A stretch of 64,000 nucleotides of DNA from Nitrosococcus wardiae (GCF_004421105.1 NZ_CP038033.1:1011659-1075658); one strand, 5' to 3'. Counted from the first letter of the stretch, positions 1-64,000 are shown. The notes: generated from the letters alone by a model not told the origin. Program-made: numbers and translations.

Positions 1-1573
1 CATAGGTGATGCCGATCGCTGCACTGGTGGTTACCAGCGCCATAATGCTAAGGCGCAGCCATTCGGTCTCAGGCTCCATTCCTAAGAAAAGTAATAGCAG
101 TGGCGCGGTGATCAGGGACGCGGCTATGGCTGCCAATTCTGAATACAGATTAATTCGTTCCCATAGCCACCGCAGGATCAAAACGGAGCCCATTCCGGCA
201 CCGAACAACAGCGAGATGAACCAGGCCGCTTGAATTGATCCCAAATTGGCCATGATTGCAAGCGCAATCACCAGGATCAGGATATTTGCCAATCGCGCTA
301 CGATGACCAATTCATGGCTTTTGGGCTCCCGTTTGAACCAGTGTTGGGAGATTAGGCGATCATAGATATCATTACTCCAGTACGAAGCACCCCAATTCAG
401 GTGCGTGTCCACAGTTGAAGCCAATGCCGCCAATAGACCGACCATCATCAAGCCGCGAATGCCTGGAGGCAGTAACTCGTTAATACCGGTGGCAAAGAGT
501 ATCTCTCGGGAGGTTGCAAAATCTCCGCCGCTGATCTCTTGGGGCGAGAATGGATACAGAACAAGCAAGCCCACCGCAATGGCCAACCAGAGCAGGCTGC
601 GGAGGAAAATCTGCATCCAGGCGAAGACCACCCCAGCCACCCGCGCATCCCGATCAGTGCGGCAAGCCATGGAACGCTGCGCCAGGTAACCGGTGCCATC
701 TGCGTTCATCTGAAATAACCATTGCAGGCCAATCAAGGTCAAGAAGGGCAACAAGAGAGCCGATGTGGCTTCTGGGAAGAACGAGAGCATTCTGCTAGCC
801 TCCTCGGCGCCATAAAGGTGAATGACTTGCGTCGCCAACCCCTCTAGTCCACCCACTTCCTTGATAATAACCCAGGCGTAAATGAAGGTGCCGATCATCG
901 CTAAAATAAACTGGACTACGTCTGTGGCAACCACTGCACGCAACCCGCCCGTGGTCGAATACATGGCCGTGAATAGGAGAATCAGCAGGATCGATATCGC
1001 GTTATTAGTTGTCGCGATCTCTGGTGCAAGGCCCGTTACACTTTCGCCCAGCCGCAGTCCAGTCCCTGCAATGGAAGATACGACCGATTCATAAAAGCCA
1101 CTAGGCAGCCACTCATGCCAAGGCAAGAATACCTCAGTAATACGCACAGTCGCCACCATTACCATAGCGAGAACAACACAATTGATAACCGTGCCGTAGT
1201 AAATTGCCTTCAGACCACGCAGCAGTAACACTCCCCGTCCGCTGTAGCGGGTTTCGGTAAATTCAGCATCAGTAAGCACTCCGCTGCGCCGCCAGCCAAT
1301 GGCAAAGACAAAGGCCATCAACAGAAAGGCAAAACCGTAAATCCAAAGGCGCCAAAGCGCAAAAATCCCGGCTGTGGCGATCAAGCCGGTTACCAGCAGT
1401 GGTGTGTCCGCAGCAGATTGCGTAGCGGCCATAGAAAAGCCTGCCCGCCACCCGGAAATGGTCTTACCGGCAAGAAAGTACTCTTGCAGATTTTGAGAAG
1501 CTGCTCGGCGGGAATATAACCCAGCTGAGATAGCATAAACCACGAAAGCAAGGACAATGAGTAGATCAATCAT
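1..1573 (-). CDS. Sodium:solute symporter (SSS family), 3' end outside window
   Basis: The reverse strand reads open from an ATG at 1573 (MIDLLIVLAFVVYAISAGLYS) to the window edge, about 524 codons without a stop. The product is an inner-membrane, multi-helix protein of the sodium/solute symporter family: it begins with a hydrophobic helix, then the family-like stretch EYFLAGKTISGWRAG, and later YSTTGGLRAVVATDVVQF, a conserved SSS segment. Such proteins import proline, pantothenate, acetate or similar solutes with Na+; the substrate cannot be read from sequence. No operon partner lies upstream; a roughly 700-base gap with a leftward terminator-like hairpin precedes it. Small ORFs on the opposite strand here are shadows. 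The stop codon lies to the left of the window. Confidence 0.9.
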   Translation of the reverse strand, partial: MIDLLIVLAFVVYAISAGLYSRRAASQNLQEYFLAGKTISGWRAGFSMAATQSAADTPLLVTGLIATAGIFALWRLWIYGFAFLLMAFVFAIGWRRSGVLTDAEFTETRYSGRGVLLLRGLKAIYYGTVINCVVLAMVMVATVRITEVFLPWHEWLPSGFYESVVSSIAGTGLRLGESVTGLAPEIATTNNAISILLILLFTAMYSTTGGLRAVVATDVVQFILAMIGTFIYAWVIIKEVGGLEGLATQVIHLYGAEEASRMLSFFPEATSALLLPFLTLIGLQWLFQMNADGTGYLAQRSMACRTDRDARVAGVVFAWMQIFLRSLLWLAIAVGLLVLYPFSPQEISGGDFATSREILFATGINELLPPGIRGLMMVGLLAALASTVDTHLNWGASYWSNDIYDRLISQHWFKREPKSHELVIVARLANILILVIALAIMANLGSIQAAWFISLLFGAGMGSVLILRWLWERINLYSELAAIAASLITAPLLLLFLGMEPETEWLRLSIMALVTTSAAIGITY

Positions 1574-1725
1574 GATACTGAGCGCATATTGTGCAGTTTG
1601 GCGGAAACCCCGAGATAGTTGCTGTCGTAATTCTCAGAAACTTCCTTTCCATTTAGCGACCTATTAGGTTTATCGACTTGCAACTCCACCCATTCTTTTG
1701 CTTTACTTTTAGCAAACGTATTTGT

Positions 1726-1767
1726 ATGAGCTTAGTGGAGCTGTTTTGCGATGTCGATGATTTCTAG
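1726..1767 (+). pseudogene. IS982-type transposase N-terminal relic
   Basis: Thirteen codons from ATG read MSLVELFCDVDDF and then stop. They match the start of an IS982-family transposase, which also appears at 57252 (MSLETLFCDVD) and in diverged form near 58790 (FCEVDDFCQAF). Nothing else of the element is recognisable here, so this is a short scar. Confidence 0.45.
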
Positions 1768-1862
1768 CGCATTGGTTTCTGAGTGGCCGTAGTCCAGGTA
1801 GAGAGCAGCCTACGGGGAATTAGCAGCCGAGTCGATGCTAGCTAGGATTAGCACCAGAGTTT

Positions 1863-1893
1863 AAAAAAAAATAGCCCGGAGGGGATCCGGGCT
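1863..1893 (-). terminator. Leftward intrinsic terminator-like hairpin
   Basis: AGCCCGG (1873-1879) pairs with CCGGGCT (1887-1893), and a run of A on the plus strand at 1863-1871 gives a U-tract on the minus strand. It would stop transcripts moving left into the symporter gene. The nearest upstream minus-strand gene is the DedA-like gene, 380 bases away, so either that mRNA has a long tail or an unseen small RNA ends here. Confidence 0.55.
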
Positions 1894-2272
1894 AAAGGGT
1901 TTAGAGATAGTACCACGACTTTTCCGCCTCGTGGCCAGGCTGAATTAGAAAAGCTGTTATGGGTAAGTATATTTTTATGCTCGCGAGTATTCTATAGAGG
2001 AATACCCTATCAGGGATAACCCTAAGATAGGAGACGGGATCGAACCACCGAGTTGGTGAGGTCTATCATCTTTTTGAGTAGTTTGAATATAATGCGGCAG
2101 AGCTGTTGTCCCAGTGCGCGGATGGCCTGATTATGGTTTTCCCTCGGCCTGTTTTTTCTCACAGTGATGCTCGATGTGCTCATTTGGAAGTCTTACCATA
2201 CGCTAAATATAGCATTGAATATTTGACTGTGAGAACTGAGCCTTTTGCTCTAATATTGCCTCGGCTTATAAT

Positions 2273-2965
2273 TCAATCCGAGTCTTGCCTTACTTCACCG
2301 GAATTGCTTGTTAACTTTGAGTGGCGGCGAGAAAATTCGGTGATGAGGCCGAACAGGACCAGGATTATTAACGCCCCCGTGGCTTCGTTCAAATCATGCT
2401 TATACAAGGATTCGCCCAGCATAATAAACACTACTGCGTAAACTAAAGTCACCGTAAAAGAAACCAAAAAATAGGTTAAGAAAGGCACACCACCTATGCT
2501 GAGTAGATAGTTTTTTATAAAAATTGGTAAACCGGGCACTAATCTTACGATCAAAGTGAATCTGAACTCATGCCCAGGCCACACCGTAGGCAGGGTATAG
2601 CGCGTATGCGCCAATAACCTTTCTAATATTCGCCGCAGCCCGCTCCGGGCAATCCAGTAACACAGCACCAGATTAACTGCTAAACTCAGCGCTGAGCCTA
2701 TCAGGCCTAGGGTCATGCCAAAGGTTGCCCCCACTAGCAAGTAAAAGGGGGTTATCGGAATCCCAAACGCGGGCATAATTGCCAGGGCGGTAAAAAAAGG
2801 CAAGGCCCCGGCGTCCCGTTTCCATGCTAGAAAAGCTTCATAATCCCAAGCAAACCAGAGCCCTGCACCGAGTATTATCATCGACACAATACCAATTACC
2901 TTACTCCAGCTAGAGTATCCTTCTCTAGCGATCACCTCGCTAGCTTGCTGCTTTTTTGTCTGCAC
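2273..2965 (-). CDS. TVP38/TMEM64 (DedA-like, VTT domain) membrane protein
   Basis: This 230-residue integral inner-membrane protein belongs to the VTT/SNARE-associated superfamily. An N-terminal helix (about residues 22-42) is followed by the family core: a re-entrant region with PAFGIPITPFYLLVGATFG (about 69-87), a helix ending LCYWIARSGLRR, and the conserved F-x-L-I-V-R-L-V-P-G-L-P sequence (about 136-148) followed by N-Y-LLS-IGGV. The C-terminus is soluble and basic. Relatives act in membrane homeostasis, envelope stress tolerance or lipid flipping, but the exact role is unknown. The start ATG at 2965 follows a purine-rich GGAGTAAT. It stands alone, with 340 bases to the divergent opgD. 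Confidence 0.85.
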   Translation of the reverse strand: MQTKKQQASEVIAREGYSSWSKVIGIVSMIILGAGLWFAWDYEAFLAWKRDAGALPFFTALAIMPAFGIPITPFYLLVGATFGMTLGLIGSALSLAVNLVLCYWIARSGLRRILERLLAHTRYTLPTVWPGHEFRFTLIVRLVPGLPIFIKNYLLSIGGVPFLTYFLVSFTVTLVYAVVFIMLGESLYKHDLNEATGALIILVLFGLITEFSRRHSKLTSNSGEVRQDSD

Positions 2966-3305
2966 GACATTACTCCTCTGCTTGCCGTTAATTCGCCACC
3001 TAGGGAGCGAGAGGGGGAATCACGGATTATATATTATGAACTACTCTCGCAAATCCTTCAGACTATGTAAGCAATTAGCAAGACTTGGCCCTTTGATTTA
3101 TGATGTCATTATCATATCCGCCTAACGAGCCTGTATATCAGATGGTAGACTCCTTTATCTTTCAGTAGGGGGCGTTGAACGTAGCGAAACCTACCATGAT
3201 CAGAATGCTATGGAGGGGAATGGAGAATTTTTGTCCAGTCTTTAGTGCGGGTCAGCTTTTGTATTAAAATACACCCCATTCTGACCACTTCAGCATAATG
3301 GCAAT
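2966..3305. other. Divergent intergenic region with attC-like half site
   Basis: This region separates the divergent DedA-like and opgD genes. On the minus strand bases 3120-3135 read TACAGGCTCGTTAGGC, the same 16-mer that ends the cassette junction at 9029-9044. It may be a lone integron-site relic or a dispersed repeat. No gene is visible. Confidence 0.4.
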
Positions 3306-4919
3306 ATGGCAATGAAAAGACGCATTTTTCTGCAAAGTGCTGCCCTAGCCGGTGGCGCCCTATCTTCCCTCTCTTCTTTATTGGCATGGGCTGCTAGTGG
3401 TGAAAAAATCAAATTGATTGGCGGACCAGAACCCTTTAATTATGCCTGGCTGAAAGGTCTGGCCCGTACGCTGGCCACTCAGCCTTACCAGAGCTATGCA
3501 GCTAAGCTGCCGGCCTCCCTGCAAAATCTGACTTGGGATCAATATCAGCAGCTGCAGTACCAGCGTGATCATGCGCTCTGGGGCGATCGTGACAGCAATT
3601 TCCGCGCTCAGTTTTTCCATCTAGGGCTTTATTTCAAAACCCCGGTGCGCATGTATAAAGTGAGCAACGGTCAGGCCCAGGAGATCGCTTACGATCCGGC
3701 TATGTTTACTTACGGCAAATCCGGAGTGGAGCCGAGCAAGCTGCCGAAGGATCTGGGTTTTGCTGGTTTCCGCCTCAACTACCACAGTGACTGGACCCGG
3801 GATGTGGCGGCCTTTCTCGGCGCCAGCTACTTTCGCGCCGTAGGAGGGGAGATGCAGTACGGCTTATCCGCCCGTGGACTGGCCATTGATACCGCCATGC
3901 CGCGTCCGGAGGAGTTTCCTGAGTTTGTACGTTTCTGGCTGGAGCAGCCAGCAGATAACAGCCAATCGCTGGTAGTCTATGCCCTGCTGGATTCCTCCAG
4001 TACCAGCGGTGCCTACCGCTTCACCATCACTCCTGGGGATACTCTGGTCATGGATATGGATGTCGCTCTGTATCCGCGCAAGCCTATTGAACGCCTGGGT
4101 ATTGCACCCATTACCAGCATGTATATGGTGGGGGAGAACGACCGCCGCGCCAATTGGGACTGGCGTCCGGAAATCCATGATGCTGATGGTCTAGCCATTT
4201 GGACAGGCAATGGTGAGTGGATCTGGCGGCCGCTCAATAACCCGCGCCAGATGCGCTTCAACGCTTATGATGATAATAATCTCCATGGCTTCGGCCTGCT
4301 GCAGCGCGACCGCAATTTCGACCACTATCAGGATGATGGGGCGTTCTATGATAAGCGCCCTAGTCTCTGGGTGGAGCCCAAGGATGCCTGGGGAAAAGGT
4401 TCGGTGCAGCTGGTGGAAATCCCTACTCTAGATGAAACCTTCGATAATGTTGTGGCCTTCTGGAATCCAAAAGAGCTGGTAAAGCCGGGGCAAGAATACC
4501 TTTATAGTTATCGCCTCTACTGGAGTGGGTTGCCCCCTGTCCACACTCCCCTAGCCTATGTGGTGGCCACCCGTAGCGGCTTGGGTGGGGTAGTGGGCCG
4601 GCGCCGTAATTATTTTAGCTGGCGTTTTACTGTGGATTTTATCGGCGGCAAGCTGGCACTGCTGGGTAAGGATGCCAAACTGGAAGCGGTGGTGACCTCT
4701 TCCCGTGGCCGAGTGGAGCTGCTCTCCTGCCGGCCTCAGCTACACATCGGCGGCTATCGGGCCCAGTTTGATATAGTGCCGCTGGATGTAAAGCAGGACC
4801 CCATCGATATCCGTTTATTCCTCAAGCTGGGTAAGGAAGCGATGAGCGAAACTTGGCTGTACCAGTGGAATCCGCCGCCTGCTAATGAGCGGGATCTGCG
4901 TAATCCAGGCCACCTGTAA
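3306..4919 (+). CDS. opgD: Periplasmic glucan biosynthesis protein OpgD/MdoD
   Basis: This 537-residue periplasmic protein is needed for osmoregulated (membrane-derived) glucan synthesis, acting on beta-glucan backbones delivered by OpgH. The N-terminus has a twin-arginine signal (KRRIFLQSAALAGG, ending near LLAWAASG), which distinguishes the Tat-exported OpgD from Sec-exported OpgG. The body carries the MdoG-type beta-sandwich signatures YGKSGVEPSKLPKDLGFAGFRLNY and, later, PITSMYMVGENDRR and FDNVVAFWNPK. Length matches OpgD of enterobacteria. Two starts are possible: ATG 3306 or ATG 3312 (MKRRIFL), the latter placing the arginines closer to the N-terminus. No opgH lies within the window. 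Confidence 0.9.
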   Translation: MAMKRRIFLQSAALAGGALSSLSSLLAWAASGEKIKLIGGPEPFNYAWLKGLARTLATQPYQSYAAKLPASLQNLTWDQYQQLQYQRDHALWGDRDSNFRAQFFHLGLYFKTPVRMYKVSNGQAQEIAYDPAMFTYGKSGVEPSKLPKDLGFAGFRLNYHSDWTRDVAAFLGASYFRAVGGEMQYGLSARGLAIDTAMPRPEEFPEFVRFWLEQPADNSQSLVVYALLDSSSTSGAYRFTITPGDTLVMDMDVALYPRKPIERLGIAPITSMYMVGENDRRANWDWRPEIHDADGLAIWTGNGEWIWRPLNNPRQMRFNAYDDNNLHGFGLLQRDRNFDHYQDDGAFYDKRPSLWVEPKDAWGKGSVQLVEIPTLDETFDNVVAFWNPKELVKPGQEYLYSYRLYWSGLPPVHTPLAYVVATRSGLGGVVGRRRNYFSWRFTVDFIGGKLALLGKDAKLEAVVTSSRGRVELLSCRPQLHIGGYRAQFDIVPLDVKQDPIDIRLFLKLGKEAMSETWLYQWNPPPANERDLRNPGHL

Positions 4920-5085
4920 GTCTACCTGCAAAGGGAAGGAGTAGGGGGCGAAACTGTGTGTAGATATCATTCAGCTGCCATGTCCCTCTGGGACAGTGCG
5001 CCTTCAGATTCCAGTCTTCTCAGTAGTCAAATCTACATCCACCTCTGGCCAATAGAAATGATCCGGAGACGGTTCCTCGACATTG

Positions 5086-5174
5086 TATTTAGAAACAATG
5101 GGCTAAGTTTTATTTCATGCTGACCTTAGAATTTAATATTCTAAATAGTAAATAGCAATAGACAAGACTTGACC
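5086..5174. repeat. Dispersed repeat A, copy 1
   Basis: About 90 bases nearly identical to 15483-15574; the last 45 bases (..tagtaaatagcaatagacaagacttgacc) recur at 11813-11872 and 16402-16446. The conserved end reads caagacttgacc. It resembles the repeats linked to REP-associated tyrosine transposases, and a relic of such a transposase lies at 7075-7440. Confidence 0.75.
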
Positions 5175-5211
5175 TATTAAGATAACCCCTTAATGCTGAC
5201 TTCGCTGAGCC

Positions 5212-6795
5212 TTACACCACAATAATCACGCCTTCGTTGCCTCGCAGTTCCACAACTCCATGGACTTCTTCTTTTTCGCGATTCATAAAAGTGGAGAGTA
5301 AAATGCGACCATGCCTGCCCCCTTCACCAATATTGAAGTTTTGGGGTTCTGCGCTCAGGTTCAGCACTACCAGCAATCGTCGTTCACCACCTTGGCGTTG
5401 ATAAGCGATAAATGGATCCTTCCGGGGGACGGATATATAGGCGCCAGATATCAGCGTTGGCTCGCACCGACGCAGATTAATGAGGCGTCGATATAAGTTC
5501 AATAATGAGTGTGGATCATTGTGTTGGACAGCGACATTAACCGTCGAGAAATCCTCAGCTACGGGCAGCCAGGGTTGACCGCTCGTGAAACCGGCATGTT
5601 CGCGGTTGTCCCATTGCATGGGCGTGCGAAAGGGATCACGGCTGCGATCTGTCCGTTTTCCTTGTGGATCTTCCTCCTGTTCGGGTGCAATAGGGACATC
5701 TTGCATCCCAATCTCGGCGCCGTAGTAAAGTGTAGGCGTCCCGCGCAGAGTCATATGAAGCATCGCTGCTACCCGAGCCTGCTCGCCTTGCGCACGGCTG
5801 GCAATGCGAGTCGAATCATGGGTGCTAATGGTCCAGGTGGGCCAGCCCTCCGCCGGAAGCTGATTTTCGTAGTGGTCGATGGTGCTGGCCAGTTTATCAG
5901 CGTTCCAGGGTGACCAAGCGAGTTGTAGATTAAGTGGCAGATGTAACTCTGGTGCCTGCTTACCGTAATAGCTTACTACCTTCTCAATCGGCAGATACAG
6001 CTCACCTGCTAGCATGCGGTCATCATAGTCATCGACCACCCGCCGTATCATGGCGAAAACATCATGTACGGTGGGTTGATCGCGAGTGTACTTAGGAAGT
6101 ACCGCTTTGTCTGGTGCCTGGTCAGGTTGATAATCCGGATTGGGTGGGTTATCGCGGAATTGATCATCCTTAATCAAAAGACAAGTAGCGTCAATTCGAA
6201 AGCCATCCACGCCTCGTTCAAGCCAAAACCGTAACACATCCAGCATGGCCTGCTGAACCTCTGGATTGCGCCAGTTAAGATCGGGTTGCTCTTTCAGGAA
6301 AGTATGACAGTAGTATTGGTCGGTCTCATTAGACCACTCCCAGACACTGCCGCCAAATACACTAATCCAATTGCTAGGTGGTGCGCCGTCCGGCTTAGGA
6401 TCACGCCAGATATACCAATCTCTTTTAGGATTATCGCGGCTTGAGCGGGATTCCATAAACCAGGGATGTTGATCAGAAGTATGGTTGGGTATCCAGTCTA
6501 GGATAATTTTTATTCCGCGATCGTGGGCTTGTGTTACCAGAGCGTCAAAATCGTTCAACGTCCCGAAGAGAGGATGGATATCCGTATAATCGGTCACATC
6601 ATAGCCAAATTCGGCCATAGGCGATGGATAGATGGGGGATAACCAAATTGCTTCGATGCCCAGGGACTGAATATAGTCAAGCTTGTTGATAACACCAGGC
6701 AGATCACCTTCTCCGTCACCGTTGGTATCAAAGAAGGAGCGGACGATGAGCTGATAGATCACGCCATATTGCCACCAGTGAAGATTTTTGGTCAT
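5212..6795 (-). CDS. GH13 alpha-glucosidase / alpha-amylase family enzyme
   Basis: This 527-residue cytoplasmic glycoside hydrolase has no signal peptide. It shows the full (beta/alpha)8 motif set: DWIPNHTSD (region I), GFRIDAT with nucleophile Asp202 (region II), MLAGELYLP with acid/base Glu265 (region III) and STHDSTR with Asp327 (region IV). The start WWQYGVIYQLIVRSFFDTNGDGEGDLPG is typical of oligo-1,6-glucosidase/alpha-glucosidase and trehalose-synthase-like enzymes. The 'LAGELYLP' form and lack of a C-terminal maltokinase favour an alpha-glucosidase acting on maltose, sucrose or related oligosaccharides. It is monocistronic and transcribed leftwards, ending 292 bases from opgD. Confidence 0.9.
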   Translation of the reverse strand: MTKNLHWWQYGVIYQLIVRSFFDTNGDGEGDLPGVINKLDYIQSLGIEAIWLSPIYPSPMAEFGYDVTDYTDIHPLFGTLNDFDALVTQAHDRGIKIILDWIPNHTSDQHPWFMESRSSRDNPKRDWYIWRDPKPDGAPPSNWISVFGGSVWEWSNETDQYYCHTFLKEQPDLNWRNPEVQQAMLDVLRFWLERGVDGFRIDATCLLIKDDQFRDNPPNPDYQPDQAPDKAVLPKYTRDQPTVHDVFAMIRRVVDDYDDRMLAGELYLPIEKVVSYYGKQAPELHLPLNLQLAWSPWNADKLASTIDHYENQLPAEGWPTWTISTHDSTRIASRAQGEQARVAAMLHMTLRGTPTLYYGAEIGMQDVPIAPEQEEDPQGKRTDRSRDPFRTPMQWDNREHAGFTSGQPWLPVAEDFSTVNVAVQHNDPHSLLNLYRRLINLRRCEPTLISGAYISVPRKDPFIAYQRQGGERRLLVVLNLSAEPQNFNIGEGGRHGRILLSTFMNREKEEVHGVVELRGNEGVIIVV

Positions 6796-6877
6796 ACGCC
6801 TTCTTTAATGTTTACGACTATCCTTGAAAAGGTATTCTCCGCTTGTCTTGAGAGCGCTAGGGCGCTTCTTTCATTCA

Positions 6878-7004
6878 CAGGGTTATACTCTTTCAAAGTC
6901 CCTCTTCCCGGATGATTGCCCAGCTGTTAATTCAAAGTTTGCTTAAATTCCGGTGGGGACAAATCATCTTTAAATAGGTTTAGCACTTCTACTTTAGTTT
7001 TCAA
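6878..7004. repeat. Dispersed repeat B, copy 1
   Basis: From cagggttatactctttcaaa to actttagttttcaa this ~127-base block matches 12667-12805 with scattered differences and small gaps. Neither copy codes. It is probably a piece of a former mobile element or an end region duplicated in the integron area. Confidence 0.7.
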
Positions 7005-7074
7005 GTAACACCGGCATCAATTCACGAGGAGGAAAGGGGAGGCTACCCTTTTTTTCTAGGACGCCCTATAGGTC

Positions 7075-7440
7075 GATACTGCAATATTCTACCCGCAATT
7101 TTCGCTCTCACCGGATTTCGCTCTACATACCGGATCGCTGCCCATAAATAGGCATCGTCCAAGGGCGATGAGAAAAACCGGCCTTGCCACACAGGGCCTT
7201 TCCAACCGCGTGCCCAATTAACTCTTTGCGCATACGTATGTGCAATGGTTTCAATACCTGTTGCAAGCCTTCTTCGCTCTCTGGGACGGCGACAAGATGA
7301 ATAGAGTTTGTCATCAAACAGTACGCCAGAATTTCAACTTAGTGTTTGCCCCAGTATTCTTTCATCCAAACGAGATAAACCGTGCGATCTTCCTCCGTAA
7401 AAAAATACGTTCTATCGTTGAGTGATGTGGTGCGGTATCC
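7075..7440 (-). pseudogene. REP-associated tyrosine transposase (Y1, IS200-like) relic
   Basis: The minus strand encodes, across several frames, CLMTNSIHLVAVP, then WARGWKGPVWQGRFFSSPLDDAYLW, AAIRYVERNPVRAKIAG and finally RPIGRPRKKG. This is the order of a TnpA_REP (RAYT) transposase: the HuH-type motif N-x-IHLV, then the WQGRFFSS and RYVERNPVRA blocks. At least two frameshifts and an in-frame stop separate the parts, and the catalytic-Tyr region is disrupted, so it is dead. It lies between repeat B and the csp terminator. Such transposases mobilise REP-like palindromes, which fits the dispersed repeats in this window. Confidence 0.8.
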
Positions 7441-7535
7441 TCCCAAAAACCACTGGGCTTAATGAAGCCTCTCCTTTTCCATCCGTTTTCTTCATTCAGC
7501 AATTAAGATATTACTCCCTTACTTTATTTTGGAGC

Positions 7536-7568
7536 AAAAAAAAGCCGGCACTAGAGGCCGGCTTTTTC
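7536..7568 (-). terminator. Intrinsic terminator of the cold-shock gene
   Basis: AGCCGGC and GCCGGCT around a short loop, with A8 before and T5 after, make a bidirectional terminator 18 bases past the cold-shock gene stop. Confidence 0.85.
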
Positions 7569-7585
7569 TCAAAGGAAGGTGGTTT

Positions 7586-7798
7586 TTATAAAACAGTCAC
7601 CTGGTCAGCTTGAGGGCCTTTCTGGCCGGGGACTTCAATGAAGCTGACTTGCTGACCTTCCTCGAGGGACTTATGGCCATAGCCCGTGATAGAACGGAAG
7701 TGTACAAACAGATCACTACCGCCGCTTTCCCGTTGTATAAAGCCATAACCTTTTGCATCGTTGAACCACTTTACGGTTCCTGTTTCTTGTACTGACAT
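7586..7798 (-). CDS. Cold-shock domain protein (CspA family)
   Basis: This 70-residue single cold-shock-domain protein binds single-stranded RNA and DNA and acts as an RNA chaperone. It has RNP1 (KGYGFIQ, residues 16-22) and RNP2 (DLFVHF, 29-34). The start is [16 protein letters not shown], as in CspA/CspE. The start ATG at 7798 is preceded by a purine-poor leader; long 5' leaders are typical of the family. A strong terminator follows at 7536-7568. Which paralogue class it is (cold-induced or constitutive) cannot be told. Confidence 0.93.
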
Positions 7799-8519
7799 AG
7801 AAATTTCTCAAAAATAATGTAACTCTCTGACATTATAGAAATGCCAGTGAATAAAACTACGTATCGAAGGGGGAACGAATTAGGGCAGAAATGAATTTTT
7901 GGGAAAAAAACAACAACTACACAAATACGTGATCCTTAAATACCCTCGCCTTTTCTATCCTAGTTAAGAGGAAAGGCTGTCTTTATGATATATGATTAAG
8001 GGGATAATAACAAGCTTTATCGAACGTGATTACGCCTTGCTCAAATAAAGAAACCCCGCGAAATAGCCTGCGGCAACAATCCGGTCATCTCCCCCATCGG
8101 AGGGAGGGGTAATCTTGATCTGATTATGCGGCGCTAGGATTATCCTCGCAGTACGGATCCGTGCCGGCCGTCGCCGGTCATCCGGCTGAGAGCCGTTCCG
8201 AGAGTGCACGGAGTAGCATCGCACCGTCGTTACCCCTCCAAACGCTGCCATGCATGCACGCTAGCGTTGTGGGCTCGCTCATGGCCAGACGTTCTACTAG
8301 TCTCACGGCAGTGATTACTTTTGTTGTGTAGTGAACGGTGGATACTAAATAGTTCTTCTAGCCGTAATGATGAAGCCGTGCTGCGTAACGAGCCTGTAGA
8401 AAAACTTATATTTTGCCACAGGCGCACTTTCACAAACTGCGCGCTTGCAGGGAGGAGGTAAGGGTCTACCATCAGGGCTTGCCATATATAGGTTGAATAT
8501 TTTGATGTGAGAATTGACC
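7799..8519. other. Gene-free integron flank with repeats
   Basis: No supported gene; overlapping short minus-strand ORFs (8030-8605) share no family features. It contains a REP-like stretch at about 8480-8525 (gaatattttgatgtgagaattgaccc) and repeat C at 8386-8456. The 8030-8250 part is moderately GC-rich and unexplained; it could be an eroded cassette. Confidence 0.5.
8386..8456. repeat. Repeat C, copy 1 (attC-like half)
   Basis: Seventy bases almost identical to 9032-9100. Read on the minus strand it ends ..TTTTTCTACAGGCTCGTTA, and GCCTGTgg/ctACAGGC within it can pair. In copy 2 this block ends exactly at the core site that opens the hicAB cassette, so I read it as the right half of an integron attC or a repeat inserted into one. 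Confidence 0.6.
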
Positions 8520-8582
8520 CTTTTGGCAAGCGGCCTTAGCGTCCTGGAGCTTTGCAGGATTTGCTTGAGCGACGGGTTAGGC
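8520..8582 (-). other. attC site of the hicAB cassette (right part eroded)
   Basis: Read on the minus strand, GCCTAAC (8582-8576) overlaps the hicB stop codon and is followed by CCGTCGCTCAAG, the classical attC left half. GGACGCTAAGGCCGCTTGCC lies about 40 bases further on, like the inner right arm. The closing GTTRRRY core is missing and REP-like sequence begins instead. GCCTAAC is the exact reverse complement of GTTAGGC at the start of the cassette (9029-9035). Confidence 0.65.
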
Positions 8583-8792
8583 GATATCAATGTCAACGTA
8601 TTCAACTTGACTGCTTGGTGGAGGAATTAGCTCACCATCCTCTCGCATTCCTTCAAGATGAAACTCAATGGCTTCCCGAATCTCTGATTCGACTTCCTCA
8701 ATGGTAGAACCGGTAGCTACGCACCCAGGGAGGTCTGGGACATAGGCAGAATAGTTGCTTGCAGCCTTTTCAATAACGATTGCATATTTCAT
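8577..8792 (-). CDS. hicB: HicB-family antitoxin
   Basis: This 71-residue antitoxin has the HicB fold: MKYAIVIEKAASNYSAYVPDLPGCVATG at the start, then TIEEVESEIREAIEFHLEGM, the helix that packs on HicA. It binds and inhibits the HicA mRNA interferase and, with a DNA-binding domain, represses its own operon. This copy is short and ends with an acidic tail (EYVDIDIA) without a visible C-terminal HTH or RHH domain, as in many HicB relatives. It starts 12 bases after hicA stops, in the hicA-hicB order. The stop codon overlaps the attC core GCCTAAC. Confidence 0.92.
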   Translation of the reverse strand: MKYAIVIEKAASNYSAYVPDLPGCVATGSTIEEVESEIREAIEFHLEGMREDGELIPPPSSQVEYVDIDIA

Positions 8793-8804
8793 GAGAATCC
8801 CTAT

Positions 8805-8993
8805 CTATTTCCAGCCAGCTTGCTTGAAAATGCTATTGATGGTTCCGGGTGCCAGATCATCACCAGGCTTTCCCGAAACTGTGACCCGGCCCAACTTGGA
8901 CGGGTGTTTGAACTGGCGATGGCTACCCCGAATTGAGTGGAGGTACCAGCCGTCGTCTTTCAATTTATGGAGAATATCACGGACTTTCATCAT
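8805..8993 (-). CDS. hicA: HicA-family mRNA interferase toxin
   Basis: This 62-residue toxin has a dsRBD-like fold. It carries the family blocks VRDILHKLKDDGWYL, the catalytic histidine in RGSHRQFKHP (His25), and TVSGKPGDDLAPGTINSIFKQAG. HicA cleaves mRNA and halts growth when HicB is degraded. Length is normal and no key residue is lost, so it looks functional. It is the first gene of a two-gene module that forms an integron cassette (9034 down to about 8520). Toxin-antitoxin cassettes are common in chromosomal integrons and help stabilise arrays. Confidence 0.93.
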   Translation of the reverse strand: MMKVRDILHKLKDDGWYLHSIRGSHRQFKHPSKLGRVTVSGKPGDDLAPGTINSIFKQAGWK

Positions 8994-9028
8994 TTTGACA
9001 GCTTCGCTATGGGCATGGTTTCATGCTT

Positions 9029-9035
9029 GCCTAAC
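9029..9035 (-). other. Integron core site GTTAGGC opening the hicAB cassette
   Basis: On the minus strand GTTAGGC fits the GTTRRRY consensus, 36 bases upstream of hicA, and is complementary to GCCTAAC at the far end of the same cassette. Confidence 0.7.
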
Positions 9036-9100
9036 GAGCCTGTAGAAAAACTTATATTTTGCCACAGGCGCACTTTCACAAACTGCGCACTTGCAGGAGG
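9032..9100. repeat. Repeat C, copy 2
   Basis: Near-identical to 8386-8456 (taacgagcctgtagaaaaac ... gcgc-cttgcag). Its left edge coincides with the hicAB cassette core site. Its right edge sits where the N-terminus of higB is missing, so its arrival probably truncated higB. Confidence 0.75.
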
Positions 9101-9324
9101 ATCAATACAAGAGGGCCAGTTCCTACATTCTTATATCAGTGCGTCTTGATCGTCTCGATGCCATCCAGCGGCCCGAAGAGATGAATCTGCCAGGCTTTGA
9201 TTTTCACGAACTCAAGGGCCAAAGACCCACGCGCTACAGTGTGCATGTGAATGGTCCCTGGTGCATCACTTTTGAATTCGAGAAGGGCGATGCCTGTCGA
9301 GTTGATTTTGAACAGTATCATTAA
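9091..9324 (+). pseudogene. higB: HigB-type toxin, 5'-truncated
   Basis: Homology to HigB starts at about base 9147: RLDRLDAIQRPEEMNLPGFDFHELKGQ, then RYSVHVNGPWCITFEFEKGDACRVDFEQYH, the C-terminal half of the RelE-fold mRNA interferase. Full HigB begins about 40 residues earlier with a conserved N-terminal helix; here that part is replaced by repeat C, and only a TTG start is available. It is therefore probably inactive. The higA antitoxin follows 13 bases downstream and is intact. It lies on the plus strand, opposite to the other cassette genes. Confidence 0.8.
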
Positions 9325-9337
9325 AGAGCATGACATC

Positions 9338-9646
9338 ATGAAGGAATATTCCGCCCAGCGTAATCCCGATCGCTGCCCGTCCCATTCGGGCGCGCTGCTG
9401 GCCGAACTCATCCCGGCAACCGGCCACAGCAAGACGGAAATCGCTCGCCTTCTGGGTATTTCCCGCCAGCATCTGTACGATATCGTCGGACAGCGCAAGC
9501 CGGTCACGCCTACTGTTGCCGTCAGGCTTGGTAAGCTGTTCGGCGATGGTGCCGGGGTTTGGATGCGAATGCAGGCGAGTTATAATACCTGGCACGCCGA
9601 ACGTGAGGTGGATACCAGCGATATTCCCACCCTGACTGCGGCTTGA
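9338..9646 (+). CDS. higA: HigA-family antitoxin (XRE HTH)
   Basis: This 102-residue DNA-binding antitoxin starts at ATG 9338 (MKEYSAQRNPDRCPSHSGALL). A longer frame opens from 9251 but overlaps higB and lacks homology there. The lambda-type HTH is plain: SKTEIARLLGISRQHLYDIVGQRKPVTPTVAVRLGKLFG, followed by the HigA ending MQASYNTWHAEREVD. It would neutralise HigB and repress the operon; since higB is truncated, it may persist as an orphan regulator. No terminator with a clear U-tract follows. Confidence 0.93.
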   Translation: MKEYSAQRNPDRCPSHSGALLAELIPATGHSKTEIARLLGISRQHLYDIVGQRKPVTPTVAVRLGKLFGDGAGVWMRMQASYNTWHAEREVDTSDIPTLTAA

Positions 9647-9742
9647 GCCTTGCTTACATTCTAAGGAAAGAAGGAAAAGGGGGCAGACCTCTTTTCTTTC
9701 GATTAGCTAAAAAATTTTTTTTCTAAGCGGCGTGCTCAGGCC

Positions 9743-9867
9743 TTACGGAGAGAACATCTGAATCTGAAACGAGCGTGCATCTTTCGTCGTCAATGTGACT
9801 AGCGCGTGGGTTTTACCGGTTTACCGGTTCCCATAATGAACTCGACCTCAATGCCGTCCGGTTCCTG
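9743..9867 (-). pseudogene. DUF4926 gene, 3' part (split by the TnpB element)
   Basis: Minus-strand reading gives EPDGIEVEFIMGTGK, then after a frameshift ALVTLTTKDARSFQIQMFSP and stop. This completes the DUF4926 fold whose N-terminal half lies at 11177-11272. The frameshift is caused by a perfect 8-base tandem duplication, ttaccggt at 9813-9820 and 9821-9828. Removing one unit restores GTGKTHALVTL. The gene was thus broken twice. Confidence 0.8.
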
Positions 9868-10000
9868 ACTTTTCCCCGCCCTGTCGGGCGAGGGTTGTTG
9901 GATCACTCCAAGAACTTTCCTCGTTCAACACGCCTTCCCTAGGCGACAACGCCTGTTGTCGCCCCCGTTCCAGTCGCTCCAGAGGCTAACCCCGCCGGCC
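9868..10000 (-). ncRNA. Predicted omega-RNA scaffold region of the TnpB element
   Basis: By family precedent the omega-RNA overlaps the tnpB 3' end and extends past the element's right end. Here the non-coding tail 9938-9868 contains the end hairpin at about 9878-9891, and a guide of 16-20 nt would come from 9867 downwards, i.e. the broken DUF4926 gene. This is placement by analogy; no covariance test was possible. Confidence 0.35.
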
Positions 10001-11081
10001 CGGCGGTTTTGATATTGAGCGCCGCTGCGATGTCGCGGTCATGGACAGCCCCGCACGAGGGACAGCTCCATTCACGCACGTCCAGCGGCAGCGTTTCGTT
10101 GATATGTCCGCACCCTGGGGTGGGGCAACGCTTGGAGCTGGGGAACCAGCGGTCGATCTCGACTACGGTTCGCCCTACCCACTGCGCCTTGTACTTCAGT
10201 TGACGGACAAACTCACCCCCATTGGCATCGGCTATGTGCTTGGCAAGCCGGGGGTGTTTGATCATGTTCTTCACCGCCAGAGATTCAACGTACACGACTT
10301 GGTTTTCGTTGATCAGTGTGCGGGTCGCCTTGTGGGTGGCGTCCCTACGGCAGTCAGCTATTTTGGTGTGCATACGGGCCACCTTCAGCCGCAGTTTGTT
10401 GCGGTTACGGGAACCTTTCCGCTTCTTCGCCAGCTTACGCTGCAGATAGGCCAGCTTCGCTTCGTACTGCTCGGTGTACTTGGGATTGCCGAATTTGAAT
10501 CCGTCGCTAGTGACGAACAAGTCTTTCAGACCCAGATCGATGCCGACCGTCTTGTTGAGCACCGGCATCGGTTCGGACTCGAATTCACACAGCATGGACA
10601 CAAAATAGCGTCCCGCTGCGTCCTTAGAAATCGTGATAGAGGAGGGCTCCGACGGCAGACCGTCCTTGAAGCTCCAGTGGATATTCAGCGGTTCGCTCGA
10701 CTTGGCGATGAACAGTTGGCCGTCCTTGAACCGGAACGCGGCTTTGGTCAGCCGGATTGACTGGCGCCGATGCTTGGATTTGAAACGCGGATACCGCGCT
10801 TGCTTCTCCCAGAAGTGCTTGAAAGCCTGCTGCTGATCGCGCAGCGACTGCTGGAAAATAACGCTGGAAACCTCATTCAGCCAAGAAAAGTCCTGCTTGA
10901 GTTGGACAAGCCTTTTTTCCAGCGCCGAATGGGCAATGACTTCGCCGTTCTGATAGAACGCATCGGTACGATGCTTGAGCGTGTTGTTCCAAACGAAACG
11001 CGCACAGCCGAACGAACGAGCCAGCAGTTCGGCTTGTTCAGCTGTGGGATAGAATCGTTCCTTGTACGCCCTCTTCGTCAT
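9939..11081 (-). CDS. tnpB: TnpB (IS605 OrfB) RNA-guided nuclease
   Basis: This 380-residue TnpB has an N-terminal OrfB HTH domain (KERFYPTAEQAELLARSFGCARFVWNN), a basic middle, and a split RuvC core with Asp182 (TVGIDLGLKD), Glu266 (VYVESLAVKNM) and Asp348/350 (HDRDIAAALNI). The zinc ribbon CPTPGCGH..CPSCGAVHD lies between the last two. All three catalytic acids and four zinc ligands are present, so it is probably active. Family members use an omega-RNA from the element's 3' end to cut DNA and so retain the element at its site. That RNA would run leftward through about 10000-9868 with its guide from the flank below 9868. An antisense ORF of 239 codons (10041-10760) is a shadow. Confidence 0.93.
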   Translation of the reverse strand: MTKRAYKERFYPTAEQAELLARSFGCARFVWNNTLKHRTDAFYQNGEVIAHSALEKRLVQLKQDFSWLNEVSSVIFQQSLRDQQQAFKHFWEKQARYPRFKSKHRRQSIRLTKAAFRFKDGQLFIAKSSEPLNIHWSFKDGLPSEPSSITISKDAAGRYFVSMLCEFESEPMPVLNKTVGIDLGLKDLFVTSDGFKFGNPKYTEQYEAKLAYLQRKLAKKRKGSRNRNKLRLKVARMHTKIADCRRDATHKATRTLINENQVVYVESLAVKNMIKHPRLAKHIADANGGEFVRQLKYKAQWVGRTVVEIDRWFPSSKRCPTPGCGHINETLPLDVREWSCPSCGAVHDRDIAAALNIKTAGPAGLASGATGTGATTGVVA

Positions 11082-11176
11082 ATTTGCATCTTACAAAAAT
11101 CAGCGAATTCTGTAAGCCGCCTCGCGGCTTGCGCTTATATCACCGCCCAATTGGGCGATGCTTTACGCCCTATTGG

Positions 11177-11272
11177 GTAAATTTCAACAACCGCGCCAAG
11201 ATCATCTTTCTTAAGATAGTGCTCCGGCATGTCTCTTTTTAATACGACGGTATCTAGCACTTTGATGGTCAT
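11177..11272 (-). pseudogene. DUF4926 gene, 5' part (split by the TnpB element)
   Basis: The ATG at 11272 overlaps the TGA of the upstream DUF6883 relic (ATGA). It encodes MTIKVLDTVVLKRDMPEHYL, then KKDDLGAVVEIY, and runs into the TnpB element end. DUF4926 proteins are small (about 70 residues), of unknown function, and often lie next to DUF6883. The remainder is at 9743-9867. Confidence 0.8.
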
Positions 11273-11595
11273 TCTCGTTCTCCCGGATACGCGGTAACAA
11301 ATCGAGGAAAATCTTCTTTCTTTAGAACAATCTAAGCTGTCACTAAGTATATCGACTTTCCGTTTGAACATGATAATTCGCCCCGGATTTCATACTTTTG
11401 CCCATAAGGGGTGGATTCTTCCTCCACGGCTTATCCCGCCAAAAAAACTTTTAAATCAGCATCATTCGCTTTGTCGATAACCAAGCCCTCGAAATAGAGC
11501 CGCTTTGAATCGTCCAATGGGGTGGGTATCCGACAACAAGTAATTCCGGATTTTCTCTTCGGCATGATCGCCCGATCAGGATTCGGCAGCTTCAA
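11269..11595 (-). pseudogene. DUF6883 protein, decayed
   Basis: In three minus-strand frames one reads KLPNPDRAI, AEEKIRNYLLSDTHPIGRFKAALFRGLGY, VEEESTPYGQKYEIRGELS and KKEDFPRFVTAYPGERE, the order of a DUF6883 protein. A one-base loss after the DRAI stretch, a later shift and a TAG in place of the expected Trp (about 11314) break it. The stop overlaps the DUF4926 start by the ATGA arrangement, so the two were co-translated. It reads leftward like the other cassette genes. Function unknown; the pairing resembles small two-gene stabilisation modules but that is inference. Confidence 0.75.
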
Positions 11596-11914
11596 AACTC
11601 GGTCCTTATGATTTTAACGCCTCTCATGAACTAGAGCAGAATCGTCTTATAACGACCTTGATACAGGTACTCTACCAAGCCGTAGTAGCGATTCGAAAAT
11701 TCTAGTCTTGAAGGTCTTGTTATACATCGAGTATAGGTTGAAGTTTTGGATATTAGAGGGCAACAAAATATGGGTGTCCTTTATTCCGTTATTCCTTATT
11801 CCCGCCTCCCTGATAAGTTGATATTCTAAAAATAGTGAATAGCAATATACAAGACTTGACCCACTATATCCAGTGTGACCCCTATATCCACAGTGTTCAT
11901 GCAAAGATCGCTCA
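11596..11914. other. Gene-free stretch with repeat A
   Basis: No supported gene; an 85-codon minus-strand ORF (11647-11904) is built on repeat sequence. It contains repeat A copy 2 (11813-11872). Confidence 0.5.
11813..11872. repeat. Dispersed repeat A, copy 2 (short form)
   Basis: The stretch tgataagttgatattctaaa ... caagacttgaccc matches 16402-16446 and the 3' part of 5086-5174 and 15483-15574. Confidence 0.7.
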
Positions 11915-12430
11915 TTAATTCAAACTGATCGTCAGTTCTAGGTTTCCCCCATCGTACGGAAAGCTGGCGGCATCAAATGAAGGCGCGCTCATTAAGGCTT
12001 TTGCGCCGCTTGAAAAACCGTACCCTTCCGTGGGTACCCCCAGCCAGTTGGTGTCAAGCTTGCCGTTCCTATTTTCATCATGAATCACGGCAAGCGCATA
12101 TGTTCCTAGCGGTATGTCTATAAAGTGGCAATGCGCTTCCTTATCCCGAACTTTTATCATCATGAGATTGACTGCGGAACGCATAAATTCATTAGGAAAG
12201 CCGTCGGGCGCTTCGAAAAGCGCGCAAGCTACTGCTCCAGCGCTGTTTTTGATGTTCAGAATATTCACGTGAATTCCAGGGCACGATGATTGGGCAAACA
12301 CGATGGCGGGAAGATTCGCAAACACCAGCACCGCACACAATGCTATACATCGAACTCCCATCGGGACCCGCGTCACCGAATGCCTGACCGTGGAGGCCAA
12401 CGTGGACTTCCGAAGAGTTGGCTCACTCAT
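11915..12430 (-). CDS. DUF2141 exported protein
   Basis: This 171-residue protein starts at ATG 12430, nine bases after AGGAGGAAG-like sequence (an upstream extension to 12610 reads through a repeat and is not credible). An N-terminal basic stretch precedes a signal-type helix (GVRCIALCAVLVFANLPAIVFAQS). The rest is the DUF2141 beta-sandwich: HVNILNIKNSAGAVACALFEAPDGFP, then DIPLGTYALAVIHDENRNGKLDTNWLGVPTEGYGFS, the conserved D-x-N-x-N-x-K-D-T segment. DUF2141 proteins are periplasmic or secreted and of unknown role. I found no attC site after it, so it may not be a cassette. Confidence 0.85.
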   Translation of the reverse strand: MSEPTLRKSTLASTVRHSVTRVPMGVRCIALCAVLVFANLPAIVFAQSSCPGIHVNILNIKNSAGAVACALFEAPDGFPNEFMRSAVNLMMIKVRDKEAHCHFIDIPLGTYALAVIHDENRNGKLDTNWLGVPTEGYGFSSGAKALMSAPSFDAASFPYDGGNLELTISLN

Positions 12431-12524
12431 GATCTTCCTCCTAGCCCCGACTTGTGCAGCCTGGTTGAGTCCGCCACTAGACGCTCCCGTTCGTCGGCGC
12501 TTCACACCGACGAACATGAAATAG

Positions 12525-12570
12525 ATACCCACGGGTAAACCCGTGGTGTTCTGTCTTGCGACCGCATAAA
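12525..12570. repeat. Palindromic repeat D, copy 1
   Basis: The stretch acccacgggtaaacccgtgg is an imperfect palindrome, followed by tgttctgtcttgcgaccgca. The same unit occurs inverted at 35091-35136 and in diverged form at 33137-33180. The palindrome resembles the terminal hairpins of IS200/IS605 elements; copies may be non-autonomous remnants. Confidence 0.65.
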
Positions 12571-12666
12571 ACACCAAAAGCACGCCCAAATTTCGCCCTT
12601 GCCATATCATTGGGATGACCTCTCCCTAATAGTGGGTTTACAGCGTTAGCGCGTTTGTTCCGTTTG

Positions 12667-12805
12667 CAGGGTTATACCCTTTCAAAGTCCCTACCCCTGA
12701 ATGATTACCAAGTCGCTCCCTTAAGGTTTACTTAAATTCCCGTAAGGGAGAGCAAATCATCCTTTCTTTAAACCTATGGTTTAGCACTTCCGTTTTAGTT
12801 TTCAA
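12667..12805. repeat. Dispersed repeat B, copy 2
   Basis: Matches 6878-7004 in the same orientation (cagggttataccctttcaaa ... ttttagttttcaa), with a few small insertions. Confidence 0.7.
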
Positions 12806-12874
12806 TATGAAGTTGACGTTCTCGTTGAAGAGCAGAATCTGGAATGATGTGGCAAGGGTTTTCCGGACAAATGA

Positions 12875-13465
12875 TCAGGCCACTTTTCGGTTATCTTTCT
12901 CATAGCCTAATGGGGTTTGATAACCGAGAGTTGAGTGGCGCCTCTGGCGGTTATAAAAGACCTGGATATATTCAAAAATTTCCTGCTGAGCTTTCTCCCG
13001 TGTCTGATAGCGTCGGTGATGGGTTAGCTCGGTTTTCAAGGTATGAAAGAAAGAAAGAAACTTTCTGCCGGGGCATTGCCCCAACAACAGCCCTGACGGC
13101 TCATACTACAAATGAAGCCTATGGTCCTTGAGGGTTTTTGGGTAGCGATTGGAGGCGTATTGACTGCCTTGATCGCTATGGACCAGCAGCCCTTGAGGGG
13201 GCTGACGCTTCCAGATGGCCATTCTCAAGGCATCCTCCACCAGTTGAGCGCTCATGCGCTTGGACATCGCCCAACCCACCACCGCTCTGGAGTAGAGGTC
13301 AAGGAAGACGGCAGGGTAGAGCCAGCCTTCCTCTGTGGGGATGGTGGTGATGTCACCACACGGTATCGGGCTGTTCTACCCGAAATTCCTGTTCCAACCG
13401 ATTCGGGGCGACAGGACGGCCATGGGGTGATAAGTCCATTGGACCAGCCCTTTCAAGGTGAGGGA
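12875..13465 (-). pseudogene. IS3-family transposase (OrfB) fragment
   Basis: The minus strand encodes [59 protein letters not shown] and, after frameshifts near 13100, FFHTLKTELTHHRRYQTR and FYNRQRRHSTLGYQTPLGYE. This is the rve integrase core of an IS3-group OrfB, including the second catalytic Asp (HSDQGSQY). An in-frame stop and indels around 13080-13125 separate the halves, and OrfA with the N-terminal part of OrfB is missing, so it is dead. Confidence 0.88.
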
Positions 13466-13514
13466 TTAATCAATTCAGGAGCCCTTGTAGAGAAATTTTC
13501 TAACCCTTTTTTTC

Positions 13515-13995
13515 TTGAACGGTAGGTTTTTCGTTCGGATTGCACCAAAATACCTTTTTGTTTTCAAGAGGGTGGGCTCAGCGATGGCATTCAGTGCAAT
13601 TTTAAGCCGATTTAGGGAACACAGTCCTCTCCCTGTGATGGCCAGAGCCTTACTGGAAAGGGCATTGACGGAAGAGAAACTGGAAGCGTGTTTTGAGAAC
13701 GCCACCGAGAAGCGATATACGCGAGAGCTGTTATTTTCCTCGATATTCGAATTGATGAGTTTGGTGGTCACTCAAACCTTTTCTTCCATCAACGCGGCTT
13801 ATCAAGCACGGAGAGAGACGATAGGCGTGTCGATAACGTCGGTGTATAACAAGCTCAATGGCCTTGAAACGTCGGTATCGGCGGCCTTGGTGCGGGATAG
13901 CGCCATGGAGCTTGGTGGGATGATTCACGCGCTAAAGGCCACGTGTTTGCCCCTGTTGCCAGGCTATCGGGTCAAGAGGGTGGACGGCAAGGCAA
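13515..13995 (+). pseudogene. IS4-family transposase, N-terminal fragment
   Basis: The plus strand encodes FSAILSRFREHSPLPVMARALLERAL, ENATEKRYTRELLFSSIFELMSLVVTQTF and VYNKLNGLETSVSAALVRDSA, then a conserved GYRVKRVDG just before the expected first catalytic Asp region. At about 14000 the frame passes into an unrelated IS630 fragment on the other strand, so the catalytic core is absent. The rest of the long ORF to 14129 is artificial. Confidence 0.75.
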
Positions 13996-13999
13996 AAGT

Positions 14000-14425
14000 G
14001 GGGGTCAGGTCAAGACCCGCACCGCTTTCATCGATAAATATCAGCGCCTCATCCTCAATCTGGACCCGTTTCTCTCGATACGCTGCCCTGAGCCTTTGGA
14101 CCCGGGGGCTCTTTTGCTCAGGGTCATAAAACGTGTTTTTTACGGCGGATCTTTAACCGCTTCAACCCCCGGTCCATGGCACGGGTGCTTATCGACACCC
14201 CCAGCTGCCTCTCCTACCGCTCACACAGCTCCGCCAGTGTTAAATCCGAGCGCTCTTCCACCCACTTGCGCAGGTAAACTCCTCCCGCTTCATCCACTTT
14301 CGGCTTGACCCAGCCCCCCATCGGCTCCGGGGCAATGCGCTCACTTTCCTGGTAACGCTTCCACCACCGCTTGAACGTCCTCACCGAAACCCAAAATCGT
14401 CTCGCAACCTCCTCCTAGGCTACTC
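14000..14425 (-). pseudogene. IS630-family transposase, N-terminal/middle fragment
   Basis: Minus-strand reading gives EVARRFWVSVRTFKRWWKRY (HTH), PMGGWVKPKVDEAG, ERQLGVSISTRAMDRGLKRLKI and IEDEALIFIDESGAGLDLTP, the last containing the first catalytic Asp region of IS630/Tc1 transposases. A TAG interrupts the middle and the C-terminal DDE part is missing, cut at the junction with the IS4 fragment near 14000. The element is a different IS630 type from that at 18620-19781. Confidence 0.85.
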
Positions 14426-14631
14426 TAAATTCAATGGCAAAAGGCTAACACCTTCCCTCCTACAGGACAACTTAAAAGGGAACCGCTATAGAACAACATA
14501 TGGGCGTCCTTTTTACGCTGCTCCACTCTCTCGCGGAAAATAGTAGGACGACTCATAACTCTCCCTATAGCGCCTAATGGCGTAGCTGGGCGACGAGCTT
14601 GCGCCAGGTAGCAGAGAAGGGGGTTAACCGG

Positions 14632-14691
14632 GCAACGCTAGCACTAACCAGATGCCGAAGAAGTACAGCGACTGGACAGTCCGAGTTAAGC
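14632..14691 (-). other. Probable attC site of the DUF4160/DUF2442 cassette
   Basis: Minus-strand GCTTAAC (14691-14685) immediately follows the DUF2442 stop and fits RYYYAAC. It is followed by TCGGACTGTCC, and about 60 bases on by CTGGTTAGTGCTAGCGTTGCCC, which resembles the closing arm ..AGCGTT. I did not find the complementary GTTAAGC at the other cassette end, so the assignment is weaker than for the other sites. Confidence 0.45.
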
Positions 14692-14692
14692 G

Positions 14693-14959
14693 CTAAGCAC
14701 CCTGTTTGGCATTGATTTCTTCTTCCACGGGCTTTAATCCAGCGAGAAGCGTTTCGGGTGCGATATCTTGCTCATGAGGCCATGTGACAGCACCAAACAC
14801 CACATCGACCTGTGAAAAGTACGCCTTGTTTTTCAGCTCTCTGAACAAGCCATGATCCAGATACGGTTTGAGGTCAAAAATTCCTTTCCGTCCATCTTCG
14901 AGCTCAACGTAAATTTCGTAGTTGTCCAATGGACATACTCTCTTCACGTCCCAATACAT
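14693..14959 (-). CDS. DUF2442 domain protein
   Basis: This 88-residue protein has the DUF2442 pattern: KRVCPLDNYEIYVELEDGRKGIFDLKPYL (conserved L-x-F-x-D-G..G-x-F-D-L), then GLFRELKNKAYFSQVDVVFGAVTWPHEQDIAPETL, with the family's W-P-x-E/Q-x-DI-P/A-x-x-L signature. It lies 7 bases downstream of a DUF4160 gene, the usual arrangement; the pair is often listed among putative toxin-antitoxin systems but I know of no firm mechanism. It reads leftward, and an attC-like site begins at its stop codon, consistent with a two-gene integron cassette. Confidence 0.9.
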   Translation of the reverse strand: MYWDVKRVCPLDNYEIYVELEDGRKGIFDLKPYLDHGLFRELKNKAYFSQVDVVFGAVTWPHEQDIAPETLLAGLKPVEEEINAKQGA

Positions 14960-14966
14960 AATTGCC

Positions 14967-15233
14967 TCATAGTGGATTGATCTTATAGGGGGTCTCTCCG
15001 GCCACGGCTAATTCCCAGTCAGCCATGAGTTCATCCCGATGCAGCTCAATCCATGCTTGCACCAGACGCAGTTGCTTACGGGGCAGCTCGCCTGCGAGTA
15101 TTTCACCATCATCAATCCGGACTGACGCCTCGAACTCTGCGTACCGCGCATGGATGTGTGGCACACCGTGATGCTGATTATCCAGAAAGTACATCCGGAT
15201 GATAATCCCGTAGAACATTGAAATTACGGGCAT
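14967..15233 (-). CDS. DUF4160 domain protein
   Basis: This 88-residue protein opens MPVISMFYGIIIRMYFLDNQ and continues HHGVPHIHARYAEFEASVRIDDGEILAGELP, the DUF4160 signature with conserved E/Q-H-x-x-PHIHA histidines that could bind metal. The end has LVQAWIELHRDELMADWELAVAGETPYKINPL, another conserved block. It is complete and directly upstream of DUF2442 (7-base gap). Function unproven; possible toxin partner of the pair. Confidence 0.9.
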   Translation of the reverse strand: MPVISMFYGIIIRMYFLDNQHHGVPHIHARYAEFEASVRIDDGEILAGELPRKQLRLVQAWIELHRDELMADWELAVAGETPYKINPL

Positions 15234-15605
15234 AATTAAGGCACCTCCCTTTGCCTAGGCACTCCTCTTGTGGCACGCCATGGTGTCAATTGCCGAACAA
15301 TTTAAAAATAATGGCAAATTTGTCTGCATATCTACTTTAGAAATCATCATAAACGCTAGTTAAAAGATGTCAAGAAAGAATGCCCCTACCTTATTGGAAT
15401 AAGTTCGACAAGTTAGGTGATTAAGACATTACTCCCTCCATGCGGAGATGAATTATTAGTGATTAAATTAAACAGTTATTTAGTATTTAGAAATAATGGG
15501 CTAAGTCTTATTTTGTGTTTACCTTCGAACTTGATGTTCTAAAAATAGTAAATAGCAATAGACAAGACTTGACTCCTTCGTGCCGATTCGCGCCGCGTAG
15601 CGGCG
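15234..15605. other. Gene-free stretch with repeat A long copy
   Basis: AT-rich non-coding sequence with repeat A copy 3 (15483-15574) and, at 15587-15609, a perfect hairpin built on ttcgcgccgc/gcggcgcgaa. A near-identical hairpin recurs at 16349-16374. No gene seen. Confidence 0.55.
15483..15574. repeat. Dispersed repeat A, copy 3 (long form)
   Basis: Over about 90 bases it matches 5086-5174 (gtatttagaaa..aatgggctaag .. caagacttgac). Confidence 0.75.
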
Positions 15606-15667
15606 CGAACATCGAAGCTAACCGGCCCGCGCTTTAGCGCGGGTCCGAGTTGAGCGACTTGTTAGCC
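15606..15667 (-). other. attC recombination site of the CopG/BrnT cassette
   Basis: On the minus strand GGCTAAC is followed by AAGTCGCTCAACTCGGACCC, then GCGC-TAAA-GCGC as the central loop, GGGCCGGTTAGCTTCGAT and a final GTT. It folds as an attC hairpin of about 62 nt with an unpaired A in one arm. It overlaps the 3' end of the antitoxin gene, as often seen. The start of the same cassette carries TTAGCC (16262-16267 on the plus strand as ggctaa), complementary to GGCTAA. Confidence 0.75.
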
Positions 15668-15939
15668 GTAGCATCGTATAAGCTGCCCGATACATACTTG
15701 TGAAGAATGCTTGATACAAGTGTTTGATAAGGGATGCCTTCCTCTAGCGCCCGCCTTTGTAAAGCCTCTAAATCACGTGATGATATGCGAATGTTTATGC
15801 GTTTATCTTTTTTAAATGTCTCTTCAGCAGCTTTCGCAAGTTGCTTCTTTCGCTGCGGAGTTAAAGCAGACTTAAACTCTCCTGCTTCGAAATCACGCAG
15901 AATTTCTTTCTCTTCCTCATCAAGTTTAACTTTGCTCAT
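15634..15939 (-). CDS. CopG/ribbon-helix-helix antitoxin
   Basis: This 101-residue protein has an acidic/Lys-rich N-terminal region (VKLDEEEKEILRDFEAGEFKSALTPQRK) and a C-terminal ribbon-helix-helix: KRINIRISSRDLEALQRRALEEGIPYQTLVSSILHKYVSG. This is the form of antitoxins that neutralise BrnT-like ribonuclease toxins and bind the operator. The last ~15 codons run into the attC site. The start ATG overlaps the toxin stop by ATGA (15936-15939), so the two are translationally coupled, toxin first. Confidence 0.9.
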   Translation of the reverse strand: MSKVKLDEEEKEILRDFEAGEFKSALTPQRKKQLAKAAEETFKKDKRINIRISSRDLEALQRRALEEGIPYQTLVSSILHKYVSGSLYDATANKSLNSDPR

Positions 15940-16214
15940 GACTTGCCTCCAAGGTATTGCTTTGTAGCCTTTCTGCTTGGAATGACAGTTTTTAAGAAGA
16001 TTTCATTATCACTTTCTACATACGGGACCAAATAGGCATATTCATCAACCTCTACAACGAATACCCGTTGATTTAGGTATTTAGCCTTGTTGGGGTGTTC
16101 AATATCATCCAGCAACCGGCCCTTTTGTATGAAGAATAAGATATCTTCAAAAGATATTTGACGATCTTCTATAAGTTGCTGATTTTTAACATGATTCCAG
16201 TTGAAAGGCTTCAT
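15936..16214 (-). CDS. BrnT-like toxin
   Basis: This 92-residue protein of RelE/BrnT-like type starts MKPFNWNHVKNQQLIEDRQISFEDILFFIQKG, then VFVVEVDEYAYLVPYVESDNEIFLKTVIPSRKATKQYLGG. The W-x-x-x-K..R-x-I-S-F-E-D start is shared with BrnT and with a related group annotated only as TA toxins; the C-terminal R-K-A-T-K-x-Y fits too. Typical members are ribosome-independent mRNases. It precedes its CopG antitoxin with a 4-base overlap. The cassette opens about 50 bases upstream at TTAGCC. Confidence 0.82.
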   Translation of the reverse strand: MKPFNWNHVKNQQLIEDRQISFEDILFFIQKGRLLDDIEHPNKAKYLNQRVFVVEVDEYAYLVPYVESDNEIFLKTVIPSRKATKQYLGGKS

Positions 16215-16477
16215 GGGGCCAATTTTAGCATATATGTGTGCTTATTGGCATCTTTTCTTTCGGCTAATCGGGGAGTTGACAGGCGGGTTCTTCTGCATAC
16301 ATAGAGGCACAGCGTCTGATTATGCGGGAGGTTCTGCTAGTCGAACGGTTGTTCGCGACGCGAAGCGGCGCGAACAATTTATTCTCAAGTAAATACACCC
16401 TCATAAGCTGATATTCTAAAAATAGCAATAGACAAGACTTGACCCTTTTATTCACCTCCTGAGTTATCAGAAGGTGT
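16215..16477. other. Cassette junction area
   Basis: No gene. It holds the cassette start TTAGCC (minus, 16267-16262), a GC-rich hairpin gttcgcgacgcgaagcggcgcgaac (about 16349-16373) and repeat A copy 4 (16402-16446). Confidence 0.5.
16402..16446. repeat. Dispersed repeat A, copy 4 (short form)
   Basis: The stretch cataagctgatattctaaaa, followed by atagcaatagacaagacttg and acc. It lacks the 'tagtaa' unit of the other copies. Confidence 0.7.
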
Positions 16478-16525
16478 CCACTAAAGCGGGGGAACTACAG
16501 CGTCCGGTTGAGCGAATTGTTAGAT
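16478..16525 (-). other. attC site of the first cassette (closing core eroded)
   Basis: Minus-strand ATCTAAC (16525-16519) is followed by AATTCGCTCAACCGGACGC, a classical attC left half, and then CCGCTTTAGTGG as the likely returning arm. The final GTT core is not evident. ATCTAAC is the exact reverse complement of GTTAGAT at the start of this cassette (17139-17145). Confidence 0.7.
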
Positions 16526-17131
16526 CTATCCGACGCCATGTTCCCGGAAGCGACGCGACAATAGGTAGCGTGCAACCGGAGTTTCCAGAAGATGAATCTC
16601 TGAGGCGATCTGAAAGCGTTGATATGCGCGGGTGATTTCGCGCGCATGATCTACACACTCATCGAGATGCTGTGCATAGTTCTTCGGGATGCCACTTTCA
16701 TCTGCGAACGCGTCCTTGTTGAATCGCCAGTAATATCTTTCCATGCCATCTTCAGTTCTGCTGTAAGGCTCCCACTCCGGAACCTGAACAAGCGTTCGTA
16801 AACGCTGGTAGCCGGTTTGAATTGCTACTAGTTCACGACTGAGGTGTTTTCGAACAGGACCGGAAAAGCGCACTCCCTCTTGATTCGTTCTCACTTCGTG
16901 CAGGATCTGATCAAACGGGTCGAAAAACGACTTCGGTACTTCCCGTAATTGGTACAGACACGGTTCCAGGTCGATGATTCTCTGCTCGGGAAGCAGATCC
17001 AAAATACGCTGAGCGCGCTTTAGATCGCGTTGGTGCTTGCTCTCAAGAACTGGTCGAAGTAAGGCTAGTACGCCAGCCGCGGAGCCAAGCGAGAAGAACA
17101 CCTCTTTTACTAGAATCCAGGAAATTTCCAT
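16526..17131 (-). CDS. Orphan cassette protein with N-terminal membrane helix
   Basis: I do not recognise this 201-residue protein. Residues 4-26 (SWILVKEVFFSLGSAAGVLALL) can form one membrane helix, followed by a basic stretch (ESKHQRDLKRAQRIL) and a soluble, mostly helical domain rich in Arg, Glu and aromatic residues (YYWRFNKDAF, YAQHLDECVDHAREITRAYQRFQ). It would sit in the inner membrane facing the cytoplasm. It is the sole gene of the cassette nearest the integron integrase: the core sites GTTAGAT (17139-17145) and ATCTAAC (16519-16525) frame it tightly, with the start codon 8 bases inside. Position next to attI suggests the most recent acquisition. Confidence 0.75.
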   Translation of the reverse strand: MEISWILVKEVFFSLGSAAGVLALLRPVLESKHQRDLKRAQRILDLLPEQRIIDLEPCLYQLREVPKSFFDPFDQILHEVRTNQEGVRFSGPVRKHLSRELVAIQTGYQRLRTLVQVPEWEPYSRTEDGMERYYWRFNKDAFADESGIPKNYAQHLDECVDHAREITRAYQRFQIASEIHLLETPVARYLLSRRFREHGVG

Positions 17132-17138
17132 AACACAA

Positions 17139-17145
17139 ATCTAAC
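17139..17145 (-). other. attI/first-cassette junction core site GTTAGAT
   Basis: The minus-strand GTTAGAT fits GTTRRRY and is complementary to the ATCTAAC that starts the attC of the same cassette. The attI site must therefore extend from here toward intI (17146 upwards). Confidence 0.65.
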
Positions 17146-17299
17146 ATGAAATAGCCTGACTAACCTGCGTCTTATCACACGCAACCGTTCACTGGCTAAT
17201 ATCTATTTCTACCCTTATATCAAACAATTATCCATTCTGTCAGCCCATATTAATTTTGGAAAATACGCACATCAACTCTATTTTTTTGTTTTGTGACTT

Positions 17300-17315
17300 G
17301 CGTCTTATAAGACGC
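17300..17315. promoter_or_regulatory. 16-base perfect palindrome upstream of intI
   Basis: The palindrome gcgtcttataagacgc lies 85 bases before the intI ATG. A related imperfect palindrome, gcgtcttatcacacgc, lies at 17167-17182 inside the probable attI area. They could be paired operator sites for a dimeric regulator; they do not match a LexA box (CTG-N10-CAG). Confidence 0.45.
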
Positions 17316-17399
17316 ATCTCATTTCTTAAAATGGAGCAAAAAATCCCCGATATCATGTATAAAACTGAGTTGTTCAGTATTGTAATCGGTGATATACGC

Positions 17400-18383
17400 A
17401 TGAGTATTTCAAAGCCCAAGTCCCAACCTAAGCTCCTCGATCAAGTGCGGGAGGCTATTCGTGTTAGGCACTACAGCATCCGCACAGAACAAGCCTATCT
17501 TGGTTGGATCAAACGCTTTATTTTTTTCCATGGCAAGCGTCACCCTGGCGATATGGGTAAGGCGGAGATCAGTGCTTTTTTGACTCATCTTGCCATCAGC
17601 GGAAATGTGGCTGCTTCCACGCAGAATCAGGCGCTCAATGCCATCATGTTTTTATATCGCGAGGTTTTGAAGCAGGATGTCGGGTGGTTGGATGAGGTAG
17701 AACGGGCAAAAAAGCCGTCGCGTCTTCCGGTGGTTTTTACGCCCAACAAGGCGAGAAGAGTCTTGGCGTTGTTACCGAAGGACAAAGGGTTGATGGCCAG
17801 CCTTCTGTATGGTTCCGGCCTGCGTTTGATGGAGTGTGTTCGGTTGCGCGTCAAGGACATGGATTTTCACTATCGCCAGATCACGGTTCGGGATGGTAAA
17901 GGCCGCAAGGACCGAGTCACGGTGCTTCCGAAGAAGCTTGTCGAACCGCTGCAAGTTCAGTTGGAGACTGTTAAGTCCCTACATCAACAGGATCTAAAGG
18001 AAGGTTACGGTGCGGTTTATCTGCCTTATGCCCTGGAAAAAAAGTATCCCAACGCCAATCGTGAATTTGGCTGGCAGTATGTGTTTCCTGCCAGTAAACG
18101 GGCCATCGATCCTCGTTCTAGGGTGGAGCGTCGCCATCATCTCTCAGAAACTGCACTGCAGCAGGCTGTTAAGAATGCCATCCGCAAAGCAGGGATCAAT
18201 AAACCGGGCAGCTGCCATACGTTCCGGCATAGCTTCGCAACGCACCTGCTGGAAAATGGCTATGACATCCGAACCATACAAGAACTACTGGGGCACAAGG
18301 ATGTGAATACCACGATGATCTACACCCATGTTCTTGAGCGGGGTGGCAGGGGTGTACGCAGTCCGCTAGATGACTCTGGATAG
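17400..18383 (+). CDS. intI: Integron integrase (tyrosine recombinase)
   Basis: This 327-residue integrase starts at ATG 17400 ([20 protein letters not shown]); an upstream in-frame extension to 17256 would need a TTG start and is not conserved. It has the N-terminal SAM-like domain ([27 protein letters not shown]), then the catalytic domain with Arg in [39 protein letters not shown] (His-x-x-Arg, His, Tyr). The extra segment between patches, [20 protein letters not shown]...[17 protein letters not shown], is the mark of IntI as opposed to XerC/D. It faces away from leftward-reading cassettes, the standard integron arrangement. All catalytic residues are present. Confidence 0.95.
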
Positions 18384-18707
18384 CCGGCAGGCAAAAATTA
18401 ACTCCATCCCCTGGCTGCTTAGGGGGTAATCCATTCCCTCCATTCCACCTCCCTTCATAGTGCCCCCTCACAAACCCTTCCTCCGCATCTCATTCCTCTA
18501 CCATCGAACCCCTCTACCCTCAAAAGGAATAACGCCATGCACACCTGAGAATGATCGCTCGATCGCTTCCAAATGTTAAAGTATTCCTTTCTCCTTCGGC
18601 CCCTTGGCCGTAATATTTATACCAATTCTAAATTTTGTAGTTCCAAGGAGGGTGGTGACAAGGTATTGTGGTAGGACAAAGGGAGGAGGAACTGGAGACC
18701 TAGAACG

Positions 18708-19211
18708 ATGCCTGCTTTGATAGAGTTGCCTGAGAGATTATATGCGCACGATTTTGCTGAATTGGCTTGAGGGGAGTTGGACGGTCGGGTCCGGGTACGA
18801 TGGTTGGCCTTGGCGCATCTTCAGGAGGGGCGAAGCCCTCGGGAAGTGGGGATGATGCTCAAGGTCCATGAGAAGACGGTGCTAAAATGGCTCAGGCGTT
18901 TTAGGGCCGGGGGTGTAGAAGGAATGGCCGAGCAGCCGGGTGGTGGAGCAAAACGGCGGTTGAAAGCCGAGCAGGAGCCCCAATTGAAGGCGCTTCTTGC
19001 CCAAGCGCAGGCGAAGCGCTCAGGCGGACGGCTGAGGGGAGAGGAGATCCGGGCCTTACTTGCTGAACACTTTGGAGTGGAGTACTCGCTTAGCGGGGTG
19101 GATGTGGTACTGCATCGGGCCGGGTTGTCCTGGATCAGCGCCCGCTCCAAGCACCCCCAGCGAAATCCCCAGGCACAAGAGAGGTTTAAAAAAACTTCGC
19201 TGAGCAGGTAG
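18708..19211 (+). pseudogene. IS630 transposase OrfA, with in-frame stop
   Basis: The natural start is ATG 18708 (MPALIELPERLYAHDFAELA), followed by an in-frame TGA at 18768, then GELDGRVRVRWLALAHLQEGRSP. The HTH domain follows (REVGMMLKVHEKTVLKWLRRFRAGG). The frame ends at a TAG after the slippery run TTTAAAAAAAC (19187-19197); a -1 shift there gives KNFAEQVAAVLPEGVER and enters OrfB. The frameshift site is family-typical, but the early TGA means full-length protein needs readthrough or internal initiation (TTG 18777), so the copy may be inactive. Confidence 0.8.
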
Positions 19212-19216
19212 CCGCG

Positions 19217-19765
19217 GTGCTGCCCGAGGGTGTGGAACGGACCCAGGTCGATATTGGGTTTCAGGATGAGATGCGGGTAGGCCAGCAAGGCACGCTCACC
19301 CGCCTTTGGGCGCCCCGTGGCACCCGCCCGCGGGTGGTCCGTCAACAGCAGTCCGCTTACACCTATGTCTTTGGCGCGATGTGCCCGGCCCGTGATGAAG
19401 CCGTGGGGCTCGTGTTGCCGGTGGCAAACACCGAGGCGATGGCCCTCCCCTTGCAGGCGATTTCGGAGCGGGTAGCTGAAGGTCGTCATGCGGTCGTTGT
19501 GGTCGATGGGGCGGGCTGGCATGGTGAGCGGGCGGCCGAGGGGAGGAACAACCTTTCGCTGCTAAAACTTCCGCCCGCTTCGCCGGAACTCAACCCCGTG
19601 GAGTTGCTGTGGCAACCACTTCGCCAGCGTGACCTCGCTAACCGGTGCTTTAAGGATAATGAGGACCTTGTGCAGGCCTGTTGCGAGGCATGGAATGCGT
19701 TCACGGCTCTCCCCGGTACGCTCCAACGATTGGGCACGCGCTCGTGGGCGACTTTGGAGCCCTAA
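19217..19765 (+). CDS. IS630 transposase OrfB (DDE catalytic part)
   Basis: This 182-residue catalytic half has the three acid motifs: VDIGFQDEMRVGQ, HAVVVVDGAGWH and PPASPELNPVELLWQ. All are intact. It should be translated by -1 frameshifting on A7C from OrfA rather than from its own start. The C-terminus ends just inside the right inverted repeat. Confidence 0.88.
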   Translation: MLPEGVERTQVDIGFQDEMRVGQQGTLTRLWAPRGTRPRVVRQQQSAYTYVFGAMCPARDEAVGLVLPVANTEAMALPLQAISERVAEGRHAVVVVDGAGWHGERAAEGRNNLSLLKLPPASPELNPVELLWQPLRQRDLANRCFKDNEDLVQACCEAWNAFTALPGTLQRLGTRSWATLEP

Positions 19766-19818
19766 TTATTAGGAATGGTATTAGTTGTTTTGGTGGTCTT
19801 GGTGCTTGTGTCTTGGAC

Positions 19819-20424
19819 ATGACGGATTTATTGCCTCCCAGCTTCTATGCCCGCGATGCCTTGGAAGTGGCTGCCGATTTGTTGGGGGCCTTGCTTTGCC
19901 GAGAGCAAGTGGTATTGCGGATTACGGAGGTGGAAGCCTATCGTTGGCCGGAGGATACCGCCAATCATGGCCGTCATGGACGGACCTTGCGGAATGAGGC
20001 CCTGTGGGGGCCGCCGGGTCACGTTTATCTTTATCTGTGTTATGGCATCCATCATCTTCTTAACTTGGTGACGGGGGAAGAGGGGCAGGCCGCCGCGGTG
20101 TTGATTCGCGCTTGCGAGCCGGTGGCGGGTCTTGATCTCATCCAACGCCGCCGTCGGGGTAAAATAGGGCCGAGCTTGCTCACCGGTCCAGGAAAAGTAG
20201 GCGCGGCTTTGGGACTGGATCTGAGCTGGAATCACCACCCTCTTTATGAGCCGGGGGGGCTTGAGGTCCGGCGGGGTGCGCCGGTGAAAAGCCGATTGGC
20301 GGGACCGCGGGTGGGGATCGCCTATGCCCGTCCCGAGCATCGGGATGCCCCTTGGCGGTTGGCCATTCCGGATAGTCCTTGGGTCAGTTGCCGTTCCCAA
20401 CTCCAGCCTAGCGAGGAAAGCTAG
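19819..20424 (+). CDS. mpg: 3-methyladenine DNA glycosylase (AAG/Mpg family)
   Basis: This 201-residue cytoplasmic base-excision enzyme removes alkylated purines. The start ATG 19819 gives MTDLLPPSFYARDALEVAADLLGALL; a longer frame from 19681 runs through the insertion sequence. Motifs: VLRITEVEAY with the catalytic glutamate (Glu37), NHGRHGRTLRNEALWGPPGHVYLYLCYGIHHLLN, a very conserved AAG block, then RIG-like KIGPSLLTGPGKVGAALGL and GPRVGIAYA near the end. Length is that of bacterial Mpg. The IS630 copy ends 38 bases upstream and may have displaced its promoter. The nearby UvrA-like gene makes a loose DNA-repair neighbourhood. Confidence 0.95.
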   Translation: MTDLLPPSFYARDALEVAADLLGALLCREQVVLRITEVEAYRWPEDTANHGRHGRTLRNEALWGPPGHVYLYLCYGIHHLLNLVTGEEGQAAAVLIRACEPVAGLDLIQRRRRGKIGPSLLTGPGKVGAALGLDLSWNHHPLYEPGGLEVRRGAPVKSRLAGPRVGIAYARPEHRDAPWRLAIPDSPWVSCRSQLQPSEES

Positions 20425-20440
20425 CAGAACTTATTAATCC

Positions 20441-20515
20441 GGATAATTCATAAGCTCACCACAAAGGCACGAAGAACGCAAAGAAACCCACGTGGTGGTG
20501 AAAAGTCCAGGTTAA
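20441..20515. repeat. Dispersed repeat E, copy 1
   Basis: ggataattcataagctcacc ... tggtggtgaaaagtccaggttaa, about 75 bases. An inverted copy lies at 41301-41375 with about 80 % identity. Part is self-complementary (caccac../..gtggtg). Confidence 0.75.
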
Positions 20516-20556
20516 AATATCAACGGAATATTCCGTTTGGCTTCCAGGATGTCTTC

Positions 20557-23500
20557 ATGTCTAAAGGATTTATTTGGGTCAAGGGAGCCCGGCAGAATAA
20601 TCTGCAGGGGCTCAATCTCAAGTTCCCCCTCAATGAGCTGATTGTGATTACCGGGGTCAGCGGTTCCGGTAAATCCTCCCTGGCCTTCGACACTATTTAT
20701 GCCGAAGGGCAACGGCGCTATGTGGAGACTTTCTCCCCCTACGCCCGTCAGTTTCTCGATCGGATGGACAAGCCCCAGGTGGACCGAATCGAGGGGATTC
20801 CACCGGCCATTGCCATCGATCAGACTAATCCGGTCCGGACTTCCCGCTCCACCGTGGGGACCATGACGGAGTTGAATGATCACCTCAAGCTCCTCTTCGC
20901 CCGGGCGGGGAAACTCTACTGCCAGGGTTGCGGGCAACCGGTGCGGCGGGATACGCCGGATAGCATTTATGACCAGCTTCTCGATCAGGGAATGGGTCTT
21001 CGGGCTTTAATGACTTTTGAGATTGCTGTTCCTCCCAACTTTTCCCCCCAGGAGGTGAAAGAGCAGCTCCTGCGGCAAGGGTATACCCGTTTCCACCACC
21101 AAAATGATCAGGTATTGGAGGTGATTCAGGATCGGCTGCGCTTGGAGCCCAGCCAGCGGGAGCGGATCGTGGAAGCCCTGGAAACGGCCCTCAAATACGG
21201 CCGTGGCCGCCTTGCTGTCTATCCCTTGGATGAGGACCGCCAGCCCCAGCCGCCCTGGCGTTTTTCCTCCGATCTCCACTGTCCCCAGTGTGATCTGGCT
21301 TACCGGGACCCCTTCCCCAACCTGTTTTCCTTTAACTCTCCCTTGGGGGCCTGTGAGACTTGCCGGGGCTTTGGCCGGACCATGGGGATTGACTATGACT
21401 TGGTGGTGCCCGATGACCGTAAAACCCTGGCCGAGGGAGCCATCAAACCTTGGCAGACCGCAAGCTATGAAGAATGTCAGCAGGATCTGATGAGATTTGC
21501 CCGCCCGCGGGGGATTCCCACTCAACGGCCTTGGCGCGAACTCACTTCTGACCAGCAGCGCTGGGTATTAGAAGGAGAGGGAGAGTGGGAAGAAAACAAA
21601 TGGTATGGGGTCCAGCGTTTCTTTGATTGGCTGGAAGGTAAAAGCTACAAAATGCACATTCGGGTGTTGCTGTCCAAATACCGGGCCTATCATCTTTGTC
21701 CCGCCTGCCACGGAGCGCGCCTCAAACCCGAATCCTTGCTGTGGCGGCTGGGAACCAAAGCCGACGCCGATAGGGTGTTGCCGGAAAGGCAACGGTTTAA
21801 GCCCTCAGGAGTCCAGTTTTCCCAACCGCAATTGGCGGCTTTGCCGGGCTTGACCCTCCATGATGTGATGCGGCTTCCCCTGGAGCGCTGCCGGCAATTT
21901 TTTACTCAGCTCACCCTGCCTGCCCCCTTGGACCAGGCCGCCGAATTGCTGCTGGGGGAAATTCGCTCCCGCCTCAATTACCTGGTGGAGGTGGGGCTGG
22001 GCTATCTCACTTTGGACCGGCAATCCCGGACCTTAAGCGGGGGAGAGGTGCAGCGGATCAATTTGACCACCGCCCTGGGCACCTCCCTGGTCAATACCTT
22101 GTTTGTCTTGGATGAGCCGAGCATCGGTTTGCACGCCCGGGACTTGCAGCGGATCATCCGGGTGCTGCAACGGCTGCGGGATGGGGGCAATTCCCTGATT
22201 GTGGTGGAGCACGATCCCCAAGTAATGCTGGCCGCCGACCGGGTGCTGGACTTGGGACCGGGGCCGGGGGAGCGGGGCGGCCAGCGGGTGTTTTTCGGCC
22301 CTCCTCAAGAATTGTTGCACGCCAAGAACTCCCTCACCGCCCAGTATTTGGTGGGCAAAAAGCAGGTGGTGACCGAGCCTAGCCGCGTTGGAAAGCCCCC
22401 GGCCACGGCCTCGATGGAGATTCTGGGGGCCACGGAAAACAATCTCAAAAACATTACGGTCCGTTTTCCTTTGAACCGCCTGGTGTGCGTGACGGGGGTC
22501 AGCGGCTCGGGCAAATCCACCCTGGTTCAAGAGGTCCTATACAAGGGATTGCGGAAACTTAAGGGCAAGCCGGTGGGCATTCCCGGCCGCCATCAGGCCC
22601 TCCAGGGCCATGGGCCGATCCAGGGGGTGGTGCTGGTGGATCAATCTCCCATTGGCAAAACCGCCCGCTCCAATCCGGTCAGCTACGTGGGGGCCTTGGC
22701 GGGTCTGCGCAAAGCCTTTGCCGCCGAGCCCTTAGCCCAGGAGCGGGGCTATAGCGCCGGCACCTTTAGTTTCAACAGCGGCAATGGGCGCTGTCCCACC
22801 TGTGGCGGCAGTGGCTTTGAACAGGTGGAAATGCAGTTTCTCAGCGATGTCTATCTGCGCTGCCTCGATTGCAACGGCCAGCGTTACCGGCCGGAAATCT
22901 TGGAAGTCAAACTGCAACCTTCAGCCCATAGTCCGGGGAAGTCTATTGCTGAGGTGCTGGAGATGACGGTGGCCGAGGCCCTGGAGTTTTTTGCGGATTA
23001 TCCGGAGGTGACACGGGGAATCGAACCCCTTCAGGCGGTAGGGCTCGGTTACATGAAATTGGGCCAGCCGGTGCCCACCTTGAGCGGGGGGGAGGCCCAA
23101 CGGCTGAAATTGGCCGGCCATTTGGCCAAAGGACGGGGACGCAAGGAAGCCCACCGCACCCTATTTTTATTTGATGAACCGACCACCGGGCTGCACTTTG
23201 ATGATATGGCCACTTTGCTCCAGGCCTTCCAGCGTTTGCTGGCGGAAGGTCATTCCCTGGTGGTGATAGAGCACAATCTGGAGGTGATCCAGGCGGCGGA
23301 TTGGGTGATCGATTTGGGCCCTGAAGGCGGTGAGGCCGGGGGCGAAGTGATCGCTGTCGGTTCCCCCCAGGAAGTAGTTCAATTCCAGGGCAGCCATACC
23401 GGCCAAGCCTTACAGGACCATGCCCAGGCCCTGAACTTAATTACTTTGACAACGCCGGTCATTGGCGAAGTCCCTTCGGCCTACGGGGCTGCACCCCAGG

Positions 23501-26118
23501 AGCAGGCAAGAGAGGAAGGGAAGGGGGTTATTGGCATCCATAATGCCCGGGAGCACAATTTAAAGGGCATTGAACTTCAAATCCCCCGGGAGCGGTTCAC
23601 CGTCATTACCGGCATCTCCGGTTCCGGGAAAAGCACGGTGGCCTTCGATATCCTTTTTGCCGAGGGGCAACGGCGCTATTTGGAGTCCCTCAATGCCTAT
23701 GCCCGGCAGTTTGTCCAACCGGCCGCCCGCCCTGATCTGGACGCCATCTTCGGCATTCCCCCCACGGTGGCCATCGAGCAGCGGACCAGCCGGGGGGGAC
23801 TCAAGAGCACAGTGGCCACCCTCACCGAGATTTATCATTTCCTGCGCTTGCTATTCGTTAAACTAGGCCAACAGCATTGCCCCGACTGCGGCATTCCTAT
23901 TGAAGCCCAAACTCTGGAGGCCATCCAGGCCCGGATTCTGCGTAACTACCGGGGCCGCCGCCTGAGTGTATTGGCCCCCCTGGTGGTGGCCCGCAAAGGC
24001 TATTACACGGATCTGGCCAAGTGGGCCGCCGCCAAGGGGTTTACCCATTTGCGGGTGGATGGAATATTGGTCCCGACGGACCCTTGGCCCCGCTTGGATC
24101 GGTTCAAGGAACATTCCATTGAATTGCCGGTAGGGGAGATCAAAGTCACCCCTGGGGAGGAAAAGGTGCTGGGGACGTTATTGGAGCGGGCTTTGAGTCT
24201 GGGCCAGGGAAGGGTGGAAATTCTCCTTCCCAAAAAGGGGGAGAAGACCCTCTACTCTACTAAGCGTTCTTGCCCCAGTTGCAGTCGCAGCTTCGGGGAG
24301 CTGGATCCTCGCCTGTTCTCCTTTAATTCCCCACAGGGTTGGTGCCCCCGCTGCTATGGCACCGGGCAGGTGCTGCCTGGTTTTGATGGGTCGCAAACCG
24401 GGGAGGAAAAGGAATGGGCCGTGGGGGAAGAAAATTCTGCTCGGATTTGCCCCGCCTGCCAGGGGCGGCGCTTACGGCCCGAAGCCCTGGCGGTGTATTT
24501 CCAGGAGCGGAATATTGCCGAATTTACCGAGATGTCGGTAGCAGCGGCAGAGACCACATTCCGGTCCATGGAGCTGCAAGGGCGGGAGGCGGCAATTGCC
24601 CGGGATCTCCTGCCCGAGTTGCGGTCCCGCCTGAAATTTCTTCAAGAGGTGGGGTTGTCTTATTTAACCTTGGATCGGGCCGCCCCGACCCTCAGCGGGG
24701 GGGAGGCTCAGCGCATCCGTTTGGCTTCCCAGCTCGGTTCCAACCTGCGGGGGGTGTGTTATATCCTGGATGAGCCCACCATCGGCCTCCATCCTCGGGA
24801 CAATAAAATGCTCCTCAATACCTTGGGCAAATTGGAAGGCAAGGGCAACACCATTGTGGTGGTGGAGCATGACGAGGACACTATTCGGCGAGCCGAGCAT
24901 GTCATTGACCTGGGACCGGGAGCCGGGGTGAATGGGGGCAGGGTGGTGGCCGCGGGCACGGTGGAGGCGTTGCTCCATCATCCGGAATCGGTTACCGGAC
25001 GTTGTTTGGCCCATCCCTTGCTCCATCCTCTCATGGAAAAGCGGCGCTCTGAGACCGCTGAATGTCAGTTGGAGCTTCAGGGGGCCTCCCTTCATAACTT
25101 GAAACATCTGGATCTCTGCCTGCCCTTGGGTCGGCTAGTAGGAGTGACCGGGGTCAGCGGCAGCGGTAAGAGTACCCTGGTGCGGCAGGTGATCCATGGG
25201 AATCTACAACGGTTGTTAGGTGCCAAGGGGAAGACCCAGGGCAAGAATGCTGCTTTCCAGGGGTGTGCAGGGATCCGGGGCTGGGAGGCCATCCAGCGGG
25301 TGCTTGAAGTGGATCAAACCCCCATTGGCAAAACGCCCCGTTCTTGTCCGGCCACCTATGTGGGCTTTTGGGACTCTATCCGGCGTTTGTTTGCCGAGAC
25401 GCCGGAAGCCCGAATCCGGGGTTATGGGCCAGGTCGATTTTCCTTTAATACCAAAGAAGGCCGCTGTCCGGAATGTGAGGGCCAGGGAGTCAAGAAGATT
25501 GAGATGAGTTTTCTGCCCAATGTCACCGTTCCCTGTGAGGTCTGCCATGGAGCTCGCTTTACCCCCGAAACCTTAATGATCCGCTACAAGGATAAGCATA
25601 TTGGTGAGATCCTGGCCATGAGCGTAGATGAGGCGACCGAGTTTTTCTCCGCCCATGTCCGAATTCATCGGCCTTTGCAGCTGCTACAAGCGGTGGGGTT
25701 GGGGTATCTCAGCGTCGGCCAACCCAGTCCTACTTTAAGCGGGGGCGAAGCCCAGCGGATCAAACTAGTGACGGAGCTGGCCAAGGCCCGCTCTACTCCC
25801 GGCCGTGCCGGAAATCACCATACCCTGTATCTCTTGGATGAGCCGACGATTGGCCTTCATATGGCGGATGTGGAGAAACTTATCCGGGTCCTCCACCAAC
25901 TGGTGGAAGTGGGCAATACCGTCATGGTCATTGAGCATAATCTGGATATTATCGCTGAGGCGGACTGGCTCCTTGACCTGGGCCCGGAAGGGGGCGAGGG
26001 CGGGGGTCATGTTGTCGCCCAAGGAACGCCGGAAACCGTTGCCCAAGTCAAAAAAGGTTCCCATACGGCCAAGTTTCTGGCTGGCTTTCTGCGGGAAAGG
26101 CGCCTAAAAATTAATTAA
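20557..26118 (+). CDS. uvrA: Tandem-fused UvrA-like ATPase with four ABC modules
   Basis: At 1853 residues this is twice the usual UvrA (about 940). It is a head-to-tail fusion of two UvrA-like proteins. Unit 1: Walker A GVSGSGKSS (33-41), zinc cysteines CPQC..CETC, signature LSGGEVQRI, Walker B VLDEPSIGLH, then GVSGSGKST (647), CPTCGGSGFEQVEM..CLDC, LSGGEAQRLKLA, LFDEPTTGLH. Unit 2: GISGSGKST (1019), CPSC..CPRC, LSGGEAQRIRLA, ILDEPTIGLH, then GVSGSGKST (1532), CPECEGQGVKKIEM..CEVC, LSGGEAQRIKL, LLDEPTIGLH. All four ATP sites look intact. UvrA normally dimerises to scan DNA for damage and load UvrB; this chain could be a covalent dimer. A normal-length uvrA is presumably elsewhere. It is followed after 26 bases by the DUF427 gene. 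Confidence 0.93.
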   Translation: MSKGFIWVKGARQNNLQGLNLKFPLNELIVITGVSGSGKSSLAFDTIYAEGQRRYVETFSPYARQFLDRMDKPQVDRIEGIPPAIAIDQTNPVRTSRSTVGTMTELNDHLKLLFARAGKLYCQGCGQPVRRDTPDSIYDQLLDQGMGLRALMTFEIAVPPNFSPQEVKEQLLRQGYTRFHHQNDQVLEVIQDRLRLEPSQRERIVEALETALKYGRGRLAVYPLDEDRQPQPPWRFSSDLHCPQCDLAYRDPFPNLFSFNSPLGACETCRGFGRTMGIDYDLVVPDDRKTLAEGAIKPWQTASYEECQQDLMRFARPRGIPTQRPWRELTSDQQRWVLEGEGEWEENKWYGVQRFFDWLEGKSYKMHIRVLLSKYRAYHLCPACHGARLKPESLLWRLGTKADADRVLPERQRFKPSGVQFSQPQLAALPGLTLHDVMRLPLERCRQFFTQLTLPAPLDQAAELLLGEIRSRLNYLVEVGLGYLTLDRQSRTLSGGEVQRINLTTALGTSLVNTLFVLDEPSIGLHARDLQRIIRVLQRLRDGGNSLIVVEHDPQVMLAADRVLDLGPGPGERGGQRVFFGPPQELLHAKNSLTAQYLVGKKQVVTEPSRVGKPPATASMEILGATENNLKNITVRFPLNRLVCVTGVSGSGKSTLVQEVLYKGLRKLKGKPVGIPGRHQALQGHGPIQGVVLVDQSPIGKTARSNPVSYVGALAGLRKAFAAEPLAQERGYSAGTFSFNSGNGRCPTCGGSGFEQVEMQFLSDVYLRCLDCNGQRYRPEILEVKLQPSAHSPGKSIAEVLEMTVAEALEFFADYPEVTRGIEPLQAVGLGYMKLGQPVPTLSGGEAQRLKLAGHLAKGRGRKEAHRTLFLFDEPTTGLHFDDMATLLQAFQRLLAEGHSLVVIEHNLEVIQAADWVIDLGPEGGEAGGEVIAVGSPQEVVQFQGSHTGQALQDHAQALNLITLTTPVIGEVPSAYGAAPQEQAREEGKGVIGIHNAREHNLKGIELQIPRERFTVITGISGSGKSTVAFDILFAEGQRRYLESLNAYARQFVQPAARPDLDAIFGIPPTVAIEQRTSRGGLKSTVATLTEIYHFLRLLFVKLGQQHCPDCGIPIEAQTLEAIQARILRNYRGRRLSVLAPLVVARKGYYTDLAKWAAAKGFTHLRVDGILVPTDPWPRLDRFKEHSIELPVGEIKVTPGEEKVLGTLLERALSLGQGRVEILLPKKGEKTLYSTKRSCPSCSRSFGELDPRLFSFNSPQGWCPRCYGTGQVLPGFDGSQTGEEKEWAVGEENSARICPACQGRRLRPEALAVYFQERNIAEFTEMSVAAAETTFRSMELQGREAAIARDLLPELRSRLKFLQEVGLSYLTLDRAAPTLSGGEAQRIRLASQLGSNLRGVCYILDEPTIGLHPRDNKMLLNTLGKLEGKGNTIVVVEHDEDTIRRAEHVIDLGPGAGVNGGRVVAAGTVEALLHHPESVTGRCLAHPLLHPLMEKRRSETAECQLELQGASLHNLKHLDLCLPLGRLVGVTGVSGSGKSTLVRQVIHGNLQRLLGAKGKTQGKNAAFQGCAGIRGWEAIQRVLEVDQTPIGKTPRSCPATYVGFWDSIRRLFAETPEARIRGYGPGRFSFNTKEGRCPECEGQGVKKIEMSFLPNVTVPCEVCHGARFTPETLMIRYKDKHIGEILAMSVDEATEFFSAHVRIHRPLQLLQAVGLGYLSVGQPSPTLSGGEAQRIKLVTELAKARSTPGRAGNHHTLYLLDEPTIGLHMADVEKLIRVLHQLVEVGNTVMVIEHNLDIIAEADWLLDLGPEGGEGGGHVVAQGTPETVAQVKKGSHTAKFLAGFLRERRLKIN

Positions 26119-26144
26119 ATAACTTTCACTATAGGAGAGCCAGG

Positions 26145-26930
26145 ATGTCAGTACGACAGTCAAAAGAAAAACCCCATCCTCAGCAAGGGCCAGCCCACCG
26201 GGTTGAAGTGGTGCCAATTCCGAAACGGGTCCGTGTGCTCTTTAATCAGGAGACGATTGCAGACAGCACTCAGGTATTGCTCTTGCGCGAGACTTATTTG
26301 CCGCCGGTGTATTATTTTCCTCCTCAGGATGTGCGCATGGAGTGGCTACAGCGGACGGACCATAGCAGCCACTGTCCCTTTAAAGGCGAAGCCGCCTACT
26401 GGAGCGTCACCGTGAGAGAGCGAAGCGCTGAGAATGGAGCTTGGAGCTATCCAGAACCCCTTGAACAAGTGGCCCCTATCAACAATCATATTGCTTTCTA
26501 CTGGGATAAAATGGATGCTTGGTACGAAGAGGATGAACCGGTCTTTGTCCATCCTTGCGATCCCTATGTCCGGATAGACGTACGGGAGAGTTTTCGCCCG
26601 GTGCGGGTTGTTTTAGGGGGTAAAGTCGTGGCTGAAACCTGTCGAGCCCGATTTCTATTCGAGACTGGCCTGCCCACCCGTTATTATATCCCCCAGGAAG
26701 ATGTCCAGATGGACTGGCTAGAGCCTTCTGAAACCCATACGGCTTGCCCCTATAAGGGAAAGGCAAGCTACTGGTCGGTGCGGATTGGAGATCAATATTT
26801 TAAGGATCTGGTTTGGAGTTACCCGGACCCCCTGCCGGAGGCAAGCCAGGTAAAGAACTACCTGGCGTTCTATCAGGAAAAGGTGGAGGCCTTCTATGTG
26901 GATGAGGAATTACAGCGTACCTGGGGATAG
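26145..26930 (+). CDS. Double-DUF427 protein
   Basis: This 261-residue cytoplasmic protein contains two DUF427 repeats. Repeat 1 (about 25-130): KRVRVLFNQETIADSTQVLLLRE, PPVYYFPPQDVRMEWL, HCPFKGEAAYWSVTV, NHIAFYWDKMDAWYEED. Repeat 2 (about 140-255): RPVRVVLGGKVVAETCRARFLFE, PTRYYIPQEDVQMDWL, ACPYKGKASYWSVRI, NYLAFYQEKVEAFYVDEE. The CP-KG-A-YWSV block is the family signature. The enzymatic function is unknown. A clear ribosome site (AGGAGAGCC) precedes ATG 26145, 26 bases after the UvrA-like gene, so the two are probably co-transcribed. Confidence 0.9.
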   Translation: MSVRQSKEKPHPQQGPAHRVEVVPIPKRVRVLFNQETIADSTQVLLLRETYLPPVYYFPPQDVRMEWLQRTDHSSHCPFKGEAAYWSVTVRERSAENGAWSYPEPLEQVAPINNHIAFYWDKMDAWYEEDEPVFVHPCDPYVRIDVRESFRPVRVVLGGKVVAETCRARFLFETGLPTRYYIPQEDVQMDWLEPSETHTACPYKGKASYWSVRIGDQYFKDLVWSYPDPLPEASQVKNYLAFYQEKVEAFYVDEELQRTWG

Positions 26931-27032
26931 AGTTAAGCGGCAGGTTGTTCATCTTGTCTTGTAAAGTCTGGAGTGACACCATAAAGACTTAGTGCTACTT
27001 TCTGGTTATCGAGACTGAACCTGGAGTCGTCC

Positions 27033-27638
27033 ATGTCTTGGCAAGCCAAACACGATTACACGCCCGAAGAATACCTCGCCCTGGAGTGTCAGACCGACAC
27101 CAAGAGCGAATACTTTGCCGGCGAGATTTTCGCCATGGTCGGCGCAAGCCCGGCGCACAACCTGATCGCCGCCAATATGATCGGTGAGCTAAGGCAGCAG
27201 CTTAAAGGACGCCCCTGCCGGGTCTACGCCAACGATCAGCGGGTCAAGGTCAGCCCCACGGGCCTCTATACTTATCCGGACATCGTGGTTACCTGCGGCG
27301 ACGAACGCTTCGACGAGAACGATAGGGACACCTTGTTGAATCCACGGGTCATCATTGAAGTGCTCTCCAAGACCACTGAAAGTTATGACCGGGGCGAGAA
27401 GTTTGAGCACTACCGCAGTTTCGATACCCTAGTGGAATACCTGTTGGTCGCCCAGGAGAGACCCCACTTAGAGCACTACCGCCGCCATCCTGACGGTCAG
27501 TGGTTGTTTTCCGACGCTAGTGGGCTGGAGGCGGTGATTGAGTTTCCGGCCATCGATTGTCGGCTAGTGTTGGCCGAGGTCTACGACAAGGTACCCCTGG
27601 AAACCCACGGGCCAGGGCATCCGCCTCCCGTGGATTGA
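27033..27638 (+). CDS. Uma2 family (DUF820) PD-(D/E)XK nuclease-like protein
   Basis: This 201-residue protein opens YTPEEYLALECQTDTKSEYFAGEIFAMVGAS, the Uma2 start with the conserved K-x-E-Y-x-x-G-E, then VYTYPDIVVTCGDERFDE-like TYPDIVVTC and PRVIIEVLSKTTESYDRGEKFEHYRS, giving the PD..E-x-L-x nuclease core. Such genes are abundant in cyanobacteria and other mobile-rich genomes, and their role is unclear. Its stop TGA is fused with a second copy of the uvrA 3' end (from 27637), so it was inserted into, or brought with, a duplicated segment. Confidence 0.9.
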   Translation: MSWQAKHDYTPEEYLALECQTDTKSEYFAGEIFAMVGASPAHNLIAANMIGELRQQLKGRPCRVYANDQRVKVSPTGLYTYPDIVVTCGDERFDENDRDTLLNPRVIIEVLSKTTESYDRGEKFEHYRSFDTLVEYLLVAQERPHLEHYRRHPDGQWLFSDASGLEAVIEFPAIDCRLVLAEVYDKVPLETHGPGHPPPVD

Positions 27639-27885
27639 GCGGATGTGGAAAAACTCATCCGGGTCCTCCATCAACTGGTGGAAGTGGGCAATACCGTCAT
27701 GGTCATTGAGCACAATCTGGACATTATCGCTGAGGCGGACTGGCTCCTTGACCGGGGTCCAGAAGGGGGCGACAGCGGGGGGGCAGTTTGTCGCCCAAGG
27801 AACGCCCGAGGCCGTTGTCCGAGTTAAAAAAGGCTCCCCTACGGCCTAGTTTTTAGCCCGTTTTTTGCAAAGGCACAATCCAATA
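27637..27885 (+). pseudogene. Duplicated uvrA 3' end
   Basis: Bases 27639 onward read [44 protein letters not shown], corresponding to bases 25863-26090 of the tandem uvrA at about 90 % nucleotide identity. A frameshift after the GPEGG stretch and a changed ending destroy it. It lies 1.5 kb downstream of the true 3' end, in the same orientation, with DUF427 and Uma2 between. Confidence 0.9.
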
Positions 27886-27895
27886 GGCTAAAGCA

Positions 27896-29164
27896 TTATC
27901 TAAACGGTATGCCAAACCTAATGGGAAGGGCAAAGTTTATAAAATAATCCGGGGCGTCATCTGTTAAGCCGATCCCGCCCGATATAGACAACAAAATCCC
28001 GCGACCCAGCACGGATGAGGCTCCAAAAATAAAGGAGCTACTCACTTGATTACTACCGGGAATATCGCCGCCGTTGACCTCTAACTCCTGAGAGAAGACC
28101 TGTTGTAGCTCTAGGCGTAGAGACGTGGCTGGACTGGCAGCTAAAAGCGCGCCGATTGAGAAACCAAACTTGTCGCCTGGATCGATGTTGTCCTTTTCGA
28201 AAGAAGATTCATAGAAGAAGTTGCCGGTAAAGGCCAGTGGATCTTGGCGTTTAAGGGCCGTAAGGGATCCCCGGATCTCATGGAAGCCGCCTCCCAGTGC
28301 AACACCGTTGCTAAACCGTTGGCTTGTGTCCGTATCCCAAGTGACTCGGGCTATCAAGTCTGGTAACCAACCCCGTTCACGGAACACCGTCTTAGCGACA
28401 CCGACGGTGATGTCCCCTATGGATGAGCCTAGATCGTCCGTTTCCCTAAATGAAAACTGCCCTGCCGGTTGTACCAAAGTTTGGTCCACCACCCGGGCAG
28501 GAAGACTGAGTTCTAGTTGGGACTCGAAAGGCAAGCCAAAGCGGGTAAAGAAACCCGCATCAAATTCGTTGCGGCGGAGCTCCGCGTTTCTTGTTAATAC
28601 TTGACCACCCTCTCCGAGGACAAGTGTGGGTGAGAATTGCTCCCGCCGACTATAGACCACAAAAGGCTGGACTTCCATGAGGCCAACTGGCAAGAGCAAA
28701 GCACCTACCTGGGTTAAAGTCCTTTCTAATGCTCGCTCGGCTGCATCCTCGTCCACCTCGAATGTGCCAGGGGCAGATGATTTCGCCTTTTTCTTTGGGG
28801 GTTTTTCCTGGGTTTGGGCCTGTTGTATGGGATTCTTTGGTTGGGCTGATTGGGTTGCCGGAACGGCGGTTTTGGGCAGGGGATGCCTCGGAGGCTCCTT
28901 CATCTGAGGTGATGGAGAGGATGGCGGTGTTGTGCCGACAAGATGCTCAAGTTGCTCTACCCGTTTCTGGAGATCTTCAATCAGCGCATCGCGCTCTGCA
29001 ATTTTCCGGTCCCGCTTTTCAAGTTTTTCCAGCAATTGCTGGGTAATTTCCGGCGTTTCTTGAGCGTATCCTAGCTGATTACTAACAATAAAGAGGCTTG
29101 TTACCAGAAATGCAGTCAATAACCCGCTTTTATTTTGCAGGTTTAAGAATGCTGCCAACTTCAT
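27896..29164 (-). CDS. fapF: FapF-like outer-membrane amyloid exporter
   Basis: This 422-residue protein starts at ATG 29164 after AGGGGGAATA (a longer frame from 29227 overlaps fapD). It has a signal peptide (about 1-33, ..SNQLGYAQ), a periplasmic coiled coil (about 38-72: QLLEKLEKRDRKIAERDALI), a Pro/Lys/Gln-rich linker (about 75-130), the conserved helix AERALERTLTQVGALLLP, and a C-terminal region of alternating strands for a 12-strand barrel ending FGIPFR. This order is that of FapF of Pseudomonas, the trimeric pore that exports Fap amyloid subunits. It is 40 bases downstream of fapD in the same direction. Without tests, a generic outer-membrane transporter is the alternative. Confidence 0.82.
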   Translation of the reverse strand: MKLAAFLNLQNKSGLLTAFLVTSLFIVSNQLGYAQETPEITQQLLEKLEKRDRKIAERDALIEDLQKRVEQLEHLVGTTPPSSPSPQMKEPPRHPLPKTAVPATQSAQPKNPIQQAQTQEKPPKKKAKSSAPGTFEVDEDAAERALERTLTQVGALLLPVGLMEVQPFVVYSRREQFSPTLVLGEGGQVLTRNAELRRNEFDAGFFTRFGLPFESQLELSLPARVVDQTLVQPAGQFSFRETDDLGSSIGDITVGVAKTVFRERGWLPDLIARVTWDTDTSQRFSNGVALGGGFHEIRGSLTALKRQDPLAFTGNFFYESSFEKDNIDPGDKFGFSIGALLAASPATSLRLELQQVFSQELEVNGGDIPGSNQVSSSFIFGASSVLGRGILLSISGGIGLTDDAPDYFINFALPIRFGIPFR

Positions 29165-29204
29165 TATTCCCCCTAAATTATTATGGTTATTGTAATTGCG
29201 TCCA

Positions 29205-29837
29205 CTATCGCAACATGACAAAATCACTCGTTTTGGGTATTAGGCGATTAGGCGGTTCTATCCCATCCTGTCGCGCGATTAAAAATCCCACTTTACCAAA
29301 TTGCGGATATTCAATCCAAAATTGTTTGAACTTTTTTACAAGCATAGTACGGTTGCCCCATGCTGGGTCCGCCAGCAGCACCCGGTTACCCTGCATACCT
29401 CGGAAAATAACAAAGTGGTTGTAACCATGGGTGTTAATGGGAACTAATATCGGCGCCCGCTCGATAAGATCTTCTAATGCTAGCTTGCCATAGCCGATTC
29501 CCTTATACCCTCTCGAGTCCACAAAACGTTTAAGATCCAAGAGGGAAAAGCCCTCCCGCATTTGGACAATTGCTGGATTCTTGAGATATTCCTCCCGCGT
29601 CATGAGAGCTTTGGCAACCTCTTTCTCGGTCACAGAATCCCCATGTTGATAATTCAATAATGTTGCTAAAGCTGCTGCTCCGCAACTGAGATCCCATTGT
29701 TGTAAAATAACGTTTTCGCGACGCATTTCTAAAAGAGACTTGACCTGCCGGCCCTCTGCTGTCTCAGCAAAATTTGTTAGTAGCAAGACTATTAAGAGTA
29801 CAGCATAGATAGGTGAGCACCATTGTTTACCAATCAT
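29205..29837 (-). CDS. fapD: FapD-like periplasmic C39 cysteine protease
   Basis: This 210-residue C39-type papain-like protease starts at ATG 29837 (MIGKQWCSPIYAVLLIVLLL), giving a clear signal or anchor helix; longer frames reach 29936. Catalytic set: oxyanion Gln (ILQQWDLSCG), Cys52 (LSCGAAALATLLNYQHGD), His141 (INTHGYNHFVIF) and Asp157 (VLLADPAWG). C39 domains cut after double-glycine leaders; in Fap systems FapD is a stand-alone periplasmic version. The three secreted proteins upstream on the same strand each carry a VTAG/VTAA motif just after the Sec signal, a plausible substrate. It is separated from them by a terminator at 30164-30201, so exporter genes are probably expressed at a lower level. 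Confidence 0.85.
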   Translation of the reverse strand: MIGKQWCSPIYAVLLIVLLLTNFAETAEGRQVKSLLEMRRENVILQQWDLSCGAAALATLLNYQHGDSVTEKEVAKALMTREEYLKNPAIVQMREGFSLLDLKRFVDSRGYKGIGYGKLALEDLIERAPILVPINTHGYNHFVIFRGMQGNRVLLADPAWGNRTMLVKKFKQFWIEYPQFGKVGFLIARQDGIEPPNRLIPKTSDFVMLR

Positions 29838-30118
29838 AGCTGATGTTTGAAATAAAGTATTAAAAGGAGTGATTAATGTAAGCTTATACATAGTGGGCTT
29901 ATCTTTATTAGGGATAGGAAGATAAATTCTGGCCAAGGAGAATATTAAGTAATTGCATTACTTCATAAGTTTAAAGCGTATTACAAAATTTTCTATGGGA
30001 AGAAGCGGGGGTTGGCTACAGTTAACGACTCTGAGGGAGGGGGTAGGTGATGATGTTTGGCTCTTTTCATTTACAAAAGTATTCATAAAAGGAAATAGTT
30101 TTATGCTATGCTAAAAAT

Positions 30119-30146
30119 GCATGGGGCGTAATCCTGTTTTCCTAGT
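30119..30146. repeat. 28-base direct repeat, unit 1
   Basis: gcatggggcgtaatcctgtt followed by ttcctagt; the same 28 bases occur at 30192-30219, where they overlap the terminator stem. It looks like a small local duplication of the terminator region. Confidence 0.8.
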
Positions 30147-30163
30147 TTTATACTTGCTATAAA

Positions 30164-30201
30164 ACAAAGAAAAGCGCCCCATGCGCTTTTCGCATGGGGC
30201 G
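30164..30201 (-). terminator. Strong terminator after the amyloid-like subunit genes
   Basis: On the minus strand CGCCCCATGCG, loop AAAAG, CGCATGGGGCG, then CTTTTCTTTG. It lies 23-60 bases past the stop of the last subunit gene and before fapD. Confidence 0.85.
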
Positions 30202-30223
30202 TAATCCTGTTTTCCTAGTAATT

Positions 30224-30586
30224 TTAGTGCAACTGGGCCGTTGCTTGTGAGGCACTAGCGGCTGCAGCACCCGTAAAATTCAGTCCTCCAGAGGTGCCGG
30301 TTAATACGGATTGACCAATGCTATCATTGCGTGATGCGGCGGTTGCAAACGCAGGGGAATTGATAGTGTCAACCTGAGCATCACTCTGTGATAAGGTTTG
30401 AGAGAGTACAGTGCCAGCACCTGCTCCTTCTGCAATTGCAGCAGCCTGACCTACGAGCAGGACAATAGCGCCAGCGGTTACGTTGTCCATTTGGACATCG
30501 GTTAGTTTGACGGGCTCTTTAGCATTGCTAGTGCCGGCAAATGCGAGCATTAGGGCGCACGTCATAATGGAAAAAATATTTTTCAT
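30224..30586 (-). CDS. Secreted VTAG-motif protein 3 (putative Fap-like subunit)
   Basis: This 120-residue protein is preceded by AAGGAGATCGAATC. A Sec signal (MKNIFSIMTCALMLAFAGTSNA) is followed at once by KEPVKLTDVQMDNVTAGA. The rest is low in charge and rich in Ala, Ser, Gln, Thr and Gly, with LSQTLSQSDAQVDTINSPAF and ending ASASQATAQLH. The composition suits a beta-rich, self-assembling or surface protein. The QMD-x-VTAG motif resembles the end of a double-glycine leader, cut by C39 proteases. It shares the motif and a TQSD/SQSD box with two upstream paralogues. No database family recognised. Confidence 0.8.
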   Translation of the reverse strand: MKNIFSIMTCALMLAFAGTSNAKEPVKLTDVQMDNVTAGAIVLLVGQAAAIAEGAGAGTVLSQTLSQSDAQVDTINSPAFATAASRNDSIGQSVLTGTSGGLNFTGAAAASASQATAQLH

Positions 30587-30640
30587 GATTCGATCTCCTT
30601 TCCAATAAGTTGATTTTTTTGCATCTTCGTTGTCATGAAT

Positions 30641-30928
30641 TTAGAACGCGCTTGCAGCAGACTGGGCTGATGAACTCGATTGAGTCAAAACGAGCTGCCC
30701 TCCTTGTGTTGGGAAAATATCAAGAACTACAACGTCGCTCTGAGTCAGAGTCGTGGTGGCTGAAAAGATGACACCGGTTGCGAAAGCATTGGCAATGGCA
30801 TCGGCTGTACCAGCAGCCGTGACGGCATCCATTTCGGTTTCGCTTAGCATGACAGGTTCATCTGCTACAGCAACGCTTGTCATGGCAAGAAATGCTCCCG
30901 TAGCAAGAATGCTCGATAATTTTTTCAT
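30641..30928 (-). CDS. Secreted VTAG-motif protein 2 (putative Fap-like subunit)
   Basis: This 95-residue protein starts at ATG 30928, right after AAGGAGGAAGGATCA; a longer frame to 31003 has no ribosome site. Signal peptide MKKLSSILATGAFLAMTSVAVA, then DEPVMLSETEMDAVTAAG in place of VTAG. The body is Ala/Ser/Thr-rich (FATGVIFSATTTLTQSDVVV) and ends QSSSSAQSAASAF. It shares layout and the TQSD box with its neighbours, 54 bases upstream of protein 3. Probably the same function. Confidence 0.8.
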   Translation of the reverse strand: MKKLSSILATGAFLAMTSVAVADEPVMLSETEMDAVTAAGTADAIANAFATGVIFSATTTLTQSDVVVLDIFPTQGGQLVLTQSSSSAQSAASAF

Positions 30929-31065
30929 TGATCCTTCCTCCTTAGCGAGATTACTATTCTTAAGTTTCATGAAAAACCTCTCCCCTCTGAATTTATTGTT
31001 CATGAGGTTTGAGATATTTTCAGCCTGCAGAAAATCTGCAAGCTGAAAAATCTTAAATTTCTTAA

Positions 31066-31530
31066 CTAACGCCCAGGTAGATTTGTTGAAAGTGGACTGA
31101 CAAAAGAGCCAACTTTCACCACTGAAGCTGCATTAATCTCAACCCCAAGCACTTTTGAGTGAATGTTGATTTCGTGTACTTGGACATTCGTCCCAGGGAC
31201 ATCAGCAGTTGGGATAACAGTTGTATCCGTGGATGAACCTTCCCCTACTGCAACAGCTCCTGCACTTCCGCCAGCAATACCTATATAGCTCCTGAGGGCA
31301 GGATTATCTGCGTCTGACTGTGTAGCTGTTGCCGAACCAAATGTAGAGGTAAAAGCAAGATGGCTTGAGGTCGCATCTGCATTAACAATGACATCAGCAT
31401 TAGTTCCTGCTGTGACATAATCCATTTGGGCTGTAGATAAAATCAAAGGACCTTGGCTAGTGGATTCTGCCACAGCAGTAGATACTGTTATACAAAAAAA
31501 ACTTAATGCGTAGAAAACATTTTTCATCAT
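31066..31530 (-). CDS. Secreted VTAG-motif protein 1 (putative Fap-like subunit)
   Basis: This 154-residue protein starts at ATG 31530 (GAAGAGG lies 6-12 bases upstream; the ORF can start at 31545). Signal peptide MMKNVFYALSFFCITVSTAVA, then ESTSQGPLILSTAQMDYVTAGT. The mature part (NADVIVNADATSSHLAFTSTF) has the motif TATQSDADNPAL, a Gly/Ala/Ser-rich middle, and a C-terminal half with alternating hydrophobic residues (VHEINIHSKVLGVEINAASV). It is the longest and first of the three paralogues. Upstream, 586 AT-rich bases separate it from a divergent Ser-rich protein gene. Confidence 0.78.
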   Translation of the reverse strand: MMKNVFYALSFFCITVSTAVAESTSQGPLILSTAQMDYVTAGTNADVIVNADATSSHLAFTSTFGSATATQSDADNPALRSYIGIAGGSAGAVAVGEGSSTDTTVIPTADVPGTNVQVHEINIHSKVLGVEINAASVVKVGSFVSPLSTNLPGR

Positions 31531-31545
31531 AAGTGGCCTCTTCAT

Positions 31546-32131
31546 TAATATTTGAACTAAGGCACACGCTTAATGGTAGTGATTGCTGTAAAAATAGCAA
31601 GCAAAGTTTAGAAAAAATAAAGCAATAAAAATTGCCTCAAAAAATTGACGAATTTATGGAGTTAGAGATTGTTTTTTAGGTATCCGATTGATATTAATAA
31701 ATTATTTTAATTTTTGTTATTTGTAAAAAAAATGAAACACTTGGGTTAAGACTTACTTAATTACAAGTATAATTATTAAAAATATAGGGCTTAGATAGTG
31801 GAGTGCTATAGCAGGCATTTATTATAAAGTGACCCTCGCGGTTATTGCTATCAGTAGTTGTAAAAATAATAAAAAATTAATTTTGCTAACTTATAAAATA
31901 TGATAGATATGATGCTATTATCTTTGGCCAACCATAGATAGATGACAATAAATTTATACTTAATGCGGAAATAAACAGACATTCTTTTATAAAAAAGATA
32001 ATTCTTTTAATAGATGTAATCAAAAGTAGTAAAATTTATTGGCATATTTGTTGCTCCTTAAGTTTAGTTTCTTAGGAGGCGGATATTCTAATAGGCGGAT
32101 ATCTTAATTTTTTACTAGAAAGAGGTTTAAT
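31546..32131. other. AT-rich divergent promoter region
   Basis: Very AT-rich (about 75 % or more), no gene seen. It must contain the promoters of the VTAG operon (leftward) and of the Ser-rich protein (rightward). No operator was recognised by eye. Confidence 0.55.
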
Positions 32132-32590
32132 ATGAGTATAAAAAAATGGCTTCTTATAATATGTGCAACCAGTGCTGGTGTTCTTTTATCGAATAAACTA
32201 TTAGCTCAAATTACACTCTCTGGGGGGAATAAATTTCAAAACTCAGAGACTGCAACAGTCATTTTTATGTGCAACATAAATTCTATTGGTAGATTTGGTT
32301 CTCCAAATCAATCTTTATGTGATTCTTCTGGTAGTGATTCAAGCTCTTGTTCGAGTAGTTCTTCAGAAAGTTCATCTGGAGATTCTGAAGAAGAAGATTC
32401 CATGATTCTTGAGATGAGTTCTAATATGCCCTCCAATATTCGTGATGGGCTTTTGTCAAGGTTTGAAAATGCGTCGGCTTGTGCTGATTTTAAATCAGGA
32501 ATGTCGACTATATTAGATACTTCAGATCCAGACTGCAGCGTATCTTCATCTCCAAATAATTTAGTATATTCCTGCGATTTTAGGTTTTAA
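32132..32590 (+). CDS. Secreted Ser/Asp-rich protein, unknown
   Basis: I do not recognise this 152-residue protein. A signal peptide (MSIKKWLLIICATSAGVLLSNKLLAQ) is followed by a hydrophobic strand-like part (ATVIFMCNINSIGRFG), a low-complexity Ser/Asp/Glu tract (about 67-92: SSGSDSSSCSSSSSESSSGD..EEEDS), and a C-terminal part with four Cys (ASACADF, DPDCSVSS, VYSCDF). Paired cysteines suggest disulfides in the periplasm or outside the cell. Codon use is AT-rich, unlike the flanking core genes. It is divergent from the VTAG operon and ends in a clear terminator, so it is a real transcript unit. Confidence 0.7.
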   Translation: MSIKKWLLIICATSAGVLLSNKLLAQITLSGGNKFQNSETATVIFMCNINSIGRFGSPNQSLCDSSGSDSSSCSSSSSESSSGDSEEEDSMILEMSSNMPSNIRDGLLSRFENASACADFKSGMSTILDTSDPDCSVSSSPNNLVYSCDFRF

Positions 32591-32654
32591 CCGCTTGCTA
32601 ACGGTGAAATTATTTGTGCTCACATCTGAAATATAAGATATAAATTTAATATCA

Positions 32655-32690
32655 AAAAGCGGGAAACCTTCCCGCTTTTGTTTTTTGTTT
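32655..32690 (+). terminator. Intrinsic terminator after the Ser-rich protein gene
   Basis: AAAAGCGGGA / TCCCGCTTTT with T-rich tail, about 65 bases past the stop codon. Confidence 0.85.
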
Positions 32691-33194
32691 GCCTAGTCCA
32701 TACCAATTGCATTACAAGCAGTAGTTTTCATATAAAGAAAGCCTGTGCGCAAATACCCTTGGCTTTTTTATTCTAATTTATAGGCTACAAATTAGTATCA
32801 GGTTATAGCCTAATTCATCTTATAGGCTTAGATGTAAGCAATAATGCATAAACATTGATTTTTTATTCTCCCTATCACAGCGGTTATCGTCTATCTCGGT
32901 GGTATACCATCACCCTCTGCAAGTGATCCCGATCAAAACCAATCATCCTTATCGCTATGCCGAGCCTACCTCGACATAGCTTGAGAAGAATCTTATGAAG
33001 ATAAGCACAACGCCGGATTTCAGGATCCGGCGGCGGTATTTACAAACCCAAACCGCATGATATTACAATCGATAAGCGCTGTGCCCGGTGGTCATGACCT
33101 CCATAAGTCCACAACATACCGCCGCCGGACTCACTTATCCGCAGGTAAAGCCCGTGGTGTTCTATATTGCGAGCGTATAAAAAGTTAGCAGGGC
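32691..33194. other. Gene-free region with inverted repeats
   Basis: Contains tccggcggcggtat (33026-33039) and its inverted partner ataccgccgccgga (33116-33129) about 75 bases apart, possibly the ends of a small non-autonomous element, and repeat D (33137-33180). No gene. Confidence 0.5.
33137..33180. repeat. Palindromic repeat D, diverged copy
   Basis: atccgcaggtaaagcccgtg followed by gtgttctatattgcgagcgtata. It is inverted relative to 35091-35136; the two flank the PEP-CTERM gene. Confidence 0.6.
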
Positions 33195-34865
33195 TTATGC
33201 GAGCCTTTTTGGGATGTTTTTAGGAGTGTCTGTGAATAACATTCTCATTTCCATAAAGATCAAATATATAAACCCTAAGCTAAATAGCAGTAAGGTAGTA
33301 GGCTCGGGAACCGTTGATGGTTCTGGTCCGCTGAACGAGAGTATTGCACTTACTGGCGTATTAAAATTCTGATTCCAAATATCGGAACCTATTTTTGTTT
33401 GATCAAAACCTAAGAACAATTCTGGTAAAAGCATAGAATCAAAAGTGATTTCTTTAAAATAATCTTGAAGCCAAGAGGAAAGATTTAGATTAGCTTCTGA
33501 TATATTTAGAATTGGCGCGAACATATTAAAGCCTTGAGATTGGAATATCTCATCTTCGAAAACTAATGTCGGCAAACTAGCCCTATAAAGCACATTCCCC
33601 ATCCTATCTACAAGCCTTATTTCTGTACCTGAAAAATATTCACGTCCATCTAAACTCGCAAAATGAATTAAAGGATCTATCTCAATATAACCTCCATTTA
33701 ATGGATCCTTTTTATATTTCTTTGTTATGTTTATGGGTAATCTATCAAAATATAATATATTTTCTGTTTTATCCCAATGCATTTGGAATTCTTCAGATTC
33801 GCCAACAATTTTGTGGCCTATTGATTGGCCCACTTGAAGTGCGGCTCTAGGAGGGGCTTCATAGGATAATTCAATATGTGTGTTTTTTAAATTTAATATT
33901 AGGTTTTGTTGGGGGGAAAGAAAATCATCTAATAATGGAACTGAAACACTGAGGTTATCTGGATTTCTTTTTAATATTAATTGGTTATCGTCTCTGTCAA
34001 TATTTGTATTGAACCAGTTCTCTATTATTTTAGAAGTAGGGTCTTCAAAATATATCGTTGATTCTTTTCCGTTTTCCAAAAAAGAGATAAATCCAATAGT
34101 CGTTGTTTTTGTTTGTTCTCCAGACTGCTGTACAACTTCAACAGTGTCTCGCATATAAGAGAGAGCAGAAGTAGGTTCTGATTTTATTTTTAATCTATCA
34201 ATGTCCCAATTTAGGTTAAGGAAAGGGCTAAAAGATTTGAATGGCAGAAAAGTATTCGTAGTGAAAGCATTTTGCATCAAAAAATTTGAGACTAAACCCT
34301 CACTAATTGTAGCAGATCTTGAAAATAATGGTTTTAGTGAAGAACTTTCTGCAGTTGTACGGTGTTCGCTTTGAAAAGTTGCCACTGTAACTGGATTATT
34401 GAAGTTTACATTGTTTGAGATATTTGCATCTAGGTTTAAAAACACCCTGCCAGAAGAAAAATGTGAATTTATAATTTCCCCTGAATCTGCAAAATTTATC
34501 TCCGACTTAGAATAACCGGGATAAGTGCTAACGGCATTTGTATAAGAGGCTGTCCCTGCGTTCAATAGGGGGGATGAATTGGGTGGAAAATAAATGCCAT
34601 TTTCTATGTTGAGATTACCATCACTATTTCTAATTATATAAGGTCCACCCCCTATAAGCTGAGCAGTTATTGTGGTTTTGCTTTCAGTTTCTGCGCTAGA
34701 AATTAATACCGCGTTAGTTGTTTTAGGTGCTCCTAGAATTACTAATGCAATATTTAATATAAAAATATTTTTATAAATTAAATACTGTATGTTCCTATGG
34801 AAAAGGAGACGTAAAGTTGTAAATAGGATGGTTGTTAAGATTGTGCTCTTTGTTAAAGTGCTCAT
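33195..34865 (-). CDS. PEP-CTERM exported protein, unknown function
   Basis: This 556-residue exported protein has an N-terminal hydrophobic segment (IFILNIALVILGAPKTTNAVLI) that can act as a signal, though the preceding 40 residues are unusually long, so a later start is possible. The C-terminus has the exosortase sorting signal: VPEPTTLLLFSLGFIYLIFM, a membrane helix, then a tail with a basic end (KNIPKRLA), longer than usual. The body is rich in Asn, Ser and Thr with beta-type patterning and no recognised domain. An EpsH-type exosortase would process it at the inner membrane. The gene is AT-rich compared with neighbours and flanked by inverted repeat D copies, which hints at transfer. Confidence 0.82.
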   Translation of the reverse strand: MSTLTKSTILTTILFTTLRLLFHRNIQYLIYKNIFILNIALVILGAPKTTNAVLISSAETESKTTITAQLIGGGPYIIRNSDGNLNIENGIYFPPNSSPLLNAGTASYTNAVSTYPGYSKSEINFADSGEIINSHFSSGRVFLNLDANISNNVNFNNPVTVATFQSEHRTTAESSSLKPLFSRSATISEGLVSNFLMQNAFTTNTFLPFKSFSPFLNLNWDIDRLKIKSEPTSALSYMRDTVEVVQQSGEQTKTTTIGFISFLENGKESTIYFEDPTSKIIENWFNTNIDRDDNQLILKRNPDNLSVSVPLLDDFLSPQQNLILNLKNTHIELSYEAPPRAALQVGQSIGHKIVGESEEFQMHWDKTENILYFDRLPINITKKYKKDPLNGGYIEIDPLIHFASLDGREYFSGTEIRLVDRMGNVLYRASLPTLVFEDEIFQSQGFNMFAPILNISEANLNLSSWLQDYFKEITFDSMLLPELFLGFDQTKIGSDIWNQNFNTPVSAILSFSGPEPSTVPEPTTLLLFSLGFIYLIFMEMRMLFTDTPKNIPKRLA

Positions 34866-34999
34866 ATTCTTACTTACGGTATTTATAAATGTACTACCTG
34901 TTTCTAGGCCTATTAACCGTCAGTATGAATTGAGAACTAGCCGACTAGTTATAATACTATTGCAGATTACTAAGACTGGTTTGCAGATGATGAAATAGG

Positions 35000-35057
35000 G
35001 GTCAGTTCTCACATTATCACTATCGAAAATAGGGTTGTGATGTGAGAACTGACCCTA
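35000..35057. repeat. REP-like inverted repeat (tgtgagaactgacc)
   Basis: gggtcagttctcacatta and its inverse gtgatgtgagaactgaccc, 57 bases overall, can form a cruciform. Single half copies are at about 2213-2250 and 8480-8525. Confidence 0.75.
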
Positions 35058-35090
35058 TGTTTTGCACAAGCAAGCGTTCAATGTTAAGAA

Positions 35091-35136
35091 TTTATGCGGT
35101 CGCAAGACAGAACACCACGGGTTTACCCGCGGGTAT
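35091..35136. repeat. Palindromic repeat D, copy 2
   Basis: tttatgcggtcgcaagacag followed by aacaccacgggtttacccgcgggt; matches 12525-12570 in inverted orientation. Confidence 0.7.
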
Positions 35137-35219
35137 ATATAAAGTTATAAATATATTAAAGTATGCCCAAGAACTGACGAAAATAACTCATATTTTTAAA
35201 TTCTCAAGGGGACCTTTCC

Positions 35220-36338
35220 ATGAATTTTCGAACACTACTATTCACCATCGCGGTGACTATGTTCTGCGCGGTTGTCCAAGCTGATGTGATTCCGGCCACG
35301 CCCGATAATTACAAAAGGCTTCTCCGTCAACTTGAACCAGGGGATGTGTTGAAACTTGAGGCCGGTACATACCGTAGACTGACACTTCGAAACATTCACG
35401 GAACGCCCGAGGAATGGATCACTATCACCGGGCCTACTCAAGGAGAGCCGGCGGTGATTATAGGAGAAGCGGGCTACAATACGGTTCAACTCTATGGTTC
35501 GAGTTATGTTGCCATTAAGAATCTCACCGTCAATGTTAATGGGCTTCCTGTGGATGCAATCAATGCAAAACAGTCTATCTCCCACCATATTCTGATTGAG
35601 AATAATATTCTGCGAGGATTTCCCATTAATCAACAGGTAGTAGGTATCAATACGAAGTCGACAGCATTCAACTGGACCATCCGAGGGAACACGATTATAG
35701 AGGCGGGAACTGGGATTTATTTGGGTAATTCTAACGGGAATGCTCCGTTTATAGCGGGAAGGGTAGAGAATAATATTGTGGTTAAGCCGCTTGGATACTG
35801 CATGCAGATCAAGCACCAAAATTCTTACCAGCCGCCGAAGGAGCTGGAACTAGGACCCCACACTACCCTCATTCGTCACAATGTCTTCATCAAGGATGAT
35901 CGCAAGAGTCCGGATGGCAATCGGCCAAATCTGCTAGTGGGTGGGTTTCCGGAGGAAGGTCCCGGTTCTGACGATCACTATGAAATCTACGGTAATCTGT
36001 TTTATCACAATCCTCGAGAGTCCTTATTTCAAGGGACGGGGCGAATACTCATCCACGATAATACTTTCGCTGGCGCAGGGGAGGAACAAACTGCGATCCT
36101 TGTTAGGCCCCATGAGGGCAAGCCGGTCAAGATAGCACATGTTTACGATAATACTATTTATGGTGGCGCTCGAGGGATCCGCTTCGGTGCTGCAGCACAA
36201 GAATCGGGAATAGTGATGGGTAACCGCGTCTTCGCGGACAACCCTATCAGTGGCTACATTGAAGTATGGGGAGAGAATGTGGTTGGTACCCTAGAGTCCG
36301 CGCCGGATTACGATTACTTGGGTATAGATTCTCTTTAG
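35220..36338 (+). CDS. Exported right-handed parallel beta-helix protein
   Basis: This 372-residue protein has a signal peptide (MNFRTLLFTIAVTMFCAVVQA) and then repeated coils of a pectate-lyase-like beta-helix: IPATPDNYKRLLRQLEPGDVLKLEAGTYR, the start typical of PL6-type/chondroitinase-B-like proteins, then ITGPTQGEPAVIIG, ILIENNILRG, WTIRGNTIIEAGTGIYLGN, VENNIVVK and IHDNTFAG. The NN/GN turns mark rungs. It is probably a periplasmic or secreted polysaccharide lyase or binding protein; no catalytic residue is assignable. It stands alone, transcribed rightward. A purine run (AAGGGGAC) precedes the ATG. Confidence 0.8.
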   Translation: MNFRTLLFTIAVTMFCAVVQADVIPATPDNYKRLLRQLEPGDVLKLEAGTYRRLTLRNIHGTPEEWITITGPTQGEPAVIIGEAGYNTVQLYGSSYVAIKNLTVNVNGLPVDAINAKQSISHHILIENNILRGFPINQQVVGINTKSTAFNWTIRGNTIIEAGTGIYLGNSNGNAPFIAGRVENNIVVKPLGYCMQIKHQNSYQPPKELELGPHTTLIRHNVFIKDDRKSPDGNRPNLLVGGFPEEGPGSDDHYEIYGNLFYHNPRESLFQGTGRILIHDNTFAGAGEEQTAILVRPHEGKPVKIAHVYDNTIYGGARGIRFGAAAQESGIVMGNRVFADNPISGYIEVWGENVVGTLESAPDYDYLGIDSL

Positions 36339-36429
36339 CTTAGTGCGGATGTCCCATAAGGGAGACGGCGCATCGTATCAACCCTTCTTAAGGACCGCAG
36401 GGAAATGAAGGAGGTTGGTAGCCCACTGG

Positions 36430-39400
36430 TTAGGCGATGAGCTGGTCTCCCTCCTCCGGGGGTAGAGAAGCAAGCAATTTCGTGAGGGCATCAGGGTTCA
36501 CCGGTTTGACCATATGGTAATTGAACCCAGCCTCCTTGGTGCGGCGGCGGTCATCTTCTTGGCCCCAGCCGGTCATGGCGATAAGGAGCATTTTCTTGCC
36601 CCAAGATTGTTGTCGGATGTGCCGACAGGTATCATAGCCGCTCAGCTTCGGCATCTCAATGTCAAGCAGAAGCACTTCGGGCTTGAGTTTTGCCGCCGCC
36701 ATGATGGCTTCCTCCCCCTCGTAGGCCGTGTACACCTCGTGCCCTATCATTTTCAGCAACATTGCCAAGCTATCGGCGCTGTCCTTGCAGTCATCCACAA
36801 TCAAGAGGCGACGCTTCGTCACGTATGCTTGTTTTCTTTCTTTGCTCTGTGGTTGTGGTCTCTCAACCGCTGGCTGAACGAGCAATGGCAAGCGCACGAT
36901 GAACTCGCTTCCCTGGCCCGGCCCCTCACTGCGCGCTTCAACGTTGCCGCCGTGTAACTCAACCAGCCCGCGCACCAGTGACAGCCCGATTCCGAGGCCA
37001 CCCTGGGAGCGTTCCAATACTCTTTTTTCTTGGGAAAAAATGTCAAAAATGCGCGGTAATACCTCGGTGGCGATGCCAATGCCGTCATCCTTCACCGATA
37101 TCACTATCTCACTCCCCTGCTGCTCGCTGATAAGTTGAATATGACTGCCCTCTTCCGTGTGCTTGGCAGCATTATTGAGTAGGTTCGAGAAAATTTGGGC
37201 CAACCGCACGGGGTCTGCATTGAGGTAAACCGGCTTCGGGGGTAGGACGATGGTGAGTTCATGTCCGCCGCTGTCAATAAGCGGGCGGCTTATTTCAACG
37301 GCGTTGTGAATCGCCGTCGCTAGTTCAATCCGCTCTTTGCGGAGTTCCAGCTTGTCATGGGCAATGCGGGACACGTCGAGCAGATCATCCAATAGCCGCG
37401 CCATCTGCTGCGCCTGCTGGTCGATTATTTTCCGGGCCCATTGTAGCTCAGGGTCGGGAGAGTCCTTCACTAAGAGAATTTGCACAGCGTTGCGGATCGG
37501 GGCCAACGGGTTGCGAAGCTCATGGGCGAGCGTGGCCAGGAATTCGTTCTTGCGACGATCCGCTTCCTGGAGCTCTCGCTCGTAACGCTTCCGGTCACTG
37601 ATATCCATGCATATGCCGATCATGCGCAGAGGTTTGCCCTGCTCATCTTGGAATAACTTGCCCCGCCCTTCGACCCAGTGCACGCTGCCGTCTGCCCAGA
37701 CGATGCGGTACTCGATATGGTGCTCTTTGCCTTGCTCCAGTGCTGCCGTGATTGAGTTTATGACCTGCTCCCGGTCATCGGGATGGATGTCCTGCTGGTA
37801 GGCGTCGAAGGTGCCCGTGAAGGTGCCCGGCGTGCGCCCATGGAGGGCTTCAAGACTAGCCGACCAGGTGACTGTGTTCGTCGGAATGTGCCATTCCCAC
37901 GTTCCCATGCGGCCCGCTTCCAGGGCCAACCGGAGCCGCTGCTCATTATCCCGCAGGGCTTCCGCGGCCCGCTTACGTTCGGTAATGTCAAAATTCACGC
38001 CGGCCATGCGCGGCACTTGGCCCCTTTCATCGCGAAAACAGCGGCCCAATCCCCCCAGCCATCGCTCACCACGTTGCGGGTGAAGAATGCGGAACTCTTC
38101 ATCCCAAACATTATCGTCAGGGGTGGTTAGCATCTGTTGAAAACGAGCGGACAGCCGCTCGCGGTCGTCCGGGTGCACCCGCGCCAGCCACGCCTTAAAG
38201 CTGATCGTTTCATCGGGCGTGAAGCCATAGAGTTCCCGGTATTGCGGATTCCAACCATCAATCCGATTTTCTGATACTGTCCAGCCCCATATCCCTGCCT
38301 GCGAAGCTTGCAAGGCCAGCTCAAGCCGCTGCTGGGACTGGTGCAACGCCTCCTGTGTTTGCAGTAAATCAGTAATGTCGGTGTTGGTGCCAAACCAGCG
38401 CGTGATATTGCCGCTCGCGTCGCGAATGGGAAATGCACGGGAGAGAAACCACCGGTACTGGCCATCCTTACCCCGCAAGGGAAAGGTGTCTTCCCAAGGC
38501 TCGCCGCTTTCGAAGGCGCGCTTGATTTTCTCCGTCACACGAGCAACATGATTGGGATGATGCACCGCCTGCCAGCCCCAGCCTTGCATCTGTTCGAGCG
38601 TGGTGCCGGTGTAATCAAACCAGCGTTGGTTGTACCAGAAAATCCAGCCGTCGGGTTGGGTCATCCACGCCAATTGGGGAATATTCTCACTAAGTGTGCG
38701 GAAGCGTTCCTCACTCTCGCGTAGCGCCTTTTCAGCCTGCTTGCGCCCGGTGATATCGCGCGCAATTTTGGATGCGCCGATGATTCGCCCCGTATCGTCT
38801 AGGATGGGCGAGATGGTTAGGGAAATGTCAATGCGTCGGCCCTCTTTGGAAACACGCACGGTTTCAAAGTGTTTAATCCGCTGGCCCCGCCGCAATTTCT
38901 CTAGAATCAAGCGTTCCTCTTCTTGCCGCTCGGGCGGGATAATCAAGGTGATCGATTGCCCCACCGCCTCGGCAGCAGTGTATCCGAAAAGGCGCTCGGC
39001 CCCCCTGTTCCACGAAAGGATGATGCCCTCCAGTGTCTTACTAATGATCGCATCCTCAGATGCGGTAACGATAGCAGCAAGTAACGCCTGAGCTTTCTCC
39101 GCCCGCCGCTTCTCCGTGACATCGCGAAAAACTAGCACGCATCCGGCGAGGTGCCCATGCTCATCGCGGATCGGCGCGGCACTGTCGTCAATGGTTCGCT
39201 CGGTGCCATCTTTGGCAATGAGGAGAGTATGGTTCGCCAGCCCGACGACGGTGCCTTCTTGGAGTGCCCGCATCGCGGGACTTTCGACCGGTTGGCGAGT
39301 CTGTTCGTTGATGATGCGAAATACGGTATTGAGCGGTTGTCCCGCCGCCTCATGCTGCGTCCAGGCGGTCAAGGATTCGGCCACGGTGTTTAGGGAGAGG

Positions 39401-39888
39401 ATGCGGCCTTCCGTATCGGTGGTAATGACCGCATCCCCGATGCTGGTGAGCGTGATCCGCAATAACTCCTGCTGTGCTTGGGTCTGGGCTTGGGTTCGCC
39501 GCATCGCCTCCCCAAAGCCGATAATGAACGTGCAGGATACGAGGTAAGCGATCAGCGCGGGGAGGGTTTCATTGTTAAAGCCAAAGCTGACCCGCGGTTC
39601 GATAAATAAATAATTGCACGCCAGATAGCCGAGGATGACGGCCAAGAGAGCAGGACGGTAGCCGCCAAACCAGACGGCGGCTGCCACAGCTCCAAATAGG
39701 GTAACCAAGACCAGGTGATCACCCAGCCACGGATGGAGAAGCCAGCGGATTCCGACTGCCGCCGCCGTTACGAGAATGGAGAAGAGGTAAGCATACATAG
39801 CAGATGACAGCGTTATCCTACTCTTTGCATCCTTGTCGTGGGCGCACGATAACGCCTTTAGCCAGCTAACAAACCTGTAGGAAAGCAA
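36430..39888 (-). CDS. Hybrid sensor kinase: DUF4118, five PAS, HisKA, HATPase, receiver
   Basis: This 1152-residue inner-membrane hybrid kinase has four hydrophobic helices of a KdpD-type DUF4118 module (about 30-125: VTLFGAVAAAVWFGGYRPALLAVILGYLACNYLF). Five PAS/PAC repeats follow: SIGDAVITTDTEGRI (about 150), ASEDAIISKTLEGII (about 270), NIPQLAWMTQPDGWI (about 400), ASQAGIWGWTVSENR (about 525) and AGRMGTWEWHIPTNT (about 655). HisKA has phospho-acceptor His789 (LAHELRNPLAP). HATPase boxes are NLLNNAAKHT, KDDGIGI and GGLGIGLSL, and the C-terminal receiver has LIVDDCKD, Asp1076 (LLLDIEMPKLSG) and HMVKP. All key residues are present. The signal is unknown; no response regulator is adjacent. 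Confidence 0.92.
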   Translation of the reverse strand: MLSYRFVSWLKALSCAHDKDAKSRITLSSAMYAYLFSILVTAAAVGIRWLLHPWLGDHLVLVTLFGAVAAAVWFGGYRPALLAVILGYLACNYLFIEPRVSFGFNNETLPALIAYLVSCTFIIGFGEAMRRTQAQTQAQQELLRITLTSIGDAVITTDTEGRILSLNTVAESLTAWTQHEAAGQPLNTVFRIINEQTRQPVESPAMRALQEGTVVGLANHTLLIAKDGTERTIDDSAAPIRDEHGHLAGCVLVFRDVTEKRRAEKAQALLAAIVTASEDAIISKTLEGIILSWNRGAERLFGYTAAEAVGQSITLIIPPERQEEERLILEKLRRGQRIKHFETVRVSKEGRRIDISLTISPILDDTGRIIGASKIARDITGRKQAEKALRESEERFRTLSENIPQLAWMTQPDGWIFWYNQRWFDYTGTTLEQMQGWGWQAVHHPNHVARVTEKIKRAFESGEPWEDTFPLRGKDGQYRWFLSRAFPIRDASGNITRWFGTNTDITDLLQTQEALHQSQQRLELALQASQAGIWGWTVSENRIDGWNPQYRELYGFTPDETISFKAWLARVHPDDRERLSARFQQMLTTPDDNVWDEEFRILHPQRGERWLGGLGRCFRDERGQVPRMAGVNFDITERKRAAEALRDNEQRLRLALEAGRMGTWEWHIPTNTVTWSASLEALHGRTPGTFTGTFDAYQQDIHPDDREQVINSITAALEQGKEHHIEYRIVWADGSVHWVEGRGKLFQDEQGKPLRMIGICMDISDRKRYERELQEADRRKNEFLATLAHELRNPLAPIRNAVQILLVKDSPDPELQWARKIIDQQAQQMARLLDDLLDVSRIAHDKLELRKERIELATAIHNAVEISRPLIDSGGHELTIVLPPKPVYLNADPVRLAQIFSNLLNNAAKHTEEGSHIQLISEQQGSEIVISVKDDGIGIATEVLPRIFDIFSQEKRVLERSQGGLGIGLSLVRGLVELHGGNVEARSEGPGQGSEFIVRLPLLVQPAVERPQPQSKERKQAYVTKRRLLIVDDCKDSADSLAMLLKMIGHEVYTAYEGEEAIMAAAKLKPEVLLLDIEMPKLSGYDTCRHIRQQSWGKKMLLIAMTGWGQEDDRRRTKEAGFNYHMVKPVNPDALTKLLASLPPEEGDQLIA
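39863..39880. repeat. attC-like/dispersed motif tacaggtttgttagct
   Basis: Read on the minus strand, CCTACAGGTTTGTTAGCTGG resembles TACAGGCTCGTTAGGC at 3120-3135 and 9029-9044. It lies in the 63-base gap before the QEGLA gene, close to the kinase start. Confidence 0.4.
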
Positions 39889-39951
39889 CTTAGCTTATAA
39901 ATGTTGTAAACATTATACTGTTTATTTATAACATAATAGCACCTCAAAATA

Positions 39952-41304
39952 TTGATTTCACGGCGGCTCCTGTGGCATGACCTAGATCAAACATTTATTA
40001 CCGATTTCTTGAAACTTGTGAACAAAGAAAAACACAGTGAGATAATTCGCCAGCTCTCCGATCGGATCGTCACGGCTCAGGCCCCCATCCGGATTCTGGA
40101 TGCGATCAAATGGGACGATAGTGTTCAGCAGGCGTTCTTTGCCCACGGCGGCCGTTGCCAGCCGGAAGTGAATGCTGCTTATTACGACCGTAATCCCCTC
40201 AAATACGATATTAACGCACTGCGCAAAACCTTTCGGGAAATCGAAGCAGATGTGGTGGCAAAGCTCGGGCAGTCCGAGGCGGCAGGCAATATTATGTGTC
40301 GTATGTGCCGTGAATACCGGCGGGTGCTGGATATGCTGGCGGCCCGGGGTACCCCTGCATTTGCCGAAATTGCCCGGGAGTTGTATGGGAGTTCGATTGA
40401 TGTTTTTCACGTGGGTGGCCCCACGGTAGCGGATTTGGGGATGTTGCTGGACGGATCCCTGCGCAATATCGGTGAGGGGGTATTTCTGGAAAAAAATCCT
40501 AAGGACATCCCCACCCGGGCGGCGGTGACGCTGTTACAGCAGTGGCTGGACCGGGTGTTTACGGACCCTGCGGCGCGGGTGCGGGTGATGGAGAGCGACG
40601 GGATTGTGGCCGATGCAGCCGCGGGATCGGATTACATCAAACTGCGCGCTAATACCTGCTTCAGTGAGCGGGATCTACGGGCCTTGGAAGCCCATGAGGG
40701 CTGGGTGCATGTGGGCACCACCTTGAATGGGAGTCTGCAGCCCACCTGTACCTTTTTGAGCAAGGGCACGCCCGCAGATACCATCACCCAGGAAGGGCTA
40801 GCGGTGTTTATCGAAGTGGTGTCCTTCAATTCCCATCCCGCTCGCCTGCGGCGTATCGCGGACCGTATTCGCGCAATTCACCTGGCTGAACAGGGAGCAA
40901 CCTTTCTGGACATCTTTACCCTGCTCCGTGATGAAGGCCGGTCGGCGGAGGAAGCTTATTCCGCCACGGTGCGAATTTTTCGGGGCAGTACGCCGGAAGA
41001 GGGCCCGTTTACCAAAGATTTGGCCTATAGCAAAGGCTTTGTGCTGGTGTATAACTTTTTCCGGTTGGCAGTGCGGCGCGGGCGGTTGGATCGGATTCCG
41101 TTACTGTTTTGCGGTAAGCTCGCCATCGAAGACATGGGCACTCTTGCCCAGTTGGCTGAGGCAGGGTTAGTCAAGTCTCCGAAATATCTGCCACCTCCCT
41201 TGGTGGATCTGAATGCGCTGACGGCATGGATGGCCTATTCGAATTTTTTGAACCAAATTGATCTGATTCAAATCGACGCGGATTTTGCGCCGATACTGGA
41301 TTAA
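39952..41304 (+). CDS. QEGLA-motif (DUF1704) putative metallopeptidase
   Basis: This is up to 450 residues. The family, named after a flavohemoglobin expression-modulating protein, has H-E-G-x-x-H (ALEAHEGWVHVGT) and T-Q-E-G-L-A (DTITQEGLAVFIEVV); the HExxxH plus E arrangement suggests a zinc peptidase related to tyrosine-carboxypeptidase MATCAP. Other blocks: APIRILDAIKWDDSVQQAFF, and TKDLAYSKGFVLVYNFFRLAVRRG near the end. The start is uncertain: the longest frame uses TTG 39952, while GTG 40018 (VNKEKHSEIIRQLSDRI) better fits where homology begins. The stop codon lies inside repeat E. It is the first gene right of the hybrid kinase, divergent from it. Confidence 0.85.
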   Translation: MISRRLLWHDLDQTFITDFLKLVNKEKHSEIIRQLSDRIVTAQAPIRILDAIKWDDSVQQAFFAHGGRCQPEVNAAYYDRNPLKYDINALRKTFREIEADVVAKLGQSEAAGNIMCRMCREYRRVLDMLAARGTPAFAEIARELYGSSIDVFHVGGPTVADLGMLLDGSLRNIGEGVFLEKNPKDIPTRAAVTLLQQWLDRVFTDPAARVRVMESDGIVADAAAGSDYIKLRANTCFSERDLRALEAHEGWVHVGTTLNGSLQPTCTFLSKGTPADTITQEGLAVFIEVVSFNSHPARLRRIADRIRAIHLAEQGATFLDIFTLLRDEGRSAEEAYSATVRIFRGSTPEEGPFTKDLAYSKGFVLVYNFFRLAVRRGRLDRIPLLFCGKLAIEDMGTLAQLAEAGLVKSPKYLPPPLVDLNALTAWMAYSNFLNQIDLIQIDADFAPILD

Positions 41305-41375
41305 CCTGAATTTTTCACCACCAATTGATTTCTTTGTGCTCTTAGTGCCTTTGTGGTGATCTCATGAATTATCCA
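41301..41375. repeat. Dispersed repeat E, copy 2 (inverted)
   Basis: ttaacctgaatttttcacca ... ttcatgaattatcc is the reverse complement of 20441-20515. Its first bases provide the TAA stop of the QEGLA gene, so the repeat landed at, or trimmed, the gene end. Confidence 0.75.
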
Positions 41376-41447
41376 GGTTAACCAAAGAAGTGGGGCTGAT
41401 CCCCGCCTAGTTCTCTTTCTGTTAGTGATTCCCCTTGGAAAAGGCGG

Positions 41448-42326
41448 TCAAATTGAAGTCTTTAAGGCGGCGGGCAGTCCTTCCTCCAAGGTCGGATAGT
41501 GGAGCCGTATGCCTAGCACCGTTTTCATCCGCCGGTTGTCCAAGCGACGGGATTCATTTAAATATTCCAGCAACTTCGGGGAGAAGGTTCGCTGCGCTTC
41601 GGCCAAACTAACACAGGGCGGGCGGGGTAGGTCGGCGATATCAGCCAGGCGGTAGAGGTAATCGGTCATACTGCTAGGCTGCTCGTCGCTGACATTGTAG
41701 ATCCCGGCCGGTGTGTCGTCTTGACCGGCGCGCAGGGCAAGGGCAGCTAGATCATCGGCATGGATGCGGTTGCTCCAGGGGGCCTGGTCCGGGCAGACCA
41801 CCGGATCGCCCCGGCGCAAGCGCTCAAGGGGCAGGCGGCCGGGGCCGTAGATACCAGGCACGCGCAGGATGACAAGGGGGAGGGTGTGACGGCGGGCAAA
41901 GGCCGTTAGTTGCCGCTCAGCATCAACTCGACGGCGGGAACGATCGTTGCCAGGATGGACCGGAAAAGATTCATCGACCCAGGCCCCTCCGCAGTCGCCA
42001 TAGACGCCGGAGGTGGAGATATAAACGATACGCCGGGGTGGAACCTTTTCCAAGGCTTCCAGCAGATGAGCGGTTCGGGTATCGGAAGGCCCAGAAAGGG
42101 GGGGTGGGGCGAAGTGGAATAGAAGGGTCCTGTTTCGGGGTATAGCATGCAAAGTTTCAGGATGATCCAGATCGCCAGGAATGGCGTGATAGCTTGCTAG
42201 GTCGCAAGGGGTTCGGAGCAGCGCTGCCACCTCGCCTCTATCAGCTTGCCACAAAGCAGCGACTCGGCGACCGATATCGCCAAAGCCAACTATGAAGGCG
42301 GAAACTTGAGAGGGGATGGAAGTCAT
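41448..42326 (-). CDS. Atypical extended SDR (YeeZ-like NAD-dependent epimerase/dehydratase family)
   Basis: This 292-residue cytoplasmic Rossmann protein has the nucleotide motif VGFGDIGRR (residues 14-22) and RIVYISTSGVYGDCGGAWVDE, the strand with the SDR serine. The usual YxxxK pair is absent: the region has SRRRVDAERQL, as in the YeeZ subgroup. Later motifs VILRVPGIYGPGRLPLERLRRG and RIHADDLAALALRA, then GIYNVSDEQPSSMTDYLYRLADI, follow the extended-SDR order. NAD(P) binding is likely; the reaction is unknown. Single gene, leftward; 206 bases separate its start from the divergent cytochrome gene. Confidence 0.85.
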   Translation of the reverse strand: MTSIPSQVSAFIVGFGDIGRRVAALWQADRGEVAALLRTPCDLASYHAIPGDLDHPETLHAIPRNRTLLFHFAPPPLSGPSDTRTAHLLEALEKVPPRRIVYISTSGVYGDCGGAWVDESFPVHPGNDRSRRRVDAERQLTAFARRHTLPLVILRVPGIYGPGRLPLERLRRGDPVVCPDQAPWSNRIHADDLAALALRAGQDDTPAGIYNVSDEQPSSMTDYLYRLADIADLPRPPCVSLAEAQRTFSPKLLEYLNESRRLDNRRMKTVLGIRLHYPTLEEGLPAALKTSI

Positions 42327-42531
42327 CTAAGTAGTGGATCCTGCCATATTGGGAAGTACTTTAATTCTTTGCTATGGGCACGAAAGCGGTGCAGATGAAA
42401 GTCGTTCCTGCCCATCAAGAGTGAGGAAAAATAGCATTGAAGATGAAAAGAACAGAAGCGCGGCAATGTTGGTCCTTGTATTCTAGCAGCTTATATTATA
42501 ACGTTTTTATAACGTTTCCCAATCCCATTCG

Positions 42532-43881
42532 ATGAGTTGCAACATGCGAATCCTATTATTTGCGGCGGCTGCGCTTCTAGCCGTGGGACCCAAAACATAT
42601 GCTGCAGAAGTAACGTTTTATGAGGACGCTCTCCCCATTCTTCAGAGCCATTGCCAAGGATGCCATCATCCTGGTGAAGGTACGCCCATGTCGCTCCTTA
42701 ATTATAAGGAAGTTCTTCCTTGGGCAAAGGCCATAAGGGAAGCCGTGTTGCTTAAGAAGATGCCGCCCTGGTATGCCGAGAAAGGCGTGGGTAAAAAGTT
42801 TTCCAATGATCGCTCTCTTAGTCAAGAGGAAATCGGAACTCTAGTTGCCTGGGCGGATACGGGAGCTAAGAAAGGAGATCTGGCCGCGGCTCCTCCTCCG
42901 GCCAAGTTTGCCGATAGCTGGTCGATCGGCAAGCCCGATCTGATTGTTCGCCCTCCGAAGCCCTACCGGATTCCCTCTAAAGGGGTGATTGAATACACTT
43001 ATGTCATTGTCCCTTCAGGGTTTACCGAGGATAAATGGGTGTCAAAGGTTGAACTGAAGCCTTCTAAGCGTGAGCATGTTCATCATTTGATCGCCTGGGT
43101 GCGCCCTCCTGGTTCCAGTTATTTTGAGGAATATTCAGTTGGGGATTTTTTTGTTCCCAGCGTTAAGATTCGTGAGCGTAGGCGAGAAGGCGAAGGCAAG
43201 TTCGAAAGGCGCCAACTCCTTGCGAGTTATGCCCCCGGAGGAATTCCAAATCGGTTGGAAGCGGGTCAGGCAAGGCTAATTCCTGCCGGGTCTGATTTTA
43301 TCTTTGAGCTCCATTATACGGCTAATGGGACGGCTGGAACTGACAGACCCCAATTAGGCCTCGTTTTTTCAGACGGCCCACCTCGTCAAAGGGTGTTCAC
43401 GACAGCAGCGCTAAACAGTAAATTTGTCATTCCCCCCAACGCCTCCAACCACCGGGTTGAGGCAAGCCTTACCATGAGTGCCAAAGCGATATTGCTCGAC
43501 ATGATGCCTCATATGCACCTTCGCGGAAAATCATTTGAATATCGCGCGGTCTATCCAAATGGCAAATCTGAATTGCTCTTGCGGGTGCCAAAATACAACT
43601 TTAATTGGCAACTCAGCTATGTGCTCGAAGAGCCTTTAACCCTGCCCAAGGGGACTCGCATCGAATGTACAGCGTACTTCGATAACTCTTGGAGCAATCC
43701 ACATAACCCCGACCCTACCCAGGAGGTTCGCTGGGGCGATCAGAACTGGGAGGAAATGATGATTGGTTTTATTAGCTTGGCTATCGATGCTGATCAGAAC
43801 CCAGAATCAGTATTTGTTTCAAACAAGCCAGTGAATAAGGGGACTCCAGCAGTTACTGGAGGGAATATCCCCGCAATGTAA
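42532..43881 (+). CDS. Periplasmic cytochrome c / copper monooxygenase-like protein
   Basis: This 449-residue exported protein has a signal peptide (..ALLAVGPKTYA), a c-type heme site CQGCHH (41-46) followed by a possible distal Met region (GTPMSLLNYKEVLPWAKAIREAVLLKKMPPW), then a large beta-rich part with HVHHLIAWVRP, FELHYTANG and PHMHLRGKSFEYRA, which match the copper-site histidines of peptidylglycine/dopamine monooxygenase-like (Cu type II, ascorbate-dependent) domains. The fused heme may feed electrons to a copper centre, an inference from domain order. Substrate unknown. The 3' end overlaps the convergent desaturase gene by 29 bases. Confidence 0.82.
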   Translation: MSCNMRILLFAAAALLAVGPKTYAAEVTFYEDALPILQSHCQGCHHPGEGTPMSLLNYKEVLPWAKAIREAVLLKKMPPWYAEKGVGKKFSNDRSLSQEEIGTLVAWADTGAKKGDLAAAPPPAKFADSWSIGKPDLIVRPPKPYRIPSKGVIEYTYVIVPSGFTEDKWVSKVELKPSKREHVHHLIAWVRPPGSSYFEEYSVGDFFVPSVKIRERRREGEGKFERRQLLASYAPGGIPNRLEAGQARLIPAGSDFIFELHYTANGTAGTDRPQLGLVFSDGPPRQRVFTTAALNSKFVIPPNASNHRVEASLTMSAKAILLDMMPHMHLRGKSFEYRAVYPNGKSELLLRVPKYNFNWQLSYVLEEPLTLPKGTRIECTAYFDNSWSNPHNPDPTQEVRWGDQNWEEMMIGFISLAIDADQNPESVFVSNKPVNKGTPAVTGGNIPAM

Positions 43882-45016
43882 AGGCGAAATCCTGCAAGGC
43901 CTTGATGCCGGACTCTTCGGCCCGCTTACACCAATCCTGCAGGGCTTGTAATAACGCCTCCTGGCTAGCCCAAGCCTTAGACCAAATTTCTTGCAACTGC
44001 TGGCGAAATTGATACACCGTCTCCAATCGATGGTTTTCTTCCAAGAGAGCGTTCAATTCCTGCCGGGCTTTAGCATCCACTAAAGCCTCATGGCGGATCA
44101 ACCAATTCTGGGCCCGTTGATACAGCTCGTTGCCTGAAAAATGGGCCGCTTCCTCTTTCAGCACCGGCAGCATCACCTTCCGGCCATAGGAAGCCATCAG
44201 ATGGAAGCGGTGAGCCACCACCGCCCGGGCAGTGTCCAAATCCACCCACTGCTTCTCGGGCTTGATGAGCAGCTTGGGGGCGACCTTTTTCACCCGGGCC
44301 AATTTCAATGCCTGAAATACCCGAATGTACATCCACCCTATATCAAACTCATACCACTTGGAGGAGAGCTTGGCCGAACTGCCGTAAGCGTGATGGTTGT
44401 TATGCAGCTCCTCACCGCCAATGAGAATGCCCCAGGGGAAAAGATTGGTGGAGGCATCGGCCACTTCATAATTGCGATAGCCCCAGTAATGGCCAAGCCC
44501 GTTAATCACCCCCGCTGCAAAGAAGGGAATCCAATGCATCTGAACAGCCCATATCAACAACCCAGGAACTCCAAACAGCCCCAAATCAATTAGTAACATG
44601 AGCACAATACCGCGGTTACTGTACCTACTATATAAATTGCGTTCTATCCAATCATCAGGGGTTCCATGACCATATTTTTCCGTTACCTCCGGGTTTCTCG
44701 CTGCAACCCGGTAAAGGGAAGCGCCCTGCCATAACACCTTATGAATGCCCATCATTTGCGGGCTATGGGGATCTTCCCCCGTCTCACATTTGGCGTGGTG
44801 TTTGCGGTGCACCGCAGCCCACTCCTTGGTGACTATCCCGGTGGTCAACCAGAGCCAAAAACGGAAGAAGTGACTGAGTGCCGGATGAAGATCCAATGCC
44901 CGGTGGGCTTGATGGCGATGAAGATAAATGGTAACGCCTACTATCGTGATATGAGTGAACAGCAGGATGACCGCGAGGTAACCCCAAAAAGATAACTCGA
45001 AAAGACCCAAAAACAT
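43853..45016 (-). CDS. Acyl-CoA (delta-9-type) fatty-acid desaturase
   Basis: This 387-residue inner-membrane di-iron desaturase has N-terminal helices (LLFTHITIVGVTIYLH). The three His boxes are HRHQAH (33-38), HRKHH (about 70-74) and HNNHH (about 207-211: GEELHNNHHAYGSSAKLSSKWYEFD), in the spacing of acyl-CoA/acyl-lipid delta-9 desaturases. The C-terminal ~130 residues are soluble and helical, longer than in minimal enzymes. It introduces double bonds into saturated chains and tunes membrane fluidity. Convergent overlap with the cytochrome/monooxygenase gene. Confidence 0.93.
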   Translation of the reverse strand: MFLGLFELSFWGYLAVILLFTHITIVGVTIYLHRHQAHRALDLHPALSHFFRFWLWLTTGIVTKEWAAVHRKHHAKCETGEDPHSPQMMGIHKVLWQGASLYRVAARNPEVTEKYGHGTPDDWIERNLYSRYSNRGIVLMLLIDLGLFGVPGLLIWAVQMHWIPFFAAGVINGLGHYWGYRNYEVADASTNLFPWGILIGGEELHNNHHAYGSSAKLSSKWYEFDIGWMYIRVFQALKLARVKKVAPKLLIKPEKQWVDLDTARAVVAHRFHLMASYGRKVMLPVLKEEAAHFSGNELYQRAQNWLIRHEALVDAKARQELNALLEENHRLETVYQFRQQLQEIWSKAWASQEALLQALQDWCKRAEESGIKALQDFAFTLRGYSLQ

Positions 45017-45377
45017 GGAATTAATTCTCCGCTTTGATGTGATACTCGCAATTGGCCCCTTTTTTGGTAGGAAAAGTCAAAAAATAAATTCATTATTATT
45101 ATTAAAAATAATAGACGAGTTTTTCAGGGGTATGAAGTAGGAGTTCGCCAGTGTTATAAAGCTCAGCCTGGATATTCGCCTTCCCGGCTATGATGACTCC
45201 AGGCCTTTTGCGTAAGTCCTGTAGGAATTGGCAGATGATATGGGGCATTTGAGGGATTGGAGTTAAAAAGTGGGTTTGAAGCCCAGGTTTATGCTGGTGG
45301 GGTGAGGAAATGTTTATCCCCCTCATCCTCACCTTCTCCGCTAGGGAAGAAGGTGAGGATGGGTACGCTAAAGGGAA
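45017..45377. other. Gene-free region with long hairpin
   Basis: No gene. At 45319-45363 cctcatcctcaccttctcc and its inverse ggaagaaggtgaggatggg make a long stem just past the peptide gene stop; a related stem follows the paralogue at 47981-48022. It may act as a terminator or mRNA stabiliser, without a U-tract. Confidence 0.6.
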
Positions 45378-45662
45378 TTAGCCGATAAACCGACCGACAT
45401 TGACATTGTTCTGGGCATGCTGGTTTTGAGTATTGGTATTATGGAGATCCGAGAAGCCAAAGTTAGCCACGTTATTGCCTACTGTATTTTCAATGCCTTG
45501 GAATTGGGAAATTGCCTGAGTCGGGTTAACCTCTAAGAAGCGATCCCCGATAGGTCCCCAAGAGAGGGAGCGGTAGGCGCGTACTTCGCCGCGGACGGAG
45601 GTCATGGCAGCGCGGTCCAGGGTTTTGCTCTCGGCCAGGTCAGCAATAAGGAGTTTGCTCAT
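45378..45662 (-). CDS. GG-leader-type peptide 1 (leader ends VRGE)
   Basis: This 94-residue peptide is preceded by AAGGAGAAAACACC. It is about 80 % identical to the peptide at 48041-48325. The first 26 residues (MSKLLIADLAESKTLDRAAM, then TSVRGE) look like a C39-type leader, but the second Gly is Glu here, which should hinder cleavage. The core begins VRAYRSLSWGPIGDRFLEVN and ends Asn/Gln-rich (NNVANFGFSDLHNTNTQNQ, NNVNVGRFIG). There is no Sec signal, no Cys, and little charge at the C-terminus. It could be a bacteriocin-like or amyloid-like secreted peptide. No processing or transport gene is adjacent. Confidence 0.8.
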   Translation of the reverse strand: MSKLLIADLAESKTLDRAAMTSVRGEVRAYRSLSWGPIGDRFLEVNPTQAISQFQGIENTVGNNVANFGFSDLHNTNTQNQHAQNNVNVGRFIG

Positions 45663-46001
45663 GGTGTTTTCTCCTTAGTTAACTTAGTTAAGTAGTTTAT
45701 TAAGCTTTAAATTTAGAACTGAAAGTTTTTTTCGGTGCTTGCCCGATATATTGCATCTCCCGTGCCAAACGAGTGGATAAAGTAGTATGGAGTTTGTAAC
45801 ATTATGATTTGATAATGATTATCTTTTTGAGTTGGGACTGGCTATCAACTTTTTTCTAAAAGCAGGTATTTTTTATGAATGTTTTTGGGGAACAAAATAG
45901 GAAAAATGTTGGCTTATAAAAAACTAAATTTCTAATAGCTTCGTATTCGTTGGATTGTCATCCTACTGGCTTTAATCACTTGACTATTGGCTACTAATCC
46001 C
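45663..46001. other. Divergent promoter region of peptide 1 and the GNAT-nitrilase gene
   Basis: The part at 45705-45780 (ttagaactgaaagtttt.. gtgcttgccc..attgca..gtgccaa) is related to 48362-48430 upstream of peptide 3, so promoter and leader were duplicated together with the gene. No operator recognised. Confidence 0.5.
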
Positions 46002-47579
46002 ATGAGCGCTGAAATTTCCTCTGATCTCCATCTTAAGTTGCGTAATCTTGGAGTGGATGATCTCGATCAGCTTGAGGAGCTGATGGAAAAGGTCTATTCC
46101 GACATTGGCGGTGCCTGGCCCCGGAAAACCCTCCTGGCTTTGTTTAGAGAATTCCCTGAGGGCCAAATTTGCATCGAGGGTAATGGCCGAGTCATTGCTG
46201 TCGCTTTGACTGTGCGCTGTAGTTATGAGCGTTTCAGCCGGGCCCATACCTACCAGGACTTAATTGGGCGGCGAGAGCGCATTCGCCATGATCCAAAAGG
46301 GGATGCCCTTTACGGCATGGATGTATTTGTGGATCCTGACCACCGGGGGCTGCGACTTGGTCGTCGACTCTACGATGCCCGTAAAGAGTTATGCCGAAAC
46401 TTAAATCTGCGTGCGATTTTGGCGGGTGGGCGTATCATCAACTACCATCGCTACGCAGGAAAACTGACCGCTACGGAATATATCGAGGCGGTACGTCGGA
46501 AGGAGGTTCACGATCCCATCTTAAGTTTTCAGCTTGCCAATGACTTTGAAGTCAAGCGGTTGATGAAGAACTACTTGCCCGAGGACGAGAAATCCTGCGG
46601 TTTTGCTACGTTGCTGGAATGGAATAATATTCTTTATGAGCCCGAGGGATTAGCGGCGGAGGAGATCCGCAAGTCGGTGGTGCGGATCGGGATCGTGCAA
46701 TGGCAAATGCGGTTGACCGATTCTTTCCAAGCTTGGTTGGATCAGGTGGAGTTTTTCGTAGACTCCATGGCGGACTACCAAGCCGATTTTGTGCTTTTTC
46801 CGGAATTCTTCAATGCTCCCCTTATGGGCATGGGGGATCAGAAGGATCAATTTAGTGCCATTCGGTTCCTGGCCCAGTATGCTGCGCCCAGTTTGGAAGC
46901 TCTATCCCATTTCGCCGTTACCTATAATATCAATCTCATTGCTGGCAGTCTTCCGGTTCTGGAGGGTGATACGCTTTATAACAATGCCTACTTATGTCGC
47001 CGTGATGGCACGGTGGATATGCAGCCCAAGATCCATATCACCCCCCATGAACGCCGTGACTGGGTGATTCAAGGGGGAAATACCCTGCAGGTATTCGATA
47101 CTGATGCGGGACGCATTGGTATTTTGATTTGCTATGACGTGGAATTTCCAGAGTTGTCACGGCTACTTGCGGAAGAAGGCATGGAAATTCTTTTTGTGCC
47201 TTTTTGGACCGATACCAAGAATGGCTTTTTGCGGGTACAGCGATGCGCCCAGGCGCGTGCCATTGAAAATGAATGCTATGTGGCTATCGGCGGCAGTGTT
47301 GGCAATTTGCCCCAGGTGGAGAATGTCGATATTCAATATGCCCAGTCGGCGATCTATTCGCCCTCGGATTTTGCTTTTCCACACGATGCCATCATCGCGG
47401 AAAGCACTCCTAATACCGAGATGGCGTTGATTGCTGATCTGGATCTCGACAAGTTAATGCAGCTGCGATACGAGGGCTCAGTCACCAATCGCAAGGATCG
47501 CCGCCCCGATCTCTACCAATTGCGTTGGGTGGCGGAGAAAACCCGTAAGAAAGTAGGTAACGGCAAGTTAGCATCATAG
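46002..47579 (+). CDS. GNAT acetyltransferase fused to nitrilase-family amidohydrolase
   Basis: This is 525 residues from ATG 46002 (MSAEISSDLHLKL); a TTG five codons upstream is less likely. The N-terminal ~200 residues are a GNAT domain with the acetyl-CoA loop MDVFVDPDHRGLRLGRRLYDARKEL. The C-terminal carbon-nitrogen hydrolase (about 220-515) has the triad Glu (FVLFPEFFNAP), Lys (QPKIHITPHE) and Cys (IGILICYDVEFPELS). All are present. Such two-domain proteins are widespread in proteobacteria but their substrate is not established; an amide made or hydrolysed on a small metabolite is likely. It lies between peptide 1 (divergent) and peptides 2 and 3 (convergent). Confidence 0.92.
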   Translation: MSAEISSDLHLKLRNLGVDDLDQLEELMEKVYSDIGGAWPRKTLLALFREFPEGQICIEGNGRVIAVALTVRCSYERFSRAHTYQDLIGRRERIRHDPKGDALYGMDVFVDPDHRGLRLGRRLYDARKELCRNLNLRAILAGGRIINYHRYAGKLTATEYIEAVRRKEVHDPILSFQLANDFEVKRLMKNYLPEDEKSCGFATLLEWNNILYEPEGLAAEEIRKSVVRIGIVQWQMRLTDSFQAWLDQVEFFVDSMADYQADFVLFPEFFNAPLMGMGDQKDQFSAIRFLAQYAAPSLEALSHFAVTYNINLIAGSLPVLEGDTLYNNAYLCRRDGTVDMQPKIHITPHERRDWVIQGGNTLQVFDTDAGRIGILICYDVEFPELSRLLAEEGMEILFVPFWTDTKNGFLRVQRCAQARAIENECYVAIGGSVGNLPQVENVDIQYAQSAIYSPSDFAFPHDAIIAESTPNTEMALIADLDLDKLMQLRYEGSVTNRKDRRPDLYQLRWVAEKTRKKVGNGKLAS

Positions 47580-47619
47580 AAAAGCAAAGCCCCCGGAGGG
47601 GGCTAAGCGGTGGGGGAGG

Positions 47620-47889
47620 TTAGGTAAAAAGGTTGGTATCCAATTGGGCATTTTGGTTCAGCTTAGGGCTGATGTTGGGGGCAAACAAGCCAAAGTTGGC
47701 TACATTATTGGCCGCTTTGATATCCAGGGACTGAAACTGATTAATTTGTTGATTCAGATTAATATCAATGGCCACGTTGGCAAAGCTCAAGCCGGAAGGA
47801 CTGAGGGCTTTACCGCCCCGCAGAGTGGTCATCTGCTGGGAATCCAAGGTCTTGCTTTCGGGTAAATCGGCAATAGTAATCGATGCCAT
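47620..47889 (-). CDS. GG-leader-type peptide 2
   Basis: This 89-residue peptide starts MASITIADLPESKTLDSQQM, then TTLRGG: a 26-residue leader aligned without gaps to those of peptides 1 and 3. The core is diverged (KALSPSGLSFANVAIDINLN) but keeps QINQFQSLDIKAANNVANFGLF and an Asn/Gln-rich end (LNQNAQLDTNLFT). AAGAGGAAAGAAAC precedes the ATG. The GNAT-nitrilase gene converges on it with 40 bases between stops; a GC-rich hairpin (47586-47602) sits in that gap. Confidence 0.8.
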   Translation of the reverse strand: MASITIADLPESKTLDSQQMTTLRGGKALSPSGLSFANVAIDINLNQQINQFQSLDIKAANNVANFGLFAPNISPKLNQNAQLDTNLFT

Positions 47890-48040
47890 GTTTCTTTCCT
47901 CTTACCAATAGGGGCTGAATGTTCCCCCCGGTGGATGCTGGTGAAGTGGTGAAGTAGTCTATTTCCTTCCTTGAGGTTTTCCCCCTCATTCTCGCCTTCT
48001 CCCGCCCTGGGAGAAGGAAGGGAAGGGGTATCAAGGGGAA

Positions 48041-48325
48041 TTAGAGGATAAACCCACCTACATTCACATTGTTCTGGGCGCTTTGGTTCTGGGTATTGGT
48101 GTTGCGGAGATCCGAGAACCCAAAGTTGGCCACGTTGTTGCCCACCGCATTTTCAATGCCCTGGAACTGTTCAATGGACTGGGCCGGATTGACGGTTAAA
48201 AATTGGTCGCCAATAGATCCCCAGGAGAGGGAGCGGTAGGCGCGCACTCCCCCGCGGACGGAGGTCATGGCGGCACGGTCTAGGGTTTTGTTCTCGGCTA
48301 GGTCAGTGATGATGAGTTTGCTCAT
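48041..48325 (-). CDS. GG-leader-type peptide 3
   Basis: This 94-residue peptide has leader MSKLIITDLAENKTLDRAAM plus TSVRGG, a canonical double glycine. The core VRAYRSLSWGSIGDQFLTVN, IEQFQGIENAVGNNVANFGF, NTNTQNQSAQNNVNVGGFIL is nearly that of peptide 1. Ribosome site GAGGAGAAAACACC. Peptides with GG leaders are exported and trimmed by C39-domain ABC transporters; none is seen in the window, so one must act from elsewhere if the model is right. It lies 151 bases upstream of peptide 2 on the same strand. Confidence 0.82.
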   Translation of the reverse strand: MSKLIITDLAENKTLDRAAMTSVRGGVRAYRSLSWGSIGDQFLTVNPAQSIEQFQGIENAVGNNVANFGFSDLRNTNTQNQSAQNNVNVGGFIL

Positions 48326-49158
48326 GGTGTTTTCTCCTCGTTAAGTTAAGTTGGTCATTCAATTTTGAATTGGGAACCGAAATTTTCTCGGTGCTCGCCT
48401 AACAGATTGCAGGTGCCGTGCCAAGTGGGTACTTGAGGAGAATTAAAATTTCAATCTTTTGATTTTAAAAATCATATTTTTTCTCTCAGGGATTATTGTG
48501 CCGTTTCATGGAAAAAAGCGGCCTCTGAAGTTTGTCATGAAGCAACAAAAAAAATAAGGATGTTGGTTTAATTCCGGCACCTGAAGGGAGTTAATGTTGT
48601 CAATAGAAAGCCCAGAAAGTTGACAAAATAATTATTAATGTTAATAATTATCATTAGCAATTAAAGATGGTTTGAACCTCTAGCACTTTTAAGCCAGCAA
48701 GCCACAGCAGATTGTGGCGTTCTTCTCCACTTGGCACACGGCCTGGTCAGTCTACCGGGCCATTTTTTTGTCCTATTGATGTTGATAATCAAACTCCAAC
48801 CGCCCAGTCAAAGCAATTCGGTTTCAATTGTGACCTTGTGCTTTGGTACCCTCTGCCAAGTTTCGCTCAACGTGCAGTCAATCTAGGTGGCGGGCAGAGT
48901 TAGGCCCCTGGGCCCCATTTATGCTCGGCATGATGCTTCCTCGTTTGCCTCAGTGGCAAAGTTCCCGTGCTCTGCTTGCTGTGAACCACGAATGCACCTC
49001 GGGGGAGGATAAGTAGCTAGTAAAAGTTTTGCAGTATTTCTGGAGCGAGCCGGTGGCGTGGAGCCAGGGGACAGGGAAGTCCCCACAAACCCTTTTTTCA
49101 GGGAGGAAAAAGGGGTTTGTGGAACACCTTGAGGGGGGCCTAAGCCCCCCCGCTAGTT
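48326..49158. other. 833-base gene-free region
   Basis: No credible gene; a 63-codon ORF at 48712 has no supporting features. Towards the right it has two long hairpins: ccacaaaccc../..gggtttgtgg (49083-49122) and ggggggcctaagccccc (about 49134-49150), which lies just past the ABC-operon stop and may end that transcript. Confidence 0.5.
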
Positions 49159-50817
49159 TTATAAGGGAACTCGGGGCACTGCCGCCAGCAGTTTTTGAGT
49201 ATAGGGGTGGGTGGGGGCTCGGCAGACGTGGTCTGTGGGGCCCTGTTCAACGATGCGACCATTATGCATGACGGCGATCTCATTGCTGAGATATTCCACC
49301 ACACCAATGTTATGGGTGATAAACAGCAAGGTGAGATGATGTTCCCGTTGCAGATCTAGCAGTAGCTGGAGGATTTCAGCTTGTACGGATACGTCCAGGG
49401 CGCTGGTAATTTCGTCGCAGACCAGGAAGCGGGGTTCCAGCACCAGGGCTCGGGCAATCCCAATACGTTGGCGTTGGCCGCCGGAGAATTCGTGGGGGTA
49501 GCGCCACAGATAATCGGCCTCGAGTTGGACCCGCTCAAGCACGGCCCTGGCCCGCTCAAGGCGTTCCTCGCGGGAGTGACCGATGCCGTGAACCGCCATG
49601 GGTTCGGTCAGGGTCGCGGCAATGGAAAGGCGCGGGTTGAGCGACGACATGGGATCCTGAAAGATGATTTGCAGCTCTCGCCGGTAGCGGCGCAATTCCC
49701 TATGCTTCAATGTCGTCAGATCGGTGCCCGCGTAATGGATTTGGCCACCGCTAGGCTCTACTAGGCGGAGTATGGCTCGGCCCAGGGTAGTTTTGCCGCA
49801 GCCCGATTCGCCTACCAACGCTAGGATCTGTCCTGCTGGAATAACCATATCGACCCCGTCCACGGCGCGTACATAGCCAGCCACCTGCCGCAGTACCCCT
49901 TTGCGAATGGGGAAGTGCACCTCCAGGTTGCGCAGCTCTAGCAGTGGCGGCTGCTGGATGCCGGTCTTGGGGGGTGGGCCTCCCTTTGCTGCGGTTCGTT
50001 GGCGCTTGAGATTTTCGGGCAGGGCAGCCAGGAGCTGGCGGGTATAGGCGTGCTGCGGACGGTGCAGAATCTCGTTTAGGGTGCCGGATTCGACGATTTG
50101 CCCTAGCCGCATTACTGCCAACCGGTGGGCCATCTGGGAGACTACCCCGAAGTCGTGGGTGATGAAGAGTATGCTCATGCCCCGTCGCGCCTGCAACTCG
50201 CGCATCAAGCGCAGGATTTCGGCCTGAACGGTGACATCTAGGGCCGTGGTCGGCTCATCGGCAATGAGTAGATCCGGTTCGCAGGCCATGGCCATGGCAA
50301 TCATGATCCGCTGGCGTTGGCCGCCGGAGAGCCGATGGGGGTACTCGTCGACCCGTTGTTCAGGCTCAGGAATTTGTACCTGGGCCAGGGCTGCCACGGT
50401 GCGCTCTCGGGCCTCACTCTCATCCATGCCGGGGAAGTGGAGCTGCAGGGTTTCCATGATCTGCTCGCCAACGGTGAATACGGGATTGAGGGAGGTCATG
50501 GGTTCCTGGAAAATCATGGCGATGCGGGCACCGCGGATTTCCTGCCGGCGGGCTTCTGGCAGGCGCAACAGGTCCACTTGTTCATGGCGGTGATCTTGGC
50601 GCCAGTCAAACAAAATGCGTCCTTGGGGATGGCTGCTGATGTCTCGGGGCAGTAACTGGATCACCGACAGGGCGGTGACCGATTTGCCGCTACCCGACTC
50701 GCCTACCAAACAGAAGGTTTCCCCCCCTCCGATGGCAAAGCTTATTCCATCCACTGCCTTGACGGTTTCGCCGCCGGCTTGGAGGTAAGTCTTCAGATTT
50801 TCGACTTGGAGTAGCAC
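49159..50817 (-). CDS. Peptide ABC importer ATPase, two fused nucleotide-binding domains (YejF-like)
   Basis: This 552-residue cytoplasmic ATPase has two NBDs. NBD1: Walker [10 protein letters not shown], signature [12 protein letters not shown], Walker [16 protein letters not shown]2: [33 protein letters not shown], where Ile replaces the usual Pro after the catalytic Glu. Both are followed by the oligopeptide/dipeptide transporter C-terminal extension (HPYTRQLL-like [11 protein letters not shown] and [12 protein letters not shown]). This matches YejF/DppDF-type fusions that power peptide uptake. It is the last gene of a four-gene operon, 23 bases after the second permease gene. Confidence 0.93.
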
Positions 50818-50840
50818 GGTTCTCAGTCAGTTCTGAAATT

Positions 50841-52025
50841 CTATCTTAAGGATTTTTTTAGGTAGGGATCGATGGCATCACGGAGGGCTTCACCCACCAG
50901 GTTGTAGGCAAACACGGTGAGAAAAATGGCCCCACCGGGGAAGGCCGCCATCCACCAGTTGAAGGTGGAGGATCTCACCGCTTGGTTGAGCATTTGGCCC
51001 CAGGAGGGATCATCCACCAGGCCTAGACCCAGAAAGCTCAGCACGGCCTCCGCAAGAATGGCGGAGGCTACGCCGAAGCTGGCGGCCACCAAAATGGGGC
51101 CGATACCGTTAGGCAGCATGTGCCGAAAGAGGATGGAATGTAGGGGCAGTCCACAGGCCAGGGCGGCCTGGACAAAGTCCTGCTGCCGTAGGCGCAAGAA
51201 CTCGGCCCGCACGTAGCGGGCATAACCTGACCAACTGGTGATGCCAATGATCACCATGAGTAGGTACAGGCTACGCTCGAAGAAAGCCACAAAGGTGAGC
51301 AACAGGAACAGGGTGGGCACCGCCTCAAAGATTTCCACCAGGCGCATGCCGATGATATCCACCGCCCCGGAAAAATAGCCCATCAAGCCGCCAATGAGGA
51401 TCCCTAGGGCCAGGGCAATGCCGGTGGCGATAAAGCCAATCCCGAGGGCGATCCGCGAAGCATGGACCATCCGCGCCAGAACATCAGCGCCGTTTTCCTC
51501 GGTGCCAAACCAGTGATCCTTTTTAGGGGAAGCCAGGGGCGGTTGTAGCCCGGTCTCGCCCCGATCCCGTTGATAGTCCTTGGGGGAATAGGGGATGGGG
51601 GCGTACACCACCCAATCGTATTCTCCAGCCGCTTCCTGCTGCCGGTACTGCTCATAGATAGCCAGGGCTGGCGGCTGTACCCACGCGGCGCTAAGGGTCC
51701 CGGCCAGGAGCAACACGCTCCCTAGTCCCCCCAGCCAGGTTCGGAGCGAAGCCCGGCTCAGGGCCAGAAGCAGGCCGGTGAAAAATAGGGCTAACAAAGT
51801 GACATCGGCGGGAGTGAGATAACGCACCAGAGGGCTGTCGAGCTGACCGTCTTGGCTAAGCAACAAGGGGTGGCTGTTGGCCAAGAAAGGAGCGAACACG
51901 GCCAGAAAGACCAACAACCCAATCCAAGCCAACCCCAGTCGTGCGCCCCATTGGGTCAGCACCTCCCGTGCTACTTGGACAGCATAGCTGCGGCCCCGCC
52001 GTGGTGGTGACAATGTGCGGATCAT
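50841..52025 (-). CDS. Peptide ABC importer permease (DppC/YejE-like)
   Basis: This 394-residue inner-membrane permease has an N-terminal helix (GLAWIGLLVFLAVFAPFLA), then extra hydrophobic helices at about 72-115 (VTLLALFFTGLLLALS, GLGSVLLLAGTLSAAWV) not found in minimal DppC (about 300 residues), a periplasmic segment ending HWFGTEENGADVLARMVH, and the core with the EAA-type loop FVQAALACGLPLHSILFRHMLPNGIGPILV. The GTDxxGRDxxSR-like motif (GTEENGADVLARMVHASR) is typical. It heterodimerises with the DppB/YejB-like permease, 3 bases upstream. Confidence 0.92.
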   Translation of the reverse strand: MIRTLSPPRRGRSYAVQVAREVLTQWGARLGLAWIGLLVFLAVFAPFLANSHPLLLSQDGQLDSPLVRYLTPADVTLLALFFTGLLLALSRASLRTWLGGLGSVLLLAGTLSAAWVQPPALAIYEQYRQQEAAGEYDWVVYAPIPYSPKDYQRDRGETGLQPPLASPKKDHWFGTEENGADVLARMVHASRIALGIGFIATGIALALGILIGGLMGYFSGAVDIIGMRLVEIFEAVPTLFLLLTFVAFFERSLYLLMVIIGITSWSGYARYVRAEFLRLRQQDFVQAALACGLPLHSILFRHMLPNGIGPILVAASFGVASAILAEAVLSFLGLGLVDDPSWGQMLNQAVRSSTFNWWMAAFPGGAIFLTVFAYNLVGEALRDAIDPYLKKSLR

Positions 52026-52028
52026 GGT

Positions 52029-53408
52029 TCAGTCATAACTCACGCGGGGATCAGCGATCGCATAACAAAGGTCGGCGATAAGATAGCCGACCAGAGTCAA
52101 TAGGCCGCTGATGAGGGTAATCGAGAGTACCAATTCCCGGTCTCGAGTCTGTACCGCTTCCACCGCCAGCTTGCCCATCCCCTCAATGGAAAAGATGGAT
52201 TCCACGATGACCGAACCGGCCAATAGGCCAGGAAGGAGAGTCGCCGAGACCGTGATCAGGGGCAAGAGGCTATTTCGGAATACGTGCTTCCAAAGGACTA
52301 CCTTTTCGGCCAAGCCTTTTGCCTGGGCGGTGCGGGCATAGTCAGCCATAAGGTTTTCTAGCACAGCAGTGCGGGTAAGCTTGGAGAGGAAGGCAAAACC
52401 ACTATAGGTCAGGCAGAGGACAGGCAGCACCAGGTGCCAGAGCCGGTCCAGCAGAAAGCCGCGGACAAACTCCCCGCCTCCCCAGTGGGTGCCCACAGCT
52501 AGGCCCAGCCCTGCGCCCAACAACCCCAGCAGACTTACCCGTAAGCCGGTGTAATCTGTATAGCCTAGTCCCCCGACGGCCACGATGAGGAGCAGGCTAA
52601 GGAGGACCGTTACCCCCAGATGGGGGCCAGGTAAGTTAGCCCCCATCCAGAGACCTAGACTCAAGCCTAACCCGGCCAGCAAGCCGACTCGGAGTAGACG
52701 GGGGACTTTCAGGGCCAATCCTATTCCCATGATAGTGCCTACCGCACCGGTGCCGAACAGGAGGGCCACTTCCTGTAGGGAGCCCCAGTGGGGCAGGAAG
52801 GGCATATCCAGGGCTTCGCGAGTGTTGAGGCCAGCAGTGGGAAACCAGTGCCAATATTGATCGCTGGCAAAAAAGCCAATCAACAGGACGCCGGCCAACA
52901 TAGTGGGGATTGACCATAGTCCTAACATCAGGGCGCTCGAGCTCACATCGAATACCTTGCCCCGCTCGGTGGCGGCGCGCACCCCGACGGCAATCGCCAA
53001 AGTATAGATAAGGGGCAGGGAAAGGGCATTGAGCAGCAAGGTGAGGGGGACCCGCTCTTCCAGCAGGTCCAGTACCGGGCGGCCGTAGCGGAAGCTGGTA
53101 CCTAAATCGGAGCCTTTCCAGAAGGAAAAGCCGCTAATGTGACGTTCCTCATCAAAGGTGAACCCCACCGGAGAGACATTGTTCAGCCACCGCAGATACT
53201 GGACGGCCGGTGGCGAGTCCAGGCCGTAAAGTTGATTGTAATAATCTTCCAATGCCTTCTTGGCCTGGGGCTCTAGGTTCTGGCCCTCGATGAGGCTTTG
53301 GGCGCTGATGCCACCGGGGGAAGCCGCCATGACAGTAAATACCACTAAAGTGATCCCCAGCAGGGTGGGGATCATCAAGAGCAGGCGGCGGATGACATAA
53401 GTAGACAT
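52029..53408 (-). CDS. Peptide ABC importer permease (DppB/YejB-like), enlarged
   Basis: This 459-residue inner-membrane permease starts TYVIRRLLLMIPTLLGITLVVF, the DppB signature. It continues with LDSPPAVQYLRWLNNV and LGTSFRYGRPVLDLLEERVPLTLLLN, and ends with the EAA loop YARTAQAKGLAEKVVLWKHVFRNSLLPLI and VESIFSIEGMGKL. Between about residues 218 and 325 it has an extra block of about 100 residues with three or four predicted helices (LLRVGLLAGLGLSLGLWMG, VTVLLSLLLIVAVGGLGY) absent from standard 310-340 residue homologues. It is second in the operon, 18 bases after the binding-protein gene. Confidence 0.92.
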   Translation of the reverse strand: MSTYVIRRLLLMIPTLLGITLVVFTVMAASPGGISAQSLIEGQNLEPQAKKALEDYYNQLYGLDSPPAVQYLRWLNNVSPVGFTFDEERHISGFSFWKGSDLGTSFRYGRPVLDLLEERVPLTLLLNALSLPLIYTLAIAVGVRAATERGKVFDVSSSALMLGLWSIPTMLAGVLLIGFFASDQYWHWFPTAGLNTREALDMPFLPHWGSLQEVALLFGTGAVGTIMGIGLALKVPRLLRVGLLAGLGLSLGLWMGANLPGPHLGVTVLLSLLLIVAVGGLGYTDYTGLRVSLLGLLGAGLGLAVGTHWGGGEFVRGFLLDRLWHLVLPVLCLTYSGFAFLSKLTRTAVLENLMADYARTAQAKGLAEKVVLWKHVFRNSLLPLITVSATLLPGLLAGSVIVESIFSIEGMGKLAVEAVQTRDRELVLSITLISGLLTLVGYLIADLCYAIADPRVSYD

Positions 53409-53426
53409 CGCGACGGGTGCCTTGAA

Positions 53427-55286
53427 TTAATAGGTGTATTTCTGCTCAGGTTCCGGGACGTACCACTCCACCGGGGTCACGCCTAAATTCAAGCCCAGGC
53501 GAGTGATTTCCAAGTTGCGCATGCGCTGATCCACAAACAATAGTGATTCCCGCCGCATCAGAAAAGTATAGGGCTGGTCTTCATATAAGATGTGCTCACA
53601 GGCTTGCCACAGGGGCATGCGCTTGTTTTCATCCACCGTCGCCCGGGCTTCCTCGATCAGAGCATCGAGTTCTGGATTACGGTAAGCAATGAAATTATCG
53701 CCGCCTGGGATGGTTTGGCTGCTATGGAACATCTGATAGATATCGATCTCGACCCCACTGGTCCAGCCCAGGGCAATGGCATCGAAGTTCTTTTTGTTAA
53801 TCCGATCCAACATAACCGACCATTCCGTGGGCTTAGGCTCTAGCAGGATTCCGGCGCGGGCGTATAGATCCTTGAGGAATAGCACCAGGCGCTGGGTGTC
53901 ATCGGCATCCTGGAAAAACACCAGTTCAAAGCGGAAGGGTTGGTGGTTGGCATCCTCTAAGACTCCATCCCCGTCCCGATCCGCGTAGCCTGCTTGCGCC
54001 AACAGTGCCTTGGCTTTGGCCAAATCGAAAGGCCGGGGAGTCAAGGTGGGGTCGTGCTGAGGACTGCGAGGGCTGAAGGGACTGACCGCCGGCTCAGCGT
54101 AGCCTAGCATGATTTGCTCGATAATGCTGGCGCGGTCGGTGAGAAAAGTCATGGCTTGACGTACCCGCTTGTCGGCAAAACGGGTGGGTTTACCATCACG
54201 TTCCTGATTCCACGCCACGTAACTGTAGCCGGCCGTGGGGCTCATATACTCAAAGTGTTGAGTACGCTCCCCAAGGGCCTGATCTTCCAGCAACCGATGA
54301 TACTCCAGGGGACGGGCGCCGTAGATATCAATGTCGCCATTGCGGAAGGTGGTCAGGCGGGCGCTGTCATTGGCGATGACCTTCCATAGCAGTTTATCGA
54401 AAGAGGGTTGTATCGGCCCCCAGTAACGGGGGTTGCGCTCCAGTTCCACCAGGCCCTGGTCCGGAGTCCAGCCCTTGGGGTCCTGAAGGCGGTAGGGGCC
54501 TGATCCCAGCAGCAACCCCTTGGATTGGTTAAAGCTTTCCGGTTGTTGCAGGTAAGGTCCATAAAAATGTTGGGGCAGTATGGTCAGGCCCCCTGCCAGG
54601 GCCAGACTGTTAAAATAGGGTTCCTTGAATTTAAATTCCACCTGATAGGGGCCGAGGGCAGTGACCTGCTCAATCTTTTCATAATAAGCTCGCTCCCGCG
54701 GCGCGGCAATGGCCGGATTCATGATAAAAGCGAAGGAGAAAGCCACGTCCTCGGCGGTGAGGGGTTCACCATCGGAAAAGGTGATACCTTTCCGTAAGCG
54801 GAAACGGAAAGTCAGCCCATCTTCGCTGACTTCCCAATCCCGGGCCAGCAGGCCTTGCCATTCCAGGGTTTCTGGGTTGCGTGTGAGCAATGTTTCCAGC
54901 ACATAGCCCTGGACCTCGGCGGCATAGGCGTCGGTGGAAACCAGGGGGGTCAAGGTTTTCAGTCCTGTGCCGAAGGCCTGTACGAGCCAGTCGCCAGGGC
55001 GATAGTCAGACTGCTGGGTGGCGGTATAGGCGCGACGGAATGCCGGCGGGATATCGGCCGTACCACCGCTTTCGGTAGGGGCGAGAGTGAGGCCGCCGCT
55101 GCCGGTGCTACGTATCAAATCGCGCAGCCCGCGCAAATCCTGGGCCTGCTCGGTCAGGGTTCGCTCCATTTCGGCAAGCTTAAGCCATTGCCGATCGACC
55201 ATGTACATGGCAAGCAGGATAAGAATGAACAGCAGGCTCAAAAACAGAAAAAGAAAAAAATCTTTGACCGTGAATCGTCGTGCCAT
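53427..55286 (-). CDS. Membrane-anchored peptide-binding protein (SBP family 5)
   Basis: This 619-residue protein starts with an uncleaved-looking helix (FFLFLFLSLLFILILLAMYMV, about 10-30) followed by a short coiled coil (WLKLAEMERTLTEQAQDLRGLRDLI), not the usual lipoprotein or cleavable signal. The rest is the family-5 fold: LVSTDAYAAEVQGYVLETLLTR, then the signature DGLTFRFRLRKGITFSDGEPLTAEDVAFSF, and near the end the typical WTSGVEIDIYQMFHSSQ. It delivers oligopeptides to the permeases. It is the first gene of the operon, so the promoter lies right of 55286. Tethering may make it work in cis with the enlarged permeases. Confidence 0.9.
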   Translation of the reverse strand: MARRFTVKDFFLFLFLSLLFILILLAMYMVDRQWLKLAEMERTLTEQAQDLRGLRDLIRSTGSGGLTLAPTESGGTADIPPAFRRAYTATQQSDYRPGDWLVQAFGTGLKTLTPLVSTDAYAAEVQGYVLETLLTRNPETLEWQGLLARDWEVSEDGLTFRFRLRKGITFSDGEPLTAEDVAFSFAFIMNPAIAAPRERAYYEKIEQVTALGPYQVEFKFKEPYFNSLALAGGLTILPQHFYGPYLQQPESFNQSKGLLLGSGPYRLQDPKGWTPDQGLVELERNPRYWGPIQPSFDKLLWKVIANDSARLTTFRNGDIDIYGARPLEYHRLLEDQALGERTQHFEYMSPTAGYSYVAWNQERDGKPTRFADKRVRQAMTFLTDRASIIEQIMLGYAEPAVSPFSPRSPQHDPTLTPRPFDLAKAKALLAQAGYADRDGDGVLEDANHQPFRFELVFFQDADDTQRLVLFLKDLYARAGILLEPKPTEWSVMLDRINKKNFDAIALGWTSGVEIDIYQMFHSSQTIPGGDNFIAYRNPELDALIEEARATVDENKRMPLWQACEHILYEDQPYTFLMRRESLLFVDQRMRNLEITRLGLNLGVTPVEWYVPEPEQKYTY

Positions 55287-55490
55287 GAGAGCGTTCTGCA
55301 GATGGGTTTCAGGTGACCATGGGACAGTTTGAAGACAGCGCTAGCGCTATCTTTGCCGGGTAGTCATTAGATAATACAGAGTGGTTAAAAATCACAAAAA
55401 ACTAAGTAATCTTCTTGTCTGTCTGAGCGTGATTGTGACCCATTGCCATAGGGATGGCAAGGGATATGCTCTGATGAAAGCGTGCATAAA

Positions 55491-55525
55491 AAACCGCCCG
55501 CTGTGGTTGCAGCGGGCGGTCTGTT
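55491..55525 (-). terminator. Strong terminator of the RRM protein gene
   Basis: CCGCCCGCTG/CAGCGGGCGG stem at 55494-55519 with TTTTTT following on the minus strand, 30 bases past the RRM gene stop. Confidence 0.9.
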
Positions 55526-55551
55526 TCTAAATAGCTAAATAAAACTGCTAG

Positions 55552-55845
55552 TTAGAAGCGTCTTTGACGGTCACCAAAACCTTCGTTGCGGCGAAAACCT
55601 TCATTGCGGGGGCGGGCCTGGTTGACTATGATTTGCCGTCCTTGGAGATCAGAGTCATTCATCTCTTTTATGGCTGTTTCGGCATCTTCTTGCCTAACCA
55701 TTTCAACAAAGCCAAATCCTTTGGAGCGGTTCGAAAACTTGTCTACGATCACCTTAGCTGAGGAAACCTCACCGTAGTTCTCAAATGCTGCTCTTAGGTC
55801 TTCGTCCGTTACTTGATAGGAGAGATTTCCAACATAAATATTCAC
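55552..55845 (-). CDS. Single-RRM RNA-binding protein
   Basis: This 97-residue protein starts at GTG 55845 (VNIYVGNLSYQVTDEDL), with AGGAATATCTATA upstream; an extension to 55878 lacks homology. RNP2 is IYVGNL (3-8) and RNP1 is KGFGFVEM (about 43-50). The C-terminal tail is Arg/Gly/Asn-rich (ARPRNEGFRRNEGFGDRQRRF). Bacterial proteins of this type (Rbp-like) bind single-stranded RNA; roles in cold response are known in cyanobacteria. It has its own terminator. Confidence 0.92.
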   Translation of the reverse strand: MNIYVGNLSYQVTDEDLRAAFENYGEVSSAKVIVDKFSNRSKGFGFVEMVRQEDAETAIKEMNDSDLQGRQIIVNQARPRNEGFRRNEGFGDRQRRF

Positions 55846-55878
55846 TATAGATATTCCTGAGGTCAAAAACTGTGCCAT

Positions 55879-56256
55879 TTATTGGTAATATCATCAAAAT
55901 CTTAACTAATGGCACATAAATCAAGACCTGATGGGGGCAAGCAGAGGACTTCCGCTCGCCAAGGCTATCCTTTACACATATAGTAGTCTAAGACAAGAAG
56001 GTTGCCAAATAAATTCTATAGGGAAGCAAAAATATTTTCTTATCGGTGATTAAGCTCCAAAGTTTGGAATCAGGCTGAAGCATGGCTGAGGCCATCTTCC
56101 GGCATGCAAAAGCATTCCACCCTAGGAGTCCTTATTTACGCCTAGCCGTTCGGCCGGCGGCGTATCGCTGCTAGTGAGCTTGGCTGTTCGGACTTGCGCC
56201 TTGAAGGAATAGATTTTTAGCAAGATGTTTGATCCTAAAGAAGAAAGGTAACGGAA
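55879..56256. other. Gene-free region
   Basis: I see no gene or clear signal apart from the expected promoter of the RRM gene on the left. Confidence 0.4.
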
Positions 56257-56475
56257 ATGACTCCCAAAGCGCTTGTCCGCGAATGGATATCCCGATTTAA
56301 TGCTGCTGATGTCGATGGTCTCGCTAAACTGTACGCCCCGGATGCAGTGAACGACCAGGTGGTCTTCTCAGAGCCACTTCGTGGGTGCGAGGCCATTCGA
56401 GAGATGTTCAAAATCGAGTTTGGTCGTGCAGAAATAGCCTGCATCAAGGAGCAGCAACCAGCAGCATTCAATTAA
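56257..56475 (+). pseudogene. SnoaL/NTF2-like protein, truncated
   Basis: The frame reads MTPKALVREWISRFNAADVD, then LAKLYAPDAVNDQVVFSEPLRGCEAIREMFKIEFGRAE, the first two-thirds of a SnoaL-like fold (typically 110-140 residues). It then diverges (IACIKEQQPAAFN) and stops. The region downstream to 56591 (IEVFWLDEEFRDYLLERQKLDH) does not supply the missing strands. AAGAAAGG precedes the ATG. Probably a 3'-truncated gene; a functional short form cannot be excluded. Confidence 0.65.
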
Positions 56476-56645
56476 TCCTGCAGTTGAGAATATTTAAGGA
56501 TTCGGCTGCTGAGCATGGCGGGATTGAAGTTTTCTGGTTGGACGAAGAGTTTCGGGATTATTTACTAGAGCGGCAGAAGCTTGATCACTAACCCCATACT
56601 CCGCCTGAGTTTGCTTGGGTGGGATTTCTACTGGAGTTAAGGACG

Positions 56646-57089
56646 ATGATTGACCCCAACAAAGATTATTATGGTTGGACTCAAGAAACCGTTGAGAAAT
56701 TACGCCAGGGAAAATTTAACGAGATCAACATTGACCACCTGATAGAAGAAATAGAAGACATGGGAAAAAGCGAGCGCCGGGAGCTTAAAAACCGCTTAAC
56801 CGTACTACTAATTCACTTACTCAAGTGGCAATATCAGCCGGAGCGCCGGGGTCGGAATTGGCGTTGGCGTTTAACTATCAAAGATCAGCGGCTCAATGTG
56901 GGTGAAGTCATCAATGACAACCCCAGTTTTAAACCGCAACTTTCGCTAATAGGTAAAATCGCCTATCAAAGCGCAGTGATTAACGCGGCACGGGAAACCG
57001 GCTTAGATGAAGACATTTTTCCCGCTACATTCGAGCAAACCGGTTGGACGTGGGAGCAGATGTTGAATTCGGAATTTTTGCCGGAATAA
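56646..57089 (+). CDS. DUF29 family protein
   Basis: This 147-residue protein begins at ATG 56646 (MIDPNKDYYGWTQETVEKLRQGKF). The DUF29 signatures are Y-x-x-W-x-x-x-x-x-x-x-L-R-x-G-x-F, then IDHLIEEIEDMGKSERRELKNRLTVLLIHLLKWQYQPERRGRNWRWRLTI, and a C-terminal Y..A...A..ETGL block (YQSAVINAARETGLDEDIFP) before CPWT-like TGWTWEQML. All are intact. Function unknown; the family is common in cyanobacteria and gammaproteobacteria, often with mobile DNA. Confidence 0.92.
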   Translation: MIDPNKDYYGWTQETVEKLRQGKFNEINIDHLIEEIEDMGKSERRELKNRLTVLLIHLLKWQYQPERRGRNWRWRLTIKDQRLNVGEVINDNPSFKPQLSLIGKIAYQSAVINAARETGLDEDIFPATFEQTGWTWEQMLNSEFLPE

Positions 57090-57147
57090 TTTCACAACCC
57101 TTTCAGGGGGGTAGCCCGTTTTTTTCGTCTGGTGCTTACTTTTAGCT

Positions 57148-57284
57148 TACAAGAACCTGAGTTCTAGATAAGAAAGGGGTGTCTCCCGGACCAGGAATTC
57201 GGAAAAATTCCTGGTGTGGAATAAGAGAAAACAACTAGGAGACAGCTGTGATGAGTTTAGAGACTTTGTTTTGCGATGTCGATC
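57148..57284 (+). pseudogene. IS982-type left end with transposase start
   Basis: Starts with the inverted-repeat-like cctgagttctagataagaaa (about 57155-57174), whose inverted partner is at 60195-60228 (ttatccagaactcagg). It continues to ATG 57252, MSLETLFCDVD, the IS982 transposase N-terminus, and is then joined abruptly to a relBE remnant at 57285. Confidence 0.6.
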
Positions 57285-57560
57285 CCAATTCAAAAGGATG
57301 AGTGGACTTCAGCTCTTGAAAAACAATCCTCTCTGCCCGCTGTTGAACAGGGTTTGGCAAGGAGGCAAGTTCTTTCAAGAAACGCTTGGTGTATTCAACC
57401 CTCCACATCACCGGCCTTTAATATTCCCTGGCCGCATCCCCCGAAAGCCGTTCATCGTCTTCCGTTTCATCCATTAGCTTAGTAATCCAAAATTCTCGAT
57501 GATCTCCTCGATCCGCTGAAACTCATCAAAGGGAATTTGAACAGCCATTTGCCACAGTGG
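57285..57560 (-). pseudogene. Decayed duplicate of the RelE/antitoxin module
   Basis: Bases 57285-57555 match 59219-59498 at about 90 % in the same orientation, covering the 5' two-thirds of the relE-type toxin and most of its antitoxin gene. Deletions in the toxin-antitoxin junction (loss of ..gattcata.. near 57419) break both frames. The start is fused to IS982 sequence. Confidence 0.85.
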
Positions 57561-57729
57561 GTCTTTACGGGATGCTGCTCGAACTCGCCTCGGCAGATCT
57601 GTAGCCCACCGTGACAGAATCTCTCTCTGGGGCTATGCTAAAAATAAGTAGCTCAGTGGTACTTAAATTCAGCAGCCATGGCCGGAAAGGGCTCCTTTCT
57701 TCCTAGCCTGAGGATCGCTTGAGGCACCG
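57561..57729. other. Short gene-free leader region
   Basis: Nothing recognised apart from the probable promoter of the following gene. Confidence 0.35.
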
Positions 57730-58662
57730 ATGTTTCGTACCCGAAAAGTCATTTTGGCTTTATCCATCGGCCTCCTTTGCGTCACTCTGAGTGTGGTGTT
57801 CCTTTGCTATACTGCCTGGCAGCGGGCAATAGCCGAACCCCTTACTGACAGCCTTTTGGAGCGTTCTTCTGAGATTAAGGAACAGATCCGCCGCTCCCCC
57901 TTTCCGGAACCGATCTATCTCGAGTCAACGGAGGAAGACGGTACTGTCCGGGGCGACCTCTACGCTCTCATCGATTACCCCTTTGAGCGCCTCGTGCAAG
58001 AGTTGCAAACCGCTTCGGCTTGGTGCGGTATCATTTTCCTGCACCTCAACGTCAAGGCTTGTATTCTGAGCGATGAGGGGGAAACCCCTATCCTTACTCT
58101 CTATCTCGGCAAAAAAAGCTACCAGCCTCCAGAAAAGGCCGAGCGCACTGATCTCCAGTTCCGCCTCATCGCCCGCCGGGAAGATCAACTTCTACTGGAG
58201 TTGCATGCCGATCGTGGACCCTACCGTAGCCGCGACTATCGGATCCGCATGCAGACGGTGCCGCTCAACGAGCGCCGAAGTTTGCTGTACGTGCATTTCT
58301 CCCTTACTTATGGAAGCCTTGCCCGGCTTGCCCTTCGCCTCTATCTTACCCTGGCCGGCCGCCACCGGGTCGGCTTCAGCGTCGAGGGTGTGGATCGCGC
58401 GGGCGATCCCGTCTATGTGCGCGGCCTGCGTGGAATCATGGAACGCAACGTGATGCGAGTCTACCTGGGGCTTCGGGCTTACCTGGATACCCTCTCCACT
58501 CCCCAAGCTCATCGTCTTGAAGCGCGGTTGCACCGATGGTTCGCCCTTACCGAGCACTATCCTCGCCAGCTGCGGGAACTTGACGAAAACACTTACTTGC
58601 AGCAAAAGCAGCAAGAATATAAACAGCAAAAAGCGCTACAGCACCAAAATGCTTCCCGTTAG
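57730..58662 (+). CDS. Membrane-anchored protein of unknown family
   Basis: I do not recognise this 310-residue protein. An N-terminal helix (VILALSIGLLCVTLSVVFLCY, about 7-27) is a signal or anchor. The remainder is a mixed alpha/beta soluble domain, presumably periplasmic: DGTVRGDLYALIDYPFERLVQELQ, WCGIIFLHLNVKACIL, LTLYLGKKSYQP, RRSLLYVHFSLTYGSLARLALRLYL, then a helical C-terminal part with a Gln/Lys-rich tail (QQKQQEYKQQKALQHQ). The pattern resembles START/SRPBCC-like folds only loosely. GC content and codon use are like core genes, so it is probably a resident conserved gene. Confidence 0.75.
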   Translation: MFRTRKVILALSIGLLCVTLSVVFLCYTAWQRAIAEPLTDSLLERSSEIKEQIRRSPFPEPIYLESTEEDGTVRGDLYALIDYPFERLVQELQTASAWCGIIFLHLNVKACILSDEGETPILTLYLGKKSYQPPEKAERTDLQFRLIARREDQLLLELHADRGPYRSRDYRIRMQTVPLNERRSLLYVHFSLTYGSLARLALRLYLTLAGRHRVGFSVEGVDRAGDPVYVRGLRGIMERNVMRVYLGLRAYLDTLSTPQAHRLEARLHRWFALTEHYPRQLRELDENTYLQQKQQEYKQQKALQHQNASR

Positions 58663-58783
58663 CCAAACGTTCTTGTTAACGTCAGTTCGACATAAGCCAA
58701 GGGTTACTCCCGTTGTGCTGAACCGGATATAAGATGGGCTTGCTTGAGAGTGTGATATCGAAAGTGGAGCGCTGGTGATCTAG

Positions 58784-59104
58784 ATTTAGAAAAAATCTTC
58801 TGTGAGGTGGATGATTTTTGCCAAGCATTTAAAACCCAGCGGAATCAGAATCTTATAAACCCAGGCGAAATAAAGCGCCGAAAATGCTCCAGCCTTTCCC
58901 TCAGGGAAATAGGGAAATGATGACAATTATTATTGCTTTTTACAGCTCCCATTATCGGATGTTTAAGCATGATTACACCGACTATGTAGTCAAAGACTTG
59001 CAGGGAGCGTTTCTCACTCGGGTCAGCAATATCCGCTTTGTGGAGTTGATGGGCTCGGCATTGATTCCCTTGTACAGTGACTTGGTTGGCACAAGGAGAA
59101 ATTG
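58784..59104 (+). pseudogene. IS982-family transposase, N-terminal fragment
   Basis: Reads FCEVDDFCQAFKTQRNQNLI..KRRKCSSLSLRE, a frameshift, then MTIIIAFYSSHYRMFKHDYTDYVVKDLQGAF and NIRFVELMGSALIPLYS: the order of an IS982 transposase up to about residue 100. The catalytic part is missing. Confidence 0.75.
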
Positions 59105-59138
59105 ATTCGCTGGCAAATAATCGTTTGGGTTTACTTAT

Positions 59139-59345
59139 TTACTGTAATCCCGATTCGATAATCACCCACGCGAATCTTGTATTTATATCTGGATAGCCCG
59201 TCATTTTCTCAAGATATCCCAATTCGAAAGGGTGGGTGGACTTCAACTCTTGAAAAGTAATCCTCTCTGCCCGCTGTTGAACAGGGTTTGGTAAGGAGGC
59301 AAGTTCTTTCAAGAAACGCTTGGTGTATTCAATCCTCCACATCAC
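59139..59345 (-). pseudogene. RelE-type toxin with frameshifted C-terminus
   Basis: The ORF gives MMWRIEYTKRFLKELASLPN, PVQQRAERITFQELKSTHPFELGYLEKMTGY, a RelE-family mRNA interferase up to residue 50, then PDINTRFAWVIIESGLQ. In the next frame the DNA reads YKIRVGDYRIGITVNK, the expected RelE continuation with its conserved Arg residues, so an indel near 59185 has shifted the frame and removed the catalytic C-terminus. The start overlaps the antitoxin stop by 17 bases. Probably inactive. Confidence 0.8.
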
Positions 59346-59541
59346 CGGCCTTTAATGATTCATAATATTCCCTGGCCGCATCCCCCGAGAACCGTTCATC
59401 GTTTTCCGTTTCATCCATCAACTTAGCCAATCCAAAATTCTCGAGGACTTCCTCGATCCGCTGAAATTCATCAAAGGGAATTTCAACGGCCACTGGTTTC
59501 TGATTTTCGTCTACCAGGATCTGTTTGTGGATTTCGAGCAT
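59329..59541 (-). CDS. RelB/Phd-type antitoxin
   Basis: This is 70 residues from ATG 59541 (MLEIHKQILVDENQKPVAVEI); a longer frame from 59643 has no homology. PFDEFQRIEEVLENFGLAKLMDE is the dimerisation and DNA-binding portion of this antitoxin type, and the acidic tail (ETENDERFSGDAAREYYESL) would wrap the toxin. It precedes the RelE-type gene with a 17-base overlap (antitoxin first). It appears intact while its toxin is broken; a decayed duplicate lies 2 kb to the left. Confidence 0.85.
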   Translation of the reverse strand: MLEIHKQILVDENQKPVAVEIPFDEFQRIEEVLENFGLAKLMDETENDERFSGDAAREYYESLKAGDVED

Positions 59542-59808
59542 ATTGAAATCTCCGTTAAACTTTATTAGTGAGCAATATAGCTTATATCTGCGCCTATGAT
59601 TGCCGCCTATGTGATCAGGGGGCGCGATAACTACACCTGCCACCTGGTCAATATTGCCCCAGTGCTAAAAACCTTTTGCCTAGAGCGGTTCAAGCCAATG
59701 CCTGGCACGATGAGACATAAAAACTTAGTCATTATTCACCCGCAAATTCGTGCCGGGGCAGACTCTTTTCGGCAAGCGCCGGGCCTATCAAACGTCAGTT
59801 CTGGATAA

Positions 59809-60115
59809 TTACACGGGCTTCTCCAGGAGCAGGAGTGGGTGGTTAGTCAGGTTAAGTGAGGGCTTAAGCGGCTGATGGGTGTAGGCGATAAGCCCCGCAA
59901 CCAAGTTGACCATGAAATTAGCGATACCGCGATGGCGGCTGTGCTCAATTTGAGAGATATTTTTAAGCGGGTCATTGATGGTTTCAATGAGAGAGCGCCT
60001 GCGCAGCAAGAGCTTATTTTTGCGGATGGGGGTCATGAGCTGAAGCCCCTTTTCAAAGAGCACTTGGAATAAGTGTGTTGAAATGTAGCCTTTATCGCCA
60101 AATCACAAAACAAAG
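59809..60115 (-). pseudogene. IS982-family transposase, C-terminal fragment
   Basis: On the minus strand: [28 protein letters not shown], then [48 protein letters not shown], ending LKPSLNL. This is the end of an IS982 transposase including the conserved late Glu ([13 protein letters not shown]). The DDE N-terminal two-thirds are missing; an inverted-repeat-like end lies at about 60195-60228. Confidence 0.8.
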
Positions 60116-60194
60116 CCTCTAAGCTCATCACGGGTGTCTCCTGGTTGTTTTCTCTCATCATCACCAGGAGTTTCCCAGATCCCTGGTCCAGGAG

Positions 60195-60228
60195 ACACCC
60201 CTCTCTTATCCAGAACTCAGGTTATTTT
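60195..60228. repeat. IS982-end-like sequence
   Basis: acacccctctcttatccagaactcaggtta; the inverse of 57155-57190 and similar to 63396-63424 (gcttatctagaatttaggtta), so solo ends of the same element type are scattered. Confidence 0.55.
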
Positions 60229-60403
60229 GCCTGCGGCATTTGTGCGACGTTTGAAGGTAGCCATGACTGACCCTCCGATGGTCGGTGATGGTGAGGTCGG
60301 TAGGGCACCGTGAATGCCTTTTTTTCTGTGAGTGGGACAAAATTGGGACATTTCAGTTCAGCTTGTCCCATCGGAGGGGGTGTTCTTAAGTTATTGTTCT
60401 ATT

Positions 60404-60479
60404 TGGTGGCCAGGGACAGAATCGAACTGCCGACACGGGGATTTTCAGTCCCCTGCTCTACCGACTGAGCTACCTGGCC
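60404..60479 (-). tRNA. tRNA-Phe (GAA)
   Basis: The minus strand gives a full cloverleaf of 76 nt with encoded CCA: acceptor GGCCAGG/CCTGGCC, D arm AGCTCAGTCGGTAGAGCA, anticodon arm GGGGACTGAAAATCCCC (anticodon GAA), T arm GGCAGTTCGATTCTGTC. It matches bacterial tRNA-Phe closely. No integrase or prophage is adjacent, so it is not visibly used as an attachment site. Confidence 0.97.
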
Positions 60480-60612
60480 TTGAAAACTGTCTATAATAAC
60501 TTGTTTCGGTCGCCATTAAAACGATTTAGCGACCATAAGTCAAGGCGACATTGTAAGCTGGGTCGCGTATACTGATGATGAATTGCTGAGAATTTGAGAA
60601 TTCCGGTTACGA

Positions 60613-61071
60613 ATGTTTCGCTTACTCTTTTTTCTTATCCTTGCTTTTCCTCTGATTGAGATCTATTTGCTGATCCGTGTTGGCAGTGCCATCGGCCCCG
60701 GTTTGACTGTGTTTCTATGTATTCTCACAGCCGTGGTGGGTGCGGCTTTATTGCGCCAGCAAGGCTTTTCCACTTTAAGCCGGGTTCAGACAACCATGGC
60801 CCGCGGCGAAGTCCCTGCGTTGGAGATGCTAGAAGGTGCTGTGCTGCTGACTTGCGGGATTTTTCTCCTGACCCCAGGGTTTTTTACCGATACTTTGGGC
60901 TTTTTAGGGCTTATTCCAAGCCTTCGCCGGGCCTTCGTGCTCTGGGCTGTAAAGCGTGCCCTGCAACGTGATGAATTCGAAGTGACGGTATATCGCGAGG
61001 GACCGGATGACTCAGGTCGCCACCACCGGCCTCGGGTGATTGAAGGCCGCGCCAAACGGGAAGATGAATAA
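60613..61071 (+). CDS. fxsA: FxsA family inner-membrane protein
   Basis: This 152-residue protein has helices at about 3-22 and 27-47 and a hydrophobic stretch at 75-95, with the family motif PLIEIYLLIRVGSAIGPGLTVFLCILTAVVGAALLRQQGF and GxxLLTPGFFTDTLGFLGLIPSLRR. The charged tail (RPRVIEGRAKREDE) is cytoplasmic. In E. coli FxsA overproduction relieves F-plasmid exclusion of phage T7; the natural role is unknown. It lies just upstream of groESL, as it does in many proteobacteria, but the CIRCE/promoter between them shows separate control. Confidence 0.93.
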   Translation: MFRLLFFLILAFPLIEIYLLIRVGSAIGPGLTVFLCILTAVVGAALLRQQGFSTLSRVQTTMARGEVPALEMLEGAVLLTCGIFLLTPGFFTDTLGFLGLIPSLRRAFVLWAVKRALQRDEFEVTVYREGPDDSGRHHRPRVIEGRAKREDE

Positions 61072-61142
61072 AGCATTCTAGTCTACCGTCGCTAACCTCC
61101 TGTAATTCTTAATCCCTTTACGGGTCTCTAAGGGGTTCCCTG

Positions 61143-61170
61143 TTGACTCGCTTGCTGATATTGCTATTAT
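61143..61170 (+). promoter_or_regulatory. sigma70-type promoter of groESL
   Basis: TTGACT (61143-61148) and TATTAT (61165-61170) with a 16-base spacer, directly abutting the CIRCE operator. Confidence 0.75.
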
Positions 61171-61196
61171 TAGCACTCACTAGAGGTGAGTGCTAA
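61170..61196 (+). promoter_or_regulatory. CIRCE operator (HrcA binding site)
   Basis: TTAGCACTC-N9-GAGTGCTAA, a perfect match to the consensus, 100 bases before groES. HrcA, folded with help from GroEL, represses here and is released on heat stress. Confidence 0.95.
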
Positions 61197-61296
61197 TAAT
61201 TTTTTGGGCATCGCCCTTGAAACCCAGAGGGGTCATCCCCATAACAGCATTCGTAGATTTCCCTATATCAACATTAAAAGTAACGAGGAGAAGTTG

Positions 61297-61587
61297 ATGA
61301 AGATTCGCCCACTTCATGATCGCGTTATCGTTCGTCGCATGGAGGAAGAAAAAACCTCTTCTGGCGGCATTGTGATTCCAGACACAGCGGCTGAAAAGCC
61401 TATCCGCGGTGAGGTCATTGCCGTCGGTAATGGCAAGACCCTTGAAAGTGGAGAAGTTCGTGCCCTTGACGTGAAGGTGGGGGATAAGGTGCTTTTTGGC
61501 AAATATTCTGGCACCGAAGTCAAGGTCGAAGACGAAGAACTGCTGGTGATGCGTGAAGACGACATCATGGCAGTGCTCGAGGGTTAA
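61297..61587 (+). CDS. groES: Co-chaperonin GroES
   Basis: This 96-residue GroES starts at ATG 61297 ([20 protein letters not shown]) after ACGAGGAGAAGTTG; longer frames to 61186 cover the leader. It has the mobile loop [20 protein letters not shown] that contacts GroEL, the roof region and the ending DDIMAVLEG. It forms the heptameric lid of the GroEL cage in the cytoplasm. Controlled by the CIRCE site and promoter upstream, and co-transcribed with groEL (68 bases between). Confidence 0.98.
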
Positions 61588-61598
61588 GACGCGGCTGA

Positions 61599-63308
<1,710 letters not shown>

Positions 63309-63339
63309 AGCGCCCAGACCCACTCTCTACCATTGAGAA

Positions 63340-63375
63340 AAAAGCCCCGACCTTAAAGATCGGGGCTTTTTTTTA
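63340..63375 (+). terminator. Intrinsic terminator of groESL
   Basis: AAAGCCCCGA / TCGGGGCTTT stem and an eight-T run, 35 bases after the groEL stop. Confidence 0.92.
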
Positions 63376-63415
63376 TAGCATTAACCACCAGAGTCGCCCC
63401 TCGCTTATCTAGAAT

Positions 63416-63862
63416 TTAGGTTACCTCGCTGGCCATGGGCTCTACTGCGGTGTTATCAAGAGGGGGAGGTGCCACAGATTGGGCAAGATCCTCTAGGATG
63501 GGGCAACTCGGCCGTTGGTCGCCATGGCAGCGTTCCATGAGTTGGACCAGGGTGGCGCGCATAGCGGTTAACTCGGCAATTTTGATATCAATATCCGCAA
63601 CTCGTTGCTTGGCCAATCGTTTGACTTCGGCGCTGGCGCGGTTTTGGTCTTTATAGAGAGACAGCAGATTACGGCATTCCTCAATACTGAAGCCAAGACT
63701 GCGGGCGCGCTTGACAAACTGGAGGGTGCGGACAGTCTCCTGGTCATAGCAACGATAGCCATTGCTTGCCCGCTGAGAGGAGACTAGGCCAATGTCTTCA
63801 TAATAGCGTATCGTCTTAGCCGGCACCCCGGATTGGCTGGAAGCCTTACTGATATTGATCAT
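63416..63862 (-). CDS. cueR: CueR-like MerR-family copper(I) regulator
   Basis: This is 148 residues from ATG 63862 (MINISKASSQSGVPAKTIRYYEDIGLV); the frame extends six codons upstream. The MerR winged-HTH occupies residues 1-70 and is followed by the dimerisation helix (RLAKQRVADIDIKIAELTAMRATLVQLMERC). The metal loop has Cys112 and Cys120 (RCHGDQRPSCPIL), the same positions as in E. coli CueR, which suits linear Cu(I)/Ag(I)/Au(I) binding. It probably activates copper export genes. It lies 18 bases after a copper-chaperone-like gene on the same strand, so they form an operon. Confidence 0.9.
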   Translation of the reverse strand: MINISKASSQSGVPAKTIRYYEDIGLVSSQRASNGYRCYDQETVRTLQFVKRARSLGFSIEECRNLLSLYKDQNRASAEVKRLAKQRVADIDIKIAELTAMRATLVQLMERCHGDQRPSCPILEDLAQSVAPPPLDNTAVEPMASEVT

Positions 63863-63880
63863 TGGAGCTACCCTCGTCAT

Positions 63881-64000
63881 TCAAGGTGAGACCGGGCCTT
63901 CGTAATCAAACCCAGCGCCCTCCACGGCCTGAGCGACTAAAGCATCGTCCTCGACTCCCGTGACGGTAACCTGTTTATTTTCCAAATCCACTTTAACTGT
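63881..64000 (-). CDS. Heavy-metal-associated (CopZ-like) copper chaperone, 5' end outside window
   Basis: The last 39 residues of an HMA domain are visible: TVKVDLENKQVTVTGVEDDA, then LVAQAVEGAGFDYEGPVSP and stop. This is the beta2-alpha2-beta4 portion of the ferredoxin-like fold; the CxxC metal loop would lie right of the window. As the gene stops directly after the HMA domain, it is probably a small chaperone of about 65-70 residues, or else the end of a larger protein. Its regulator-type neighbour (cueR-like) follows 18 bases downstream. Confidence 0.75.
   Translation of the reverse strand, partial: TVKVDLENKQVTVTGVEDDALVAQAVEGAGFDYEGPVSP

Follow-up and report, generated by a model that had tools for sequence, protein, structure and literature searches.

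The window, which is the whole 64,000-nucleotide stretch of Nitrosococcus wardiae DNA that was analysed, belongs to a genome of 4,022,640 bases in one contig and contains, at positions 27896-31530, a module whose elements are all read from the minus strand in the order substrate 3, substrate 2, substrate 1, terminator, C39 peptidase and FapF-like channel. Substrate 3 (31066..31530, or to 31545; 154 aa) consists of a Sec signal, a double-glycine-type leader and an Ala/Ser/Thr/Val-rich body predicted to be of beta structure, and is supported by its open reading frame and by homologues beside C39 genes in other loci. Substrate 2 (30641..30928; 95 aa) has a Sec signal, a leader and a 56-aa body; its reading frame is open from 31003, the signal peptide is obtained with the ATG at 30928, and 10 homologues lie beside C39 genes. 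Substrate 1 (30224..30586; 120 aa) is an open reading frame with a Sec signal, a leader and a fast-evolving body. A strong intrinsic terminator (30175..30201) with an 11-bp stem followed by CTTTTCTTTG separates the substrate genes from the enzyme genes (fold z-score -5.1 for 30100-30225); this placement suggests many substrates per exporter, and we infer that substrate expression is probably high and machinery expression low. The periplasmic C39 peptidase (29205..29891; 228 aa, with a possible alternative start at 29834) and the outer-membrane channel (27896..29164; 422 aa) complete the module. No ABC transporter is found among the neighbouring genes, and the other C39 matches of the genome are about 1 Mb away. 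The locus is present in one congener and absent from two smaller congeners.

The three substrates and the two enzymes

In each substrate the Sec signal is followed by a 12-residue segment, namely LTDVQMDNVTAG in substrate 1 (30470..30505), LSETEMDAVTAA in substrate 2 (30812..30847, followed by G) and LSTAQMDYVTAG in substrate 3 (31405..31440), that aligns residue for residue with the double-glycine leader LSxxELxxIxGG. The sequences after the Sec signal read KEPVK-LTDVQMDNVTAG, DEPVM-LSETEMDAVTAA(G) and ...GPLI-LSTAQMDYVTAG, with signal peptides and Sec cleavage sites judged by simple rules rather than by SignalP. Among the secreted small proteins encoded in the 4.02-Mb genome, codon strings for MDxVTA occur in these three only, the other three matches lying in unrelated frames, which indicates that the motif is not due to chance. 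The leaders are conserved in the congener, that of substrate 3 being the same at 12 of 12 residues, whereas the bodies of two substrates have diverged; substrate 2 is 81% identical to its counterpart. The dN/dS ratios against the congener are 0.15 for the peptidase, 0.14 for the channel and at most 0.28 for the leaders (which, at 12 codons, offer very few sites), and 0.83, 0.66 and 0.26 for the bodies of substrates 1, 2 and 3, respectively; within substrate 1, the body at 0.83 contrasts with the signal at 0.08 and the leader at 0.28. A processing signal would be expected to stay constant while its cargo changes, as the leaders do here.

The bodies form one cluster and cross-match in the congener, as expected of paralogues. 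They carry little charge (K+R 0-4, D+E 3-9), have a composition dominated by Ala, Ser, Thr and Gly, and reach 112 aa in length. No family of Pfam or NCBIfam, Fap repeats included, matches the substrates above cut-off, and no Fap family matches them at all (FapA, FapB, FapC and FapE are absent from the locus). An AlphaFold2 model of substrate 3 predicts a body of six long beta strands, mostly at pLDDT of about 95, and a helix at leader residues 33-40, as would be expected of a C39 leader, with confidence lower than that of the body. A fold search with this model finds no solved relative in the PDB (best E 0.02, probability 0.18), and no fold name is assigned.

The peptidase has an N-terminal hydrophobic segment that we read as a Sec signal, matches the Pfam C39 family (PF03412, 8.9e-15), and retains the catalytic residues Q64, C70, H159 and D175, which are invariant in 27 aligned relatives. 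Its best family match is FilB (NF050078, 2.4e-31; 109 bits against a cut-off of 475), followed by FapD (NF058616, 1.4e-24; 86.6 bits against a cut-off of 330, where a Pseudomonas-type FapD reaches 420), both far under the curated cut-offs. A profile search of the PDB gives the LahT protease domain as best match (6mpz, 1.5e-18) and also finds PCAT1. In a tree of 74 peptidases, the clade that contains the window protein and the other VTAG loci (support 99/96), the Fap-operon clade (99/93) and the Fil-locus clade (100/100) are all separate; the peptidase is a FapD/FilB relative in its own clade, outside the curated FapD family.

The channel matches the FapF model only weakly (NF058560, 6.6e-6; 25.2 bits against a cut-off of 700) and also matches PF13557. 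An AlphaFold2 model based on 59 homologues (pLDDT 86.6) predicts, after the signal peptide, a coiled coil at 38-77, a disordered linker, a plug helix at 139-153 and a 12-stranded barrel, and the top 18 matches of this model to the PDB with Foldseek are all FapF (5o67, 5.5e-18), the next fold being COG4313 (4rl8). By predicted fold the channel is thus FapF, a relative of the curated FapF family and not a member of it.

These results bear on an original prediction, made from the sequence alone, of three paralogous small secreted proteins with a Sec signal followed by a QMD/EMD-x-VTAG or VTAA motif, which holds by reading frames, motif scan and body cluster. Its periplasmic C39 protease with full triad holds for the catalytic residues, and its coiled-coil/barrel exporter of FapF type holds by fold; the comparison of both enzymes with Fap models that it proposed yields matches to FapD and FapF under the cut-offs, so the names stand as relatives only. 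The claim that the bodies do not resemble standard FapB/FapC repeats also holds, with no family match and no GN-rich repeats. The TQSD box that it reported is common to the three window paralogues and is not conserved across the wider family, and was dropped as a family signature.

Spread of the leader among related loci

When the four closest C39 sequences were used to scan genome contigs, 80 named loci were obtained, in Methylobacter, Nitrosomonas, Nitrosospira, Nitrococcus, Noviherbaspirillum, Herbaspirillum, Thiocapsa, Rhodospirillales, Geminicoccaceae, Desulfobulbaceae and others; some derive from metagenome bins and may be misassigned, including one labelled as an archaeon (L143). The main search pattern, a Sec-like N-terminus followed by [ML]Dx[VIL][TS][AG][AG], gives 193 matches (189 distinct) in 63 loci, and the reversed motif gives none. 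At positions that the pattern leaves free, the 189 distinct substrates have Leu at -12 (187), Thr or Ser at -11 (142) and Gln or Glu at -8 (160). The variant MDxVA[AG]G, a VAAG subclass missed by the strict pattern, is found at nine of 17 apparently empty loci and also at L064. With both patterns together, substrates occur at 72 of the 80 loci, and a FapF homologue at 75. No recognised substrate is found at the remaining eight loci; three of these (L112, L118 and L158) start at a contig edge, unlike L084, L141 and L145. Visible AxA sites most often precede Leu-12 by 3-5 residues, and 16 of 17 family leaders with Ala at -1 continue with Gly. This one leader type is combined with bodies of 57 different clusters, which lack GN-rich repeats.

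The register of these leaders equals the published rule for C39 recognition, which comprises Leu-12, Glu-8, Leu-7, Val-4 and small residues at -2 and -1, with pockets for Leu-12, Leu-7 and Val-4 seen in a C39-leader co-crystal (PMC6363468). The double-leader reading of the original prediction therefore holds beyond the window, and the search that it proposed for VTAG proteins next to fapD/fapF in other genomes finds such substrates at 72 of 80 loci. The case that would have refuted it, substrates routinely occurring without fapD/fapF, did not occur in any of three genome-wide tests based on codon patterns. No orphan MDxVTAG protein was detected by codon pattern in 274 genomes of the class, where secreted matches appear in three genomes only (the host and two others), in each case no more than about 2.3 kb from the closest C39 genes, and a fourth genome (G247) has the VAAG form; none was detected in 397 genomes of the phylum; and of the 31 matches in 20 whole genomes from which loci had been drawn, 30 lie in a C39 locus, the remaining one being a 20-aa chance frame.

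Comparison with Fap, Fil and other C39 systems

The module resembles Pseudomonas Fap in its periplasmic C39 peptidase with intact catalytic residues, in a channel of FapF fold that comprises the coiled coil, linker, plug helix and 12-stranded barrel, and in a post-Sec leader that FapE carries in the same register; unlike Fap, it lacks FapA, FapB, FapC and FapE, has several small paralogous substrates each with a leader, and encodes enzymes below the family cut-offs, with the C39 in a separate clade. Fil (FilA/FilB/FilC, named a 'putative pilus system' in NCBIfam) provides the best family match of the peptidase and has FilA-like proteins with a post-Sec leader such as LDDSALADVTGQ, but the window C39 scores 109 against 475 bits, the Fil peptidases form their own clade and the Fil leader ends in GQ; no description of the Fil proteins was found in the literature searched, in which most subscription journals are missing. 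The Neisseria nap island likewise combines GG-leader peptides, a separate C39 (NapP) and a FapF homologue (NapF), with cleavage proposed to be periplasmic (PMC11798529), but Nap peptides are short, cationic and linked to autolysis. PCAT/AMS transporters with double-glycine peptides (LahT, ComA, PCAT1) share the peptidase fold and the leader rule (L-12, E/Q-8, L/M-7, V/I-4, small -2/-1); their peptidase, however, is a domain fused to an ABC transporter, and cleavage is cytosolic, whereas in the window both peptidase and leader lie behind Sec. No prior description of a Sec signal combined with a GG leader was found in the literature searched, which left out most subscription journals, so an earlier description is not excluded.

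A bona fide Fap operon, L211, in which FapB, FapC, FapD, FapE and FapF all pass their cut-offs, has a FapE that reads FKPIE-LKDSEMAELRGR^YVMPG (^ marks the proposed cut), a post-Sec leader in the same register. This FapE element is present in 14 of 14 Fap loci; among 12 shorter Fap-like loci, 11 have the canonical RGG^F at the matching place. When the loose rule was applied equally to 20 control regions of 20 kb, 5 contained any such reading frame. FilA-like proteins read LDDSALADVTGQ^AG and similar in five of nine Fil loci. More broadly, 186 Sec-like reading frames lie within 2.5 kb of 47 FapD-family loci that fall outside the clade, and 46 of them score at least 6 of 7 leader positions; in random control regions, taken from these genomes or from neighbours of them, 12 of 310 do so (Fisher p 5.5e-12). 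A search for the Fap operon on plasmids returned one distant match only.

The leader that FapE shares points to RG[R/K]^[Y/F] as the site of its cleavage by FapD. In published work, FapD is periplasmic, FapC secretion depends on the catalytic Cys of FapD, and FapE is the only Fap protein with complete N-terminal processing, its N-terminal peptides being missing in mass spectrometry (PMC5557850); the FapE leader fits both this gap and the essential Cys. The substrate of FapD was called undetermined in 2018, with FapE suspected (PMC6173800), and a 2025 review states that FapD is thought to process FapE and FapF (PMC12822426). The argument for FapD is less strong than that for the VTAG proteins because FapE has Arg or Lys at -1, which is unusual for a C39 site.

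A putative two-leader secretion route

Sequence and comparison establish the gene content, the leader register, the intact catalytic residues, the FapF fold and the strict linkage of the locus. We consider it likely that these constitute a small two-leader secretion module in which signal peptidase, periplasmic C39 peptidase and FapF-type barrel act in that order. Each substrate would cross the inner membrane via Sec and lose its first signal to signal peptidase I, leaving an N-terminal extension of roughly 15-17 residues (for example, KEPVKLTDVQMDNVTAG) as a double-glycine-type leader helix; the periplasmic C39 peptidase would grip this helix at Leu-12, Met/Leu-7 and Val/Ile-4 and cut after the Ala-Gly pair; and the freed body, largely uncharged and rich in Ala, Ser, Thr and Gly, would exit via the plugged barrel. 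The order put forward in the original prediction is supported to this extent, with cleavage, its exact position and its precedence over export all remaining inferred. The barrel as exit rests on homology and linkage only, and there are no cleavage, secretion or expression data for the locus. Given the low charge and the Ala/Ser/Thr/Gly-rich composition of the bodies, our best guess is that the mature proteins are surface or extracellular matrix proteins, an inference that we hold no more firmly than its opposite.

The locus might instead be a diverged fap operon, with the peptidase as FapD, the barrel as FapF and the small proteins as degenerate FapB/FapC amyloid subunits. Both enzymes match the FapD and FapF models, FapF is the closest fold and FapE has a similar leader, but the scores (86.6 against 330 and 25 against 700) are far under the cut-offs, FapA, FapB, FapC and FapE have no match, the C39 clade stands apart from the Fap clade with support of 99/96, and the bodies fall into many clusters devoid of GN-rich repeats, so that we regard this reading as unlikely. 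We think it equally improbable that the second leader stays uncut and serves as a tag for docking or targeting, bound to the C39 domain or to the coiled coil of FapF, in the manner of the catalytically dead C39-like domains of RTX export. C39-like domains can indeed serve as tethers in type I secretion, and cleavage does not follow from linkage and conservation by themselves; against this, the catalytic residues are invariant in all 27 peptidases, the small residues at -2 and -1 (A/G then G/A) are kept though a docking helix does not need them, and the FapD Cys is required for secretion (PMC5557850).

Least plausible, in our judgement, is that the peptidase targets something else, such as the barrel, while the small proteins stay periplasmic and the barrel is a COG4313-type small-molecule channel. 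The PF13557 match, the rank of 4rl8 directly after FapF and the proposal that FapD cleaves FapF (PMC5557850) speak for it; the 18 best fold matches to FapF, the coiled coil and plug helix, and the linkage of substrate, peptidase and barrel in nearly all loci speak against it. The main alternative to a matrix or surface role keeps the same processing route and makes the mature products peptides that resemble bacteriocins or autolysins, the role put forward for the Nap peptides of gonococci together with NapP and NapF. This remains possible: the leader type is that of class II bacteriocins, the bodies evolve fast, and GG peptides occur alongside a C39 and a FapF homologue in the nap island (PMC11798529). 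On the other hand, the window bodies are not cationic and reach 112 aa, substrate 3 is predicted to be a folded beta protein, and no immunity-like gene was identified in the module.

The two-leader module, which remains our preferred reading, can be taken further. By a modest margin we favour the joint claim that all periplasmic FapD-family C39 peptidases follow one general substrate rule, a Sec signal plus a double-glycine leader, that a route of Sec, periplasmic C39 and FapF barrel exists for diverse cargo in Alpha-, Beta-, Gamma- and some Deltaproteobacteria, and that the target of FapD in Pseudomonas is FapE at the site given above. FapD is essential for Fap amyloid secretion, and the window leaders together with their FapE counterpart provide a precise, mutable site for the putative cleavage. 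Pairs of FapD and FapF have been noted without known cargo in five additional phyla (PMC6173800); the leaders described here indicate that the cargo of such pairs can include small-protein families that are not amyloid subunits, and a recognisable leader, as the entry ticket to the route, allows their cargo to be discovered genome-wide.

Substrate subclasses and C39 genes in other loci

Eight loci encoding relatives of the C39 peptidase (L064, L138, L143, L149, L150, L153, L155 and L156) contain a subclass of substrates with the leader LSxAQMDxVA[AG]G, the bodies of which, as far as these loci are concerned, carry a conserved cysteine segment of the FVCPVI/L type. Oxalobacteraceae loci (L111, L102, L124, L097 and L100) encode tandem substrate paralogues, up to six, with a short body of the QFNxSPVTVVQxN type. 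The peptidase sequence of the Methylobacter locus L086 that was placed in the tree falls in the clade of peptidases from shorter Fap-like loci; therefore, C39 genes of two kinds appear to be present at this locus. A single genome, G046, which contains locus L082, encodes seven C39 homologues that are related to the family of the window peptidase.

Neighbouring genes in the window

A 1853-aa ORF (20557-26118) includes two UvrA units in tandem, and a copy of approximately 216 bp of its 3' end (27640-27850) is separated from it by two genes, one for a DUF427 protein and the other for a Uma2-type nuclease. In an alignment with the congener, a genome of the same genus with the same locus, the congener stretch matches only one copy of this repeat within the part compared. 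The secreted protein encoded at 33195-34865 (556 aa), which matches PEP-CTERM weakly, is 71% identical to its congener counterpart.

Repeat around the terminator

Two copies of a 26-bp sequence (30120-30145 and 30193-30218), its only exact occurrences in the genome, flank the terminator that separates substrate 1 from the gene for the peptidase. The repeat permits two mutually exclusive hairpins, so that it may function as an attenuator.
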